This document shows, piece after piece, positions 1 to 64,000 of a DNA stretch of 64,000 nt. Position numbers and translations under genes: made by a program. The notes below the pieces were generated by a model. The model did not search any database. It was given only the letters and a program-made list of their open reading frames with translations, and was not told where the DNA came from. Position 1 is the first letter of the stretch, and each line of letters starts with the position of its first letter. This stretch comes from Chloroherpeton thalassium ATCC 35110 (lineage in GTDB: Bacteria > Bacteroidota > Chlorobiia > Chlorobiales > Chloroherpetonaceae): the NCBI RefSeq assembly GCF_000020525.1, contig NC_011026.1:558001-622000 (forward strand), read 5' to 3'.

Positions 1-552
1 TGCAAAACGATAAATTTTACCTGAATCCTGAGGAACTTCCGATACTTTCCCTACTGCTTTTTGTGTTTCAACGGCCTTCTTCTTGGCTGGCGGAATCACA
101 TACTGCGATACGGGATACAGCACGCTGATGCCAAGTAACGTTGCCATTCCAGCAACAATTTTTTCAAGAAACCCACGACGCTCTGCTCTAAACTCGACTG
201 TTTCAGAAACAACAGCGCTACTGTTCGAATCAATATTTCCTAATCTCATAGTTGTTGTGTTAAGCGATGTTGACTTTCTTGAAAAAACACCTGAACTTGA
301 AGTTTCAGAGGTTTTTTCAACTTGATTTTTTTCCTTTGGCTCTGCTTTTTGCTCTTTTGGGGTTTCGTCCCCAGTTGCACTATTACTAAGCCGTACAGCT
401 TCTTTTGTAACTTTCCCCATAAAATTGCGTCTCATTCCAAAAGAAGTGGCTTCGTCACTTCCCGAATCTATTGAGCCGGAAAACTCTGAAGGCGATTCGG
501 GCATATCACCAAGTCGAACTTCATTATCGTACTTAGCAGCATTCCTGCCCAT
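1..552 (-). CDS. petC: Rieske iron-sulfur protein, N-terminal part (runs off the left edge)
   Basis: On the minus strand an open frame of 184 codons runs from ATG at 552 through the window edge. Residues 1-120 are hydrophilic and rich in Ser, Glu and Lys. They are followed by a twin-arginine-like motif (ERRGFLEK, residues 124-131), a hydrophobic anchor (about 131-150), then YVIPPAKKK and KVSEVPQDSGKIYRF, the signature start of Rieske subunits of bc1/b6f-type complexes. In green sulfur bacteria this protein works with cytochrome b in quinol oxidation at the cytoplasmic membrane. The [2Fe-2S]-binding CxH motifs lie beyond the edge, so they cannot be checked. A good Shine-Dalgarno (AAGGAG, 558-563) sits 5 nt before the ATG. 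The long N-terminal extension ahead of the anchor is unusual. The next gene, outside the window, would be expected to be cytochrome b. Confidence 0.8.
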   Translation of the reverse strand, partial: MGRNAAKYDNEVRLGDMPESPSEFSGSIDSGSDEATSFGMRRNFMGKVTKEAVRLSNSATGDETPKEQKAEPKEKNQVEKTSETSSSGVFSRKSTSLNTTTMRLGNIDSNSSAVVSETVEFRAERRGFLEKIVAGMATLLGISVLYPVSQYVIPPAKKKAVETQKAVGKVSEVPQDSGKIYRFA

Positions 553-911
553 TCTTTCTCCTTTTTTTGTTTTTAATTGTTTTTCGTTTAGCAAAATCCA
601 CCACGAACTTGAAGTTACTCTTTTTACCGAATTTTAAAAACTCTTTTGTTCATTTTGCTTAAAGAAGTAAAGCGCTCTCTGCGTGCAGGTGGTACTCACA
701 AGAAGACTTCAGGATTTCTTAACAACCCATGACAACCTTGATTTGCGCCAACAAACGCAAATCAATTGCGTATTAAGGTAACCCGATTTTTACTTTTTTG
801 CAAATAGACCGCGTTGCACTGCTCAGATTAAAAACACAAGTCTTCTCAATTTTTTGAAATGAACACCAGGCTGCGCGCTTTCTATCTTTTTAAAAGACAG
901 CGAAGCGATCG
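553..911. other. Intergenic region upstream of the Rieske gene
   Basis: No protein-coding frame is convincing here. It holds the Rieske Shine-Dalgarno at its left end and a perfect 10-bp inverted repeat (738-747/756-765, 8-nt loop), about 190 bp before the Rieske ATG. The 3' end of the DinB-like gene lies just to the right; I see no strong terminator for it. Confidence 0.5.
738..765. repeat. 10-bp perfect inverted repeat upstream of Rieske gene
   Basis: Arms TTGATTTGCG (738-747) and CGCAAATCAA (756-765) flank an 8-nt loop. Neither side has a T-run, so it is not a typical terminator. It may be an operator or a stem in the 5' leader of the minus-strand Rieske transcript. Confidence 0.6.
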
Positions 912-1433
912 TCAAGCACCCCAAAGCATTCCCGTGTGCATCGGCTTTCCCTGCAATTTCAAATAATAAAAAAGCTGCCCTTTATGTTGAACCAAATGCT
1001 CCACGCATTGAAGCATACGATAGCCGAGCAGCATTGGCACAGGATGCCATGGCGCCGTCAAAAGTTTTGTGTCCAACGCCTGATCCGTACATTTTTCGAG
1101 CATTTCGTACATGAGCGATTTGTCTTCTGCCAACAATTTTTTGGCTTCTTCCACATTCTGAACCGATGCCAATCGCTCAGCCGATGCAATGGCATGGCCT
1201 TTCATTTTACTCGGGTCAACATTTTCCGGCAAGCCCCAATCGCCTGTCACGAGCCCGCGACAGCCAGCCCCGCACGAGCGCGAAAGATGAAAAAGCAATT
1301 GCCCGACTGTCATCCAATTTTCACCAGAATTTGGCTTCCAATTCAATGCGTTCTCATCCACATGCCCCAAAAGCCTTTCAGTCGCTTTGTAGGCAGGCGC
1401 TGCTTCAGCCGAAATCAATTCACGCCAATTCAT
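912..1433 (-). CDS. DinB-like (DUF664-type) four-helix metalloprotein
   Basis: The 173-residue product starts at the ATG at 1433, which has an AAGGAA ribosome-binding site 6-7 nt upstream. An upstream in-frame start would add 24 residues without a better site. The DinB/YfiT-like superfamily is a four-helix bundle with a three-His metal site. Candidate ligands here are His49 (LLFHLSRS) and His146/His150 (EHLVQHKGQ), in the expected spacing. Members include thiol-dependent transferases and many of unknown function, so no substrate can be named. It lies upstream of the Rieske gene on the same strand with a 360-bp gap and is probably independent. Confidence 0.75.
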   Translation of the reverse strand: MNWRELISAEAAPAYKATERLLGHVDENALNWKPNSGENWMTVGQLLFHLSRSCGAGCRGLVTGDWGLPENVDPSKMKGHAIASAERLASVQNVEEAKKLLAEDKSLMYEMLEKCTDQALDTKLLTAPWHPVPMLLGYRMLQCVEHLVQHKGQLFYYLKLQGKPMHTGMLWGA

Positions 1434-1639
1434 AGCTTTGTTCCTTTTGTTTATGTTAGTTTGGGAGTGCGCGATCATTCCGATGTACTTTTCAGAATGG
1501 TTCAAAATTCGTTTTTTTTACCTCAAATAAAAAAACAGCCTGCTTTCTTTCCACAAAAGATTTCACGCATCGCTGCTGATTATCTGCTCGGCTTGTTTTA
1601 TTTTCTCGCAAAAATTAACTGATTTTATCAAAATTGACT

Positions 1640-2569
1640 ATGCCTAAAATCGCAACCATTGATATTGGGACAAACACGGCTTTGCTGCTTATTGCTGAAT
1701 TTGACTTGGCAACCAAGCAGTTACACACAATTCTTAACCAAATCGAAGTCGTTAGACTTGGCCAAGGCGTTGATAAAGAGCGTCGGATTACAGCCGAATC
1801 CATCAGTCGGCTTGTTTTGGCAATGGCCAAGTTTAAATCTACCATTCAAGCACACGGCGTGGAAAAAACTTACGCGGTTGCAACCAGCGCCATGCGCGAT
1901 GCCCAGAATCGCGATGATGTGATTCAAACGGTGCAGGAACAAACCGGCATTGACATTGAACTGCTTAAGGGAGAAGCAGAAGCCGACATGACCTTTCTTG
2001 GCGCAACCATTGGTTGGAGAAACTTGCCGAAAAAATTTCTTGTCATCGACATCGGCGGCGGCAGTACGGAAATCGCACTTGGCGACCAAAACGGCATCAT
2101 CGATGGCGTCAGTCTCAATATCGGCGCGGTAAGATTGGTGGAGCGCTGCTTTAGCACAATTCCGCCAAAGCCGGCTGAACTTGAAGCGGCCAAAGACATT
2201 ATCACGAAGGCCTTAAGCGCACCGCTTTCTCGATTCATCCAAGGACGCGAAAGTGTTTTTGCAGTTGCTGGCACACCTGCCACACTTGCAAAAGTCATTC
2301 AAAAACTTCCCGATTTTCTCCCCGATCGAATTCACGGTTTTGAATTGACTTACGCTCATGTTCACTCGTTGCTTGACGCATTCAGCAAAAGCACAACTGA
2401 GCAGATTTTGGAAATGGGCGTAGAGCCAGGCCGCGAAGACTTGATTGTTGTGGGAACGATGATTTTACACCAATTCATGAGAATTTTCGGCGTGCCTTCG
2501 GTTCGCGTTAGCATTCAAGGACTTCGCTACGGTGTTGCAGCAAGAAAAGCGAATGAATTCCTTAAATAA
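1640..2569 (+). CDS. Ppx/GppA-family exopolyphosphatase or pppGpp phosphatase
   Basis: The 309-residue protein has the ASKHA-fold phosphate-binding motifs: IDIGTNTALLL at the N-terminus, the catalytic GEAEA loop (Glu113 is the likely general base) and DIGGGSTE at 137-144. It ends after the phosphatase core and lacks the C-terminal HD-like domain of long Ppx proteins, so it is the short type. The expected reaction is removal of terminal phosphate from polyphosphate or hydrolysis of pppGpp to ppGpp; sequence alone does not separate these. A TTG two codons upstream is a weaker start than the ATG at 1640. A RelA/SpoT gene lies elsewhere in the window. Confidence 0.88.
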   Translation: MPKIATIDIGTNTALLLIAEFDLATKQLHTILNQIEVVRLGQGVDKERRITAESISRLVLAMAKFKSTIQAHGVEKTYAVATSAMRDAQNRDDVIQTVQEQTGIDIELLKGEAEADMTFLGATIGWRNLPKKFLVIDIGGGSTEIALGDQNGIIDGVSLNIGAVRLVERCFSTIPPKPAELEAAKDIITKALSAPLSRFIQGRESVFAVAGTPATLAKVIQKLPDFLPDRIHGFELTYAHVHSLLDAFSKSTTEQILEMGVEPGREDLIVVGTMILHQFMRIFGVPSVRVSIQGLRYGVAARKANEFLK

Positions 2570-2703
2570 ATAGCGTTAGTTTATTTTCACCAAAAGAGCC
2601 AGAACTTGTTAGGGCGCATTCTGAATGGCAGGTGAAAATTTTTTAATGCGCAGAAAGTTATTCGGTTTATTTTTTATAAATTCGCCGTCTAAATGAAGAT
2701 TTT

Positions 2704-2724
2704 CCTAATTTATTTAGGTTTTTT
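2704..2724 (+). terminator. Weak rho-independent terminator candidate
   Basis: CCTAA/TTAGG stem (2704-2708/2714-2718) followed by six T. The stem is short and AT-rich, so support is modest. Confidence 0.3.
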
Positions 2725-2788
2725 GCGTTCTACTTTCATTGCTTGCGCTTGTTTTCTAACACGTGTTTTATATATTCCCGCCCGACGT

Positions 2789-2816
2789 TTGCTGTTAAAT
2801 TTGTGTTTTGTATATT
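2789..2816 (+). promoter_or_regulatory. Sigma70-like promoter candidate for the response regulator
   Basis: TTGCTG (-35-like) and TATATT (-10-like) are 16 bp apart. The predicted transcript would start near 2823, just at the first stem of the structured leader. Confidence 0.45.
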
Positions 2817-3090
2817 AAGAAAAGGTAAGTCCTCAAGAGGATGAAGTTATATGCTCGGCTTACCGATCTTTTCTTAGGAAAAGATGTTTTGTGGACTAAT
2901 GCCAATTTTATGAATGTTGATTGTTTACGCTTAACACAACAAATTTGGGGGTTGCTTTTTAACAACTTCTTACGAAGTTCGAATTATCAACAGATCAAGA
3001 ACAACATTTTGTTCTTTCGCGCTATTATTATCTTCTCGTACATTCTGCTCTCTTTCCAAGAAACACCAACAACTAATCAACTAAACATAT

Positions 3091-3774
3091 ATGAATCCGC
3101 GAACTATACTTATTGCTGATGATGAATCTCAGTACGTATCGTGGTTACGAACGCGCCTTGAACAAGAGGGATATAATATTGTTTGGGCTCGTGATGCAGC
3201 TGAAACGCTTGCTCATCTTTCACAAAAGCCTGAAGTTGTCCTTCTCGATTTAATGAACGACTCCAATGGCTTAGAGCTTTGCCGTCAGCTCCGTGCGTTG
3301 CCTGAGGGAAAGTCCGTTCCGATTATCATGCTTGCCAGCAAAAGTGAAGAATCGGATGAAGTGCTTGGCCTTGAGCTTGGCGCCGATGATTTTTTGAGCA
3401 AAACGACAAGTCCAAAGGTGCTTTCTGCACGTATTAAAAATGTGCTGAAGCGCTATCATGTTAATGCTCGTGAGGAATTGACTCGTCTTAAAATTGGCGA
3501 TCTCGAAATCGACCGCAGTTCGCACACCGTGCGCCTCGATGAAAAAGATATTTTCTTGCCTCGTAAGGAATTTGAACTGCTTTGGATTTTAGCCACAAAC
3601 AAAGGCAAAGTTTTTTCTCGTGAAATGTTGCTTCGCCGCGTTTGGGGTGAAAATATTTATGTGACAGATCGCACGGTCGATGTGCATATTTGCAAAGTTC
3701 GTCAACGTCTTGGAAAATTTGGCGAAGATGCGATTGAAACCATTAAAGGGGTTGGCTATCGCTTAAAGTTTTAA
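3091..3774 (+). CDS. OmpR/PhoB-family response regulator (orphan)
   Basis: A receiver domain (residues 1-120) is followed by a winged-helix DNA-binding domain (130-227) ending in the typical TIKGVGYRLKF. The acidic pair Asp10/Asp11 and the phosphoacceptor Asp53 (LLDLMND) are present. The conserved Lys is Lys104, but it is followed by Thr (KTTSP) rather than the usual cis-proline (KP), which may alter the activation switch. No histidine kinase is adjacent, so this is an orphan regulator. The long hairpin-rich leader suggests additional control at RNA level. Function as a DNA-binding transcription factor is confident; targets are unknown. Confidence 0.92.
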   Translation: MNPRTILIADDESQYVSWLRTRLEQEGYNIVWARDAAETLAHLSQKPEVVLLDLMNDSNGLELCRQLRALPEGKSVPIIMLASKSEESDEVLGLELGADDFLSKTTSPKVLSARIKNVLKRYHVNAREELTRLKIGDLEIDRSSHTVRLDEKDIFLPRKEFELLWILATNKGKVFSREMLLRRVWGENIYVTDRTVDVHICKVRQRLGKFGEDAIETIKGVGYRLKF

Positions 3775-3790
3775 ATGATTGAATCGTAAA

Positions 3791-3837
3791 TCTTACCGAA
3801 ATTCTTACCGAAATAGTTTAAAATCAGTCCCGGTAAG
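3791..3837. repeat. Tandem 12-bp repeat with inverted copy after the response regulator
   Basis: TCTTACCGAAAT occurs twice back to back (3791-3802, 3803-3814). CGGTAAG (3831-3837) is the inverse of its CTTACCG core, so either copy could pair with it. No T-run follows. The 3775-3925 gap otherwise holds nothing that I recognise. Confidence 0.55.
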
Positions 3838-3925
3838 AGGAATGGTGAATGCAGGGCCTTGCGAAGCCAAGAGCTTTCATCATTCTTTGGCGGGGAGGGG
3901 GAATTTTTTCCTCTTTTCAAAACGC

Positions 3926-4867
3926 CTAAGACACTACGCTTTCAAGAATTTCCAATTCGCAACCTGCCGCAGCTACACCTAATTTAGCTTTCGCCCCAAC
4001 TGGAAGCACATGTTTATGCTTTACATGTCCATAAGAAAGACCTGACATTGCCGAAGCATTTTCTTTCAACGGCGCAACATATCGCGCAAAAACATCTTCC
4101 ATTGTGAGTGACAACTCATGCTTCGGTATCGCATTGGTAAATTGGCCAAAGATCAAACCGGAAAGATGCGCTAAAATATTTGCGTTTTCCAACTGAGAGA
4201 GCAGTCTATCAACCCGATAAGGTTCTTCTCCAATATCTTCAGCAAAAAAAATGGCATCGTCCAGCTTTGGCATAAATTCCGTGCCAACCAAAACTGAACA
4301 AAGCGAAAGATTGCCACCAAATAAGCGCCCGATTGCGATGCCTTCTTTCAGCGGCTTTCGCTCATGCAAAGGATGGTTTTCAATGTGACCAAAAACATCC
4401 GGGATTGTGATCATTTTCCAAAAAGCTTCAAACGCATAGACATCGGTATTGGCAAAATCGGTCGTCAGCATTGGGGCGGAAAAAGTAATTAATCCTGTTT
4501 TGGCAAAAATAGCCAGGGAAAGTGCGGTAATATCGGAGTAGCCCGCCAAAATTTTCGGGTTGCGGGCAATCAAATCGTAATCTAAAAGCTTCAAGATGCG
4601 CGGCGACCCGTATCCACCTCGCAAACAAAAAATAGCCGTCACGTCCGGGTCGGCAAACATGCGGTTCAAGTCTTCGGCTCGTTCTTCGTCCGTGCCAGCC
4701 AAGTAGCCGTATGCCTTCCGAATGTGCGCCCCGTATTTGACCCAATAACCTTGCGATTCCAAATAGTGCGCAGCTTGCTCTATTTTTTCAACATTTTCAA
4801 TCGGGCTTGCCGGCGCAACCAATCCGATGACATCTCCCGGCGCTAAGCGTTTGGGTTTTAAAACCAT
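3926..4867 (-). CDS. LD-carboxypeptidase (peptidase S66 family)
   Basis: The 313-residue protein matches the S66 family in full length. The N-terminal half has the nucleophile elbow GYSDITAL with Ser111. The C-terminal half has Glu210 (FAEDIGEEPYRVDR) and His281 (GHVKHKHVLPVG), completing the Ser-Glu-His triad. These enzymes cleave the L,D bond of tetrapeptides during murein recycling in the cytoplasm; MccF-like members cleave microcin C. There is no signal peptide, in keeping with a cytoplasmic recycling role. It lies downstream of atpDC on the same strand but behind a strong terminator, so it is probably transcribed separately. Confidence 0.9.
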   Translation of the reverse strand: MVLKPKRLAPGDVIGLVAPASPIENVEKIEQAAHYLESQGYWVKYGAHIRKAYGYLAGTDEERAEDLNRMFADPDVTAIFCLRGGYGSPRILKLLDYDLIARNPKILAGYSDITALSLAIFAKTGLITFSAPMLTTDFANTDVYAFEAFWKMITIPDVFGHIENHPLHERKPLKEGIAIGRLFGGNLSLCSVLVGTEFMPKLDDAIFFAEDIGEEPYRVDRLLSQLENANILAHLSGLIFGQFTNAIPKHELSLTMEDVFARYVAPLKENASAMSGLSYGHVKHKHVLPVGAKAKLGVAAAGCELEILESVVS

Positions 4868-4878
4868 CTCTCTTTTAT

Positions 4879-4927
4879 AAAAAATGAAGGGCTACCAAAA
4901 CCCACCCGAAGATGTTTTTGGTAGCCC
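4879..4927 (-). terminator. Strong rho-independent terminator of atpDC
   Basis: A 12-bp perfect stem (4889-4900 with 4916-4927) is followed on the minus strand by a T-rich tract (complement of 4879-4884). Confidence 0.9.
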
Positions 4928-4955
4928 AAAATCAAATATAGACCGGACGACCTAC

Positions 4956-5216
4956 TTAGTTAATTTTTTCCGCCAAAAGGATTGCTTTATTGTCGCTTAC
5001 TTCAAAAAAGCCGTCGCTTAGCGAATACGTCTGTTCGGATTTATTCGGCAAAACAAGTTTTACTTCTCCCGTACCGAGCGAAGCCAGCATCGGCGCGTGG
5101 TCTCTCATTACCTGAAAAGACCCATAATCTCCCGGTGCCGTAACGCTGACGACTTTGCCGCTGAAAACACTTTCCTCAGGCGTCACCAAGTCCAATTCAA
5201 AAGAGTTATCGGCCAT
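4956..5216 (-). CDS. atpC: F1Fo ATP synthase epsilon subunit
   Basis: The 86-residue product corresponds to the N-terminal beta-sandwich of epsilon: LDLVTPEESVFSGKV, GDYGSFQVMRDHAPMLASL and FEVSDNKAILLAEKIN. It lacks the C-terminal two-helix arm found in about 130-residue epsilons, so it cannot insert a helical brake into the beta/gamma interface in the usual way. Green sulfur bacteria are known to carry short epsilons. It lies 5 bp after atpD in a two-gene operon, with the remaining F1Fo genes elsewhere, a known Chlorobi arrangement. Confidence 0.93.
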   Translation of the reverse strand: MADNSFELDLVTPEESVFSGKVVSVTAPGDYGSFQVMRDHAPMLASLGTGEVKLVLPNKSEQTYSLSDGFFEVSDNKAILLAEKIN

Positions 5217-5221
5217 AGTTC

Positions 5222-6637
<1,416 letters not shown>

Positions 6638-6666
6638 TTAATAGTTTAGGTTTTTGTGAGACTTCC

Positions 6667-6686
6667 AAAAAGAGCGGCACCTCTTT
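6667..6686 (-). terminator. Possible weak terminator after tRNA-Thr
   Basis: On the minus strand AAAGAG-GTGCCG-CTCTTT forms a 6-bp stem followed by two more T. It lies between tRNA-Thr and atpD. Confidence 0.4.
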
Positions 6687-6705
6687 GCCTCATTCTAATT
6701 AATCG

Positions 6706-6778
6706 AGCCACCTGCGGGACTCGAACCCGCGACCTACAATTTACGAAACTGTTGCTCTACCGACTGAGCTAAAGTGGC
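6706..6778 (-). tRNA. tRNA-Thr (anticodon CGU)
   Basis: The minus strand folds as a cloverleaf: acceptor GCCACTT/AGGTGGC, D-arm GCTC/GAGC, anticodon stem ACAGT/ATTGT with loop TTCGTAA (anticodon CGT in DNA), and T-arm GCGGG/CCCGC with loop TTCGAGT. It would read ACG codons. CCA is not encoded, so it must be added after transcription. Confidence 0.95.
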
Positions 6779-7078
6779 CTAATCTGGTGTTTCCGGCTCT
6801 TTTTAAAGCCACGTTACAGTGGGCATGGAATATATGATTTGTTTTTAGTTTCTCAAAGTTTACCAATAGAAGTTCGCTAAAATAACACACTTTCATTTGT
6901 TTTGCTGCTGGCTGCAACGCAGATTTTAACGTTAGAAATGCCAGAATTTGCCACTTCATTTTTTTGGAAATTAACAATGAAGCGTGTGTTTCGCCGTTCC
7001 AAAACGTTATCTATCTAACGTTTCTTATCGTATGACTATTTATGTGGAAAACATGAACATTAAAAACTGAGGGAATAT
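6779..7078. other. Intergenic region between tRNA-Thr and amrS
   Basis: No gene is apparent. It contains the palindrome TAACGTTA (6927-6934) and an 8-bp inverted repeat AAACGTTA/TAACGTTT (7002-7009/7016-7023, loop TCTATC) about 55 bp before the amrS start. Confidence 0.4.
7002..7023. repeat. Inverted repeat AAACGTTA/TAACGTTT upstream of amrS
   Basis: Perfect 8-bp arms with a 6-nt spacer. The core TAACGTTA also occurs as a palindrome at 6927-6934, so the pair could be a protein-binding site. No T-run follows. Confidence 0.45.
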
Positions 7079-8131
7079 ATGATAATTCCAAAATTAGACA
7101 CCGATGTTTATGGAAAAGTTGCTCAGTACTGGAGGCCGCTGCACAACAACAGAGTTCAATGCACCCTTTGCCCGCGCTTATGTAATATTCCTGATGGCGC
7201 TCGCGGATTTTGCTATGTAAGAGAAAACATCAATGGCACCCTTTACCTGACCTCTTATGGCCATGCCATAGGCTTCAACTGCGATCCGATTGAGAAAAAG
7301 CCGTTTTACCATTTTTACCCTGGCTCTAAAATTTACAGTTTTGGCCTTATCGGCTGCAATATGGCTTGCATGTTTTGCCAAAACTGGCATCTAACCAAAT
7401 ATTTTCCGCCTGTTTATGAAAAGCGCACATATGCCCCGCAAGATATTCTGTACCGTGCTGTAAAAAATGACTGCATTGGACTGGCCTTTACTTACAACGA
7501 ACCAATTACCTCAGCGGAGTGGCTCGCTGTTTTAGCCCATGAAGCCAAAGAGCAAGGCATGAAATCCGTGATGGTTTCAAATGGCTACATTAATCCTGAG
7601 GCAAGGGAAACATTATTCAAAAATATAGATGCAGTCAATATCGATTTAAAGGGCTTTAACGATTTTTTTTATCAGCGATTAACTCATTCGCATCTTCAGC
7701 CCGTTTTGGACACGCTGGAATGGCTGGTTCATGAAACCAACATTTGGGTAGAAATTACCAACCTCATCATCCCAAGCAAAAATGACAGCGCCGCGGCAAT
7801 CGCGCAGCTCACCGAATATGTGGCGACGCGCTTAAGCCCGTTAATTCCCATTCACTTCAATGCGTTTCATCCCGATTTCAAAATGATGGATTTGCCGAAA
7901 ACGCCTTTTGAAACGCTGGAAAAGGCACGAGACATCGCATTGAAAAACGGCTTAAATCATGTTTATATTGGAAATGCCCTTTCTGATGAAAGCGCTCTGG
8001 CCAAACAAACATACTGCGCCACATGCGGCGAGGTTCTAATTCGACGCAGCCAATTTGACACCGTTGATGTTTTACTGAAAGATGGCCATTGCCCAAATTG
8101 CGGCGCTGTGTTAAATGGCCTTTTTAACTAA
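7079..8131 (+). CDS. amrS: AmmeMemoRadiSam system radical SAM enzyme
   Basis: The 350-residue protein carries an N-terminal cysteine cluster (C28, C31, C35, C45 in QCTLCPRLC...GFC), the radical SAM motif CNMACMFC (C93, C97, C100) for the [4Fe-4S] cluster, and a C-terminal zinc-ribbon with two CxxC pairs (CATC, CPNC). This is the order seen in the AmmeMemoRadiSam (AmrS) family, once annotated as pyruvate formate-lyase activating-like. Its substrate is not firmly established. The next gene encodes the Memo-family partner AmrB 10 bp downstream, supporting the assignment. The AMMECR1-domain partner is not in this window. Confidence 0.9.
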   Translation: MIIPKLDTDVYGKVAQYWRPLHNNRVQCTLCPRLCNIPDGARGFCYVRENINGTLYLTSYGHAIGFNCDPIEKKPFYHFYPGSKIYSFGLIGCNMACMFCQNWHLTKYFPPVYEKRTYAPQDILYRAVKNDCIGLAFTYNEPITSAEWLAVLAHEAKEQGMKSVMVSNGYINPEARETLFKNIDAVNIDLKGFNDFFYQRLTHSHLQPVLDTLEWLVHETNIWVEITNLIIPSKNDSAAAIAQLTEYVATRLSPLIPIHFNAFHPDFKMMDLPKTPFETLEKARDIALKNGLNHVYIGNALSDESALAKQTYCATCGEVLIRRSQFDTVDVLLKDGHCPNCGAVLNGLFN

Positions 8132-8141
8132 AAAAAGAGTT

Positions 8142-8993
8142 ATGCAGTTTATTCGCGAGCCTCAAGCTATGGATCTTTATCCAAGTGATTGCGGGCAACA
8201 GATTTTTGCGTTTCTCAAAAAATATACGCCATCAACCGAGTTGCCGGAAAAACTTATTGGTGCGGTTGTGCCTCACGCGGCATGGAAATATTCAGGTAAA
8301 GTGGCCGCGCGAACCCTTCACACGCTTTCAGAGCGTAGCTCGCCCGACATTTGTGTGCTTTTGGGCGCAGATCACATCGGACTAAAAAAACATACCCTTT
8401 TGCCTGATGGCACATGGAAAACGCCGCTCGGCTCGCTGCCAATTGCTTCTGAGCTGGCTTCAGCCCTTTACAGCGCGCTGCCCAAAATACTCTCCAATGA
8501 CATGTCCGCTCACGAATTAGAGCATTCGCTCGAAGTCATCTCGCCGATGATTGCTTACTTTTGGCCGAAGCTTTCGATTTTGCCGATTATCATTGTGCCC
8601 AATGCCAACGCGCTTGAAATTGGAAACGCGCTCGTGCAGCTGCTAAAAGCCTCTGGAAAAACGGCCATTTTTGTGGCATCCACAGACCTTACGCACTACG
8701 GACGGTTTTATGGCAACGCGCATGCTGGAACGGGTGAAAAAGCGCTCGATTGGGTGCAACACAACGACAAAAAAATGATCGAATGTATTTGCAACGTCAA
8801 AGCCACTGAGATTTTAAAAGAAGCTGCCGAAAACCAGAACGCTTGCGGCGCTGGCGCACTAACCACGCTCTGCGCCATTGCCAAAGCCCACGAGATTCAA
8901 AAAGGCTATTTGATTGAATACACAACCAGCCATGGCAACGAACATCCAAATTTTTTCCAAAGTGGCGTTGGTTATGCAGGTGTCGTTTTTTAA
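8142..8993 (+). CDS. amrB: AmmeMemoRadiSam system protein B (Memo family)
   Basis: Memo-family proteins resemble iron-dependent dioxygenases. Recognisable blocks in this 283-residue product are REPQAMDLYPSD near the N-terminus, VVPHAAWKYSG (metal-site His), LLGADHIG, LEHSLEVISP, STDLTHYGR and NACGAGALTTL. The ATG at 8142 gives the usual family N-terminus; an ATG at 8115 overlapping amrS would add nine residues that do not fit. It is co-directional with amrS and almost certainly cotranscribed. The biochemical role of the bacterial system is still unclear. Confidence 0.87.
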   Translation: MQFIREPQAMDLYPSDCGQQIFAFLKKYTPSTELPEKLIGAVVPHAAWKYSGKVAARTLHTLSERSSPDICVLLGADHIGLKKHTLLPDGTWKTPLGSLPIASELASALYSALPKILSNDMSAHELEHSLEVISPMIAYFWPKLSILPIIIVPNANALEIGNALVQLLKASGKTAIFVASTDLTHYGRFYGNAHAGTGEKALDWVQHNDKKMIECICNVKATEILKEAAENQNACGAGALTTLCAIAKAHEIQKGYLIEYTTSHGNEHPNFFQSGVGYAGVVF

Positions 8994-9151
8994 AAAAGTT
9001 GATGCGATAACAGGTCTTATTTATCCATGAAAATGCGCGCAGGGATGTTAGATTATTGCAAAAATGATCCGTGAGGGATTTGTACCTAACGAGCGAATAC
9101 GTTCGTTTTGACATTTCTCTAAATTACAATGCTTGAACGAATCTAATACTC

Positions 9152-9619
9152 ATGAATGAAGTTATGGAAGAACGGCTTGCAGAAATGGAGCAGAGAAAAG
9201 AGCAACTCGAAGAGCTCATTAACCAACGACAGGCACAAATCAATCGGCGCGCTGCTACGCTGAAAAAAGACATTGAAGCACGCTTTCAACCGAAAGAAGT
9301 CATTCGCCAATATCCGCTGGCTTCAGCCGGAATGCTTTTTGGCATTGGCGTTGCAATTGGCGGCTGGCTCAAAAAAGATTCGCCTCAGCACGCCGTCCAT
9401 TCGATGGCCAGCACGCCTGCAGCACCACGCGCTGCACAGCCGCAACCTGCCCCAAATTATCATCATGCGCCGCCAAAACAGCAGAGCAAACTTTCTGGAC
9501 TTGCGTCCGACTTGGCGTTTGATTTCCTCAATGCCATGAAAGAGGTTCTTGTCAGCTATGCCATCGAATACGCTTCTGAAAAATTCAAAGAGAAAGCTTC
9601 GCCCAAAAAAAACGGCTAA
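9152..9619 (+). CDS. Hypothetical membrane-anchored coiled-coil protein
   Basis: The 155-residue protein starts with a charged coiled coil (about 1-55, rich in Glu, Gln and Arg), then a single glycine-rich hydrophobic segment (SAGMLFGIGVAIGGWL, about 63-80), then a Pro/Ala/Gln-rich linker and an amphipathic C-terminal helix. The layout recalls the YqjD/ElaB or DUF3618-like membrane-anchored proteins, though I cannot assign a family with certainty. The segment repeats small residues, which suits helix packing or dimer formation in the membrane. No signal peptide is visible. Confidence 0.65.
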   Translation: MNEVMEERLAEMEQRKEQLEELINQRQAQINRRAATLKKDIEARFQPKEVIRQYPLASAGMLFGIGVAIGGWLKKDSPQHAVHSMASTPAAPRAAQPQPAPNYHHAPPKQQSKLSGLASDLAFDFLNAMKEVLVSYAIEYASEKFKEKASPKKNG

Positions 9620-9685
9620 GAAACCAAAATAAACCCCCAAACGTTAATGAAGGGAACTGTTTAACCGAATCAATCAGAACCGCGT

Positions 9686-10639
9686 ATGCACACAACCGAA
9701 ACACTTGAAAAAATACAGCTGCTCCAATCCTTTCCCGAAAATAGGGAAAATGCCTACACTGTTGGTTTTTCGCACGATGGCCAGCGTTTTGCGGCTGCCG
9801 GCGGACTTCGCGCCGCTTTTATTTATGATCTTCATAAAGCAAAACCTATCGGCGGCTTGCTCGATCATTCCCAGTCGATTTATTCCGTTAAGTTTTCAAA
9901 AAATGGAAAGTGGTTTTTCTCGACTGGACGCGATGGAAAAGTCATGGTCTATGACGCTGAAAAGTTTGATAAGATCGCCGTGCTTTTGCCCGAATTTGAC
10001 TTGGAAAGCGCTCCGCCGCAAATCATTCCGAATTTCACCCTTGCGCTCAATCCCGATCAAACCCTTTTGGCAGTTGGCGCAAGCGGCGGTGTGATGCGGC
10101 TTTATCGCACAGACGATTGGTCGCTGCACAAAGTTTTGCCATTGCATCAAGGCAACATTCGCTCGATCGCCTTCTCACCAAACGGCGAACTTTGCGCAAC
10201 CGGCAGCAGCGATCGAATGGTAAAAATTTTGGATGGAAACACATTTGAGGAACTTCAAACCATTGAAGGCCATGGCGATGTGGTTTTTTCCGTTCGCTTC
10301 TCTCCTGATGGAAAAACTTTCGCGACTGGCGGAAAAGATGCTCGGCTTCGAATTTGGTCGGTTGATGGAAAAAAGTTCACGCCAAAGGTGAAATTGCTGG
10401 CGCACACTTTTGCGATAAAAAGCATGCAGTTTTTGCCAAACGCTCACGAACTCGTCACGGTTAGCCAAGATAAAACGATTAAACTGTGGGATCTGGAAAA
10501 AATGCTTGCCACGCAAATCATTGATAAAACTTGCGGCGGACACGCCTTTACCATCAACAGCGTGGATCTTTCGCCCGACCAACCCCACATGATCACCGGC
10601 AGCGATGATAAAACCGTGAAACTCTGGAAAATTTCTTAG
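9686..10639 (+). CDS. WD40 repeat protein
   Basis: The 317-residue product is built almost wholly of WD40 repeats. Clear examples are GNIRSIAFSPNGELCATGSS, GDVVFSVRFSPDGKTFATGG, AIKSMQFLPNAHELVTVS with DKTIKLWDL, and the final INSVDLSPDQPHMITGSDD with KTVKLWKIS. About seven blades would form one closed beta-propeller. There is no signal peptide or kinase domain, so it is likely a cytoplasmic scaffold. The start at 9686 is followed directly by the propeller. A good terminator follows the gene. Confidence 0.88.
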   Translation: MHTTETLEKIQLLQSFPENRENAYTVGFSHDGQRFAAAGGLRAAFIYDLHKAKPIGGLLDHSQSIYSVKFSKNGKWFFSTGRDGKVMVYDAEKFDKIAVLLPEFDLESAPPQIIPNFTLALNPDQTLLAVGASGGVMRLYRTDDWSLHKVLPLHQGNIRSIAFSPNGELCATGSSDRMVKILDGNTFEELQTIEGHGDVVFSVRFSPDGKTFATGGKDARLRIWSVDGKKFTPKVKLLAHTFAIKSMQFLPNAHELVTVSQDKTIKLWDLEKMLATQIIDKTCGGHAFTINSVDLSPDQPHMITGSDDKTVKLWKIS

Positions 10640-10657
10640 CCTCGCAGGATGGGAAAA

Positions 10658-10691
10658 GTCGCTTGCAAACTATTTGCAGCGGCTTTTTCTT
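10658..10691 (+). terminator. Rho-independent terminator after WD40 gene
   Basis: An 11-bp stem with one bulge (GTCGC-TGCAAA paired with TTTGCA-GCGGC, 10658-10683) is followed by TTTTTCTTT. Confidence 0.8.
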
Positions 10692-10905
10692 TATCTCTCA
10701 AAAATCCTCCGTTTTATAAAATTGATTTTCCCGCTTACATCGGCTGCCTCTGATAAAAAACTCATCCGCAACATCGGCGCGCTTATCATGAAACAGCCAT
10801 TTTCATTTTCGACATAGCCGATTGTTTTTTTATCAATAAAGGATAGGGTTTGTTATTTTCCGCCTGACGCTATAAAAAAAGATTCTAAAAGCAAATCACG
10901 CAGAT

Positions 10906-11367
10906 GTGAATACTGAATTCAACCGCATATTGAAAGAAAAACACACGGTTTTTGTAACTCGAAAAGTACATTTTAGTGCCGCTCATCGTTTGTTCAATCC
11001 TGAATTTTCGGACGCCGAAAATGAGCTGATCTACGATAGATGCAACAACATTTATGGCCATGGACACAATTACGAACTGGAGGTAACGCTAAAAGGCCCG
11101 GTTGATAAAGCCACCGGCTACGTGTTTGATTTGAAAAAGCTTGACAAAATTCTTTCAGAAGAAATTCTGTCGAAAGTCGATCACAAACATCTCAACTTTG
11201 ATGTGGAGATGCTAAAAGACATGATTCCCTCTGCCGAAGTGCTCTCAATTGTATTCTGGAATGCGATCCAGAACCGCTTAAGTGAATTAGGCTATACGCA
11301 AGTCGCTTTATATGAGGTAAAGCTTTTCGAATCGGAACGGAACTTTGTCCGGTATCGTGGCGATTAA
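10906..11367 (+). CDS. queD: 6-pyruvoyl-tetrahydropterin synthase / 6-carboxytetrahydropterin synthase family
   Basis: The 153-residue protein has the zinc ligands His27 (FSAAHRL), His52 and His54 (YGHGHNY), a catalytic Cys46 (DRCNNIYGHGH) and C-terminal ESERNFVRY. QueD converts dihydroneopterin triphosphate to 6-carboxytetrahydropterin for queuosine; PTPS makes 6-pyruvoyltetrahydropterin for biopterin. Green sulfur bacteria are known to make glycosylated tetrahydrobiopterins, so the PTPS role is a real alternative. The frame opens at GTG 10906; the domain begins near residue 15. It precedes folE by 43 bp, and the two enzymes catalyse consecutive steps. Confidence 0.88.
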   Translation: MNTEFNRILKEKHTVFVTRKVHFSAAHRLFNPEFSDAENELIYDRCNNIYGHGHNYELEVTLKGPVDKATGYVFDLKKLDKILSEEILSKVDHKHLNFDVEMLKDMIPSAEVLSIVFWNAIQNRLSELGYTQVALYEVKLFESERNFVRYRGD

Positions 11368-11410
11368 TCATCTTGGAACAACTTTGAACATAACTGACAT
11401 TTAAAACCTT

Positions 11411-12124
11411 ATGAAGCACGCTGAAAAATCCCTTACCGATGCCCGTAACGGACATAGAACCGCAACCTCATTTATAGACGCCGTGACTGAGGAAATTGGC
11501 GATGAACATATCAGCACGTCGGTGGATACACCGATTCGTCCTGATGCGTTTGATCAGGACGATGAACTCAAAATGGAGCTAATTGCCGAGCACTTTGAAA
11601 AAATCATGCTGATTTTAGGCCTTGACCTAAAAGACGACAGCTTGCGCGGCACACCGAAGCGCGTGGCAAAAATGTATGTCAAAGAAATTTTCAGCGGACT
11701 CAATCCCGCCAATAAACCCAAAGTCGCGTTGTTCGACAATTCTTACAAGTACAATGAAATGCTCATTGAAAAAGACATCATTGTGCATTCTACTTGTGAG
11801 CATCATTTTGTTCCTATTCTCGGCAAGGCGCATGTCGGATACATTTCAAGCGGCAAGGTGATTGGTCTTTCAAAAATTAACCGGATCGTGCAGTATTACG
11901 CCAAACGCCCGCAAGTTCAAGAGCGAATGACCATGCAAATTGTCAAAGAACTAAAGGAAACCTTGCAAACTGAGGATGTGGCTGTGGTTATTGATGCGCG
12001 GCATTTGTGCGTATCGGTTCGCGGGGTTGAAGATGTGGCCAGCTCAACTGTGACTTCCAGCTACAATGGCAAGTTTTTGAACGAACAGACCCGCAACGAA
12101 TTTCTGAAACATATCTACGGATGA
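11411..12124 (+). CDS. folE: GTP cyclohydrolase I
   Basis: The enzyme opens the GTP purine ring and forms 7,8-dihydroneopterin triphosphate, the entry to folate, biopterin and queuosine. The 237-residue protein shows the zinc site (STCEHHF with Cys129 and His132, and a second Cys in ARHLCVSVRG) and the GKVIGLSKINRIVQYYAKRPQVQE stretch in two adjoining blocks. About 45 N-terminal residues precede the conserved domain and look flexible. It sits behind the QueD/PTPS gene and is followed by a terminator, so the two form a small pterin operon. Confidence 0.96.
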   Translation: MKHAEKSLTDARNGHRTATSFIDAVTEEIGDEHISTSVDTPIRPDAFDQDDELKMELIAEHFEKIMLILGLDLKDDSLRGTPKRVAKMYVKEIFSGLNPANKPKVALFDNSYKYNEMLIEKDIIVHSTCEHHFVPILGKAHVGYISSGKVIGLSKINRIVQYYAKRPQVQERMTMQIVKELKETLQTEDVAVVIDARHLCVSVRGVEDVASSTVTSSYNGKFLNEQTRNEFLKHIYG

Positions 12125-12150
12125 ACTCATCCGAACCCAATTTTTCTTAC

Positions 12151-12178
12151 AAGCAGGTTTTTCACAGCCTGCTTTTTT
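12151..12178 (+). terminator. Rho-independent terminator after folE
   Basis: AAGCAGG/CCTGCTT stem (12151-12157/12168-12174) followed by a run of T to 12178. Confidence 0.85.
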
Positions 12179-12307
12179 ATTGCCATTTTTGAAATCTGCT
12201 ATGTGAACTCATCATCAAATTTCTGCTCATTTCGGCGAAGCGCGCTGTTTGGATGGGCAGTTTTCATTAATTTTGTTTGTTTTCAGAAGCTCGACAATCA
12301 AACCTAC

Positions 12308-13015
12308 ATGCAATCGGTTTTAAGCTATCACAAAATTACCAGCAGAGTTGATTTTGGCATTTGCACTCGCACCCCAAAAGATTTCCGTAAAGATGTTGAA
12401 TTCATCGCCGCGTTGCCTTCTGAGAAGCGCCCCATTGTTTCGTTCGATGACGGCTACACCGACACGTACGAGGCAGCTTTTCCCATTCTTTCGGAATATG
12501 GTTTAACTGGCCAAGTTTTTGTTATCACAGATGCGATCGGCAAACCAAACTCCTGGGACGCTAATTTTTTCGGAGAATTTCAACATATTGAGCTTTCGCA
12601 AGTTCGTGAGCTGGCTCAGGCTGGCTGGGAAATTGGCAGCCACACCAAAACCCATCGCGCTTTAACCGTGCTTTCTTTAAGCGCGCTTCGCGAGGAACTG
12701 GAAACGTCAAAATGGTTTTTGGAAGATGCTATCGGTCAACCGGTCACATCAATTTCTTTTCCATTTGGAAAATTCAATGAACAAGTGCTTCAAGTTTGTC
12801 GCGAAGTTGGCTATGAACGCGCCATCTCAATTTCACGGCGCAGCCAGGATGGTTTTGTTGAGCGCAGCCTTGCGGTTTATCGCTTCGACCGGCGCGCTCA
12901 CCTAAAAGCCAAACTTAACAAAAACAAGCTTGAACTTTGGCGACTTCAAACCATTAATGCGTTTTCAACGCTCACCGTACTTATGCACCACATAAACTCC
13001 TTTAACCGCGGATAA
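12308..13015 (+). CDS. Polysaccharide deacetylase (NodB-like, CE4)
   Basis: The 235-residue protein has the NodB metal-site motifs FDDGYTDTYEAAFP (motif 1, Asp-Asp) and IGSHTKTHRAL (motif 2, HxxxH), plus SFPFGKFNEQV. Such enzymes remove acetyl groups from sugars of cell-wall or capsular polymers using a divalent metal. The frame is open from a GTG at 12203, but the ATG at 12308 starts right at the domain and is preferred; neither has a clear ribosome-binding site, so a 5' extension of 35 residues remains possible. It lies 6 bp before the AI-2E family permease and is likely cotranscribed. Confidence 0.85.
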   Translation: MQSVLSYHKITSRVDFGICTRTPKDFRKDVEFIAALPSEKRPIVSFDDGYTDTYEAAFPILSEYGLTGQVFVITDAIGKPNSWDANFFGEFQHIELSQVRELAQAGWEIGSHTKTHRALTVLSLSALREELETSKWFLEDAIGQPVTSISFPFGKFNEQVLQVCREVGYERAISISRRSQDGFVERSLAVYRFDRRAHLKAKLNKNKLELWRLQTINAFSTLTVLMHHINSFNRG

Positions 13016-13021
13016 CCTGTT

Positions 13022-14236
13022 ATGCTCGAACCACACAACGAACGTTATTTTCTTTTAGCACTTGCGACGCTATCCGCCATTTACTTCGTCGCAGTTATTC
13101 ACGAAGCGCTTTCTCCGCTTGTCTTATTTTTGCTGGTTATTTTTCTTCTCTATCCCTTGCGCGATAGCGAGTATGGCCGCCGCTTACTTTGGAGCAGCGT
13201 CATTTTATTTTTCATCTGGTTTGTAACAGCGCTCTCTGGCCTTCTATCACCTTTTATCATTTCATTTACGCTGGCCTATTTGTTCGATCCAATGGTAAAT
13301 TGGCTTTGCAAAAAGCGCGTTCCGCGTTCGGTTGCGGCATTTTTTATCACCATGTTTGGCATTGGCGGGCTGGCATTGCTGATCATCTTGGTCGTGCCGG
13401 AAGTTTCTCGACAAATTATGGCGCTGCTTGGCTTGATAAAAATCCTGCCAGAACGAACGCTCGATGTGATTAATGCGCTTTCAAAATGGGAGTTTTTCGA
13501 TCGGCTGAATCTCGATGTGGAAATGATGGAAAAACAGCTTAGCGGGCTTGTGACCTCACGCGTTGGCGACATTGGCAAGCTCACCGCCGACTTTGCAACA
13601 TCGCTCGCGCTTAGCATTCCAAAAGTGATTTCCACCATTATGAACATCATTTTCATTCCAATTTTGTCGTTCTATTTTCTCAATGATTTTGAGACCATTC
13701 GCGATACGCTCTACAAAATTTTGCCCAACACATACACCCAAACGGTTCATCGATATGTGGATGTAGCTGGCACCATTTTCAAGCAATACTTGCGCGGCTA
13801 CTTGATTATTATGACCCTCGAGATCATTCTCTACACCATTATTTTTTCTCTGATTGGAATCAAATATCCGCTGGTGCTTGCCATTATTGCCGGCGCCATG
13901 CTTTTTGTGCCCTACATCGGCATTTTTATTTCGGTCTCATTAACAGCTTTGGTTATTGCGCTTGGCAATGGGGAAGGACAAATTTACCTATTTACAGGCT
14001 TGACTTACTTAACCATTCAGTCCGTTGAAAATTTTTTCTTGATTCCGAAAATTGTCGGTTCGCGGGTTCAGCTCAATCCGATTTTGCTCTTTTTGGCAAT
14101 CGTCTTGTTTGGCTATTTCATTGGATTTGTGGGGATTTTAATCGCGGTGCCGGTTTCAGCGTTTCTTGTTGCCATATTTCGGCACAAAGTGTTTAATGAA
14201 CCTTTTTTCAAAATCGTCTCATCAAACAACAGTTGA
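13022..14236 (+). CDS. AI-2E family transporter (PerM/UPF0118)
   Basis: The 404-residue integral membrane protein has hydrophobic segments clustered at the N-terminus (about 10-90), a soluble middle part (about 130-190, DRLNLDVEMMEKQLSG) and a C-terminal bundle containing GAMLFVPYIGIFIS, the conserved P-(Y/F)-G signature of the family. Members export AI-2-like signals or act as Na+/H+ antiporters; the substrate here is unknown. It follows the polysaccharide deacetylase by 6 bp and ends before a terminator. Confidence 0.85.
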   Translation: MLEPHNERYFLLALATLSAIYFVAVIHEALSPLVLFLLVIFLLYPLRDSEYGRRLLWSSVILFFIWFVTALSGLLSPFIISFTLAYLFDPMVNWLCKKRVPRSVAAFFITMFGIGGLALLIILVVPEVSRQIMALLGLIKILPERTLDVINALSKWEFFDRLNLDVEMMEKQLSGLVTSRVGDIGKLTADFATSLALSIPKVISTIMNIIFIPILSFYFLNDFETIRDTLYKILPNTYTQTVHRYVDVAGTIFKQYLRGYLIIMTLEIILYTIIFSLIGIKYPLVLAIIAGAMLFVPYIGIFISVSLTALVIALGNGEGQIYLFTGLTYLTIQSVENFFLIPKIVGSRVQLNPILLFLAIVLFGYFIGFVGILIAVPVSAFLVAIFRHKVFNEPFFKIVSSNNS

Positions 14237-14252
14237 AGCGCGTTTTTGTTTT

Positions 14253-14300
14253 GGCGGGCAAATCAAAACAGCAAACCGATCGACTTGCTCGCCATTTTTA
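14253..14300 (+). terminator. Rho-independent terminator after AI-2E permease
   Basis: GGCGGGCAA (14253-14261) pairs with TTGCTCGCC (14285-14293) with one G-T wobble, followed by ATTTTTA. Confidence 0.65.
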
Positions 14301-14335
14301 AATTCATTTTTCCGCTTTTGAGAAACCGCCTCGTT

Positions 14336-16219
14336 TTAGGTTTGGATTTCTTTCTTCAAAGCTTTTGCCATTAGTTTAGCCAGTTCATGGAAAGTAAATG
14401 GCTTTTGAATGAAAAGCACATCTTTATCGAAAATGCCATGCTTCATCACCTGTTTGTCGGCGTAGCCCGACATATAAATAATTTCGGTTTCAGGATGTGC
14501 TTCCAAAAAATTATCGGCCAGTTGCTTTCCGCTCATATTTGGCATAACCACATCCGTCACCAAAATGTGAATCGGATCGCCATAGGCCTGGCTAAACGCA
14601 AGGGCTTCCTCACCATCAGAAGCCGTTAGGGTCTTATAGCCTTGGCGTTTTAAGTTCGATGAAATGGTATTGCGAATCAGTTCCTCATCTTCAACAATTA
14701 AGATGGTTTCCTTCCCGTGCGAAAACTTTTCTATGACTTTCGGCTTTACCTCCGGCTCTATCGGCGCTTGAATGGCTGGCAAATACACTTTGAACGTGGC
14801 ACCTTCATTCACAGCGCTTTTTACCCTGATTGTTCCGCCACTTTGCGAAATGACGCCAAACACCATCGATAGTCCCAAGCCAGCGCCTTCATAAATTGGC
14901 TTTGTCGTGAAAAACGGCTCGAATATCTTTTTTTGAATCTCTTCACTCATGCCCGAACCTGTATCCGAAACCACAATCAGCGCATAATATCCGACATCTA
15001 TTTTATACTTTTTGGCTTGTTCCTTATCGATAAAGATATTTTGCGTTTCTATGGATAAATGCCCGCCCATGGGCATGGCGTCGCGCGCGTTGATCACCAA
15101 GTTCATCACAACCTGCTCAATCTGAGCCGGATCGGCTTTGACGCGTTGCAGATTTGGGCTGTAGGTTGTCGACAATATGATGTCCTCGCCAATAATGCGC
15201 CGAAGCATTTTCTCAAAATCGCTAATCAGCTTATTTAAGTCGAGAACCTTTTTGCGCAATATTTGCTTTCGGCTGAAAGCCAACAGCTGGCGAACCAAAT
15301 GCGCCGCGCGCTCAGCTGCCGTTTCAATTTGAGTGACGCTCTCATAAGCCTCGCTGCCGTCTTCCACTTCGGAAAGCACCAAATCGCTGTTGGCAATAAT
15401 CACAGTTAAAATATTGTTCAAATCGTGCGCAATGCCGCCAGCGAGTTTTCCAACCGCTTCCATTTTTTGCGATTGAAGCCGCTCTTCCTCCATGCGCTTT
15501 TTCTCTGTGATATCTTCTTTAATGCCTATAAAATGGGTGATTTTTCCATTCTCATCGAGCAAAGGGCAGATGCTCGCGTTCTCCCAAAAATACTCTCCGT
15601 TTTTCTTTTTATTATAAAACTCCCCATTCCACTGTTTTTTCGCGCTGATGGTGTCCCATAGCTTTTTGTATTCTTCCTGGGATGTATACTCCGTTTTTAG
15701 CACCCTTGGATTTTGACCTTTCACCTCCTCAAACTCATAACCGGTCACTTTCATAAACGCTTGGTTCACATATTCGATGTTGCCATCAATATCGGTAATC
15801 ACAACGGATAGCGGACTCTGCTCGACAATCTTCGATAGCTTTCGAATCTGGAGTTCATTAATTTTTCGCTCCGTAATCTCATGACCCGCACCAATAATCC
15901 GTTTCAGTTCGCCACCGGAAGTTCGTTCAAACGCCGCCATCCATTCCTCAACCCAGCGATAATTGCCACTCTTATCTTTCACTCGATATTCAACCCTTAG
16001 CGGCTGCTGATGCAAATTGCTTCGAATTTGCTGCAACGCGTCATAAAAGACATGTAAATCATCGGGATGAACGGATCTAATGACATCTCTGTATGTAATA
16101 TTACTTATATTATTCACTATGTTTTTAAAAATATAAACATAAGCTTTATTCATCCATGAGGTTCTTCTTTGCTCAAGATCATACACATAAAGATAGCTTG
16201 GCGCGGTGTCGGTAACCAT
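14336..16219 (-). CDS. Hybrid histidine kinase, C-terminal half of a split PAS kinase
   Basis: The 627-residue frame holds two PAS-type domains (about 1-118 and 125-240), HisKA with the phosphorylated His265 (GGIAHDLNN), an HATPase with N-box NLVINARDAM, G-boxes SDTGSGM and GAGLGLSM, and a C-terminal receiver with Asp556 (TDVVMPNMSG). It autophosphorylates and can pass phosphate to its own receiver. Its reading frame is the direct in-frame continuation of the gene at 16238-18343: the two are separated only by a TAA and six sense codons (SRRFLE), which themselves look like the start of the first PAS helix. The ATG at 16219 has no properly spaced Shine-Dalgarno. See the matching finding. Confidence 0.85.
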   Translation of the reverse strand: MVTDTAPSYLYVYDLEQRRTSWMNKAYVYIFKNIVNNISNITYRDVIRSVHPDDLHVFYDALQQIRSNLHQQPLRVEYRVKDKSGNYRWVEEWMAAFERTSGGELKRIIGAGHEITERKINELQIRKLSKIVEQSPLSVVITDIDGNIEYVNQAFMKVTGYEFEEVKGQNPRVLKTEYTSQEEYKKLWDTISAKKQWNGEFYNKKKNGEYFWENASICPLLDENGKITHFIGIKEDITEKKRMEEERLQSQKMEAVGKLAGGIAHDLNNILTVIIANSDLVLSEVEDGSEAYESVTQIETAAERAAHLVRQLLAFSRKQILRKKVLDLNKLISDFEKMLRRIIGEDIILSTTYSPNLQRVKADPAQIEQVVMNLVINARDAMPMGGHLSIETQNIFIDKEQAKKYKIDVGYYALIVVSDTGSGMSEEIQKKIFEPFFTTKPIYEGAGLGLSMVFGVISQSGGTIRVKSAVNEGATFKVYLPAIQAPIEPEVKPKVIEKFSHGKETILIVEDEELIRNTISSNLKRQGYKTLTASDGEEALAFSQAYGDPIHILVTDVVMPNMSGKQLADNFLEAHPETEIIYMSGYADKQVMKHGIFDKDVLFIQKPFTFHELAKLMAKALKKEIQT

Positions 16220-16237
16220 TTCCAGAAAACGCCGACT

Positions 16238-18343
16238 TTAATGCAAAGCCAGCCGAGCTTCAACTTGCTCGGTAATATCTAACATGGTGGTGAGGAAAAA
16301 TGAGCCGGTCTGGAACTTGATAATCTCACCGGAAAAATTCCCATAGCGCAGCGTGCCGTTTTGCGTGCGAAGGCGCAAGCACATGTTCGAAATCGCCCCG
16401 TTTTCTCTAAGCTGTTTTTTGGCGTCAAGGAACACCTCTTCATCCTGAAAAAAATTAAGCTCCACCGCCGTTTTGCCAATCACATCGGCTTTCTCACATT
16501 CGAGTAGTTTACATAGCGATTGATTTACATTGACAAAAACGCTGTTTTCAAGCTTGGTGAGCGCCATTGGAGATGGATTGTGCTCAAAGATTTTTTCGAA
16601 AAGCTCTAACGCCGCGTGCTGCTCGCTGAGATCTTTTGAAATGCCAAACATGACCTTTTCCTGGTTCCATGTTCCCATCCAAATGCGCGTTTCAACAGGG
16701 ATGAGCGTGCCGGTTTTGGTGCAAAGCGACAAATCACAAAAAGTTTGAATCCCTTTTATTATTTCCATCAACCGACGCGTGGCTTGTTCACGATCTTGCT
16801 CGGCGTGAAGTTCCACAATCTTCATCTGCTGAAGTTCCGATTGCGTATAGCCGAGCTTGGCTTCATACGCATAATTGGTTTGCAAAACACGACCATCTAA
16901 ACTGGCCACAACAAACAAATCATCAATCGTCTCAAAAAATCCTCTGAAATTTGCTTCGCTTTCGGCTAAAGTGAGCTGTGCTTGTTTTAACGCGTTGATG
17001 TCCACGTGCGTACCCGCCATTCGAACAGGCTTATGATTTTCGTCCCATTCGATGACTTTTCCACGATCCAGCACCCAAATCCAACGCCCTTCTTTATGGC
17101 GCATGCGCAAGGCGCACTCATACTGCGGCTGCTGCCCGGAAAAGTGCGATTCTAAAAGAGCCGTGGCTTTTTTTAAGTCGTCTGGATGCGTTAAATTTTC
17201 CCATGTTTTGATGCTATGCGGCAGGAGCTCGTCGCGCGTATAACCCAACATCAATGCCCATTCGTCATTTAGCACCACTTCGCCCGTTTGCACATACCAA
17301 TCCCATAAGCCAACACCAGCACTTTCTACTGCTAAGTTTAGGCGCGTTTGGCTTTCATGATATTTCTCCTCCGCTACTTTTTGCTCGGTGACATCTTTCG
17401 TGTATTCGATGACCCCGATTAACTTTCCCGCGTCATCTCTTAATGGAAACGTAGAAAGCTCAATCCAAGACATCTCCTTGGAACCTGATCTGGTGATTTC
17501 AGGAACAAAAATCAGTTCTTTTTGCGGTAGTCCAGTTTCAAGAGTTCTCAGCGAAGGACATTTTGGGCAAGGCGATTCACTATTTTGATAGGCTTCATAG
17601 CATTTTCTTCCGATAACCGGCCAATTATGCGCTTGCCTTTCTTCAACAACGGAATTGACACTGATAATATTCAGGTTGGTATCCAAAATAGAAATGCCAT
17701 CTTGAATCGCGTTGTAGACATCTTGCAGAAAGCGTTCTTTTTGCCCAACGGTTTCGAGAGAATCTTGCAGATCAGCAATGTCCTTTTTTCTCTTTTCTAT
17801 GTCATAGAAGGCTTTGCCCAAATCAGAAGCAATGTCGGAAATGAGCTCAAACTCCATTTCTTGAGTCACGAGTAACGCTTTCAAATAGACGGTCAGAACG
17901 CCAAATACTTTCGTTTGAAATGAAATTTTTGCAGAAATAGCCACGCCTTCAGGAAGGAACTTGATAACGGGACATTGCGAGCAAGTTTCGCTTCTCTTTT
18001 CTAAAAAGAGCGCGCCGTCGTGCTTGCTGGATTCTTGAAGGCAAAAGCAATTTTCCTCTGAAAAAATTACATTGGAAAGCTTGCCATATTCAGAGCCGCT
18101 TTGCGATTGATAGACATGAGAACAGCACTGCTCGCCCTCTGTGAAAAAAATCCATGTATGATCGTATCCTCCTGTTGCAACTAACAAATCACACGCTTTT
18201 TGCAGCAAAACTTCGGGTTCCTGTTCACGGACGATCAGCTTATTGACACTGCGGATAGCCTTCAAAACGGTATTTTCTCTTGCTAACTTAGCCTCGTTAG
18301 CTACTTTATTTGAGCCTCCGTACATTTCACGCCTCCATAACAA
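16238..18343 (-). CDS. GAF/multi-PAS sensor protein, N-terminal half of a split kinase
   Basis: This 701-residue frame lacks a kinase domain. It has a GAF domain (about 30-185) that includes cysteines in NCFCLQES and SETCSQCP, then four PAS/PAC regions; the first contains GRKCYE and SPCPKCPSLRTLE, a cysteine pattern found in some PAS sensors. It ends with DITEQVEARLALH and an in-frame TAA (16238-16240), exactly where a PAS linker normally continues as L..S..RFLE. It appears to be the sensor half of the hybrid kinase at 14336-16219. As it stands it would be a stand-alone soluble sensor without an output domain; no membrane segment or signal peptide is seen. Confidence 0.85.
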   Translation of the reverse strand: MLWRREMYGGSNKVANEAKLARENTVLKAIRSVNKLIVREQEPEVLLQKACDLLVATGGYDHTWIFFTEGEQCCSHVYQSQSGSEYGKLSNVIFSEENCFCLQESSKHDGALFLEKRSETCSQCPVIKFLPEGVAISAKISFQTKVFGVLTVYLKALLVTQEMEFELISDIASDLGKAFYDIEKRKKDIADLQDSLETVGQKERFLQDVYNAIQDGISILDTNLNIISVNSVVEERQAHNWPVIGRKCYEAYQNSESPCPKCPSLRTLETGLPQKELIFVPEITRSGSKEMSWIELSTFPLRDDAGKLIGVIEYTKDVTEQKVAEEKYHESQTRLNLAVESAGVGLWDWYVQTGEVVLNDEWALMLGYTRDELLPHSIKTWENLTHPDDLKKATALLESHFSGQQPQYECALRMRHKEGRWIWVLDRGKVIEWDENHKPVRMAGTHVDINALKQAQLTLAESEANFRGFFETIDDLFVVASLDGRVLQTNYAYEAKLGYTQSELQQMKIVELHAEQDREQATRRLMEIIKGIQTFCDLSLCTKTGTLIPVETRIWMGTWNQEKVMFGISKDLSEQHAALELFEKIFEHNPSPMALTKLENSVFVNVNQSLCKLLECEKADVIGKTAVELNFFQDEEVFLDAKKQLRENGAISNMCLRLRTQNGTLRYGNFSGEIIKFQTGSFFLTTMLDITEQVEARLALH

Positions 18344-18663
18344 ATTAGTTCACGATTCCAGCCGGATGAGATACAAGGGGAAGGGCATAAAGGTTAGAGT
18401 TGGCTTATCGAGAAAGCCGCTTTTTGGTAAATGCAAAACGAAGGGAATACGTTTAGCCTCGCGCTAAAAAAGCATGAACATTAGGCAACCCGTAGCCTTT
18501 TCGAAAAAAACCCCCTCAAAAAAAGTACGTAAATTCTTGCGCAGCACTCATTTTCAATTTAAAAAAATCACCTTTTGCAAAAGCATTTTGTTCCCCGCAT
18601 TTCATGCAAAATGGCTGGGCGCAAAAGATGAAACCTGAGCCATGTGCTTAGAAATCCCGCTTA
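18344..18663. other. Intergenic region upstream of the split kinase
   Basis: It contains the promoter side of the minus-strand sensor gene and the 3' end of the GT-C gene. I see a 7-bp CATTTTG/CAAAATG inverted repeat and poly-A/T stretches but no gene, clear promoter or terminator. Confidence 0.35.
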
Positions 18664-20394
18664 TTACTGCGATTCTGATGCTTTTCCAAAAACCCAATAA
18701 TAGTAGTAACCAGTGTACCAATATACTTTTAGCGGCTGATACTTTTTAAATCGTGGATCGGTAACCAGCGGATTCTCATTTCCACCGCGATGCGCATCGA
18801 TGTATTGCGTGCGGCTGTTCGAGCAAAGGATAAAGTAGTCCGGGTCTTCTTGAAACACATAATCGTTCAGCTTTTCCTCATCGAGCGCAGTTGAAAATGC
18901 TCCACGAAATTCTTTGGCGATTTTGCGATCATTTAACCCCCACAAATCAATGACTTTCACATCCAAGTAAAATGGAATTGTGCCGCAATCAATCATCGCC
19001 ATCACCGTTTTCCCGGTCACTTTATCCTTAAAATCTTCGATTATCGGAAAATGACCAGAAAGCTGCGCTTGCTGTGTTTGGTCGGTTTGCTCTTTCAAGT
19101 CTTTGAATGGATAAATGTAGACGAAAAAGCACAAGCCGAAAACCAAACTTTTGCCGAACCAAGAATACTCAGATTCGCTTGGCTGGTTTTTTAAAAATCG
19201 ATGAACGCCATTCAAAAAAAGAACCACTACGAAAGGGAAAATCGGCAGGAAAAATCGATGCGCGTAGCCCATAATTGGTGAGGTGTTGATGAGCGGAACG
19301 GCTGCGCTTACAATCAAAAAGAGAATCAATTTTTCCTCGCGACTGGTTTTGCGAAGGAACAACAAAAAAATCACCGCAAACGCCCAAATGTAATCCTTCA
19401 AAAAATCATAGATGTAAGGAATTCCTTTCAAAATCCAGCGTTTGGCGTAGTAGGTGTTTGGCAAAATGTCGCCATAATACATGTATCGCGCAGCAAAATG
19501 GCCAAGAATCATCAGGCCAGCGGGAAGCGCAAACGGCAAAAGCTTTTGAATATTTTCAAGCGCAAACGGCTTTTCTTGAGAGAAGAATTTCCACGCCGCT
19601 ACAATGGCAAAATAAAGCATTGCTTCCGGGCGAGTCATGGCAGCCAATCCCCAAAGCAGTGACGCAACGATTCCAGCGCGCGCCGATTTGTGGCTTGTTT
19701 GCTCATTTTTGAGCGTTTGGTAAAGCGCAAGCGAAAGCAGCAGCATGGCAAAGGAAGTTTCCATTCCGCTGAGCGCCCAAAAAGCAACCTGAAAATTTCC
19801 AAGAATGAGAAAAGTCGAAATGTAGGCCAGGCGCTTTTGCGTGACGAACAAGCGCGAAATTTTCGTGACCACAATGGCCATGAGCAACCAAAATAGCGCG
19901 CCAAAAGCTTTCGCAAAAAGCTCGATGGAAAGCCCCAGTTTATAAACAATCGCCAGCAAAAAAGTCCATAAAAAACTCGTGTAGCCTTCGACTGGCGCAT
20001 CACCCACGTTCCAAGTCATGCCGTGCCCTTCGGCAAAATGCTTCGCATAGCGATAGGTGATGTAGGAATCGTCGGTAAATTGGTTGGAAAAGTAAAAAGT
20101 TAAAATACTCCACAAACCGAAAAAAAATGCCCAAACTGCAATATCGAATTTTTTCTCATCGGATTTGAAAAAGGCGGCAAGCGAAAGGGTGAGAAATCCC
20201 CAAAGCGTTAATGTGGCAATGCGCTGTAAGTTGGCAATCCAAAGGAGATGATGACTTTCAAGCTGCTTATACTTCGACACAAAAGGGATGAAAATATCGG
20301 GCTGCAAAAAAAACGCGCTGCTCGCTAAAAGGACAACCCCAACGATGTAGAAAATAAGCTTTTGGACGAAAGACGAATTAGTTTGCAAACTCAT
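18664..20394 (-). CDS. GT-C-type membrane glycosyltransferase-like protein
   Basis: The 576-residue protein has about ten hydrophobic segments. The first large periplasmic loop contains DDSYITYRYAKHFAEGHGM and PVEGYTSFLW, the pattern of GT-C-fold transferases related to mycobacterial AftB and other polyprenyl-phosphate-sugar-dependent enzymes; the Asp pair is the likely catalytic or metal site. A soluble C-terminal part has VMAMIDCGTIPFYLDVKVIDLWGL. These enzymes add sugars on the periplasmic side to polysaccharides or lipids. The acceptor is not known. A GT2 gene lies 140 bp upstream on the same strand, suggesting a shared envelope-glycan role. Confidence 0.75.
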   Translation of the reverse strand: MSLQTNSSFVQKLIFYIVGVVLLASSAFFLQPDIFIPFVSKYKQLESHHLLWIANLQRIATLTLWGFLTLSLAAFFKSDEKKFDIAVWAFFFGLWSILTFYFSNQFTDDSYITYRYAKHFAEGHGMTWNVGDAPVEGYTSFLWTFLLAIVYKLGLSIELFAKAFGALFWLLMAIVVTKISRLFVTQKRLAYISTFLILGNFQVAFWALSGMETSFAMLLLSLALYQTLKNEQTSHKSARAGIVASLLWGLAAMTRPEAMLYFAIVAAWKFFSQEKPFALENIQKLLPFALPAGLMILGHFAARYMYYGDILPNTYYAKRWILKGIPYIYDFLKDYIWAFAVIFLLFLRKTSREEKLILFLIVSAAVPLINTSPIMGYAHRFFLPIFPFVVVLFLNGVHRFLKNQPSESEYSWFGKSLVFGLCFFVYIYPFKDLKEQTDQTQQAQLSGHFPIIEDFKDKVTGKTVMAMIDCGTIPFYLDVKVIDLWGLNDRKIAKEFRGAFSTALDEEKLNDYVFQEDPDYFILCSNSRTQYIDAHRGGNENPLVTDPRFKKYQPLKVYWYTGYYYYWVFGKASESQ

Positions 20395-20533
20395 AGGATT
20401 TAATGAAAATACAAATGATGTGATCAGGACTTTTGCGTGTTAAAAATACGGGAAACGCTCAGAATAAAGTAACGGATGGGGGATTCTTTTTCGAGCTAAC
20501 CCGCTGCGCTGGCGAAACGATCAGAAAACTTAC

Positions 20534-21667
20534 TTATCCATGCGATTTTTTCCCACGCCCCGAAGTCACTTTGTAGGAAACACCTTTCCAAGTGACCTTT
20601 CGATCAAAAATTAAGATGAACGGGACCATCAAAACATAGAGATAATAATAAAGCTCAAATGCAGGAAAAGTGAGCAGCATTTTCGGTTTGCGAAGCTTTA
20701 GCAACGTGGCGCTGACCACAAGAAAATCCCCGAAACTTTTAACAAGCAACGCGGCGAGCGGCATCCAAACGGGCAAGAATGCGAAGGAGACCAGCGTAAC
20801 CAGATGCACCAGGAAAATCAACATGGCCATGATGCTTTGTAGCGGACTGGCGTCGAGGCCGCCGAGCGTCCATCGCTGTTTTTGGCTATAAAGTTCTCGC
20901 AGCGATTCCATGGGCGCGGTGCTGTTGTAAGTTTCTTGTTTTAGCGGAAACGCTATTTTCCAGCGACTGTTGGAAATGGCGCGAAATAGCGTGTAATCTT
21001 CTGTGATGCTGAAGGGAATTTTCTCGTAGCCGCCGGTTTCGAAATAGGCTTCTTTGCGCAGGTTAAAATTATTTCCAATTCCACCAATTGGATAACCGAG
21101 CGACGCAACCGCCGAACTTGTTCCCAAAATGTAGCACCAGTCGAGCGTTTGCAACGAAGCAAAAAGCCCTTTGGCTTCGGGAATGGTAATGCCGCAAACC
21201 AACCCAACGCCCGCCGTAAAATGCTTAACGGTTTCCTTTGCCCAAGTTGGCTGCACCAAACAATCGGCATCTGTAATTAAAATATAGTCGCCCTTGGCAA
21301 TCTCAGCAGCTTGATGCAACGCGTTGGCTTTTCCTTTGATGGGGCGATTTTGGTCGACGCGCAGCAGCTTGACAAACGGATGCTTTTTCGCATAAGCTTC
21401 GATAATTTCAGCGGTTCTATCTTCCGAATTGCCATCGCCGATAATGATCTCCAACTTATCGTGCGGATAATCAATTGCAACCAGCGAATCCAATGTGCGC
21501 GCAATGTTTTTCTCTTCATTTCTCGCCGCAACCACCACCGTGATTTTTGGCCAGCTTGAAAATTGAATCGCTTTCGGCATTCGAAACTGCCCGATAAAAA
21601 CTAAAACCGATTGCAGAACATGAACACCAATTAAAAAAAGCAGTAATGTTTTGATAACGTCTTCCAT
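20534..21667 (-). CDS. Membrane glycosyltransferase, family 2
   Basis: The 377-residue protein starts with a hydrophobic helix (about 6-28), then a GT-A domain with VVVAARNEEKNI, GDGNSEDRT, the metal-binding ITDADC (Asp133, Asp135), ITEDYTLFRAI (catalytic-type Asp) and QKQRW, the processive-type Q-x-x-R-W motif. Three or four C-terminal membrane helices follow (about 275-360). The combination fits a processive or bactoprenol-linked inverting transferase at the cytoplasmic membrane. Substrate is unknown. It shares strand and neighbourhood with the GT-C protein. Confidence 0.88.
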   Translation of the reverse strand: MEDVIKTLLLFLIGVHVLQSVLVFIGQFRMPKAIQFSSWPKITVVVAARNEEKNIARTLDSLVAIDYPHDKLEIIIGDGNSEDRTAEIIEAYAKKHPFVKLLRVDQNRPIKGKANALHQAAEIAKGDYILITDADCLVQPTWAKETVKHFTAGVGLVCGITIPEAKGLFASLQTLDWCYILGTSSAVASLGYPIGGIGNNFNLRKEAYFETGGYEKIPFSITEDYTLFRAISNSRWKIAFPLKQETYNSTAPMESLRELYSQKQRWTLGGLDASPLQSIMAMLIFLVHLVTLVSFAFLPVWMPLAALLVKSFGDFLVVSATLLKLRKPKMLLTFPAFELYYYLYVLMVPFILIFDRKVTWKGVSYKVTSGRGKKSHG

Positions 21668-21871
21668 TAGGATTGAGTAACGGAGAAATTCACGCCTGTG
21701 ATTCTACCTTTGCTTTTGTTCAACATTGCCTTATATTCGAGGCTTTCCAACAAACCGCCTTGCTAATTCAAGCGGATTTTTTTCAGCGCGAAAGATACGG
21801 AAATACCGATAAAAACATCCTTTCGGAAATCAGCAAAAATTAAAAAATAAAAACTACGGGGCTTCATTGTT

Positions 21872-23980
21872 ATGGCTATAATGAACAAAATGCGCGACAG
21901 TATGCACATCGTGCTTTATGCGCTTGTCGGTGCATTTGTTTTGCTAATCGTGTTTGAATGGGGAATGGATTTTACCGGCTTGAATCGCCGGAAAACCGAT
22001 GCGGGCGTCGTTAATGGGAAACCCATTTCACTGACCGAATACGACGCAACTTACCGCCGCTATCTCGACGGATTCCGCCAGCGCAGCAACAATGTCGAAA
22101 TCTCCGAACAAATGGACGCACGCATGCGCGACCAAGCCTGGGATTTTCTCGTTTCGCAAATTTTGCTTGACGATAAATATGAAGAATTAGGGCTATTTGT
22201 CACGGATGAAGAAATTGTCAGCGAGGTGATGTCGGACGATCCGCCGGCGATCATCGCTCAGCAATTCCGCGATCCGAAAACGGGCAAAATCAACACCGAA
22301 GCGCTTCAGGCGGCCATCGCGTCGCCCGAAAATAAAGAAGCCTGGATTCAGGTTGAAGACATCATTCGCCAAGAGCTTCTTTTCAAAAAATTGCAAAACC
22401 TGGTCATGTCCGGCGTTTTTGTGACCGACGACGAAGCCCGCCGCCTTTTTGATGAGCAAAATACCAAAGTTTCCGGCAGATACATTCTCTTTGAATTGGC
22501 TCACGCAAAAGCGGATTCCCTTTACGAAATCACCGAAGCCGACATTCGCAATTACTTCAACGAACACAAAGAGGATTACAAACAAGATCCGGTTCGCGAA
22601 GCCAATTTCGTGATGTTTTCCACTGCAGCCACCACCGAAGACACGCTTGAAATTATTCACGACCTCGAAGCGCTCAAGCCAAAATTCCAAACCGCCAAAA
22701 ACGATACGGAATTTGTAGAGCTTCAAAGCGATCGATTTGCTGATTTCGTTAAAACCTACCGTCCTGGCAAATTGGATGCAAAGATTAGCCGACTCTTTTT
22801 TGACAATCCCTCACTGAAAGTGGGCGATGTGGTTGGGCCGTTCCAGGAGTTTAGCGAATATAAAATTGTCAAGATTTTGGCCATCGATAGCGATGAAGAT
22901 CGCCAAGCGCACGCGTCGCATATTTTGCTCAAGCCCGAAGGCGCTCGCCGCGCCGATACGCTGGCGGTGATGGCAGAAGCCAAACAACTGATGCGCGAGC
23001 TGACATCAGACGAAAAGTTTGCCGAAGTTGCCCGTGAAAAATCCGACGATCCTGGCTCGGCACAAAAAGGCGGCGATCTTGGCTGGTTTGGCAAAGGCCG
23101 GATGGTTAAGGAATTCGAAGACGCCGTGTTTCATGCAAAGCCTGGGCAGATTGTCGGGCCAATTCAATCGCAATTTGGCATTCACATTATCAAAGTGCAT
23201 GGCTTTGAAGATCGCGCGATTCGCGGCGCGGAGTTGGTTCGCAAAATTAAAGCCGGGCCGGCAACGCTCGAGCGCGTCAATCGCCAAGCTGACGAGTTCC
23301 AGTATTTTGCCACCGAAGAAGGATTTGAGAAAACCGCCAAGCAAGATTCAGTGGAAATTCAAAAGACAGGCGAGTTTACCAAAAACGGGTTCATTCCATC
23401 CATTGGGTTCAATCGTTCGGTGAGCAATTTTGCTTTCCACGAGGAAGTCGGCGCGGTTAGTCCAGTCATCAGCACGCAAGACGCGTTTGTCATCATGCAG
23501 CTGACTGGAAAAAATGACGATGGCTACCGGAAATTAGACGAGGATTTGAAAAATACCATTCGCGAAAAAGTGCTTCGTGAGAAAAAAATGGCAGACTTGC
23601 GAGAAAAAGCCAAAGATGTGATGGCAAAAGCGGATGGCAACTTGCAGAAAGCGATCGAAATTGATTCGCTTCTGACGATTCACAAAACAAACCAAGTGAT
23701 GCTAACCAACGCGTTTGTTCCGGGACTGGGCCGCGATAAAAACTTTGTTGCCGCACTTTCTGCATTGGACGAAGGGAAAGTCTCAAATCCAATCGAAACG
23801 AAACGCGGCGTTGCCATTGCGGAATTAACAAAAAAAATCAAAGGATTCGATAGCGATTTTGAAGTGCGGAAAAATGCGTTGAAAGATCAGATCTTGCAGG
23901 AAAAGAAAAAAGAAGTCATGAACAACTGGCTGAAAGATCTGAAAGAAAGCGCAAAAATTGAAGATCTGCGAACAATGTAG
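21872..23980 (+). CDS. PpiD/SurA-like peptidyl-prolyl isomerase foldase
   Basis: The 702-residue protein has one N-terminal transmembrane anchor (about 14-32), a SurA-N-type chaperone domain (about 40-190) and a parvulin domain at about 345-445 (ASHILLKPEG, KGGDLGWFGKGRMV and IGIHIIKVH-like QFGIHIIKVHGF). The C-terminal half is helical. PpiD proteins are tethered to the inner membrane and assist folding of secreted and outer-membrane proteins. In this genome the T9SS and barrel proteins are possible clients. The start ATG at 21872 is followed by a second ATG three codons later, so the precise start may differ slightly. Confidence 0.9.
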   Translation: MAIMNKMRDSMHIVLYALVGAFVLLIVFEWGMDFTGLNRRKTDAGVVNGKPISLTEYDATYRRYLDGFRQRSNNVEISEQMDARMRDQAWDFLVSQILLDDKYEELGLFVTDEEIVSEVMSDDPPAIIAQQFRDPKTGKINTEALQAAIASPENKEAWIQVEDIIRQELLFKKLQNLVMSGVFVTDDEARRLFDEQNTKVSGRYILFELAHAKADSLYEITEADIRNYFNEHKEDYKQDPVREANFVMFSTAATTEDTLEIIHDLEALKPKFQTAKNDTEFVELQSDRFADFVKTYRPGKLDAKISRLFFDNPSLKVGDVVGPFQEFSEYKIVKILAIDSDEDRQAHASHILLKPEGARRADTLAVMAEAKQLMRELTSDEKFAEVAREKSDDPGSAQKGGDLGWFGKGRMVKEFEDAVFHAKPGQIVGPIQSQFGIHIIKVHGFEDRAIRGAELVRKIKAGPATLERVNRQADEFQYFATEEGFEKTAKQDSVEIQKTGEFTKNGFIPSIGFNRSVSNFAFHEEVGAVSPVISTQDAFVIMQLTGKNDDGYRKLDEDLKNTIREKVLREKKMADLREKAKDVMAKADGNLQKAIEIDSLLTIHKTNQVMLTNAFVPGLGRDKNFVAALSALDEGKVSNPIETKRGVAIAELTKKIKGFDSDFEVRKNALKDQILQEKKKEVMNNWLKDLKESAKIEDLRTM

Positions 23981-24112
23981 CGTTCTGGTAATTGATATTT
24001 ATTTTAAATTTTAGTTTTATTTAGTGGTTGCCGAAAAAAGCGTGAAACTGAATTCTCAGGCTTTTGAGGCAGCCCTTTTTATTCGATACAACCGATTAAC
24101 TATCTCTGAATT

Positions 24113-24925
24113 ATGAAAAAAAAGTTCTCCGCAAATGCCTTTTCTAAACTGGCGTTTCTCTGCTTGATGGTGATTTTTGCACTGCCCTACGGCGTTGCGA
24201 AAAACAATGAAAATTCTAAGACTTCCGAAAAATCTTATTCCGCCATCATAATGGAAGCGGACTCTGCATATAGCGCATTTAATTACGATTTTGCGATCGC
24301 TCGTTATGAAGCGGCTCAAAAAGACCCGGCAGCTTCGTGCGATTTATATCTCAAGTTGGCCGACGCGTATTTCTATGGTGCGTATGTAAAACCTGAAAAT
24401 GAGCAAGAAGCACTTTATTTGAAAGCGGAGAAAACGCTTCGCCATGCGCTCACCATTGATTCTACAAATGCAGGGATTTATGCGCGCCTTGGACAAGTAA
24501 CCGGCCAGTTGGCGCTGTTTCGTGGCGGCAAAGAAAAAGTCAAGTTGGGCTTAAAAATTAAAAGCTTGGCCGATAGCGCGCTCGCACTTGATCCTAAAAA
24601 TCCAATTGGCAATGCGGTGCTCGGCATTTGGCATTATCAACTTGCCGATTTGAGTTTTTTTGAGAAGTTTTTTGGGAAAGTTTTTTTTGGTGGCATTCCT
24701 GAAGGCAGTTACGATACATCGGCTGTTTATTTGAAAAAAGCGGTCGAGCTGGCACCGCAAATGACCTATTATCGCTACTACTACGCCAAAGCGCTCATTG
24801 AAATCGATCAGCGCAAAGAAGCCCAAAAACAGCTCGAAACCGCTTTAAGCCAACCACCTCTTGTGCTCGCCGATAAGAAAAACGAGAAACAGCTTCGCGA
24901 ACTGCTGGAAGACATCAAAGATTAA
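24113..24925 (+). CDS. Periplasmic TPR-like protein
   Basis: The 270-residue protein begins with a lysine-rich signal peptide and hydrophobic core (about 1-29, LCLMVIFALPYGVA). The rest is alpha-helical with TPR-like repeats, for example SAYSAFNYDFAIARYEAA, AEKTLRHALTIDSTNAGIY and YLKKAVELAPQMTYYRYYYA. No catalytic motif is visible. It probably acts as a scaffold in the periplasm. Its upstream neighbour is the PpiD-like foldase, on the same strand 130 bp away; whether they are one transcript is unclear. Confidence 0.7.
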   Translation: MKKKFSANAFSKLAFLCLMVIFALPYGVAKNNENSKTSEKSYSAIIMEADSAYSAFNYDFAIARYEAAQKDPAASCDLYLKLADAYFYGAYVKPENEQEALYLKAEKTLRHALTIDSTNAGIYARLGQVTGQLALFRGGKEKVKLGLKIKSLADSALALDPKNPIGNAVLGIWHYQLADLSFFEKFFGKVFFGGIPEGSYDTSAVYLKKAVELAPQMTYYRYYYAKALIEIDQRKEAQKQLETALSQPPLVLADKKNEKQLRELLEDIKD

Positions 24926-24955
24926 ATTGGATTTGCGCGGTTCAACCAACTTTTA

Positions 24956-24989
24956 GGAGCAGCATTTTCGCCAACAGCCATGCTGCTCC
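24956..24989. repeat. 10-bp perfect inverted repeat
   Basis: GGAGCAGCAT (24956-24965) and ATGCTGCTCC (24980-24989), 14-nt spacer, no T-run. Confidence 0.6.
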
Positions 24990-25099
24990 GTCACCGCTCC
25001 TTACGAACAGCAAATCCACCGTCAAAATTAATCGCTTGGGTTCAACTCACTTCCAGAGATATTAGAAAATCTCAAGGCGCGCTGCTTTCATAAAAGGCC

Positions 25100-25151
25100 A
25101 GCCTGGGCGATTTTAAATCATCGCAAATTTTTCAGCAAAACCGGCCAGGCT
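25100..25151. repeat. Nested inverted repeat AGCCTGG/CCAGGCT
   Basis: Outer arms 25100-25106 and 25145-25151 enclose GCGAT...ATCGC, which can form an inner hairpin. Confidence 0.4.
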
Positions 25152-25292
25152 ATTGTAAAATGAAATAAAAATGAAATTATTAACTGGCGGTGTGAATTTG
25201 AAAGGAGTGAGGTTTTAACCCACCATGCGCTTATTCATACCTAACCGACGCCAAATGGCCGGTCTTTCGTGAATGATTAACATTAAAAAAAT

Positions 25293-26093
25293 ATGACCAG
25301 AGAATTAATCACTGCCATAGAAGCTGCAAAAGCAGCCGGAAAAAACGCGCGAAGAAGCTTTGGAAAGCTCAGCACCGCTCATATTAGCTTAAAAGATAGA
25401 AACGATTTTGTAACGGTGGTTGATAAGCGATGCGAAGAATTGGCCGCGAACACCATTCGCCGCCGCTTTCCTGAAGATGGCATCTTGGGCGAGGAAGGCA
25501 CCACCGACGGCGGGACTTCCGGTAGAAAGTGGATTATCGATCCGCTCGATGGCACGCTCAATTTCATCCATTCTGTCCCCAATTTTTCAGTTAGTGTGGC
25601 GATGATGGACGAAACCGGCGATCTGATCGTCGGCGCGATCTACAATCCCATTATGAAAGAACTTTTTACCGCACAACGCGGCAAAGGCGCTTTTTTCAAC
25701 AATCATCGCATTCATGTTACCCAAAATTATCGTAGCGAGCGCCTTTTGCTTGCCACCGGTTTTCCCTACAAAGTGTATGACCATTTAGACAAATATCTGG
25801 CTGTTTTGAGCGACTTGATTCAAAGCACAGCGGGAATTCGCCGCGCCGGATCTGCCGCGCTCGATTTGGCCTACACGGCGTGCGGTCGCTACGACGGTTT
25901 TTGGGAATATCATCTCAACGCATGGGATATTGCCGCAGGTGCGCTTTTGGTTCGTGAAGCTGGCGGCATTGTTACTGACTTCAAAGGCGACGACGCCTTC
26001 CTCAAAACGGGAAATATTATTGCCACAAATGGAAAAATTCATAGCATGGTGCTGGAAAAAGTTCAGAGTCATTTTGGATTAAGTTTTGAGTAA
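25293..26093 (+). CDS. suhB: Inositol monophosphatase family protein
   Basis: The 266-residue enzyme has the lithium-sensitive phosphatase motifs LGEEGT (Glu67/Glu68), WIIDPLDGTLNFIH (Asp83, Asp86) and AWDIAAGALLVREAGG near residue 210. The metal-dependent reaction removes phosphate from inositol-1-phosphate or related sugar phosphates. In bacteria SuhB also takes part in rRNA transcription antitermination, so the physiological role is not fixed by sequence. It stands alone, with a structured intergenic region upstream and a tandem terminator downstream. Confidence 0.93.
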   Translation: MTRELITAIEAAKAAGKNARRSFGKLSTAHISLKDRNDFVTVVDKRCEELAANTIRRRFPEDGILGEEGTTDGGTSGRKWIIDPLDGTLNFIHSVPNFSVSVAMMDETGDLIVGAIYNPIMKELFTAQRGKGAFFNNHRIHVTQNYRSERLLLATGFPYKVYDHLDKYLAVLSDLIQSTAGIRRAGSAALDLAYTACGRYDGFWEYHLNAWDIAAGALLVREAGGIVTDFKGDDAFLKTGNIIATNGKIHSMVLEKVQSHFGLSFE

Positions 26094-26141
26094 CTCGGAT
26101 TGTTTGTATTTTTATAAGGTGCTTTCAGGGCGTGCTATTTT

Positions 26142-26196
26142 GCCGGTTTCTTTCTTAGGAAACCGGCGCTTGCTTAACACAAGCGCTCTTTTTTAT
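26142..26196 (+). terminator. Tandem hairpin terminator
   Basis: A 9-bp perfect hairpin (GCCGGTTTC/GAAACCGGC, 26142-26167) overlaps a 7-bp hairpin (GCGCTTG/CAAGCGC, 26166-26186) followed by TCTTTTTT. Confidence 0.9.
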
Positions 26197-26230
26197 AAAA
26201 CCTGAGAATTCGAGACATTCCTTTATCCAC

Positions 26231-28399
26231 ATGCAACGACTCAGACTTGCCATCTTCGCTGCCGTCGCTTTCGGCGTTCTTCTTTGTAGCCTTTCAAATA
26301 CAGCTTATTCACAACGCAAACAAAAAGAACCTATCGTTAAAACGTCACCAAGTGGCGGCGTTGAAAAAGATCCCGAAGAGCTTTTCTTAAAAAAGCTGAC
26401 CAATAAATCGCCGCACCGCATTCTTCAATATGCACTGAACCAATATCAATTTGGTTTTTTTGCAAAAGCAGAAAGCCTTTTTACGGATTATCGCCAAATT
26501 TCATCGGAAGAGCCGCCCGCCGAACGAGATCTTGGCCAATTGATGCACGCCAAAACGCTGATTCGCCTCAAACGCTATCAGCCTGCAATCGAAGAACTCA
26601 CCAAACTGAAATTTTCAGCCACTTATCCCGCGCTCAGGCAAGAAACGATTTTTGACCTTGGCGTAGCGGAAACACATACGGGCAAATTTTACTCTGCTGC
26701 CGAGAGATTTATGGAAGTGGGCGGACAAACTTGGTCGACAAAAGATTCGCTTTATTTGCGAAAAAAAGCGATTACCAATTTGCGCTTGTTGGCCATGACC
26801 AATCTTTCACTGAACCAAATTGAAAAACTGATCAAAAATACGCCCTACATAAACTTGAAAGCCGTGCTGGCTGGCGAGCTCATGCGAAAATCGCTCAGCG
26901 GTGATTTTTACGACGCCCAGCCGTTAGAAACCAAAGAAACTGGCTCAGAAAAACAGGTGTCTTCACCGGCTGAAATTCTCGAATCGTCTAATTCTGGCGA
27001 TCAGTTTTCAGTCCAACAGCGAAAAGACGAGGAGAAACAGAAAGTTAAAGACGAATGGGAAAGTGAGGAATATGAGGACGAAAGCGCGCGCGATGAGGAC
27101 GAATCATCGTTTGAAATGGTTGTTCCTGGCGAAGTTGTAACGCTTGAGCCGCGTGGCGAGGCGTTTATCGAACGTTTGGACACGCTGTTGAGAAATCGCA
27201 TCATTCCAATTATCGATACGCTCCTGATGAGCTCGGAGCTCGATCCGGCCATCCGCTCCTGGCTGATTGACTACCGCTTCCAAGCTTCCGATGTGGCCTC
27301 GCGCCGCTATCAACATTTCCCGATCGGGGTTTTGCTTCCGATTGATTTGGATGTGTTCGATGGCAGCGAAAGTCAACGCGTTGGTTCGCAAATTTTGACC
27401 GGCATGGCGTTGCGCGCATTTGAGCACAACCGCAGTTCGCCAATGCGCTACATTTCTTTGCTCGTTAGAAACACAGAGGGCGTGGATTCGCTGGCGCTGA
27501 TTCGAGTGATGGACGAATTAATCGACCGCGATTCTGTAAAAATTATTTTAGGTCCGATTTTCAGCGATAAAGCCGTCATTGCTGCGCAGCACGCGGCGGC
27601 GCGGGAATTTCCATTGATTACCCCAACAGCCACAGATGAGCGCATTACCAAAGCGCATCCGACTTGCTTTCAAATGAACCCGCCGCACAGAACTCGCGGA
27701 AAGATCATCGCGGATTATTTTCTCGAAGATTCCACCAAAAAGACATTTGGCATTTTTGCCGAACAAATGACGTATGGGGTAGAGATGGCTGAAGGGTTCA
27801 AGGATGAAGTGCTGGCTCACGGTGGAAAAATGAAAATGTATAGTTTATTGCCTTTTGGCTTTAGGAGCTTGAAAGAAGCCGTCGACACGCTGCATCTTGA
27901 AAAGCCAGAAGATTTTATGGGCTATCCAGAAACCAAATTCGACGCGATTTATCTACCTTTAACCACCATGGAATCCATCGGCATTGCGCTCTCGCAGCTT
28001 CACTATTACAACTTCACCGGACAAATTGTAGGCTCCGGCGACTGGCACGATGCCAACGTTTTAAATCGCTTTTCCGACATGCTCAATGGCACAATCTACG
28101 CCATTGATACTTATGTTTCCTCCGCCGATCCGCGCGTATATTACACGCTTGAAAAATATTACAATTTTTGGCAAAGCCACCCGTCCACACTTTTTTGGCA
28201 CGGCGCAGATGCAATTGATTATCTGACGGAGACCATTGTCAATAAAGAAATGGCATCGCCCTGCAAAATTTCCGAAGCACTTCGCCAGGCACCGCCATAC
28301 AAAGCCGTTCGAACGGAAATCTTCTTTGATGGCGGGAACATCAATCAGAGTATGAACATCATGCAATTTTCTGATGGAAATATTTCAAAGCTGAAGTAA
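26231..28399 (+). CDS. LpoA-like periplasmic protein: helical repeats plus periplasmic-binding domain
   Basis: The 722-residue protein opens with a signal peptide (about 1-27). Residues 50-240 are TPR-like helices (ILQYALNQYQFGFFAKAESL). A very acidic linker (about 250-300, many Glu, Asp and Ser) leads to a type I periplasmic-binding domain from about 350 (GVLLPIDLDVF, KIILGPIFSDKAVIAA, PLITPTATDERI, GIFAEQMTYGVEMAEGF). This is the same order as the LpoA activators of PBP1a and ABC-type amino-acid-binding proteins with TPR fronts. No ABC permease lies nearby, so a regulatory, cell-wall-related role is more likely than transport, but this is inference. There is no lipobox cysteine. Confidence 0.72.
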   Translation: MQRLRLAIFAAVAFGVLLCSLSNTAYSQRKQKEPIVKTSPSGGVEKDPEELFLKKLTNKSPHRILQYALNQYQFGFFAKAESLFTDYRQISSEEPPAERDLGQLMHAKTLIRLKRYQPAIEELTKLKFSATYPALRQETIFDLGVAETHTGKFYSAAERFMEVGGQTWSTKDSLYLRKKAITNLRLLAMTNLSLNQIEKLIKNTPYINLKAVLAGELMRKSLSGDFYDAQPLETKETGSEKQVSSPAEILESSNSGDQFSVQQRKDEEKQKVKDEWESEEYEDESARDEDESSFEMVVPGEVVTLEPRGEAFIERLDTLLRNRIIPIIDTLLMSSELDPAIRSWLIDYRFQASDVASRRYQHFPIGVLLPIDLDVFDGSESQRVGSQILTGMALRAFEHNRSSPMRYISLLVRNTEGVDSLALIRVMDELIDRDSVKIILGPIFSDKAVIAAQHAAAREFPLITPTATDERITKAHPTCFQMNPPHRTRGKIIADYFLEDSTKKTFGIFAEQMTYGVEMAEGFKDEVLAHGGKMKMYSLLPFGFRSLKEAVDTLHLEKPEDFMGYPETKFDAIYLPLTTMESIGIALSQLHYYNFTGQIVGSGDWHDANVLNRFSDMLNGTIYAIDTYVSSADPRVYYTLEKYYNFWQSHPSTLFWHGADAIDYLTETIVNKEMASPCKISEALRQAPPYKAVRTEIFFDGGNINQSMNIMQFSDGNISKLK

Positions 28400-28640
28400 T
28401 TTCTATTTTCCCCTTTTCCCTTTGATTTTTAATAATTGCTTTCATTGGCTCGAAAAATCTTCAAATTCCGACCTTCTCATGTTTCTTTTTTGAAACACAT
28501 GACCTATCTTTTACCAGTGCGGCTATAAAAACCCTGCAAGATGTAAGTTCCCTTGTTTTCGTCGGTTTCCCTGCTGCATTGTAGTTCCCGTTTTCTCTGA
28601 TTGATTGTTCACAAATACATATCTCTTAAACTCAAGAAAA

Positions 28641-28739
28641 ATGCGGATGATGAAAAAACGCATTTACCTGATTGCGCTTTTTGCATTGCTGCAAAGCGCC
28701 CTCTTTGGAGAGGCCATGGCAAAAGCGCCTGAAACATAA
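28641..28739 (+). other. Detached signal peptide of the T9SS cargo protein
   Basis: ATG at 28641 opens 32 codons, with MKKR followed by a hydrophobic core (IYLIALFALLQSALFG) and a cleavage-like AMA, i.e. a typical Sec signal peptide. It ends in TAA at 28737-28739. The frame continues directly into the large protein at 28746, so this is almost surely its original N-terminus. Confidence 0.7.
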
Positions 28740-28745
28740 ACCCCT

Positions 28746-30824
28746 GTGTCCGCTACGGTTGAGAAAAACTTTTCGGGTGTCGTAAGCGGCGTTGCTACAA
28801 CGCAATACCACTGCAACATCACCGCAAAAGCCGCATCATTCAGTGACCTTGACAACAAAGCGGGTGTTTCCGAAAGCGCCGCCGACGGCTTTGATGCCGC
28901 TTCGGACATTCCCGAACCGCCTCATGCGCCTACCGGATACGTTTCCCTTTATTTTCCTCATCCCGAATGGAATCATGCCGAATACGAAGACTTCATGCAC
29001 GACATTAGGGCAAACGGTGACCTCAGCGCGGAGGCCGAACAATGGCCGTTTGAAGTAGCAACCGACCAAACCGGCACGGATGTCTCGCTTGCTTTTTCTC
29101 TTCACGACATTCCATCAGGCGTGGGCGTCACTTGTTTGGATAAAGACTCCGGCACGTTGATAAACCTGCGCGACACGACCGAGTACGCTTATGCGGCGCA
29201 AAGCCTTCGCAAATTCGTCCTTTCCATCGGCGATAGCACCAAGCCGGAGATTGCGCTTACCGCGCCAAACGGTGGAGAAACTTTTTTCCATGGCGACGCC
29301 GTGAACATCGCGTGGCAGGCCGCCGATGCGTCGGGCTTGCTCGGGTATCGGCTTTATGCTACCCCGTTAAGCAGCGGAGAAAAAACCTTGATTGCCGAAA
29401 TGTCGGGCAGCCAAAGAACTTACGAATGGACTGTGCCGGAGGACATCACCGGCGCGGTTCGCTTGAGCATTTCGGCAACGGATTCTCTGTTCAACGAATC
29501 GGAAGTCGCGCTTGCAACCGATATTCGCATTTCCTCGTCGGAGCATGTTTTTCTGCCGGGCTGGACGCTGATGAGTGTCCCGTTCCTTCCGGCAAATGCC
29601 TCTGCCGATTCGGTACTCGGCCAATTCGTCCCGCAATATTACTACCTCTATAATTATCAACCGAATAGCGGATTTGCCGTCAGCGATACGGTTGAGTTTA
29701 CAAAGGGCTACTGGCTTACTTCACCCGACACGGTTCGCGTCGCAATCACCGGCGAAGTGCAAGACACGGCAAGCCTCACGCTTCAAGCCGAATGGAATAT
29801 CGCCGGGAATGCGCTTTATGAGTTTGTACCGAAATCCGCATTAAAAGTAGAAAAGGAAGGCCAAACGAAAAGCTTTGACGATGCGGTGAAAGCCGGTTGG
29901 CTGAGCCCGGCGTGCTACGGCTTTTCCACCGATGCAAGCAGCTATGTGGAAGCGGACACCTTAGAGCCATGGGCGGGCTATTGGATTGCCGCAATAGATT
30001 CAAACTTGACGCTGATTTTTGACGGCGACGAACTCGGCGGTACGGAAACGAAGGCAATGGCGACGAAAAGTTTTGCGACCTCATCGGACGCAACCGATTG
30101 GAGCGTGCAACTTGCTGTCAAGTCCGGCACGGAGGCCGATTTGATTTCCGTTTGCGGAACGGATGCAAATGCAACGGATGAATTCGATGCTTCTTTTGAC
30201 CTGCCCGAGCCGCCGCTTCCACCGAAAAAGAACGGCGTTAGCTTGTACTTTTCTCACGAGAACTGGCCGGAAGTTTTGGGAGATAAATACAATGCGGATA
30301 TTCGCGCACCGCTTGCCGACAAAGAAAGCAAATCATGGGAGTTTGAAGTTGAAAACGCAAACGCCGTCATGCTTTCCTGGAACGCGCCAAGCATTTCCGG
30401 TTTAAGCTTGAGACTTGAAGACCTCTCAAACGGCCAAGTTATCAATATGCTCACCGAAAATGAATACGGCTACACCGGCAGCGACGCCGAACCGGTTCGC
30501 AAGTTCAAGTTAACCGCAACTCGTGACGTGTCGGCAGTAGAAGAAACAGAAGCTGCGACGCCTTACGAATACGTGCTGGCGCAAAACTATCCGAACCCGT
30601 TCAATCCAAGCACGACGATTCGCTTCTCATTGAAGCAAGCCGGCATGGCGACGTTCAAAGTCTTTGACATGCTGGGGCGCGAGATTCTCTCGGAGCAAAT
30701 CGCCGGAAAGGCCGGATGGAATACTTACACGTTTAAAGCAAATGCGCTTTCAAGCGGGATTTATTTCTACCGACTTCAAGCCGGAGCGTTTTCCGAAACG
30801 AAGAAAATGATGCTGCTCAGATAA
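28746..30824 (+). CDS. T9SS-type secreted protein, interrupted at the signal peptide
   Basis: The 692-residue frame begins at a GTG with no upstream ribosome-binding site that I can see. It contains two related beta-rich domains (about 1-160 and 440-600; both have D.PEPP, VSLYF and a DIRA block), a short NGGETFFHGD fibronectin-like segment between them, and a C-terminal sorting domain with AQNYPNPFNPSTTIRFSL, FDMLGREI, SGIYFYRLQAG and a final KKMMLLR. That tail is the signature of type IX secretion cargo, which crosses the outer membrane and is attached or released. Such cargo needs a Sec signal peptide, but here the peptide (28641-28739) is cut off by an in-frame TAA. As read, the protein would remain cytoplasmic. 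It is therefore possibly a pseudogene. Confidence 0.85.
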   Translation: MSATVEKNFSGVVSGVATTQYHCNITAKAASFSDLDNKAGVSESAADGFDAASDIPEPPHAPTGYVSLYFPHPEWNHAEYEDFMHDIRANGDLSAEAEQWPFEVATDQTGTDVSLAFSLHDIPSGVGVTCLDKDSGTLINLRDTTEYAYAAQSLRKFVLSIGDSTKPEIALTAPNGGETFFHGDAVNIAWQAADASGLLGYRLYATPLSSGEKTLIAEMSGSQRTYEWTVPEDITGAVRLSISATDSLFNESEVALATDIRISSSEHVFLPGWTLMSVPFLPANASADSVLGQFVPQYYYLYNYQPNSGFAVSDTVEFTKGYWLTSPDTVRVAITGEVQDTASLTLQAEWNIAGNALYEFVPKSALKVEKEGQTKSFDDAVKAGWLSPACYGFSTDASSYVEADTLEPWAGYWIAAIDSNLTLIFDGDELGGTETKAMATKSFATSSDATDWSVQLAVKSGTEADLISVCGTDANATDEFDASFDLPEPPLPPKKNGVSLYFSHENWPEVLGDKYNADIRAPLADKESKSWEFEVENANAVMLSWNAPSISGLSLRLEDLSNGQVINMLTENEYGYTGSDAEPVRKFKLTATRDVSAVEETEAATPYEYVLAQNYPNPFNPSTTIRFSLKQAGMATFKVFDMLGREILSEQIAGKAGWNTYTFKANALSSGIYFYRLQAGAFSETKKMMLLR

Positions 30825-30838
30825 TTTAACCTATTTAG

Positions 30839-30860
30839 GGGCAACTGCTTAGGGTTGCCC
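30839..30860. repeat. Short inverted repeat GGGCAAC/GTTGCCC
   Basis: 7-bp arms (30839-30845/30854-30860), 8-nt loop, just after the T9SS gene. Confidence 0.5.
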
Positions 30861-30886
30861 CGGCTATTTCAGATTCCAAACAGTAG

Positions 30887-30918
30887 GGGCGAACTTGTAT
30901 GTTCGCCCATTTTTTTTT
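30887..30918 (+). terminator. Rho-independent terminator after the T9SS gene
   Basis: GGGCGAAC/GTTCGCCC stem (30887-30894/30901-30908) followed by A and nine T. The GTAGGGGCGAAC...GTTCGCCC form resembles a dispersed palindrome seen in many genomes. Confidence 0.85.
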
Positions 30919-30937
30919 CCAAAAAAAGAAAGCGCTC

Positions 30938-31747
30938 CTAACTTTGAAGCGCCTCCCATTTTTGCAGGTATTTTTCTAAATGCGATTTGCCCTCGCGCTG
31001 AATTTCGGATTCAAGCAGCGCTCGCAGCAAATCCTCTTCGGCGCGATACGCCTCCGCGCTTATTCGGCCAGAAACAAACACGCTCCGCAGCCACAACAAA
31101 TAAGTCGTGAGCGCGTCGCATTCGTTGTAAGCGACGATTTTTTCGAGCTTGCCTTCCAGCCAAAGCGCCGCGATGTGCTCGCCATCGGCGTCAATTTTTC
31201 CTGGAATGCCGGTCATGGTCGCCAACTCGTGCAACGAGGGTTTTGCTTGCGTTCGGCCACTGAGATGCTCCATCAAGTCGATGTTTCGTTCATCCCAAGG
31301 CCGATCGGGACGCTGAAAAAATTTTGGCGCTTGAATGCCATGCGCCAGCGCTCTTTGCGTGAGAATTTTTAGGTCGGAATCGCGCGAGTTGAACCCGACA
31401 AGCTGCGGATCATGCTTCTCAACGCCGTCGAAAAAAGCTTGCAAAACGGCTTTTTCTTCGCATTCCAAGGCGTCATCAGGGTTTTTCGGTCTCGAGCGCA
31501 ACGAGAGCGCCACACCGCCATTTTCGTTTTTTCTAATCACTGCGGCAATTGATACAACCCGACACAAAACCGTTTTCAAATAAGGCATGGGTTTTTCCGG
31601 CGTTGCGCCGCCTGCCTTCCACATTTCATCAAAAATTTCTTTTTCGCTAAGCGAGTCGGGCAAGTCATAAAGCATGCTGCCGGCGGCTGGGTTTGGAATC
31701 CATTCCGCGTCAAAAAACCAAATAATGGGCTCGATTCGAGTGAACAT
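30938..31747 (-). CDS. Predicted PolB-type 3'-5' exonuclease
   Basis: The 269-residue protein resembles the stand-alone DEDDy exonucleases related to the PolB proofreading domain. ExoI has WFFDAEWIP (first Asp and Glu); the second motif is LVGFNSRDSDLKIL; the third region is VAYNECDALTTYLLW, the Y/D motif. These degrade DNA from the 3' end using two metal ions. There is no polymerase domain and no neighbours of related function. It converges with the T9SS gene. Function is inferred from motifs only. Confidence 0.82.
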   Translation of the reverse strand: MFTRIEPIIWFFDAEWIPNPAAGSMLYDLPDSLSEKEIFDEMWKAGGATPEKPMPYLKTVLCRVVSIAAVIRKNENGGVALSLRSRPKNPDDALECEEKAVLQAFFDGVEKHDPQLVGFNSRDSDLKILTQRALAHGIQAPKFFQRPDRPWDERNIDLMEHLSGRTQAKPSLHELATMTGIPGKIDADGEHIAALWLEGKLEKIVAYNECDALTTYLLWLRSVFVSGRISAEAYRAEEDLLRALLESEIQREGKSHLEKYLQKWEALQS

Positions 31748-31998
31748 GGGGAGATTTTTTAGATTAAAAAAATGGCCTGCTGCTGCGTTTTCTTTCTTAG
31801 TTAGGAAAAAATGCGCATCCTCACAATAGATCGCTTGGCCATTTCAGATCGCAGCCCTTACATATTTTGAAATAGCGTTTTACTCTCTCGGCAATTTATT
31901 ATTAAATTTAAAAAGAGTTTTTTTGACCTTCAGTTCCGTTCAAAAAGCGCTGAAAAAAGGTTCATTTAGTGCGGCTTTGCTTTCCACAAACGTCAAAC

Positions 31999-34359
31999 AT
32001 GCCTGAAATTATGACGAAGCTTTCCAAAATACTCAAGCCGGTTAGCACATTCCTCCAAGAAAAAATCCTACGGAAGATTTGGTTCATTGCCATTTTTATT
32101 GCGCCGCTGCTTGTGCTCATCGCCTATGGAGCTGCCAGCATTGGCGTTTTCTCCAACATCGAACTAAAAATTCTCGATAATAAATTTAACGAGCGCGGCC
32201 CCGTTCCAGACCTGAACAAAAATGCCGAAGTCCTTCTTATCGCCATCGATGATCAAGCGCAAAACGCACTTGGACAATACCCTTGGCCTCGCGACTATTA
32301 CGCGCGCATGATCCGCAACCTTATGCAAGCTGGCGCCAGCGTTGTTGCATTTGACTTGATTTTTTCCGATGACGCCGAAAATCCACAAGAAGATTACGCG
32401 CTGCGCGACGCCATTCAATACTACAAACGCGTGGTGCTCGCAGGCCGAACCTCTACCTCGCTCACCGACGAAAGCTTCTTGCAATACACCGCCGTCGATG
32501 AGCTGAACTTGCAAAACATTTTTGACGGCACGCCCGGCTCTACCACCGGCATCGTTTATGTGCGCAACGACGCCGACGGCGTTTATCGCCGCTATCATCC
32601 CTATAGCATGGAATTTGGCAAACAGCTGCTTTCGTTTGCCTACGCCACGCTGCAAACCCACTTTGCAACCAACGATTCGGTCGAGCGTAAATCCAGAAAT
32701 TTATTTGAATTTTCTGGCCAAGAAATTCCGAGCTACGATGGCTACTCCGTTCTGCTGAACTACTATGGGCCGAGCAAAACTTTTCCCACTATTTCCGCAA
32801 GCGAAATTCTCGACACGCGCGATTTTATGACCAGCGACGAAAAGATCCTTTTCCGAGAAACAATGGCCGAAACTGGCCTGGACTCGCTCTCGCTTGCCAG
32901 AGATGAATCGCTACGGGAACTTTGGGCAATGGATATTTTCGACGATCCTCTTTCCGGGCTGCGTTCGCGTGTGAAAGGAAAAATTTGTGTGATTGGTCCC
33001 ATGTTTCCCGAATCTAAAGACCTGTTCCCCATTCCGATGTATCCGGGCGATCGCTCCGATGAAAACCAAATGTACGGCGTAGAAATCCACGCAACGGCCA
33101 TGCAAAATTACATCGATAAAAATTTCATCACCAAAGCCGATCCGCTTTTCCAAATCATCACGCTTCTGGCCATCAGTTATTTGATTTTTGGCGGCTCGGT
33201 GGAGCTTAAGCGTTTTCGCATCAAAAATCCGCGAGTGCTTTTCGGCGTTTCTATTTTAGCCGCGTTCGGTGTGCTGGCCACGGTTATGTGGATCATTTTT
33301 TTCATTGCCGGCATCGCGCAATCCGGGCCGATTGATTTTTACCTCATTCAAAACTTGCGCATTCAGCTCACGCTTTTAAGCGTGCTGGTACTTTTGTCCG
33401 TTGCGGTGGCGTACTATTTCAAACGCGCGGGCTCATCGTCCGAGTTTGTGACGGAAATCGGCGCGATTCTGATCACGGCCATCACATTCTTGGTTGTTTA
33501 TAAATACACCAACTATATTTTTCTGCACGAAAGAATTTTAGTTCCTGTTATGCCTTTTGGCGCTACAATTATTCTTGCCTACGGCGCGAGCATTTTTTAT
33601 CAATATTTCACCGAATCGCGCCAAAAAAAGTTGATTCGCGGCTTCTTTACGGTTTATGTCAACCGCGAGCTTGTCGACCAACTGATCGATAATCCGAACC
33701 AATTCCGACTCGGTGGTGAAAAACGAGAACTGTCTATTCTGTTTAGCGACGTGAAAGGCTTCACGAACATTTCCGAAGCGATGGATCCTGCCGACCTCGT
33801 TATTTTGCTCAATGAATATCTTGGCGCCATGACGGACATCGTGTTTAAATATGGCGGCACGCTCGATAAATATATCGGCGATGCGGTCATGGCTTTTTGG
33901 GGCGCGCCTGTGCCGCAAGAAGATCACGCCAAACGCTGCTGCTGGGCAGCGCTCGAAATGCAGGAAAAGCTTGAGGAACTTCGTGAAAAATGGAAAAGCG
34001 AAGGAAAACCGGAGCTTTACGCCAGAATTGGCATTAACACCGGACAAGTGATCGTTGGAAATATGGGTTCGGAATCACGCTTTAACTATACGGTGATGGG
34101 CGATTCGGTCAACCTTGCCGCTCGACTTGAACCGGCCAATAAAGCCTTTGGCACGTCTATCATCGTTTCGGAATTTACAAACGAGCAGATTTACGATTTT
34201 TGCCGAACCCGAGAGCTTGCCACGATCACGGTTCAAGGAAAAGCCAAGCCTGTGAAAATTTTTGAACTCGTTGCCAAAAAGCGCGCTGGCGTATTTTATG
34301 AGCCACTTCCGCCTGCGCCAACTGCCGGCAAAGACATTATGGCAATTAAAAAAGAATAA
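31999..34359 (+). CDS. CHASE2-domain adenylate/guanylate cyclase (class III)
   Basis: The protein has an N-terminal transmembrane helix (about 15-45), a CHASE2 sensor domain outside the membrane (about 50-385, e.g. VLLIAIDDQAQNALGQYPWP), three to four transmembrane helices, and a class III cyclase domain from about 575 (LFSDVKGFT, the first metal Asp; DKYIGDAVMAFWG, metal Asp and purine-specifying Lys; YTVMGDSVNLAARLE with Asp, Asn and Arg of the active site). The Lys and Asp pattern predicts ATP as substrate, giving cAMP. An open frame from GTG at 31969 would add ten residues; the ATG at 31999 is chosen. Orientation: sensor in the periplasm, cyclase in the cytoplasm. Confidence 0.93.
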   Translation: MPEIMTKLSKILKPVSTFLQEKILRKIWFIAIFIAPLLVLIAYGAASIGVFSNIELKILDNKFNERGPVPDLNKNAEVLLIAIDDQAQNALGQYPWPRDYYARMIRNLMQAGASVVAFDLIFSDDAENPQEDYALRDAIQYYKRVVLAGRTSTSLTDESFLQYTAVDELNLQNIFDGTPGSTTGIVYVRNDADGVYRRYHPYSMEFGKQLLSFAYATLQTHFATNDSVERKSRNLFEFSGQEIPSYDGYSVLLNYYGPSKTFPTISASEILDTRDFMTSDEKILFRETMAETGLDSLSLARDESLRELWAMDIFDDPLSGLRSRVKGKICVIGPMFPESKDLFPIPMYPGDRSDENQMYGVEIHATAMQNYIDKNFITKADPLFQIITLLAISYLIFGGSVELKRFRIKNPRVLFGVSILAAFGVLATVMWIIFFIAGIAQSGPIDFYLIQNLRIQLTLLSVLVLLSVAVAYYFKRAGSSSEFVTEIGAILITAITFLVVYKYTNYIFLHERILVPVMPFGATIILAYGASIFYQYFTESRQKKLIRGFFTVYVNRELVDQLIDNPNQFRLGGEKRELSILFSDVKGFTNISEAMDPADLVILLNEYLGAMTDIVFKYGGTLDKYIGDAVMAFWGAPVPQEDHAKRCCWAALEMQEKLEELREKWKSEGKPELYARIGINTGQVIVGNMGSESRFNYTVMGDSVNLAARLEPANKAFGTSIIVSEFTNEQIYDFCRTRELATITVQGKAKPVKIFELVAKKRAGVFYEPLPPAPTAGKDIMAIKKE

Positions 34360-34474
34360 TTCCGGCTCAGGCGATTTAACCAGAGAGCCCATACGCGCGG
34401 AACGAACAGAACAGGTTTCGACTTTTTAAGAGAAGCTTCTCACTTTTTCTTAAATTTTTCATATCGTCGTAAAA

Positions 34475-35041
34475 ATGGCTCAGACTACCAAGTATCACGC
34501 GAAATGGCTGGCCGCACTGTTTCTTCTTGGAAGCATTGCTGCGTGCCAAAGCACTGCGTCTCGCACTGAGGCGAGCACCGCTGATCAAGCATTTTCATGT
34601 CAAATCAAACCAGAAAATAGAGAGGATATGCCCGATAAAGTTATCAAAACAGATGAAGAGTGGAAATCCAAGTTGACACCGCTTCAGTTTGAAGTCACTC
34701 GCAATAAAGGAACAGAACGCGCATTCACGGGAAAATATTACAACCATAAAGGAAAAGGGATTTACACCTGCGCTTGCTGCGGCAATGAACTTTTCACTTC
34801 CAACGAAAAATACGATTCAGGAACAGGCTGGCCGAGTTTCTGGAAACCCGTCGATAATGACAAAATCGAAATTAAAAAAGATTTCAGTTACGGCATGACG
34901 CGCGTTGAAGTGCTTTGCAAGCGCTGTGGCGCACATCTCGGACATGTTTTCGAAGATGGTCCAGAGCCAACAGGCCTTCGCTACTGCATCAATTCCGTCT
35001 CGTTGGATTTCGAAGCAGCCAACGCCGAAAAAGAAAAGTAG
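34475..35041 (+). CDS. msrB: Lipoprotein peptide-methionine (R)-S-oxide reductase
   Basis: The 188-residue enzyme reduces methionine-R-sulfoxide in proteins. It has the zinc-site CxxC pairs (Cys99/Cys102 and Cys148/Cys151), the catalytic Cys171 (LRYCINS) and GTGWPSFWKPV. Its N-terminus is a lipoprotein signal: KWLAALFLLGSIAAC with Cys24 as the lipidation site. So the enzyme would be anchored in the periplasm, protecting envelope proteins from oxidation. It follows the cyclase gene by 115 bp. Confidence 0.94.
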   Translation: MAQTTKYHAKWLAALFLLGSIAACQSTASRTEASTADQAFSCQIKPENREDMPDKVIKTDEEWKSKLTPLQFEVTRNKGTERAFTGKYYNHKGKGIYTCACCGNELFTSNEKYDSGTGWPSFWKPVDNDKIEIKKDFSYGMTRVEVLCKRCGAHLGHVFEDGPEPTGLRYCINSVSLDFEAANAEKEK

Positions 35042-35133
35042 CGTTTCTTTCGCCTTCGCCGTTTTTCCCCCTTTGCGCCAAAGCAAAAAAAGAATGCGCT
35101 TGGCCGCGATTTTCACCCCATGCTTTTTTGCCG

Positions 35134-35182
35134 AAAAATAGAAATGCAACCAAACTGCATAAGAAAACATCAGTTTGGTTGC
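35134..35182 (-). terminator. Terminator of the MacAB-like operon
   Basis: GCAACCAAACTG (35146-35157) pairs perfectly with CAGTTTGGTTGC (35171-35182), 12 bp. On the minus strand it is followed by a T-rich stretch (complement of 35134-35145). It may also stop msrB transcripts from the other side. Confidence 0.8.
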
Positions 35183-35216
35183 TTGTTGAAAACCGATTTC
35201 CCATTTCGATACAAAC

Positions 35217-36446
35217 TTACTCGTAGCGCAACGCGTCTATCGGGTTGAGTTCTGAGGCTTTTCGCGCGGGATAAAAGCCGAAGAAAATTCCAATGCCCAT
35301 GGCAAACCCCACCGAAATCAGGATAATTGCTGGCTGAATCACCGTGGTGAAGCCGCTGAACATCTGAATGAGCGACGACACAATAAAGGCGAGGACGATC
35401 CCGATGAGTCCGCCAATCAAACTGATCACAACAGCTTCCGTTAAAAACTGCGCTAAAATATCTATCGGACGCGCCCCGATGGACAGCCGAATACCAATTT
35501 CGCGTGTGCGCTCTTTGACCGAGACCAACATGATGTTCATAATTCCGATGCCGCCAACAATTAGCGAAACACCCGCAACCGCCGCCAGCATGGCTGTTAA
35601 AACTTCGGTTGTTTGCGTGGCGGTTTCCGTGATTTCGGATTGATTTCGGACGTAAAAGTCATCTTCAGCGTCGCCTTGAAGGCCGTGCTGCTGGCGAAGA
35701 ATGGTTCTAATTTCCTCTTGGGCTTGGTCAATCGCCGGCGTAGAAATAGCGCTGGCGTGAATCATGTCAACGCTCAGCTGCGCGCCTTTGAGCCGATAAA
35801 GCACTGTGGTGTAGGGCGCAAGAATCAAGTCGTCTTGGTCTGGACCGAAAGAGGTTTGTCCTTTTTCTTTCAGCGTACCAATCACCGTAAATGGCACATT
35901 TCGCACACGGACTTTTTGCCCAACGGGATTTTGCCCATTAAAGAGCTCTTCAACAACCGTGTTGCCCAGCACGCAAACTTTTCTGCGCGACTTAATATCT
36001 TTCTCCGTGAAAAACTTACCGTGTTCGATTTCCCACGACTTAATCTCAAAGTAGTCCTGAGAAACGCCATAAAATTGCGTATTCCAGTTTTCGCCATTGC
36101 CAATAATCTGCCCAGAACTGTTGATCACCGGAGAAACAGCTTTAATATATTGGGCATTGTTTCGGATCATTTCCACGTCTTTCAACGTCAAATTTGTGCG
36201 GGTTCCAGCACCGCGGCTAACTCCGCCGCGTCGAATATCACCTGGCTGAACCATGATCAAATCCGTGCCTAATGAGCGAATATTTTCCTCAATTTGAGCC
36301 TGCGCGCCTTCGCCGATAGATACCATCACAATGACAGAACCCACGCCAATAATAATCCCAAGCGATGTTAGCAAGCTGCGCATTTTGTTTTTCAAAATGC
36401 TTTTGTATGCCGTCCTAAATAGATTTTTAAATTCTAACACGTCCAA
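35217..36446 (-). CDS. MacB-like ABC transporter permease (FtsX family)
   Basis: The 409-residue membrane protein has one N-terminal helix (SLLTSLGIIIGVGSVIVMVSIG), a large periplasmic MacB_PCD-type domain (about 45-250), and three C-terminal helices with KERTREIGIRLSIGARP, the FtsX coupling region. Partner genes for the ATPase and the membrane-fusion adaptor lie upstream in the same operon, so it is part of a MacAB-type mechanotransmission pump that expels peptides, lipoproteins or antibiotics together with an outer-membrane TolC-like channel, which is not in this window. A strong terminator follows. Confidence 0.9.
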   Translation of the reverse strand: MDVLEFKNLFRTAYKSILKNKMRSLLTSLGIIIGVGSVIVMVSIGEGAQAQIEENIRSLGTDLIMVQPGDIRRGGVSRGAGTRTNLTLKDVEMIRNNAQYIKAVSPVINSSGQIIGNGENWNTQFYGVSQDYFEIKSWEIEHGKFFTEKDIKSRRKVCVLGNTVVEELFNGQNPVGQKVRVRNVPFTVIGTLKEKGQTSFGPDQDDLILAPYTTVLYRLKGAQLSVDMIHASAISTPAIDQAQEEIRTILRQQHGLQGDAEDDFYVRNQSEITETATQTTEVLTAMLAAVAGVSLIVGGIGIMNIMLVSVKERTREIGIRLSIGARPIDILAQFLTEAVVISLIGGLIGIVLAFIVSSLIQMFSGFTTVIQPAIILISVGFAMGIGIFFGFYPARKASELNPIDALRYE

Positions 36447-36455
36447 TCCCTTTGT

Positions 36456-37178
36456 TTAAGCTGGTAAAGATTCGCTGGCACGCTGCGGCTCAGCAACGAT
36501 AGCGTCTTTGATGATGACACCGTCTCGCATTTCCACAATTCGCTTGGTGAAAGAGGCAATGTCTGGCTCGTGCGTCACGAGCACGATGGTCATCCCGCGT
36601 TGGTTGAGCGCTTGAAACAAAGCCATAATTTCAATGGAAGTTTTTGTGTCCAAATTTCCGGTGGGCTCGTCGGCCAAAAGAATCGCCGGATCATTGACAA
36701 GCGCACGGGCAATGGCCACGCGCTGCTGCTGTCCGCCAGAAAGTTGGTTCGGTTCATGCTCCATTCTTTCAGCCAATCCAACCTTGCGCAGTGCGTCAAT
36801 CGCCGCTTCTCGCGGATTTTGAATTCTATGTGTTCTATCATACACAAGCGGCAGCTCTACATTTTCCAACGCCGAAGTTCGCGGCAAAAGGTTAAACCCT
36901 TGAAAAACAAACCCGATTTTCTGATTTCGAATATCCGCGTAGGCATTTTTAGAAAGCTGATTTACCTTTTGTCCTTCCAAAATGTAGTCGCCGCTGGTTT
37001 GCATATCCAAACAACCGATGATGTTCATCAATGTGGATTTGCCCGAACCGGAAGCGCCCATGATTGAAATAAACTCACCTTGATCGACCGTTAGATCAAC
37101 ACCTTTTAAGGCTTGAACTTCGATTTCGCCCATCAAATAAGTTTTCGTGATACTTTTAATTTCTATGACTTTCGACAT
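36456..37178 (-). CDS. ABC transporter ATP-binding protein (MacB-type)
   Basis: The 240-residue ATPase has Walker [11 protein letters not shown]-loop [11 protein letters not shown], signature [15 protein letters not shown], Walker [14 protein letters not shown] and switch His in LVTHEPDI. It belongs to the LolD/MacB group. The ATG at 37178 is the start that gives the usual family N-terminus ([18 protein letters not shown]); an upstream in-frame start at 37229 adds an unlikely extension. It ends 9 bp before the permease start and powers that permease. Confidence 0.95.
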
Positions 37179-37213
37179 ATAGCATTTTTGACTTGAACGG
37201 AGTTCGTGCCTGT

Positions 37214-37261
37214 CTGAGCGAAGACGCATGCTGGCTGCGATTGCCTTTTGTCTTCGCTCAG
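37214..37261. repeat. 12-bp perfect inverted repeat between ATPase and adaptor genes
   Basis: CTGAGCGAAGAC (37214-37225) pairs with GTCTTCGCTCAG (37250-37261), with outer TGTC/GACA also able to pair. This is REP-like; no T-run follows on either strand. Confidence 0.6.
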
Positions 37262-37322
37262 GGCGACATAGAACTTTGAATACCTTTCATCCCGAAATTT
37301 ACCTAACACCTATATTTCGGCT

Positions 37323-38597
37323 TTAAAATGGCGGAGGGCCGCCGCCAAAACCGCTTTTTCTACGAGAATCAGAATCGCTCGATTTTGAGCTGGCAGTTGC
37401 CGATAGCAGTCCTGTGACAACTTCGGTGCCTTCTTTCAAGCTGCCTGCATTTTCAAGAACGGTGTAGCTTCCATCGGAAATGCCCGTCTTGACCGGCGTG
37501 GCGTCTAACTCACCGGAGCTATTGATAAACCAAATCATGCCTGCATCAGCAGGTTTGGCCGGCGGCTCTGAAGGCATTTGCCCCTGCGGCGGTGTGCCAC
37601 CTGCAAAATCGGGTCTTGGCGCACGCTTCAAAGAGTCGGGCATTTGCTCTCTTTTTTTCTCCATAACGCTAAAGGCCAACGCTTGATCTGGATTGAAATT
37701 CAACGCGGAATTTGGCACTTTGAGCACATCTTTTTTCGCCTCAATAATGAAATCAACCGTGCAAGTCATGCCGGGCAGCAGAATATCATCTTTGTTATCG
37801 GCATAAATAATCACGGTATAATTGACCACGTTATTGGTGACTTCCGGCTGCAAGCGAATTTGAAAAACCGTGCCCGTAAAGGACATGTTTGTATAAGCCG
37901 GCACTTCAAAACGCACCGGTTGCCCTTCTTTGATAGAACCGATATCGCTTTCATCAACTTCTGCCTCGATTTGGATTTTTGAAAGGTCTTCGGCAATCAC
38001 AAACAAAGTTGGTGTTGAATAGCTTGCTGCAACCGTTTGCCCTTCTTCCACATCTTTTTCAATAACCGTACCATTTATGGGAGAGCGAATGTAGGCATAG
38101 TGCATATTTTGCTGCGCTTGTGCAACCGTTGATTGTGCAGTTTTCACAGAGGCTTTCGCCGTTTTAAGATCGATTTTGTAAGGCAAGAAATCGGCTTCGG
38201 CCAAAAAGCCACCTTCGTATAATTTTTTATTGCGCGCATAATCAAGTTCGGCTTGCTCCAGCTCCGCTTCGCTTTTTTCCAAATTAGCTTCTGCGCTTAG
38301 CAAGCTGGCTTTGAGCAATTCGGTATCGAGCACGGCAAGCAGCTGATCTTTTTTGACTTCCTGGTTAAAATCCGTATAGATTTTTTTGATGATGCCGGAA
38401 GTTTGCGTTCCAACTTCAACCTCAGAGAGCGGACTAATTGTGCCCGTACAAGAAACGGTGTTTTCAACATCGCCACGCTCCAACCTTGCTAAATTGAACG
38501 CCGTCTCGGTGTTGGTGGTTCGAAACACGAAAAACCACAACGCACCGCCAACCACAATCAACAGCAAGACGCCTAAAACAATTATTTTTTGTGACAT
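37323..38597 (-). CDS. MacA/HlyD-type periplasmic adaptor
   Basis: The product has an N-terminal membrane anchor (IIVLGVLLLIVVGGALWFF), then lipoyl/barrel-sandwich and helical hairpin segments (SGIIKKIYTDFNQEVKKDQLLAVLD, split across two blocks; KASLLSAEANLEKSEAELEQ), beta-barrel parts and a Gly/Pro-rich C-terminal end (RRKSGFGGGPPPF). It bridges the inner-membrane MacB-like permease to an outer-membrane channel. A frame upstream to 38666 would add 23 residues; the ATG at 38597 is preferred as it starts at the anchor. The last ~20 residues are low in complexity. Confidence 0.88.
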   Translation of the reverse strand: MSQKIIVLGVLLLIVVGGALWFFVFRTTNTETAFNLARLERGDVENTVSCTGTISPLSEVEVGTQTSGIIKKIYTDFNQEVKKDQLLAVLDTELLKASLLSAEANLEKSEAELEQAELDYARNKKLYEGGFLAEADFLPYKIDLKTAKASVKTAQSTVAQAQQNMHYAYIRSPINGTVIEKDVEEGQTVAASYSTPTLFVIAEDLSKIQIEAEVDESDIGSIKEGQPVRFEVPAYTNMSFTGTVFQIRLQPEVTNNVVNYTVIIYADNKDDILLPGMTCTVDFIIEAKKDVLKVPNSALNFNPDQALAFSVMEKKREQMPDSLKRAPRPDFAGGTPPQGQMPSEPPAKPADAGMIWFINSSGELDATPVKTGISDGSYTVLENAGSLKEGTEVVTGLLSATASSKSSDSDSRRKSGFGGGPPPF

Positions 38598-39080
38598 GCT
38601 TGTTTGAATTTCATTTGAATGTTCAAGGTTTCGCACTTCTTTTTTTAGAGACACTGCGCATAACACAGCTCATTTAACCCATCCGAAAAAGAGTGCTCGA
38701 TTCAGCGTTTTTGTCTGCTTCGCTTCATTTTGGGATGAGACAGGCAAAATTGGCTAAAGGATTAATGCAAACCAGGATTTATTTGGACGACCGGAAAACC
38801 GATAGGCAGACGAATAGAAATGGCCGCTAAAAAATAGCAGAAGCCTGGATTTTTAGCAGCTTCAAACATAAACGAACAGGATTCTATCAGTTGTTTATTG
38901 TTTTTGATGCGACAATTTCTTAAGTATAACGTTGCACTCGAGCTGGATGGCGGGGGAAAAGCACCAAGATAGAGACAGATAAAACTGATACGATAGGCAA
39001 GCATTTGCGTGTTCTGAGCCGTGCAATAATCTGGGCGGTGCAAGAAGGTTGTTTGAAATTATCAATGTTTGGAGGAGATT
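38598..39080. other. Intergenic region between MacA-like and RelA genes
   Basis: A divergent region with promoters expected for both sides. I see a 9-bp imperfect inverted repeat (TTTTGTCTG 38709-38717 with CAGGCAAAA 38741-38749) and a strong Shine-Dalgarno at 39071. No credible gene is visible. Confidence 0.35.
39071..39077 (+). promoter_or_regulatory. Strong Shine-Dalgarno for relA/spoT
   Basis: GGAGGAG ending 3 nt before the ATG at 39081. It decides for this ATG over the in-frame TTG at 39069. Confidence 0.85.
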
Positions 39081-41315
39081 ATGTTAGCGCAAATTGAGGA
39101 AGATCATTATGTAAAGCTGAACGAAATTTTGTCCTTATGTAAAGAAAAGCTTTACCATTACGATGAAGCCTTGATTCGCAAGGCGTTCTTTTTATGCTAC
39201 CGGGCGCACAGCGAAGAAAAGCGCGCGTCAGGCGAGCCTTTCTTTTTTCACCCCGTTGAAGTGGCAAAAATTCTTTTGACGGAAATTCCGCTCGATAGCG
39301 TTTCCGTAGCCGCTGCCCTGCTGCACGACGTGGTCGAAGATACCGACTACACCTACGAGGATTTACAAGACGAGTTTGGCGATGAAATTGCGAGCATTGT
39401 CGCCGGCTTAACCAAAATTTCCGGCATTTTTGATAATCGGGAAATTAAAGAAGCCGAAAGCTTTCGGAAAATGTTGCTTTCGGTGATTCACGACATTCGC
39501 GTCATTCTTATCAAATTCTGCGATCGCCTTCATAACATGCGCACGCTCGATGCGCTTCCGCCGCATCGCCAAATCCGCATTGCCATCGAAACGCGCGACA
39601 TTTACGCGCCATTGGCTCACCGCTTTGGCGTTGGGCGCATTAAAATTGAGCTCGAAAATTTAGCGCTAAAATATATCGACCGCGAAGCCTACGACGAGAT
39701 CGTTCAAAAGCTGCAAATGACACGCCCCGAACGCGAGCGTTATTTGGAATCTGTGATGTCGCCGATTCGCAAAAAACTCAACGAGCTGAATTTTGAGTAC
39801 AACATGTCGGGACGCCCAAAACATGTTTTTTCCATTTACAATAAAATCCAGCAGCGAGGCAAATCCTTTGAGGACATTTACGACATTTATGGCATTCGCA
39901 TCATTTTGCATTCCGAGACGAACGCAGATTGCTACAATGTGTATAGCCGCATTACGGAGCTTTTTTCGCCCGTGCCCGATAGATTCAAGGATTTTATTAG
40001 CGTGCCGAAACACAACGGCTACGCGTCGCTCCACACCACGATTGTTGGCCCTGGCGGACGCATGATTGAGGTGCAAATTCGCACCGAAAAAATGAACGAA
40101 ATTGCTGAAACCGGTATCGCGGCGCACTGGCGCTATAAGGAAAAAACCAAAGAGCGCGACAAGGCTATCGACGAACTCATCAAGTGGGCTCGCGAATTTA
40201 TTGAAAATTCGTCGATGTCTTCCACTGTGATGGACTCCGACTCAGCAACCAGCTTCATGGAAGGCTTTCGGATGCACCTTTACCAGGATGAAATTTATGT
40301 CTTCACCCCAAAAGGAGACATGAAAACCATGCCGGTTAATGCCACACCTGTTGATTTTGCGTTTGAAATTCACACGGAAGTCGGAATGCGCTGCATTGGC
40401 GCCAAGGTCAATGGAAAGATCGTCTCGCTCAATTCCAAACTAAAATCCGGCGATCAGGTTGAAATTATCACCTCTAAAAATCAAACGCCAAAAGCAGATT
40501 GGGAAAAATTTGTCGTTACACACAAGGCCAAAATTAAAATTAAGCAGGCGCTCAATGAAGAACGGCGAACTGAAATTGAGAAAGGACGCGGCATTTGGAA
40601 TCGCGTATTGACAAAAACGAAAAGCATTATCGCCCTCACCGAGCGCGATTTGCTAAAAGCGATCAAAGAACACGGATTCCACTTTAACACGCCCGCCGAT
40701 TTTTATAGAGGGCTGGCTACGGATAAAATCAACGCCGAGGAGGTTTTAAATAACCTGAATGAAAAGAAAAAATCTCCGCCTCAAAAAGAATTGACACCGC
40801 TAACTGGCGAGGCGCAAGCAAACACGCTGAAAAAGCTCCGCGAACCGTCAATCAACCAAAAAAACAAAGATGCCGTCAGAATCGAAGGCCTGCCAGGCAT
40901 CGCCTTCGAGTATGCGCGCTGTTGCAACCCAGTTCCCGGCGACGACATTATTGGGCTTTTATCCGTTGGCAGCAAAGCGGTGAAAATTCACAGAAGAAAT
41001 TGCCGAAGTCTTACATCCGATAAGCTCGCCACCATGAAGCTCCTGGATGCATGTTGGGAAAAAGACAACAACGGGCAGTTTTTAGCTGGGCTAAAAATTC
41101 TTGGCGAGGATGTGATTGGCATGACAAATAAAATCACAGAGGTCATTTTAAAATCGGATATTAACATTCGATCGATTTCGTTAGACGCGAGCGATTCTTT
41201 ATTTGAAGGCAATGTGCTGCTTTATGTCAAAGATGTGGCCACATTAAATCGTTTGGCTGAAAAAATAAAGCGCATCAAAGGAATTTTGAGCGTAGGCCGG
41301 CTTTCGAACGAGTAA
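39081..41315 (+). CDS. relA/spoT: Bifunctional (p)ppGpp synthetase/hydrolase
   Basis: The 744-residue Rel protein has an N-terminal HD hydrolase domain (HPVEVAK at about 57; LLHDVVEDT with His-Asp at about 81, and DRLHNMRTL), a synthetase domain (DIYDIYGIRIIL, about 265-), TGS (DEIYVFTPKGD, about 402), a zinc-finger/helical part with YARCCNPVPGD and an ACT domain at the end. It makes and degrades the stringent-response alarmone. Keeping the His-Asp pair means hydrolase activity is likely. It converges with the barrel-HhH gene, which ends only 10 bp away. Confidence 0.96.
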   Translation: MLAQIEEDHYVKLNEILSLCKEKLYHYDEALIRKAFFLCYRAHSEEKRASGEPFFFHPVEVAKILLTEIPLDSVSVAAALLHDVVEDTDYTYEDLQDEFGDEIASIVAGLTKISGIFDNREIKEAESFRKMLLSVIHDIRVILIKFCDRLHNMRTLDALPPHRQIRIAIETRDIYAPLAHRFGVGRIKIELENLALKYIDREAYDEIVQKLQMTRPERERYLESVMSPIRKKLNELNFEYNMSGRPKHVFSIYNKIQQRGKSFEDIYDIYGIRIILHSETNADCYNVYSRITELFSPVPDRFKDFISVPKHNGYASLHTTIVGPGGRMIEVQIRTEKMNEIAETGIAAHWRYKEKTKERDKAIDELIKWAREFIENSSMSSTVMDSDSATSFMEGFRMHLYQDEIYVFTPKGDMKTMPVNATPVDFAFEIHTEVGMRCIGAKVNGKIVSLNSKLKSGDQVEIITSKNQTPKADWEKFVVTHKAKIKIKQALNEERRTEIEKGRGIWNRVLTKTKSIIALTERDLLKAIKEHGFHFNTPADFYRGLATDKINAEEVLNNLNEKKKSPPQKELTPLTGEAQANTLKKLREPSINQKNKDAVRIEGLPGIAFEYARCCNPVPGDDIIGLLSVGSKAVKIHRRNCRSLTSDKLATMKLLDACWEKDNNGQFLAGLKILGEDVIGMTNKITEVILKSDINIRSISLDASDSLFEGNVLLYVKDVATLNRLAEKIKRIKGILSVGRLSNE

Positions 41316-41325
41316 TGGGAAATGC

Positions 41326-42444
41326 TCATTCATGTTCGCCAATGATCAAATAATCCTTGATTTTCTCATACATGCCTGGGCTAATGCCGCGCACATTTTC
41401 GAGTTCGGAGATTGTTAAAAAAGCGCCGTATGCTTCGCGGTAACGCAAAATATTAAATGCCGCGCGGCGACTCATGCCTGGCACGCGGAGCAAATCCGAT
41501 GCGCTAGCCCGATTTAGGTCGATAACTTCCCCACTTTTCAAACTTTCACTGCGATACCATGCGGTTTCAAAAGCGAGCAGTTTTGCCTGAAAAACCGGCT
41601 CGTTTTCGGGCGCGCCAAAATGAACCATCAATGCAACTTGATGCGTTAGGCCTAAGTCCGAGTGCGCCGCCAATGCGTAATCGATATCCATTGCACCATA
41701 ATGAATCCCGATTCCACCGGACATTTTTTTGGGCTCGGTTGAAAAACCAGCCCTGAGCGAAATCGCCTCAACGGGCTCATATTCGACGCCGGATTTGAGC
41801 ATCAGCGCAAAACGCGGGTCTTTTTCAAAGTCAATCAAAATTCTCAGATTGCCGTCGGGCCGGTAGGCCATTCCCAAAATATAACTTTGCGGCAAGGCTT
41901 CTGATGTTTTTCCAATTGTAGGCCGATTCAAATTGAAACCTGAAAATCCCAACGAAAACTCGGGACTAACCAAAAACAGCGTTCCCAACGACAACCCAAA
42001 TGCGGCGGCGCTCCCATAATTCTTAATTGACAAATGATGGTAGTTAAGGGAAAACCCGTAGAAAAAAACTCGCTCAAACGCACCCGCATAAGACGCAGCA
42101 ACTGTTTTTTCGTTGTAGAGTTCAAACCCGTATCGCTTGACGGAAAGCCCCAACGAACCGAGCGAGTTTGGCAAAAAACCGGGATCGGCGAAGCTAAAGG
42201 CAAAGTAAGAGAGTTCGCTCATTCCATAAGGCTGAGAATAGAACACACCCACTTCGCGAGATGGCAATAACTCAAGCGAGGCTGGATTATAAAATCCACC
42301 AAAGCTTGAATTTCCAAGCGCGACAAAAGCACCGCCTAACGCGCCAGCTCGCGCGCTGACGTCAAGCCGCTCAAACGCGCCATAAAGTGGCTTCGGCATC
42401 AATAGAAAAAAAACAACCCAACATAGTTGTTTAGAAATGTGCAT
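41326..42444 (-). CDS. Outer-membrane barrel protein fused to ComEA-like HhH domain
   Basis: The N-terminal part (about 1-290) has a signal peptide (LCWVVFFLLMPKPLYGA) and a PorV/UPF0164-like barrel signature SARAGALGGAFVALG and YNPASLE, followed by many alternating hydrophobic strands. The last 65 residues switch to a helix-hairpin-helix pair: DLNRASASDLLRVPGMSRRA and FLTISELENVRGISPGM, as in ComEA-type DNA-binding domains. The start ATG at 42444 fits the signal peptide; an upstream TTG would add eleven residues. The HhH would be in the periplasm if the barrel is in the outer membrane. Function is unknown; see the matching finding. Confidence 0.75.
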   Translation of the reverse strand: MHISKQLCWVVFFLLMPKPLYGAFERLDVSARAGALGGAFVALGNSSFGGFYNPASLELLPSREVGVFYSQPYGMSELSYFAFSFADPGFLPNSLGSLGLSVKRYGFELYNEKTVAASYAGAFERVFFYGFSLNYHHLSIKNYGSAAAFGLSLGTLFLVSPEFSLGFSGFNLNRPTIGKTSEALPQSYILGMAYRPDGNLRILIDFEKDPRFALMLKSGVEYEPVEAISLRAGFSTEPKKMSGGIGIHYGAMDIDYALAAHSDLGLTHQVALMVHFGAPENEPVFQAKLLAFETAWYRSESLKSGEVIDLNRASASDLLRVPGMSRRAAFNILRYREAYGAFLTISELENVRGISPGMYEKIKDYLIIGEHE

Positions 42445-42680
42445 GCGTTCATTTTTTGAGGGATGAAGGAAATGCAACCATAAGCTTGAAAAAAAAAGAT
42501 AAGGATTCTTTTGAATGTTTTTCCGTAAAAACTTAGCTTGCTTTAGTTATGCTGCCCGAAATCCCGAAAGACCATTTTTGATTGCATAAAATTTCGTATC
42601 TTCGTCTCCCCATAGGGAAAGGCTAAATTATTGTTATTTTTTTCATTATTAGCGACGGTGAAAACATTTTGTTGACTCGA

Positions 42681-43769
42681 ATGAAATACACGCCATTACA
42701 TAAAATTCATCAACAGCTTGGGGCAAAATTGGTTGATTTTGCCGGCTTTGAAATGCCCGTTCAATATGACGGAATCCTGGTTGAGCACAAAGCAGTCAGA
42801 GAGGCCGTTGGGCTATTTGATGTCTCGCACATGGGCGAGTTTGAAGTCAAAGGAAAAGGGGCGAAAGCGTTCCTTCAAAACATGACAACAAACGACGTTG
42901 AAAGCCTTTGCGACGGCAAAGCCCAATACTCGCTATTGCTCTATGAAGATGGCGGGGTTGTTGATGATCTGCTCGTATATAAAATTGCCGACGAGCACTA
43001 TTTTTTAATTGTCAATGCAAGCAATATTGAAAAGGATTTCGATTGGCTAAAACAACACCAACCTGATGATGAGGTTGTTTTGGAAAATCGCTCCGATGAG
43101 CTTTCACTTATTGCCATTCAAGGGCCAAAAGCGGAAGCCGTTTTGTCGAAACTCACCGATGTGCCACTGGATGCCATCAAGTATTATCACTTCGTATTTG
43201 GCGATGTTTGTGGCAAGCGTACCCTGATTTCACGCACAGGCTACACTGGCGAAGCTGGCTTTGAACTTTGCATGGCAAACGAGCACGCTGAAGAAATTTG
43301 GCACGCCCTTATCGAAGCAGGCCTGCCATTTGGCATTGTCCCCGTAGGGCTTGGCGCTCGCGATACGCTTCGTCTTGAAATGGGATATAGCTTATACGGT
43401 CACGAGATTGATCACCAAACCAATCCCTATGAAGCGCAATTAGGCTGGATTACAAAACTGCAAAAAGGTGATTTTATTGGAAAAAATGCCTGCGTCGAGA
43501 AAAAATTGCATTTGGAACAAACGCTGGTTGGATTTACTTTAACCGGAAAAAACATTCCTCGTCAAGGCTATAAAATCCAAGACTTAAGTGGGACAGACAT
43601 AGGCGTTGTTTGTAGTGGAACGCTCTCCCCAACTTTGGGAAAGCCGATTGGAACAGGATATGTAAAATCTTCATTTTCAAAAATTGACTCGAAAGTTTAT
43701 ATAAACATCAGAGGAAAATTACAAGAAGCAGCGGTGGTAAAAGTACCGTTTCTCCATAAAAACCGGTAA
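42681..43769 (+). CDS. gcvT: Glycine cleavage system aminomethyltransferase (T-protein)
   Basis: The 362-residue enzyme transfers the aminomethyl carbon to tetrahydrofolate. It shows GFEMPVQYDG, VGLFDVSHMGEFEV, NASNIEKDF, ISRTGYTGEAGFEL and GLGARDTLRLEMGY (the folate/substrate site Arg). The ATG at 42681 is chosen; a TTG at 42669 would add four residues. The other gcv genes are not in this window. The next gene, comB-like, follows by 54 bp on the same strand. Confidence 0.95.
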   Translation: MKYTPLHKIHQQLGAKLVDFAGFEMPVQYDGILVEHKAVREAVGLFDVSHMGEFEVKGKGAKAFLQNMTTNDVESLCDGKAQYSLLLYEDGGVVDDLLVYKIADEHYFLIVNASNIEKDFDWLKQHQPDDEVVLENRSDELSLIAIQGPKAEAVLSKLTDVPLDAIKYYHFVFGDVCGKRTLISRTGYTGEAGFELCMANEHAEEIWHALIEAGLPFGIVPVGLGARDTLRLEMGYSLYGHEIDHQTNPYEAQLGWITKLQKGDFIGKNACVEKKLHLEQTLVGFTLTGKNIPRQGYKIQDLSGTDIGVVCSGTLSPTLGKPIGTGYVKSSFSKIDSKVYINIRGKLQEAAVVKVPFLHKNR

Positions 43770-43823
43770 GGGTGATATAGAGAACGAAAAAAAATTTTAT
43801 AAAATCACCAAAAAACTTGACTA

Positions 43824-44600
43824 ATGAAAGTTGACGTTTTTTTAACCCCTGCTGGGATTGATGAGCATCATTTGCGTGATCGAATTGTCGTTATCATTGA
43901 TGTGCTACGTGCAAGTACCAGTATTGTGATGGCGCTTCAAAATGGCGCAAAAGAAGTGATTCCTGTTGAAGAAGTAGAAAAGGCGTTAAAAATCGCCTCG
44001 AGCCTTGCAAAAGGGCAAGCGTTGCTCTGCGGCGAACGCAACGGCCAAAAAATTGAAGGCTTCAATCTTGACAATTCTCCAGAGGCCTACGACGAAGATA
44101 CTGTAAAAGGCAAGTCGCTAGTTTATTGCTCAACAAACGGCTCGAAAACGCTTTCCTTAACACAGAGCGCCGTAATTAAAGACTTGCTGGTTGCCGCCTT
44201 TACGAACATTACTGTTGTTAAAGAGTATATCGTCAAGCCGGAAAACGCGGAAAATCATTTGGCCATTATTTGTGCCGGCAAAAGCAGCCGTTTTTCACTT
44301 GAGGATACCATTTGCGCCGGATTATTGATTGATAAACTGATGGCTGATAAAAAAAATCAGACGGGATATATTCTCTCTGATACAGCTCGCGCAGCAAAGA
44401 TTTTGTATGAACAGTTCAGGGGAAATGAGCTTGGCGCGCTGAAAGAAAGCGAGCATGGTCGTTTTTTAATTTCTCTTGGCTACGAGCGCGATATTGAAGT
44501 CTGCGCGAAAATAGATTCTTCTCAAGCTCTTCCGCAGCTTGAAAACGGGGTCTTGAAGTTATCCAAGTTTGAGACAAAAAAGTACAAGCGCGTCAGTTAG
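43824..44600 (+). CDS. comB: 2-phosphosulfolactate phosphatase family (ComB-like)
   Basis: The 258-residue protein resembles ComB, which hydrolyses 2-phosphosulfolactate to sulfolactate in coenzyme M biosynthesis of methanogens. Recognisable pieces are VVIIDVLRASTSI near the N-terminus, NSPEAYDED, VYCSTNGSKTL and CAGKSSRFSLEDTICAG. Many bacteria without coenzyme M carry this family, so here the substrate might be another phosphosulfonate or phosphate ester. No other com genes are seen nearby. It probably is metal-dependent, based on the family. Confidence 0.85.
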   Translation: MKVDVFLTPAGIDEHHLRDRIVVIIDVLRASTSIVMALQNGAKEVIPVEEVEKALKIASSLAKGQALLCGERNGQKIEGFNLDNSPEAYDEDTVKGKSLVYCSTNGSKTLSLTQSAVIKDLLVAAFTNITVVKEYIVKPENAENHLAIICAGKSSRFSLEDTICAGLLIDKLMADKKNQTGYILSDTARAAKILYEQFRGNELGALKESEHGRFLISLGYERDIEVCAKIDSSQALPQLENGVLKLSKFETKKYKRVS

Positions 44601-44695
44601 CCCGTTTTCTCATTTGCTGCCAAATTAATTATCGTTTAGTCTGAAGTTTGCTCAGGGCTTTAGCGAATTGTTTAAGAAAGAAATGAGAAAGTCAG

Positions 44696-47600
44696 ATGCT
44701 TAAACCTGAAACACCTTCTCGCGATACAGCAAGAAACACATCTTCAAGCACATCTAAAACCACACGAAAAAAACAAACCAACGGAGGGCTGCAAGATGTC
44801 CTCCAAAGGCGCAAACATGAAGTGATTGGCTTAGCCATTATGTTCGTTTCATTTTTGCTCCTTATTTCAATTTTTTCTTACAGTCCCGAGGATAATTCCA
44901 AGATTGAAAACATCTCGATTTTTGATTTTTTCTCCGAATACGCCACGCTTGCTGCCGATCAGCTTAAAAATCCATTAGGACTTATTGGGGCAAAGCTTTC
45001 CGGCTTCATTATGGAATCCATTCTCGGCTACCCAACGGCGCTGCTGGTTGGCGTGGCTGCGTTTTGGGGCTGGACACTTTTTCGCAGGCAAAAACATGAA
45101 CACGCTGTTTCGGTAACCGTTTATGCTACGCTTTTTGCGGTACAAATTGCTGCCATGTTCGGCGCAACCAATTGGGAAATTAGCGAGGCGATGTCCGGCG
45201 CAATTGGCCGATTGATCGCGACTTTCTTGAGAACCATTATTGGTGATTTTGGAACCTGGAGCATTTTGCTCATTCTTTTATTTGTCACGATCGTTCTCAT
45301 GATCGATTTGGACATTCAAAAAACACTCGACCGAATCACTTATCTCTTTCGCGACAAAGCGGCTGGCGCATCAACCAAATTCAAAGAATGGCACGAATCG
45401 CGAGAATCGGCTCGTGGTAAAAAAACAACTGCCAAACCGGAGCCGACACAGGCCAAACAAAACGCGTCCCAGACGCCAAACGAATCCTTGCCCGAAAGTT
45501 CGGATGACACAAACGCCTTAGCAGCAACTACGCCCGATGCGCCGTTGACTCAGTCACCACAACGAAACACTGATGCCACATCTGTTGCTGACGACGATGA
45601 CGACGCGCTTTTCGAACATCTCAACAAACGCGTCTCTTCTTATGTTGAATTTTTGCCTTCAGAAAAAAAAGAAGGAAACGCACAGCCAGCAGCTCGCCAA
45701 CAAGAAACCAGACAGCCCAACCTAACTAAAGGCCAACTGAAGAAATCGCCGGATGCCACCGATCTTCAGCCTTCAAACAGAACACAAAAAGAAAAAGCAG
45801 GGCAACCCGACGATTCTCATTTGAGAATTACCGTGCATCCGGGTTCGGGCGCGAAGGAAGAAACGTTCTTGCTCAGCGAACTCGAAAAGCTTGAAAAAGA
45901 AGCCCTACATGGGGATGCGCCCAAAGAAAAAACGATGCCCTCGCAGTCGGGCTTTTCGAAAGAGGCAAGCCACTCGCACGAGCCGAAAACCGAAGAACTT
46001 CTCCAAAAAAGAGAAACCACAAAAGCACCAGAGCAAATTGCATCAAAAAAACCGGCGGATGCTTTTTCACCGTCCGCTTCGCTGAAAGAAGAAATTAAAC
46101 AGCCAAAACCGTTTGAACCACCGGTTCAACCAAAACTAAACACGACGTTTCCACCGGAAACCACCCAAAAGAACCGATCATTTGACGAACTGAGCGACGA
46201 AGAAACCATCGATGAACTGATTTCGCCTTACACGAGAAGCCTTTCAAAAGCGCAGCCAGAAGAACCGGATTTTACCTCACGAGAAAATGAGCCGCTAACA
46301 CCTGAAAATGACGAGGAAACGGAACTGCCGACTGTCACCACGAACCCTCCATTTGTGGAAGAGACGCCGTCGTCATTAGAAACCAACTTGCAAAAATCAG
46401 CAGCGCAAGAGGAAATGGCGCGCGCAGAAACAACACCTGGGATAGAAAACACGCAGGCGGAAGAGGAAGCGGTGGAAATTACGGTTAAAGAAACCGTGCG
46501 CGAGGAAGCGGCCAATTTAGACGACCGAGACTTGAAAGTAGATACTCGCCACCATGTTGCGTACCGTTTTCCATCCGTAGATCTTTTGAACGACCCAGAA
46601 AACGAGGAAAATACCGTTTCCAGAGAAGAGCTTGAAGAAAACAAAGCCAAGCTTCTCGAAAAGCTTCGCATCTACAAAATTGAAGTCATCAAAATTGAAG
46701 CGACCGTTGGGCCGCGAGTCACGCTTTTCGAACTCGAGCTTGCACCGGATGTGAAAGTTAGTCGGATCGTGGCGCTTCAAGACGATTTGGCCATGGCGCT
46801 TGCGGCGCGAGGCATTCGCATCATTGCGCCGATTCCAGGAAAAAACGCCGTCGGCGTGGAGATTCCGAACAACCAGCCACAAATGGTTCACATCAAAACA
46901 GTTCTGCAAAGCCAAAAATTTAAGAACTCGAAGTGCACCTTGCCAATTGCTTTTGGCAAAACGATTTCAAACGAGATTTTCATCGACGACTTGGCTAAAA
47001 TGCCTCACCTCTTAATTGCAGGCGCCACGGGGTCTGGAAAGTCCGTTGGCATCAACACATTGCTTGCGAGCTTGATCTACTTTTGCAGCCCAGACAATGT
47101 CAAGTTTCTTTTGATTGATCCGAAACGGGTGGAGCTTTTTCCGTATCACCAACTCAAAAATCATTTTCTGGTAAAATATCCAGAGTTGGAAGAACAAATT
47201 ATTACCGATACGTCGAAGGCTGTTTATGCGCTTAAATCCATTGAAAAGGAAATGGACAATCGCTACGACAGACTCGCAAAAGCCGGCGTCCGCAATATTA
47301 AGGCCTACAACGAGAAATTCTCCGACGAAGCCTTGCCCTACATTGTAGTTGTCATTGATGAGCTTGCCGATATGATGATCACCGCCGGAAAAGAGGTCGA
47401 AGAACCGATTGCTCGATTGGCTCAGCTTGCGCGCGCAGTTGGTATTCATTTGGTTGTTGCAACGCAGCGCCCATCGGTTGATGTCATCACAGGTATTATT
47501 AAAGCCAATTTTCCTGCGCGCGTGGCGTATCAAGTCACAAGCAAGGTTGATTCACGCACCATTTTGGATATGATGGGCGCGGATCAGCTGCTCGGCAACG

Positions 47601-48022
47601 GTGATATGCTCTATCTGCCAAGCACTGAGCCAAAACCGATTCGGATTCAAAACGCGTTTATCAGCACCAGCGAAGTTGAACGACTAACGGATTTCATTTA
47701 TTCGCAAAAAGGTTTTAGCGCTTACTACGAGTTGCCGCTTCCTGAAATTAAAGGCACATCAAGTCGCGGAAGATTCGATGAAGATATCAGTGCTGCGAAA
47801 GATAAAATGTTTGAAGATGCGGCACGGTTAGTTGTTCGGCATCAACAGGGCAGCGTCTCGCTTTTGCAGCGGCGCTTGAAGCTCGGTTTCAGCCGCGCGG
47901 CACGCATTATGGATCAGCTTGAACAAAGCGGCATTGTGGGGCCTCAAGATGGCAGCAAAGCTCGCGTGGTTTTGATCGAAACAGAAGATTCGCTCGATTT
48001 GCTACTGAATAATTTAGATTAG
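44696..48022 (+). CDS. ftsK: DNA translocase FtsK/SpoIIIE
   Basis: The 1108-residue protein has four N-terminal transmembrane helices (about 40-210), a long low-complexity linker (about 220-650, rich in Pro, Glu, Lys, Ser and Thr), and a motor with Walker A GATGSGKSVG (about 776), Walker B VVVIDELADMM (about 884), and VATQRPSVDVITG. A winged-helix gamma domain at the C-terminus (about 1040-1100) would read KOPS-like sites. It couples chromosome segregation to division at the septum. Placement beside metabolic genes is not informative. Confidence 0.97.
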   Translation: MLKPETPSRDTARNTSSSTSKTTRKKQTNGGLQDVLQRRKHEVIGLAIMFVSFLLLISIFSYSPEDNSKIENISIFDFFSEYATLAADQLKNPLGLIGAKLSGFIMESILGYPTALLVGVAAFWGWTLFRRQKHEHAVSVTVYATLFAVQIAAMFGATNWEISEAMSGAIGRLIATFLRTIIGDFGTWSILLILLFVTIVLMIDLDIQKTLDRITYLFRDKAAGASTKFKEWHESRESARGKKTTAKPEPTQAKQNASQTPNESLPESSDDTNALAATTPDAPLTQSPQRNTDATSVADDDDDALFEHLNKRVSSYVEFLPSEKKEGNAQPAARQQETRQPNLTKGQLKKSPDATDLQPSNRTQKEKAGQPDDSHLRITVHPGSGAKEETFLLSELEKLEKEALHGDAPKEKTMPSQSGFSKEASHSHEPKTEELLQKRETTKAPEQIASKKPADAFSPSASLKEEIKQPKPFEPPVQPKLNTTFPPETTQKNRSFDELSDEETIDELISPYTRSLSKAQPEEPDFTSRENEPLTPENDEETELPTVTTNPPFVEETPSSLETNLQKSAAQEEMARAETTPGIENTQAEEEAVEITVKETVREEAANLDDRDLKVDTRHHVAYRFPSVDLLNDPENEENTVSREELEENKAKLLEKLRIYKIEVIKIEATVGPRVTLFELELAPDVKVSRIVALQDDLAMALAARGIRIIAPIPGKNAVGVEIPNNQPQMVHIKTVLQSQKFKNSKCTLPIAFGKTISNEIFIDDLAKMPHLLIAGATGSGKSVGINTLLASLIYFCSPDNVKFLLIDPKRVELFPYHQLKNHFLVKYPELEEQIITDTSKAVYALKSIEKEMDNRYDRLAKAGVRNIKAYNEKFSDEALPYIVVVIDELADMMITAGKEVEEPIARLAQLARAVGIHLVVATQRPSVDVITGIIKANFPARVAYQVTSKVDSRTILDMMGADQLLGNGDMLYLPSTEPKPIRIQNAFISTSEVERLTDFIYSQKGFSAYYELPLPEIKGTSSRGRFDEDISAAKDKMFEDAARLVVRHQQGSVSLLQRRLKLGFSRAARIMDQLEQSGIVGPQDGSKARVVLIETEDSLDLLLNNLD

Positions 48023-48063
48023 CTTCAGTTTTTTTCGGCGGTCCAAAACCCTTTTTTGGGAAT

Positions 48064-48095
48064 AAAAAAGAAGACTCCAGCAAAGGCTGGAGTCT
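48064..48095 (-). terminator. Terminator of acetate kinase gene
   Basis: AGACTCCAGC/GCTGGAGTCT stem (48072-48081/48086-48095), 10 bp with AAAG loop. On the minus strand it is followed by TCTTCTTTTTTA. Confidence 0.8.
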
Positions 48096-48164
48096 CATGC
48101 AACAAGCAATAACATTTAGCGGGCGCAAACATTCATTTTGCGCCGAAAAACACCTTCCTGAATT

Positions 48165-49418
48165 TTACTCCTTACGCATGACGCAGCGATACGTATCGCG
48201 GGCAATGACAAGTTCCTCGTTGGTTGGAATAACCCAAACTTCCGGTTTGTTGCCGTCAGGGGAAATACGCCCTTCGCGCCCACGCGTGGTTTGTTTATTC
48301 AAATTTTCGTCGATTTCTATGCCACACCAGTTCATCCCTGCGCAAATCTTTTGACGAATGAAATCCGCATTTTCTCCGATACCACCGGTAAAGATAATTG
48401 CATCTGCGCCGTTCATGGCAGAAAGGTAGGCGCCAACATATTTTTTAATTCGATATGCAAAAATTTCAAGCGCGAGTTTCGCACGACGATCGTCATTTTC
48501 AAGCGACTCTTCAATCAACTCGCGCATATCGTTGGTCAAGCCAGAAATTCCCAGCAAACCAGATTGACTGTTCAAGAGTTTATCCAAATCGTCGAGCGAA
48601 TGCCCTTCTTTATGTGCCAAATAGGTCAAAATGGCAGGATCTACGTCGCCCGCTCTTGTTCCCATCACCAAACCTTCAAGTGGCGTCATTCCCATTGAGG
48701 TATCGATCGAGTTGCCATTTTTGATGGCGCAAGCCGAACAACCATTGCCTAAGTGCAATGAAATAATATTGACATTCTCGCGCTCCATGCCCAATATTGT
48801 GCGATAACGGAAGCGAACATAACGATGCGATAAACCATGAAATCCATAGCGGCGAATTCGATGTCGACGATAAATCTGATACGGCAACGCGTAGAGATAC
48901 GCATGATCCGGCAAGGTGTGGTGAAACGCGGTGTCGAATACAGCAACTTGTGGAATGTTTGGGCCAAATGTTTTTTTAGCCGCGTAAATACCTTTCAAAT
49001 TTTGCGGGTTGTGAAGCGGCGCCAGTTCAATGCAGTCCTCTATTTGCTCAACCACAGAGTCATCGATAAGCACCGAACGCGTGAGTTTTTCCCCGCCATG
49101 AACCACGCGATGTCCAACTGCGTGAATGTCTTCGAGCGATTGAATGCCTTGAATGCCTGAGTTTTCCGAGGTAATCCACTTGATAATCTGGTCAATCGCG
49201 GCCTGATGAGTCCGAACAGGCGCGGTGGTGCGAAGCGTACTCAATACTTCTCCCTGCGCGTTGGTTGAGCGAAACGAGAGCAAGCCTTCGCTACCGACAC
49301 GCTCAATCAAGCCTGATGCAATCGAGTAGTCCTTGTTCTCCCGAATCAGGTCAAAATAGGTGTGAATCAATCGGAATTTTACGGATGAACTTCCGCAATT
49401 AAGAACGAGAATATTCAT
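48165..49418 (-). CDS. ackA: Acetate kinase
   Basis: The 417-residue enzyme interconverts acetate plus ATP with acetyl-phosphate plus ADP. It has the ASKHA motifs NILVLNCGSSSVKFRL (N-terminus), HRVVHGGEKL, FDTAFHHTLPDHAY, RRYGFHGLSHRYV, HLGNGCSACAI, TPLEGLVMGTRAGDVDP and FTGGIGENA. The usual partner pta is not in this window. The gene is convergent with ftsK and followed by a terminator. Confidence 0.97.
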   Translation of the reverse strand: MNILVLNCGSSSVKFRLIHTYFDLIRENKDYSIASGLIERVGSEGLLSFRSTNAQGEVLSTLRTTAPVRTHQAAIDQIIKWITSENSGIQGIQSLEDIHAVGHRVVHGGEKLTRSVLIDDSVVEQIEDCIELAPLHNPQNLKGIYAAKKTFGPNIPQVAVFDTAFHHTLPDHAYLYALPYQIYRRHRIRRYGFHGLSHRYVRFRYRTILGMERENVNIISLHLGNGCSACAIKNGNSIDTSMGMTPLEGLVMGTRAGDVDPAILTYLAHKEGHSLDDLDKLLNSQSGLLGISGLTNDMRELIEESLENDDRRAKLALEIFAYRIKKYVGAYLSAMNGADAIIFTGGIGENADFIRQKICAGMNWCGIEIDENLNKQTTRGREGRISPDGNKPEVWVIPTNEELVIARDTYRCVMRKE

Positions 49419-49471
49419 GACTTATGTTCTAATTATGGTATTTTTAGAAATCAACGCATTTTCACCAAAAC

Positions 49472-50698
49472 ATGGAATTTACACCATTCGACCCAGAGCT
49501 GCGAACTTTTGGCGTTCTGAGCCTACTTTTTCTCTATTGTCTTGGCGGCTGGCTAATAATGTTCTTGCGAATTTTGCTCACTTACCGAAATATGCCGGTC
49601 TTAAGCAAGCAAAATTACCCTCATCATGCTCCTCTTGTTAGTGTCATTGTGCCAGCATGCAACGAAGCTTCGAACATAGCAAAAACACTTCGTTCTCTTA
49701 TTATCCAAACTTATCCAAATGTAGAAATTCTTGCAATAAATGACCGATCAAGCGATGAAACCGGAAAAATTATGCGCCAACTGAGCCAGGAAAGCGCTCG
49801 CTTGCGCTACTTGGAAATTGAGCAGCTCCCCGATGATTGGCTTGGGAAAAATCATGCGTGCCAAAAAGGCTACGAGCTTGCCAAAGGCGAGTATTTCCTT
49901 TTTACCGATGCGGATGTTACTTTTCAACCGGACGTGCTTGAAAAAACAGTCGCGTATGCCGCACACGCTCACGCCGAGCACATTGTTACTTATCCCAAAC
50001 TTCGAACTGAAAATATTTTTGAATACGCCCTCATTGCGCTCTTTGGAATGCTTTTCACCTGGAAATTCAACCCGGGCGAGGCAAAAAATCCTAAAAATAA
50101 AACAGCGTATGTTGGCGTGGGCGCGTTTAATTTTATTTCACGGCGAGCTTACGAAACGCTCGGCACGCACAGGCGATTGCGAGCCGAAGTCGCCGATGAT
50201 GTTATGCTTGGCTATTACGCCAAACAAGCTGGCTTTGGAACGCACATTTTAAATGGTTACGACAAACTCTCCGTTCGCTGGCGCGAAGGCTTTCTGGATA
50301 CGTTGCGCGGCATTGAGCGCAGCGGTTTTCCTGGCGTAAATTATTCTTGGCTGTGGGTATTGGCTGGCGTTTTTGGCTCGGTTTTCGGATTGATACTTCC
50401 CTATTGGCTCTTGTTTTTCCCTGGACTGCTTGCGAAAATTACCGCCGCTATCTCATTTTTGCTCATTTGGCTAAGCTATGTTACGTTGGGAAATCCTCTG
50501 GGAAAATCCGCTATGGCAACCGCACTTCATCCATTTATCACCATTGCCTTTATGTATGCGCTCGTAAAATCGGCAGTAAAAATCACGATGGAAGGCGGCG
50601 TGTGGTGGCGAGAGACTTTTTATCCATTGGAATTGCTCAAGCAAAAAGTAGCAAACCCGTCGAATGCGTCATCTTACCAAACAAGCGAGGAATTTTAA
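49472..50698 (+). CDS. Glycosyltransferase family 2, carotenoid/hopanoid-type
   Basis: The 408-residue protein has an N-terminal transmembrane helix (about 12-34), a GT-A domain with VSVIVPACNEASNIAKTLRS, NDRSSDETG, the metal-binding FTDADVTFQPD, the acceptor region VADDVMLGYYAKQAG and VRWREGFLDTLRGIERSGF, and two or three C-terminal membrane helices. The layout matches GT2s acting on lipid acceptors, such as CrtQ-like or chlorobactene glucosyltransferases (CruC) of green bacteria, and hopene-associated HpnB. Which acceptor is used cannot be told from sequence. It diverges from ackA by 53 bp. Confidence 0.82.
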   Translation: MEFTPFDPELRTFGVLSLLFLYCLGGWLIMFLRILLTYRNMPVLSKQNYPHHAPLVSVIVPACNEASNIAKTLRSLIIQTYPNVEILAINDRSSDETGKIMRQLSQESARLRYLEIEQLPDDWLGKNHACQKGYELAKGEYFLFTDADVTFQPDVLEKTVAYAAHAHAEHIVTYPKLRTENIFEYALIALFGMLFTWKFNPGEAKNPKNKTAYVGVGAFNFISRRAYETLGTHRRLRAEVADDVMLGYYAKQAGFGTHILNGYDKLSVRWREGFLDTLRGIERSGFPGVNYSWLWVLAGVFGSVFGLILPYWLLFFPGLLAKITAAISFLLIWLSYVTLGNPLGKSAMATALHPFITIAFMYALVKSAVKITMEGGVWWRETFYPLELLKQKVANPSNASSYQTSEEF

Positions 50699-50753
50699 GT
50701 CGAACTGAATCCAACGAAGCGTTTCTATAAGGCCATGCCTGAGGGGAAAAGCC

Positions 50754-51038
50754 TTAACTAATGGAACGAAGGTAAATATAGCCGTCGCGGGTAATTCCCG
50801 ATATGCAAACCGTAATCACGTGGTTATAATCGGAAATAGAGCCCTGAACCAAACCGGCTTGCACCAAACTTACCGCCACATCCTTCAGTTTTTTCGGATG
50901 CTCGTGTTCAAAAACAGGAAAATAACTTTTCAGATTATTAAAGTTGTCGGCCAAGTAAAATTCCTGGTGGTGCCCTTTTGCGTAATAATCCAGAAATGTT
51001 TTTTCAATGAATCCTTTTGAAAGCATTTCTTGCTGCAT
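50754..51038 (-). CDS. Small winged-helix-like hypothetical protein
   Basis: A 94-residue product I do not recognise with certainty. The C-terminal half, HPKKLKDVAVSLVQAGLVQG followed by HVITVCISGITRDGYIYL, resembles the winged-helix fold of YjcQ/DUF2513-like proteins. No signal peptide. A promoter candidate (51091-51118) is upstream. It is compact and charged, as a small DNA-binding or accessory protein would be. Confidence 0.6.
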   Translation of the reverse strand: MQQEMLSKGFIEKTFLDYYAKGHHQEFYLADNFNNLKSYFPVFEHEHPKKLKDVAVSLVQAGLVQGSISDYNHVITVCISGITRDGYIYLRSIS

Positions 51039-51090
51039 AATTCACACATTGTAAAAAACCTGAAACAACCTGAATTCACAAAAAATGTCC

Positions 51091-51118
51091 TAAATAGCCG
51101 GAAATGTTCACTTGACAA
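51091..51118 (-). promoter_or_regulatory. Promoter candidate for the small winged-helix-like gene
   Basis: On the minus strand TTGTCA (complement of 51113-51118), 16 bp, TATTTA (complement of 51091-51096). Confidence 0.4.
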
Positions 51119-51251
51119 GAGCGCTTACTTTTAAATCGAAATGAAATGTAACTGAATTTTGAACGAACCAAAACCGCCTAACAGTGAAAGCGCGCTTCAT
51201 GCAAAAGCAGCCTCCGAAGATCATCCTGAGAAAAATCAGCGGTGCGGTTTA

Positions 51252-52676
51252 TCAGTTCCCACTTGCGTCACCAAAGAAATAAATCTTATAGCCGAATGGA
51301 GGCAAAGTCAGCTTCATGTTGCCATCTTTCGTGGTGTTTTGTTTATCCGGTTCAAGGTAATCGTTCAAAATTCGCGCCGGCTCGACTTTAAGAAAACCCG
51401 CAAAATCTGTACCGCTTAAGTTCACAACCACCAGCGCTTTTTTGCCTTTATATTCACGGGTAAATGCAAAGACCGATTCCTCTTTTGAATTTTTCACCAA
51501 CACCATTTTGCCATAAATAAACAGCGGATCTGTGTTTCTTAAAAAGCCAAGCTTTCGATACAAGTCTTGAAATTCGCGTTGGCAAGGCGATTCCCACTGG
51601 AGTGGCTGCTCTGTGCGCGCCATTGCGGGTAAAGAAAGTCCGACTTCTTCGCCGCCGTAAATCATCGGAATGGCACGAATAGAGCCAAATCCACCGAGCG
51701 TGAAGGTTAAGACGGCTTTCAGCTTAGCGATTTTGCTGCAAACCGCATCGGTGTGTTTAGGCGCTGCAAAGGGATTTAGCATATAGCCATTATTGAAGCG
51801 AACCCTGAGTGAATTTTGTGGAAAATACTTCATTTCGGTTTCGAGCGCCGATTCCAATAAGCCGGCTTTCTTTTCGCCTGAAATGACGTCGGAGATGACT
51901 TCGCTCATGCTGCGCGAGGGCGTCAGGGAAAAAGCGTGTAAGTGATAATTGGGCTGCCCGCCATCAGCAAATAAAATCGGCTCTTTTGAAATTTCATGCA
52001 GCGCTTTATTGGCTTGTTCCCAAAAGCTTAGCGGCGCGGCTTCGGTAAGAATACAGTTGAACCCGTCGATGCCAAACTCGCTGACCCAATATTTCATCGA
52101 GTCTAACAGGTAAGCTTGCGTAGCTGGATTTTCCATATCGAGCATCGCCATATCGCTGATGACCTCATTTGCAAAAGGCTGGATTTTCCCTTCCTTATCT
52201 TTTTTATAAAACTCAGGATGCGAGGCGCAAAGAGAAGAATCCAACGCCGTGGCGCCGGCCACAAAATCCAAAATGACCTTAAAGCCCTCTTGATGCGCTT
52301 CTTTTATGAAGTTTCGCAAATCCTCCTCCGAGCCTATATCGGGCGAAATCTTTCGAAAATCGCTTATCGCATAAGGATTTTTTGCCATTGATTTGTCATT
52401 TGGTTCGCCGCAGGGAAAAATTGATGACAGGCAAATCACGGTTGTGCCATATTGCTTTAATTCGGAAAAACGCTTGATGATGGCGTTCAGATTTCCTTCT
52501 TCCGTGTAATTTCTGATGAAAATCTTATAGATAATGGCTTTTTTTAGCCATTCCGGGCTTTGCATGGCTGTCTCATGCGCCAGTTTGCTTGGGGTTTTAG
52601 CAAAACCGCGTGCAATCACAAAAAAAATACTTGCAAAGGCAATTAGGGAAACAATAGTTAAAACAATCAGCCGCAT
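51252..52676 (-). CDS. GH13-fold protein without catalytic residues (pseudo-amylase)
   Basis: The 474-residue product starts with a signal anchor (about 1-24) and then follows the alpha-amylase fold: IIYKIFIRNYTEEG, IFPCGEP, NPYAISDFRKISPDIGSEED, then a barrel and a C-terminal beta domain (KKALVVVNLSG). The four conserved GH13 regions are all altered. Region I D137-F-V-A-G (usual Asp-x-x-x-Asn-His); region II GFNCI (205-209, the usual Arg and nucleophile Asp are Asn and Ile); region III ADGG (237-240, the Glu is Asp); region IV NNG (295-297, Asp is Gly). It thus should not hydrolyse glycosides. The start is ATG 52676; a TTG at 52706 is possible. Divergent from kdtA. Confidence 0.8.
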   Translation of the reverse strand: MRLIVLTIVSLIAFASIFFVIARGFAKTPSKLAHETAMQSPEWLKKAIIYKIFIRNYTEEGNLNAIIKRFSELKQYGTTVICLSSIFPCGEPNDKSMAKNPYAISDFRKISPDIGSEEDLRNFIKEAHQEGFKVILDFVAGATALDSSLCASHPEFYKKDKEGKIQPFANEVISDMAMLDMENPATQAYLLDSMKYWVSEFGIDGFNCILTEAAPLSFWEQANKALHEISKEPILFADGGQPNYHLHAFSLTPSRSMSEVISDVISGEKKAGLLESALETEMKYFPQNSLRVRFNNGYMLNPFAAPKHTDAVCSKIAKLKAVLTFTLGGFGSIRAIPMIYGGEEVGLSLPAMARTEQPLQWESPCQREFQDLYRKLGFLRNTDPLFIYGKMVLVKNSKEESVFAFTREYKGKKALVVVNLSGTDFAGFLKVEPARILNDYLEPDKQNTTKDGNMKLTLPPFGYKIYFFGDASGN

Positions 52677-52768
52677 TAGAAACGAAACTCCAGGATGGAT
52701 TAACAATTATGAAATTATACCAGCATTGCTAAATTATAATACTTTTCGGGACTTAATAACAAATACTT

Positions 52769-54097
52769 ATGCAGCGCGCATGGCTTAGAGCCTATAATAT
52801 TTTATTTCCACTGTTTCTTTTCTCTTTGAAAATTCTTGGATTCTTCAACGCCAAAATTCGGGCAACGCTTTTGGGACGAGAAAATCTCTTTCAACGCATT
52901 CGCGCCAAACAAAAAGCGCTGACGCATAAAAGCGGATTTCGACTTTGGGTACACGCAGCTTCTGTTGGAGAATTTGAACAAGCTCGCCCAATTGTGAAAG
53001 CCATTCGCGAAAAAGATCCCGACGCTGCCATTATCCTGACCTTTCTCTCCGTTTCTGGCTACGAAGCTCGAAAAAACACCAAAGAAGCCGACCTTGTCAC
53101 TTATTTGCCCGCCGATACGCCCAGCAACGCTCGCAAGTTTTTGGATTTACTTCAGCCCGATGCGCTCTTGCTCATGCGCTACGATTTCTGGCCAAACCAT
53201 TTATTCGAAGCCAAACGACGCGGCATTTATCTGATGCTGGCGGCGGCAGTTCTTCAGCCAGATTCAACCTATAACAAGCCGATTATTCGCGGATTTTATC
53301 AAACCATTTTTTCGCTTTTCGATCAGATTTTTACCGTCGCTGAAGACGACGCCAAAAATTTCAAAACGCTATTCGGACTGGACCGCGTTCAGCAAGCCGG
53401 CGAACCCAGAATTGATCAAGTGATTTGGCGCAGTCAGCAGCAAGAACGCGTCGCGCACTTGAAGCCGATCTACAACGAGCGATTAGTTCTTGTGGCCGGA
53501 AGTGTTTGGAAAACAGATGAAGCCCATTTGATTCCTGCGTATCAATCGGTTAGGGAAAAATTGCTAAACTATCCAATTTCTTTGATTTTAGTCCCGCATG
53601 AAATCGGCCAGGAAAACCTGAATCGAATGGCCGATGATCTGAAATCGAAACATCTGAGCTATCAATTTATCAGTCGATTGCATAGCAATTTCAACACAGA
53701 AACCGTGCTCATCATTGATGAAATCGGTTATTTAGCGGAGCTTTATTCACTTGCGCACATCGCGTATATTGGCGGCGGATTTGGGGTTCATGTGCATAAC
53801 ACGCTCGAAGCCGCGGTTTATCATTTGCCCTTGATTTATGGACCGCACTTTCATAAGTCGCCAGAAGCCAAAGCATTTCAGAAACTTGGCGGCGCTACGG
53901 TTGTGTCAAACACCCAGTCGCTGGAAAAAATCCTTTACGACTTGTTTTCAACCGATGAACTTCGGGAAAAAATGGGCAAAATTGCAGGAAACTATGTTCA
54001 TTCGCGCGCGGGCGCAACGCAGAAAATCGCCGGTGCTTTGCTGCCTGCGCAAAAAAACGCGCCGCCTCATCGTGGAAACACGCTCAACGCAACATGA
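52769..54097 (+). CDS. kdtA: Kdo transferase (3-deoxy-D-manno-octulosonic acid transferase)
   Basis: The 442-residue enzyme (WaaA/KdtA, GT30) adds Kdo from CMP-Kdo to lipid A precursors at the inner face of the cytoplasmic membrane. It has the N-terminal anchor (about 8-26), the catalytic VHAASVGEFEQA (Glu68), RYDFWPNHLFEA and GGGFGVHVHNTLEAA (the CMP-binding region). Its stop overlaps the upstream ATG of the lptE frame (ATGA), so translation may be coupled and the two genes form one operon for outer-membrane glycolipid. Confidence 0.94.
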   Translation: MQRAWLRAYNILFPLFLFSLKILGFFNAKIRATLLGRENLFQRIRAKQKALTHKSGFRLWVHAASVGEFEQARPIVKAIREKDPDAAIILTFLSVSGYEARKNTKEADLVTYLPADTPSNARKFLDLLQPDALLLMRYDFWPNHLFEAKRRGIYLMLAAAVLQPDSTYNKPIIRGFYQTIFSLFDQIFTVAEDDAKNFKTLFGLDRVQQAGEPRIDQVIWRSQQQERVAHLKPIYNERLVLVAGSVWKTDEAHLIPAYQSVREKLLNYPISLILVPHEIGQENLNRMADDLKSKHLSYQFISRLHSNFNTETVLIIDEIGYLAELYSLAHIAYIGGGFGVHVHNTLEAAVYHLPLIYGPHFHKSPEAKAFQKLGGATVVSNTQSLEKILYDLFSTDELREKMGKIAGNYVHSRAGATQKIAGALLPAQKNAPPHRGNTLNAT

Positions 54098-54141
54098 TTT
54101 TTTCAGACGAACTTTCGCTTTCAATCTTTAAAATCTTCACC

Positions 54142-54657
54142 ATGATTTCTAAAACACGGCTCTTTCTGCTTTTCTTTTTCTTTCTCATGGCAACGCTTAG
54201 CGGATGCTATTCTTTTTCGGAAGGATCATTGCCAAGCCACATCAAAACAATCGCCATTCCCGTTTTCGGCGATGAATCCAGCAGTGGCATCGGGCAGCTT
54301 CGCGAACAGCTCACCACCAAAATGGTCGATCATGTGCAATCTCAAAGCTCTTTGGTTATTGAGCAAGATAGACGCCTGGCAAATTCGGTAATGGAAGCGG
54401 TTATCAAATCGTATTCCGATGAGCCAAGCCAAGTCAGCAGCACCACAGAACGCGCCACACAAAACCGCATCAGCATTACCATTAGTGTTACTTACAAAGA
54501 TTTGGTTACCAAAAAGACGCTTTTTACCCAATCTTTCACTGGCATTTCCGACTACGCAATCGGCGATTTTACCGCACAACAAGAATCTATTGAGGAAGCC
54601 ATCGATCAAGTTTCGGATGACATTTTAAATCGACTGCTGGCTGGCGCAGGCTGGTAG
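54142..54657 (+). CDS. lptE: LPS-assembly lipoprotein LptE-like
   Basis: The 171-residue lipoprotein has a signal peptide with lipobox TLSGC (Cys22) and then the LptE fold: [28 protein letters not shown] and [19 protein letters not shown]. LptE plugs the LptD barrel that places LPS in the outer leaflet. An ATG at 54094 overlaps the kdtA stop and would give a 16-residue longer n-region; the ATG at 54142 fits a normal signal peptide better. The location right after kdtA fits its role in LPS transport. Confidence 0.87.
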
Positions 54658-54713
54658 ATCGCGCAATCTTAAATTTTGTCAGGAAAAAGAATATCAACAT
54701 TTGTAAGGCAGTC

Positions 54714-55733
54714 ATGAACGTTTCGGATTTTGATTACACGCTACCCGATGAACAAATTGCTAAATATCCGCCAAAAGAGCGAGGAACAACCAAACTTTTG
54801 GCGCTCAATCGCAAGACGGGCGAAGTTCAGCATAGTTTATATCGCAGCTTGGATGCGTTTTTAGAACCTGGCGATTTGCTTGTTTTGAACAACACAAAAG
54901 TGATCAAAGCGCGCCTTCAGGCCAATAAGCCAACGGGCGCCAGCGTAGAGCTTTTGCTATTGGAAAAACATGAAGGGCCACAACAAATCGTTATGTACGG
55001 CGGAAAAATTAAGGCTGGAAATACGCTGCTTGTTGGAGAAGACGAGGTGCTGGTTGAGGAAATTTTGGGAAACGGCTTGGCTAAGGTTTCGGCGGCTGTT
55101 CCACTTTTATCGTTGGTTGAAAAATATGGCAATGTTCCGATTCCACCGTACCTAAATCGCAAAGCCGAAAAAAGCGACGAAATGCGTTATCAGACGGTGT
55201 TTGCCAAAGAACAAGGCTCGGTGGCTGCACCAACAGCGTCGCTTAATTTCACCGAGTCGCTTGAGAAAAAGCTCAAGGAAAAAGGCGTGCAACTGGCCTT
55301 CTTGACGCTTCATGTTGGGCTGGGAACGTTCATGCCGATTCGCACCGAAACGCTTTCGGCACATGAAATGCACCGTGAGTTTTATCATATTTCGCATGAA
55401 ACTGCCGCAGCCATTCGATTGGCAAAAGCCGAAAAACGACGGGTTGTCGCGCTGGGAACAACGGTGACACGCGCGATCGAGCATGCAAGCGCGCGCCTTT
55501 TAGCGCACGAGCCCGCCGAACTTGCTGGCGAAGCCGACATTTTTATTTATCCAGGCGGATATGAATTTCAAATCGTGGATGCTTTGCTCACAAACTTTCA
55601 CGCGCCACGCTCAACCGTTTTGATGCTGGCTGCCGCGTTTGCCGGCGCAGCGCATCTAAAAGCGGCCTACGAAGCCGCCCTGCAAAACGACTATCATTTT
55701 CTTAGCTACGGCGATAGCATGTTTATTTTCTAA
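54714..55733 (+). CDS. queA: S-adenosylmethionine:tRNA ribosyltransferase-isomerase
   Basis: The 339-residue enzyme transfers and isomerises the ribosyl part of SAM to preQ1-tRNA, making epoxyqueuosine. It shows [19 protein letters not shown] at the N-terminus, [44 protein letters not shown] and [12 protein letters not shown]. Its product is used by QueG or QueH. A FolE and QueD-like pair lies near 11 kb in this window, so several queuosine genes are present but not clustered. Confidence 0.97.
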
Positions 55734-55947
55734 GCCAACGGTGCGCTTCGCCTCGTGAAAAATCTCCCCCAATACAATCCAATTGTGATCTTTTACTGAG
55801 CATAAGAGGCTGGAACAGGGAATCTTCTTTTCAAATCTTGCAAAGGAGCAAAAAGTTACTTTTATTTGAACCCTGTTAGATGGACGAACATGGAGAAAAA
55901 TCACATAAAAACGGCTGCTCCTTTGCCGCAACGAATTAACTTTTCAA

Positions 55948-56946
55948 ATGGAAAAAATTGCCCTAACGGGAATTAAACCAACCGGAACGCCTCACGTTGG
56001 AAACTACCTCGGCGCTATTTTGCCGGCGCTTGAACTTGCTGAAAAATACCGTGCTTTTTATTTCATCGCTGATTACCACGCGCTCACCACCGTTCGCGAT
56101 GGCAAGCAGCTTCAAGAACTCACCTACGAGGTTGCGGCCACTTGGCTGGCGCTGGGTCTCGATCATGAAAAAGTCACTTTTTTCCGCCAATCCGAAGTAC
56201 CGGAACTTTTCGAGTTGCAATGGATTCTTTCGTGCAACACACCCAAAGGGCTTTTGAATCGCGCACATGCCTACAAGGCCGCCGTAGATCAAAACGTGGC
56301 TGCCGAAAAAGACCCAGACTTCGGCGTGAACGCCGGCCTTTTCAACTATCCCGTTTTGATGGCAAGCGATATTTTGATGTTTGGGACAAACATTGTTCCC
56401 GTCGGCTTAGACCAAAAGCAGCACATCGAAATCGCCCGTGATATTGCTGAAAATTTCAATAACACGTTTGGCGACATTTTGACCATGCCGGAAGGATTGA
56501 TTCAAGAAGATTTGATGACCATTCCGGGCACAGATGGCCGCAAAATGAGCAAGAATTATAACAACACTTTGCCGCTCTTTTTTCCATCGAAGCAATTGCG
56601 CAAGCGCGTGATGCAAATTCAAACGGATTCAAAAACGGTTGAAGAGCCGAAAAATCCTGATGAATGTAATGTGTTTGCCATTTATCGGCGATTTGCCACG
56701 CCGGAGCAAATCGCAGACATGCGCGCGCGCTACGAAAAAGGTGGCTTGGGTTATGGAACGGCCAAGCAAGAATTGTTTGAACTTCTGGAAGCGCGTTTTG
56801 GCCAGCAGCGCGAAAAATACGAGTCGCTCATGGCAAACAAAGCTGAGATAGATAGCATCCTGTTAGCTGGCGCTGAAAAAGCACGCGCCGTTTCTCGCCC
56901 AATGATACACAAAGTCCGACAAGCGATTGGGGCACGGCCTCGCTAA
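55948..56946 (+). CDS. trpS: Tryptophanyl-tRNA synthetase
   Basis: The 332-residue class I enzyme has the HIGH-like motif (TGTPHVGNYLGA, about 12-23), the tryptophan pocket HALTTVRDG and the KMSKS loop DGRKMSKNYNN (about 192-). It charges tRNA-Trp with tryptophan. Length and motifs are standard. It follows queA by a 214-bp gap and precedes the DUF3078-like gene. Confidence 0.97.
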   Translation: MEKIALTGIKPTGTPHVGNYLGAILPALELAEKYRAFYFIADYHALTTVRDGKQLQELTYEVAATWLALGLDHEKVTFFRQSEVPELFELQWILSCNTPKGLLNRAHAYKAAVDQNVAAEKDPDFGVNAGLFNYPVLMASDILMFGTNIVPVGLDQKQHIEIARDIAENFNNTFGDILTMPEGLIQEDLMTIPGTDGRKMSKNYNNTLPLFFPSKQLRKRVMQIQTDSKTVEEPKNPDECNVFAIYRRFATPEQIADMRARYEKGGLGYGTAKQELFELLEARFGQQREKYESLMANKAEIDSILLAGAEKARAVSRPMIHKVRQAIGARPR

Positions 56947-57052
56947 ACACAACCAAAAGGCGTTCCATTTTAGAGCGCCACGCTTGCATAAGGACAAAAT
57001 GCGTTTGCTTTTCATCTTTGAAATCATTGCAAGAAAAAATCATTTAACCCAA

Positions 57053-58021
57053 ATGAAAAACATGAACCGGATTTACACCGCGATTTTATCAGTCGTTTTT
57101 CTTTTCAGTGCGCTAAGCCATGCAAATGCACAAGAGACAAAAACGACGGAAGTTAGCACCGAAACGGTTAAGATCGACACGATTTCCATCGGTGCAGACG
57201 GCAGCATTGAGACGGCTACCATTATTCGCAAGATTCAGAAAACCACCTTTTTACCGGATTTCATCTACAACATTCGCCCGTATGGTTCAATCGTGCAAGT
57301 TTCGTTTAAGGATTGGGCGGAAGGCGGCATCAACTCTGTGGCTTGGGCGGCAGGCCTTGAGGCAAATTCGAAATATATTTTCAAGCCGTTTGTCTGGGAA
57401 AATCGTCTGGAGCTTGGGTTTGGCCAAAATAAATCAAATGGCGAAAGTCTGCGCAAAACCACCGACATTATCGATTTTGAAACCAACATTCGTTATGGCG
57501 CACGCGTTTTCAAACCGGAATTTGTCGCCACGCTTCGTACGCAATTTGCGCCCGGTTACGATTACGACACCGACGGCGATCCGCAGATTTCCGCCTTTTT
57601 TGACCCGGCCTATCTGGTGCAAAGCATCGGTATGAGCTACAAACATTCCGAACAGCTGGAAGCTTCGCTCGGCTTGGCGTTTCGCGAAATTATTACCGAC
57701 AAATACACGCTGTTTAGCGATGATACAGACACCGACGAGATTGAGTCTGTTGATTTCAAAACGGGTATTCGCGCCTCAGGGCTTTTGGCAATGAATGTGC
57801 TGGACGACATTTTTTTCAAATCGAGACTTCAACTTTTTTCCGCCTTTGATCAGCTCGATGTGTGGGATGTCAACTCGAAGAACACGCTTCACATGAGAAT
57901 CAATGATTCTATTCACACGGAAGTTGGCGTTTATTTTCTCTTTCAAAAAAATGCCACCGGTCGTTTGCAAATTCAGCAAACGTTTGCGCTTTCGTTTGGC
58001 TACGCTTTTTCAAACATATAA
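57053..58021 (+). CDS. DUF3078-like outer-membrane protein
   Basis: The 322-residue protein starts with a signal peptide (NRIYTAILSVVFLFSALS, ending in AHANA). The body has FKDWAEGGINSVAWAAGLEA, WENRLELGFGQNKSNGESLR and FVATLRTQFAPGYDYDTDGD, the alternating strand pattern of DUF3078 proteins, which are beta-rich and limited to Bacteroidota and Chlorobi. The C-terminus ends in an aromatic-rich strand (FALSFGYAFSNI) fit for BAM recognition. The open frame extends to 56927, overlapping trpS, but the ATG at 57053 fits the signal peptide. Confidence 0.82.
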   Translation: MKNMNRIYTAILSVVFLFSALSHANAQETKTTEVSTETVKIDTISIGADGSIETATIIRKIQKTTFLPDFIYNIRPYGSIVQVSFKDWAEGGINSVAWAAGLEANSKYIFKPFVWENRLELGFGQNKSNGESLRKTTDIIDFETNIRYGARVFKPEFVATLRTQFAPGYDYDTDGDPQISAFFDPAYLVQSIGMSYKHSEQLEASLGLAFREIITDKYTLFSDDTDTDEIESVDFKTGIRASGLLAMNVLDDIFFKSRLQLFSAFDQLDVWDVNSKNTLHMRINDSIHTEVGVYFLFQKNATGRLQIQQTFALSFGYAFSNI

Positions 58022-58030
58022 AATCAAATT

Positions 58031-58711
58031 ATGCAAGATCGGGTTGCGTTCATTTTCGATATGGACGGCGTGATTATCGACAACATGCAATACCATGTTG
58101 ATACTTGGCTCGCACTGTTTCGCGACAAAGGCCACGAACTTTCGTTGGACGATTTTCTCGAGAAAACCGCTGGAAAAAAAGCCGAAGAAGTCGTGCGGAT
58201 GTTTCTTGGCGAAAGCGTAACGGACGCGGATGTGCAAAAATATGCCGAGCAAAAGGACTTTTTGTATCGCTATTTATATCGACCGAAATTAGCGCCGCTT
58301 GCCGGATTCATGGCATTTGTGGAAGCCGCCAAATCGGCTGAGATTTTGATGGGCGTTGGCACAGGCGGCAGCCCGGAAAATATCGAGTTCGTGCTGGGCG
58401 GCCTTAACTTGAAGCCATATTTCAAAACGATCGTTGGCGCAGCTAATGTGAGTAAAGGAAAGCCCGACCCGGAAATTTATTTGAAAGCGGCAGATCAACT
58501 TGGCATCGCGCCGGAAAACTGCATCGTCTTTGAAGATGCGTTGCCGGGCCTCGAGGCTGCGCGCCGCGCTGGCATGAAATCGGTAGCGATTACGACCTCG
58601 CACACGGAAGCGGAGTTCGCTGCGGCTGAAAGTGTTTTTTGCATCGCAGGTGATTTTACCAATTTGAAGCCTTTGGCGCTCATTGAAGAATCACGCCAAG
58701 CGGTGCTTTAG
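58031..58711 (+). CDS. HAD-superfamily beta-phosphoglucomutase-like hydrolase
   Basis: The 226-residue protein has the HAD motifs FDMDGVIIDNM (nucleophile Asp10, Asp12), GVGTGGSPENIEF (motif II, Thr/Gly), KGKPDPEIYLKAADQLG (motif III Lys) and VFEDALPGLEAARRAGM (motif IV Asp pair). The alpha-helical cap (about 18-90) is of the C1 type, as in beta-phosphoglucomutase and related sugar-phosphate phosphatases. The substrate is not known. It begins 9 bp after the previous stop and may be cotranscribed with it. Confidence 0.88.
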   Translation: MQDRVAFIFDMDGVIIDNMQYHVDTWLALFRDKGHELSLDDFLEKTAGKKAEEVVRMFLGESVTDADVQKYAEQKDFLYRYLYRPKLAPLAGFMAFVEAAKSAEILMGVGTGGSPENIEFVLGGLNLKPYFKTIVGAANVSKGKPDPEIYLKAADQLGIAPENCIVFEDALPGLEAARRAGMKSVAITTSHTEAEFAAAESVFCIAGDFTNLKPLALIEESRQAVL

Positions 58712-58796
58712 CGATAATTTTAATCCGTGTCGTGCTTGGAGCGGGTAATTTTTCCGATGCAGGAACGGATAAACGACCAAGATGAGAAACCGTAAC

Positions 58797-58827
58797 TTGT
58801 CATGCTTCATTTTGTTCAGCATGACAA
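58797..58827. repeat. 10-bp perfect inverted repeat before argS
   Basis: TTGTCATGCT (58797-58806) and AGCATGACAA (58818-58827), 11-nt spacer. It resembles dispersed TGTCATGCT...AGCATGACA palindromes found in many genomes. Confidence 0.6.
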
Positions 58828-58845
58828 ATTTTAGAAAATCATAGC

Positions 58846-60504
58846 ATGAGAGACATTTTAGTAGAAGCGCTTAGAATGGCGCTTTCGGAACTCAGTGTGG
58901 AAAACGCCGAAGCGCGCGAAATTCAAATCGAGAAGCCTGCGGACGAAAAGTTCGGCGACGCCTCGACCAATGTGGCCATGACGCTTGCGCGTGAATTGCG
59001 GAAAAATCCGCGTCAAATTGCCGCCGACATCATCTCGAACCTTTCGCTCGGCGAATCGGTGGATAAAATTGATGTGGCCGGCGCGGGCTTTATCAATTTT
59101 TATTTTTCAAAAAAATATATCACGGGCGCGGTCAAAGAGATTTTGACAGAGGGCGAAGATTTCGGGCGTTCCGAAGTCGGCAAAGGCAAAACGGCGATTG
59201 TCGAATATGTGAGCGCTAATCCGACGGGGCCGCTGACGGTCGGGCGCGGGCGCGGCGGCGTGCTGGGCGACTGCATTGCCAACATGCTGGAAGCGCAAGG
59301 TTACGATGTGACGCGCGAATATTATTTCAACAACGCCGGTCGGCAAATGCGCATCTTGGCCGGTTCGGTTCGCTTCCGCTATCTCGAGCTTTGCGGCGAG
59401 CAAGTGGATTTTCCCGAAGATCATTATCAAGGCGGCTATATCGGCGATATTGCGCAAAAAATTTATGACGAAAAAGGCACAAGCCTTGCGGGCGAGGAAG
59501 ACCTTTCGTTTTTCAAAGAATTTGCCGAAGCGGAAATTTTTGAGAGCATCAAAAACACGCTCGGACGCTTGGGCATTAAGCACGATTCGTTTTTCAACGA
59601 AAATACGCTTTACGAAAAAGGGGAAAACGGCAAAAGTCGCAACGACGAGGTCGTGGAACGCCTTGCGGAAAAAGGCTACATCAAGCACGAGGACGGCGCA
59701 ACTTGGTTTTTAACGACGAAATTCGGCCTTGAAAAAGACAAAGTGCTGGTGAAATCTACGGGCGAACCGAGCTATCGCCTGCCCGATATTGCCTATCACA
59801 TCACGAAGTTCGAGCGCGATTTTTCCTTGATGGTCAATGTCTTTGGCGCCGACCACATCGATGAATATCCCGATGTGCTGCGAGCGTTGGAGGTGTTGGG
59901 ATATGAGAAAGAGCGCGTGCAGGTCGCCATCAATCAGTTTGTGACGACGACCGTAAACGGCGAGGTCGTGAAAATGTCGACGCGCAAAGGCAACGCGGAT
60001 TTGTTGGACGATTTAATTGACGATGTCGGCGCGGACGCCACGCGGTTTTTCTTCATCATTCGCAACAAAGAATCGCATCTGAATTTTGATGTCGATTTGG
60101 CCAAAAAGCAGTCGACGGACAACCCGGTCTTTTACTTGCAATACGCCCACGCCAGAATTTGCAGCCTGATTCGCGTTGCCGGCGAAGAAACGGACTTCGA
60201 GCCGAGCGCGTCGGAATATGATTTGCTTGACGCGCTTACTGCAAATGAGGAACTTCAGCTTGCGAAGATTTTGCTTGAGTACGGCACGGCGCTTGAAGTT
60301 TGCGTGAACGCGCTTGAGCCGCAAAAGCTCATCGGCTACATGAACCGCGTGGCCGAAGCCTTCCACAAGTTTTATCAGGAATGCCGCATCGTGAGCGAGG
60401 AAGAATCGGTGCGCAAGTCGCGCTTGTATTTGTGCCTTGCCACACGCCAAGTGCTGCAAAACGGCTTCAAGGTGCTGGGCATTTCCGCGCCGGAGAAGAT
60501 GTGA
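58846..60504 (+). CDS. argS: Arginyl-tRNA synthetase
   Basis: The 552-residue enzyme has the N-terminal additional domain (about 1-110), the nucleotide-binding fold with [20 protein letters not shown] (about 123-142) in place of the usual PxxxHxGHxRGA, [47 protein letters not shown] and the C-terminal anticodon-binding domain. Both His of the HIGH motif are replaced by Thr131 and Arg134. I recall similar TVGR forms in green sulfur bacterial ArgRS, so it may be lineage-typical. Its codons look richer in G and C than the flanks (by eye). No nearby paralogue is visible. Confidence 0.95.
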
Positions 60505-60698
60505 GTTTTTGAAAAATCCTTTGGATATGCTGTGAAATTTTGAAAAAATAACCCTCAGAATGTGGCCTTCAGCAACAGAATCCTTCTGCTGAAGGCTTAA
60601 CTTATTTTGTTGTTTCGCTCCTGTTCGTTGCGTTTCCTTTTCCAATTAGAAGAAAATCTCAGCGGGCATATTTTTAATTGCGGCAAAAAACTTTTTTC

Positions 60699-62111
60699 AT
60701 GCAAAACCCAATCGATGCTCATTTCTTATTTCGCTCCGACGGCGGCTTTATTCGAATGCCGGTTTGGGGACACATTCCACTGATTCAACCACTTAAAAAA
60801 ATTATTTCACACCCTGCATTTTTGCGATTGAAAGGCATTCGCCAGCTTTCTTTTGCGCATCATGTTTTTCCCGGCGCCACACATACGCGCTTTGAGCACT
60901 CCATCGGCGTCTATCATTTGATGAAATTGATTTTGCAACGAGTGGTCACCAATCCCTTAACCGCTTCGCATCAGACAGAGACTTTTTGTTTCGACGAAAA
61001 CACCTGCCGATTGCTTTTGGCCGCAAGCCTTTTGCACGACATTGGCCACTATCCGCACGCCCACGCGTTAGAAAGTGCGGCGCTGAAGCTCAACGGCGCA
61101 TTGGTTTTTGAGCATCACGAAAAATTGACAGAAGCTCGTCTCTACGAATCGCATCAAGGGTTTGGTTCGCTGGCTGGGATTCTTAAGGAAGAGTGGAAAG
61201 TTGAGCCGGAGCAAGTCATCGCTTTGATTTCGGGCAAAACGGCTTCGCCATTTTCGAAACTCATTAGCGGCACGCTCGATCCTGATAAAATGGATTACCT
61301 CATGCGCGACGCGCACCATTGCAATATCCCGTATGGAAATATCGACATCGAGCGCTTGATCGAGTCGTTTGTGCCCGACGCCGAGCGCCGCAGATTTGCA
61401 ATTACCGAAAAAGGCATTGCGCCGCTCGAAAGTCTCATGTTTGCCAAATACATGATGATGCGCAATGTATATTGGCATCACACCGTGCGTACGCTTTCGG
61501 CCATGCTTCGGCGTGCGGTGCAAGACATTTTGGGCGGCAAGCATCTTTCTGTGCAAGAATGCCAGCATATTTTTTATCATAATGCCGATGAGCGCGTGCT
61601 CTACGATTTGCGCGAGCGAGTGGCCATTGCAAAGTGCAAATCTGCGGAATTGCTTGATCGGCTCGTCGAGCGTCAGTCGTACAAGCGAGCCATGACAATT
61701 GGCTTGCAAGAAGCGGGTGCAATTGCCAACATGCCAAATTTGCTCAGCCGCATCTACGCCATTAGTGAGGATGCTGAACTTTGCAAGCAAAAGGAAATTG
61801 AAATTTGTGAAATGATGAACCATAAGTTCCAGCTAAAGCTGCATGGACATGAGATTCTCATCGATGCGCCATCGAACAAGCACATTTTCGATTATCAAGA
61901 TTTCCGCGAACTGCATATTTTCCGCGGAGATACAAGTGGCAATAAAGGAGTTTTTCTACCTTTCGATAAATCAGGCGAATCTGTTTTCGAATCGCGATTT
62001 ATTTTAGAATTTGAAAAATACACAAAGAAGCTTCGGATTGTCTCGCGGCCTGAAATTGCTACGCATTTGCGTAATTTAAAGCGAGAAGTGCTTGAGATTT
62101 TGTATAGCTGA
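60699..62111 (+). CDS. HD-domain phosphohydrolase (dGTPase-like)
   Basis: The 470-residue protein has HTRFEHSIGVYHL (first His) and LLAASLLHDIGHYPHAHALE (His-Asp pair of the HD motif), then LISGTLDPDKMDYLMRDAHH, the pattern of SAMHD1/dGTPase-like or YwfO-type HD hydrolases. These bind a divalent metal and usually act on dNTPs or nucleotides. An earlier in-frame TTG at 60678 would add seven residues; the ATG at 60699 is chosen. It is followed by ytxH-like and hydrolase genes on the same strand. Confidence 0.9.
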   Translation: MQNPIDAHFLFRSDGGFIRMPVWGHIPLIQPLKKIISHPAFLRLKGIRQLSFAHHVFPGATHTRFEHSIGVYHLMKLILQRVVTNPLTASHQTETFCFDENTCRLLLAASLLHDIGHYPHAHALESAALKLNGALVFEHHEKLTEARLYESHQGFGSLAGILKEEWKVEPEQVIALISGKTASPFSKLISGTLDPDKMDYLMRDAHHCNIPYGNIDIERLIESFVPDAERRRFAITEKGIAPLESLMFAKYMMMRNVYWHHTVRTLSAMLRRAVQDILGGKHLSVQECQHIFYHNADERVLYDLRERVAIAKCKSAELLDRLVERQSYKRAMTIGLQEAGAIANMPNLLSRIYAISEDAELCKQKEIEICEMMNHKFQLKLHGHEILIDAPSNKHIFDYQDFRELHIFRGDTSGNKGVFLPFDKSGESVFESRFILEFEKYTKKLRIVSRPEIATHLRNLKREVLEILYS

Positions 62112-62161
62112 TTTCGGGTATTAATTTCCCTATCATTAAACACTAAAAGAGTAGTTGATCT

Positions 62162-62506
62162 ATGGAAAAGGAAAAAGAGGGTATCGGATTCGTAAAAGGC
62201 CTTGCAATTGGTGCGCTGTTTGGAGCTGCCGCTGGCACAGTGATCGGGCTTCTTTTTGCGCCACGCAAAGGCACAGAAACGCAGCAAGCCCTTGCGGAAA
62301 GCATTTCGGATTTGGTTGAGCAAATTCGGCACGTGCCACAACCGTCACAAACGCACGACACGGCTGCTGATGATGTGGAAAATGATGCCAAAATTCGCGC
62401 ACAAGCCATCATCGACGACGCCCGCACCGAAGCGCAGCAACTCATCGACGATGCAAATGTGCTGCTCAAAGAAATTAAGCAGCAAGTCAAACAATCACGA
62501 AACTAA
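62162..62506 (+). CDS. YtxH-domain protein
   Basis: The 114-residue protein has a glycine/alanine-rich membrane segment (GLAIGALFGAAAGTVIGLLFA, in two adjoining pieces, about 11-31) followed by APRKGTETQQALAESI and a charged helical tail. This is the common arrangement of YtxH-like stress proteins. The molecular role is not known. It sits between the HD hydrolase and the alpha/beta hydrolase with short gaps, so the three are likely transcribed together. Confidence 0.8.
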   Translation: MEKEKEGIGFVKGLAIGALFGAAAGTVIGLLFAPRKGTETQQALAESISDLVEQIRHVPQPSQTHDTAADDVENDAKIRAQAIIDDARTEAQQLIDDANVLLKEIKQQVKQSRN

Positions 62507-62511
62507 CGCTT

Positions 62512-63294
62512 ATGCTTTCATACATCGAAAAAAACATCAAGGAGAAAAATGAGCACGCCGTGCTTTTTTGGCATGCTTTTCCGCTCTCTGCCGACATGTG
62601 GGAAAAGCAAATAGACGCTGTTACAGCGGCTGGCTATCCGGCCATCGCAACGAACGTTTATGGCGTGAAAGGTTCACAAAAAAAAGAAAATTGGACGTTT
62701 AACCACTACGTCGCCGATGTCGCTCAATTGTTAGGGAAACTCCATATCGAGCAAGTGACACTTGTTGGGATATCGATGGGCGGCTATCAAGCATTTGCGA
62801 TGCACAAAAAATTTCCCGGCTTGCTTCGTTCTGTGGTTTTGTGCGATACGCGTGCTGAAGCCGATACGGACGGCGCAAGAAAAAATCGATTTGATTTCAT
62901 CGATGCGCTTGCCCAAAATGGCAGCCAGGAAGCGGTTTCGCGCATGATTCCGAATTTTTTCGCGAAAAGCACTTATCGCGATAAGCAAGCATTAGTTGAC
63001 TGGACTTCAAAGTTGATTTTTTCGCACGAACCCGAAGCCATTGCTGACCAACTTCGCGCTTTGGCTTCACGCGATGATTCCACAGACCATTTGCCAAAAA
63101 TGAATTGCCCTGTTACAATTATCGTTGGCGACAAAGATAAACTCGCGCCGCCAGAGATTGCCAAATCTATGCAGTCGCAAATTCCCAACGCAAAGTTGGA
63201 AATTTTGGCTGATTCTGGGCATTTGCCAAATTTGGAACATCCCGACGTATTTAATCAGGTGCTTTTGAATCACTTGGCTGCTCTCGATGGCTAA
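62512..63294 (+). CDS. Alpha/beta-hydrolase
   Basis: The 260-residue protein has the nucleophile elbow VGISMGGY (Ser), the acid Asp in IIVGDKDKLAPPE, and the His in DSGHLPNLEHP, completing the catalytic triad, with FWHAFPLSADMWEKQID at the N-terminus and a helical cap in the middle. Family members hydrolyse esters, peroxides or C-C bonds; the substrate is unknown. It begins 5 bp after the ytxH-like stop. Confidence 0.87.
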   Translation: MLSYIEKNIKEKNEHAVLFWHAFPLSADMWEKQIDAVTAAGYPAIATNVYGVKGSQKKENWTFNHYVADVAQLLGKLHIEQVTLVGISMGGYQAFAMHKKFPGLLRSVVLCDTRAEADTDGARKNRFDFIDALAQNGSQEAVSRMIPNFFAKSTYRDKQALVDWTSKLIFSHEPEAIADQLRALASRDDSTDHLPKMNCPVTIIVGDKDKLAPPEIAKSMQSQIPNAKLEILADSGHLPNLEHPDVFNQVLLNHLAALDG

Positions 63295-63296
63295 TC

Positions 63297-63331
63297 AAAA
63301 CTCCCTGAAGGAGACAGGCTTCTTCAGGGAG
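63297..63331 (-). terminator. Terminator between hydrolase and SDR genes
   Basis: CTCCCTGAAG/CTTCAGGGAG stem (63301-63310/63322-63331) with TTTT on the minus side (complement of 63297-63300). It may work in both directions; the T-run is short. Confidence 0.5.
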
Positions 63332-63375
63332 AAATCGCACGCAACTAAGACGCCAACACACAGAAATTTCTTGAA

Positions 63376-64000
63376 TTATCCATAAACCGTCTGGTCAATT
63401 TTCTTGAACATTTTTCTGAATGGATAGCTGAACAGGAGCATCCGCGATCGGGATTTGCTCAGCGCGTTCAGAAAAAGCCCGGTTTTGCTATCGCTCCAAC
63501 TGCTGGCCATTTTCACGGCCATGTCGGCAGCGACCGTTGGCGGCTGTGCGAAAATATCTTGTACCTTCAAAAACGTATCCATGCGCTTCTGAAGCTCCGG
63601 CGTTGGATTGTGCACTGAAAGAATTTCCGTTCTGACCAAACCCGGATTGAGCAGCATGATTTCAATGCCGGTATTTTTATACTCCTCCGCAAGCGCAAAA
63701 GTCATGCGGTAAATCGCGGCTTTGGACGAGCCATAGGCGCTAAAATACGGGGTGTTATTTTGCTCCGTTCCCGCGCCAGCCATGTTGATAAGCTTCCCTT
63801 TGCCCTGCTTCAAAAAATAGATGAGCGCTGCCCGTGAGCCATGATAAGTTCCTTTAACATTGATGTCGATCGGTTTATACCACGCATCGAGCGAGGCATC
63901 TACAATTCGCTTAAACGGCTCGGCAACGCCGGCGTTGTTAATCATCACATCCAATTTGCCAAAATGCGCAACGGTTTTTTCAATCAGTTGCTCGACCTCC
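63376..64000 (-). CDS. Short-chain dehydrogenase/reductase, C-terminal part (runs off the right edge)
   Basis: On the minus strand the frame is open to the window edge, giving 207 codons. Present are LDVMINNAGVAE (NNAG motif), INMAGAG (active-site strand), PYFSAYGSSKAAIY (Tyr-x-x-x-Lys pair) and LLNPGLVRTEI. The cofactor-binding TGxxxGIG motif lies beyond the edge. This is a classical SDR; its substrate cannot be told. The C-terminal tail (FSYPFRKMFKKIDQTVYG) is longer than usual. Confidence 0.9.
   Translation of the reverse strand, partial: EVEQLIEKTVAHFGKLDVMINNAGVAEPFKRIVDASLDAWYKPIDINVKGTYHGSRAALIYFLKQGKGKLINMAGAGTEQNNTPYFSAYGSSKAAIYRMTFALAEEYKNTGIEIMLLNPGLVRTEILSVHNPTPELQKRMDTFLKVQDIFAQPPTVAADMAVKMASSWSDSKTGLFLNALSKSRSRMLLFSYPFRKMFKKIDQTVYG

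Follow-up and report, generated by a model that had tools for sequence, protein, structure and literature searches.

We propose that two adjoining open frames on the minus strand of the window (i.e. the whole 64-kb stretch of DNA analysed here) represent a single hybrid histidine kinase gene, which once encoded an intact protein with GAF, six PAS, HisKA, HATPase and REC domains and appears to have been cut recently by one nonsense mutation in a linker. Judging from the sequence, we assign this reading a probability of about 0.65. An interruption of this sort is an ordinary kind of event. For annotation, the two frames that a gene finder would enter as "PAS sensor protein" and "hybrid kinase" should most likely be regarded as a single disrupted gene, of which the genome carries an intact sister copy.

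The minus-strand TAA at 16240-16238, codon 696 of the joined frame, is the sole stop between two open frames that share one reading frame; the strand reads GCT TTG CAT TAA AGT CGG CGT TTT CTG GAA ATG GTT from 16249 to 16214. As the sequence-only reading had stated, and as reading the frames confirms, the downstream frame (14336-16219, minus strand, own stop codon included; 627 aa from ATG 16219) is parted from the upstream one by this single TAA and the six codons SRRFLE (16220-16237). The same reading had begun the upstream part at TTG 18343, the start given by the longest-frame rule, and had arrived at a joined protein of about 1335 residues. We replace this start with ATG 18325, which is likely to be the true one: a ribosome-binding site GGAGG (18332-18336, minus strand) lies a few bases before it, and its anti-SD duplex energy of -9.3 kcal/mol is reached by 1.3% of the 231 internal in-frame ATGs. 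The upstream part thus spans 16241-18325 (695 codons), and the joined frame amounts to 1329 codons with the TAA counted. No further stop or frameshift was found in it, and by codon-position GC both halves are equally gene-like, a point that speaks somewhat against a disrupted gene. A terminator-like hairpin, a scan match only, is located 3' of the downstream frame (14270-14289, minus strand). Upstream of the kinase, at 18667-20394 on the minus strand, the window encodes a hydrophobic-looking protein of 576 aa with no Pfam match at E<=0.001.

The downstream frame comprises two PAS domains (PASe and PASf), followed by HisKA, HATPase_c and Response_reg domains that score 40.7, 73.1 and 68.6 bits, above the curated cut-offs. 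With HisKA, HATPase_c and REC together, its sequence places it among the PAS hybrid histidine kinases; its best profile matches are CckA-like hybrid kinase profiles, far under their cut-offs. The kinase core keeps 57 of 58 conserved columns (the single departure is I to V), in agreement with the earlier remark that the catalytic motifs are retained, and since all catalytic parts reside in this half, it should need no partner half for catalysis. The upstream part consists of a GAF-like N-terminus and four PAS domains detected by Pfam (PASa to PASd), and indeed lacks an output domain, as had been noticed. Its GAF domain, also proposed from the sequence, is recognizable from a match of 34.5% identity to the GAF region of the paralogue described below, but Pfam makes no GAF call in the upstream half at E<=0.001.

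The case for one gene rests on that paralogue, an uninterrupted frame of 1487 aa in the same genome (G000:C1 about 797975-802438; locus L064 2476-6936, plus strand), which is the closest homologue found. Its modules follow in the matching order, i.e. GAF, PASa, PASb (51% and 53% identity for the two PAS domains), PASe (31%), PASf (58%) and the segment from HisKA to REC (52%), and in a tree of 44 rows the kinase cores of the two proteins form a sister pair with support 100/99. Because the modules on either side of the TAA are collinear within one paralogue protein, we regard the two frames as one gene, and the idea that an ancestral hybrid kinase was cut by a nonsense codon in an inter-PAS linker gains support. 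As the paralogue is uninterrupted, collinear and sister in the core tree, the intact state is probably ancestral and the stop derived. The paralogue thereby supplies one of the marks expected of a nonsense-disrupted gene, namely a homologue that reads on, collinear and unbroken, past the point of the stop. Abutment in the same frame, on the other hand, is no evidence by itself, since the window contains five pairs of long same-frame frames parted by one stop, the kinase pair included, and the remaining four are simply neighbouring genes of different families (e.g. GTP cyclohydrolase I, a polysaccharide deacetylase and an AI-2E transporter in succession; an ABC ATPase next to its MacB/FtsX permease; a DUF3078 protein beside a HAD hydrolase). 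What sets the kinase pair apart is the collinearity of both halves and the linker with one uninterrupted protein.

Across the linker the local alignment is ungapped, with TMLDITEQVEARLALH*SRRFLEMVTD (the asterisk marks the stop) against TLLDISLRKLTEETLRKNEHFLQTITD in the paralogue, and the TAA falls opposite AAA (Lys). The sequence-only reading had suggested GAA as the lost codon. A global alignment with the paralogue also placed GAA opposite the stop; we rejected it, as the linker is misaligned there by the extra PAS modules. GAA is equally one step away from TAA, but it cannot be regarded as established: in linkers of equal spacing the stop column is occupied by A, T, K, E, R and other residues, which leaves the identity of the lost residue uncertain. 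Reassignment of TAA to a sense codon is unsupported, as the paralogue and other genes terminate normally at TAA. The two sister kinases also differ in their PAS complement. PASc and PASd are present only in the interrupted gene, and the paralogue has extra PAS-matching sequence before PASa and a PAS region between PASe and PASf, which indicates that one or both copies have acquired or shed PAS modules after the gene was duplicated. These differences fall at linkers, one of them beside the TAA.

Outside this genome, no orthologue, either intact or split, was found among 338 genomes (the 40 nearest relatives and a 296-genome sample of the phylum, overlapping), where the best matches are kinases at about 33-45% identity. 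A scan of genome contigs returned only more distant kinases, and the best matches in a plasmid search reach at most about 37%. The nearest relative is the paralogue with its different extra PAS modules, and so indirect a basis for dating and polarising the event weighs to some extent against the reading we prefer. HATPase_c matches number 40 in the genome itself, a count that will include some ATPases other than kinases. We rejected the notion that stops are scattered across its kinases, as the seven other stop-bearing matches to this kinase from the genome that were inspected have their stops only at gene ends or starts. In another genome of the same family (G001), locus L071 (positions 1-9997) encodes adjoining PAS hybrid kinases of 2046 and 1220 codons, both uninterrupted; the former runs over the locus edge, so its length is partial.

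The TAA could also be a base error of the assembly or a mutation private to the sequenced stock, in which case the natural gene would be intact. The stop is one base from a sense codon, everything else in the gene is intact, and the genus is represented by one genome, all of which would fit such an origin. However, the genome is a single contig of 3,293,456 bases, 99.86% complete and 0% contaminated, and thus probably of finished quality, which makes a base error harder to accept; we consider this explanation quite improbable. The same genome encodes the FMO bacteriochlorophyll protein (PF02327, E 4e-236), and thus very probably belongs to a green sulfur bacterium.

According to a hairpin scan and folding, the TAA lies in the 3' arm of a 10-bp hairpin (16231-16253, minus strand) followed by GTTTTCT; the base immediately after the stop is A. 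Stability equal to that of the hairpin is attained by 2.3% of 35-nt windows, with a regional z-score of -0.8, and given this near-chance level we rejected a functional hairpin or terminator at the TAA; its presence there is probably due to chance. The same structure bears on the idea of partial readthrough of the TAA, which would yield a full-length kinase. Bioinformatic evidence has been reported that in-frame stops are often tolerated in bacterial genes (PMC7918605), and a hairpin does overlap the stop, but it encloses the TAA rather than following it, is no more stable than stated above, and the codon considered leaky is TGA, not TAA (PMC7918605); nor did the 338 genomes offer an orthologue in which the stop is conserved. 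Readthrough is accordingly the explanation to which we give hardly any credence.

Translation of the kinase half from its own start deserves more attention. The second frame was said to lack a well-spaced ribosome-binding site, and this holds: ATG 16219 lies 18 nt downstream of the TAA, and its anti-SD energy of -2.6 is like that of the average internal ATG (median -2.5). Nevertheless, several ordinary genes of the window also show weak SD matches, some of them no better than that of ATG 16219, and hence the missing SD does not preclude translation of the second frame. Reinitiation 18 nt beyond a stop is plausible. It is possible that low-level reinitiation at ATG 16219 produces a PAS-PAS-HK-REC protein devoid of the upstream sensors, and such a product would be complete, since the ATG precedes the first strand of PASe (by eight residues in a low-confidence structure model). 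In this model of the junction (mean pLDDT 59), the TAA falls at position 122, inside a helix (residues 111-132) predicted with low local confidence; PASe is modelled better, and we treat the model as weak support only. Within the PASe region, the internal ATG 15940 (minus strand) has AGGA just 5' of it and an energy of -5.6 kcal/mol, better than that of ATG 16219, and might serve as an alternative start for a shorter PASf-HK-REC product. The assertion that the kinase has been silenced is consequently not established, as reinitiation at ATG 16219 could still yield the kinase half.

These observations allow for a working two-gene split, in which the kinase half would be made by coupling or reinitiation (at ATG 16219 or ATG 15940), the sensor half would act in trans or be vestigial, and both would be under selection. 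Consistent with it are the position of ATG 16219 relative to the TAA and PASe, the preserved catalytic core, the presence of a comparable separate kinase frame elsewhere in the genome (811 codons, 38% identical), and the precedent of Shigella dgcQ, which with a stop at 56 and Met at 59 can still make an active product (PMC11327459). On the other hand, ATG 16219 has no SD, the sensor half breaks off within the linker and lacks an output, and the same split was found in none of the 338 related genomes searched. A working split therefore seems rather unlikely to us. Still more doubtful is the scenario in which the nonsense change freed a working two-PAS hybrid kinase from the sensors upstream of it: reinitiation that needs no SD would supply this kinase, and selection would have retained it as a signalling gene with new wiring. 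If true, nature would here have turned one multi-sensor kinase into two separate proteins by changing a single base.

With regard to the age of the event, the absence of a second lesion implies that neutral divergence since the interruption does not exceed about 0.015 per site (1.5%), if the whole frame is unconstrained; with indels counted, and under the same premise, the limit drops to about 0.004 to 0.009 per site. The earlier claim of a recent event thus stands in one respect, as the core retains 57 of 58 positions and no other lesion is found, but the argument holds only if the gene is dead. In the tree, the kinase-core branch of the interrupted gene is longer than that of the paralogue (0.72 vs 0.34). 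This does not demonstrate relaxed constraint, because Tajima-type relative-rate tests with four outgroups disagree (p = 1.0, 0.001, 0.34 and 0.43). As far as the sequences go, the data would be compatible both with recent loss and with independent upkeep of the kinase half.

In the scenario we prefer, i.e. the recent interruption of a once-intact kinase, a nonsense change would have arisen between the fourth and the fifth PAS domains of an ancestral uninterrupted protein. Translation would now mostly end at the TAA, yielding a 695-aa sensor that has no output. The kinase half would either not be synthesised at all or arise in small amounts through reinitiation at ATG 16219, as a complete PAS-PAS-HK-REC protein detached from the upstream sensors. 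The original function of coupling the input to the kinase would be lost, and the gene would be a pseudogene or in the process of becoming one. If the kinase half is expressed, it would provide a natural test of the effect of upstream PAS domains on a kinase.

Comparable arrangements are known from other signalling proteins. In Shigella flexneri, the degenerate diguanylate cyclase genes dgcE, dgcQ and dgcN are expressed and make c-di-GMP, and intact orthologues exist (PMC11327459). As in the gene described here, a signalling protein is interrupted by a nonsense codon ahead of its output domain, and that downstream domain is intact; in dgcQ (and dgcM) a Met occurs 3 codons past the stop, in a position reminiscent of ATG 16219 (PMC11327459). 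In contrast to the Shigella genes, the output here is a histidine kinase, known from sequence alone. Kinases encoded in two pieces are likewise represented by CheA3/CheA4 of Rhodobacter sphaeroides (PMC3591291) and Hik36/Hik43 of Synechocystis (PMC7656254), which divide catalytic or phosphotransfer functions between cooperating proteins; hik36 and hik43 are far apart in the Synechocystis genome (PMC7656254), whereas the two halves in our case adjoin. Unlike in CheA3/CheA4 and Hik36/Hik43, all kinase functions here are predicted to reside in one piece, with only the sensors removed.
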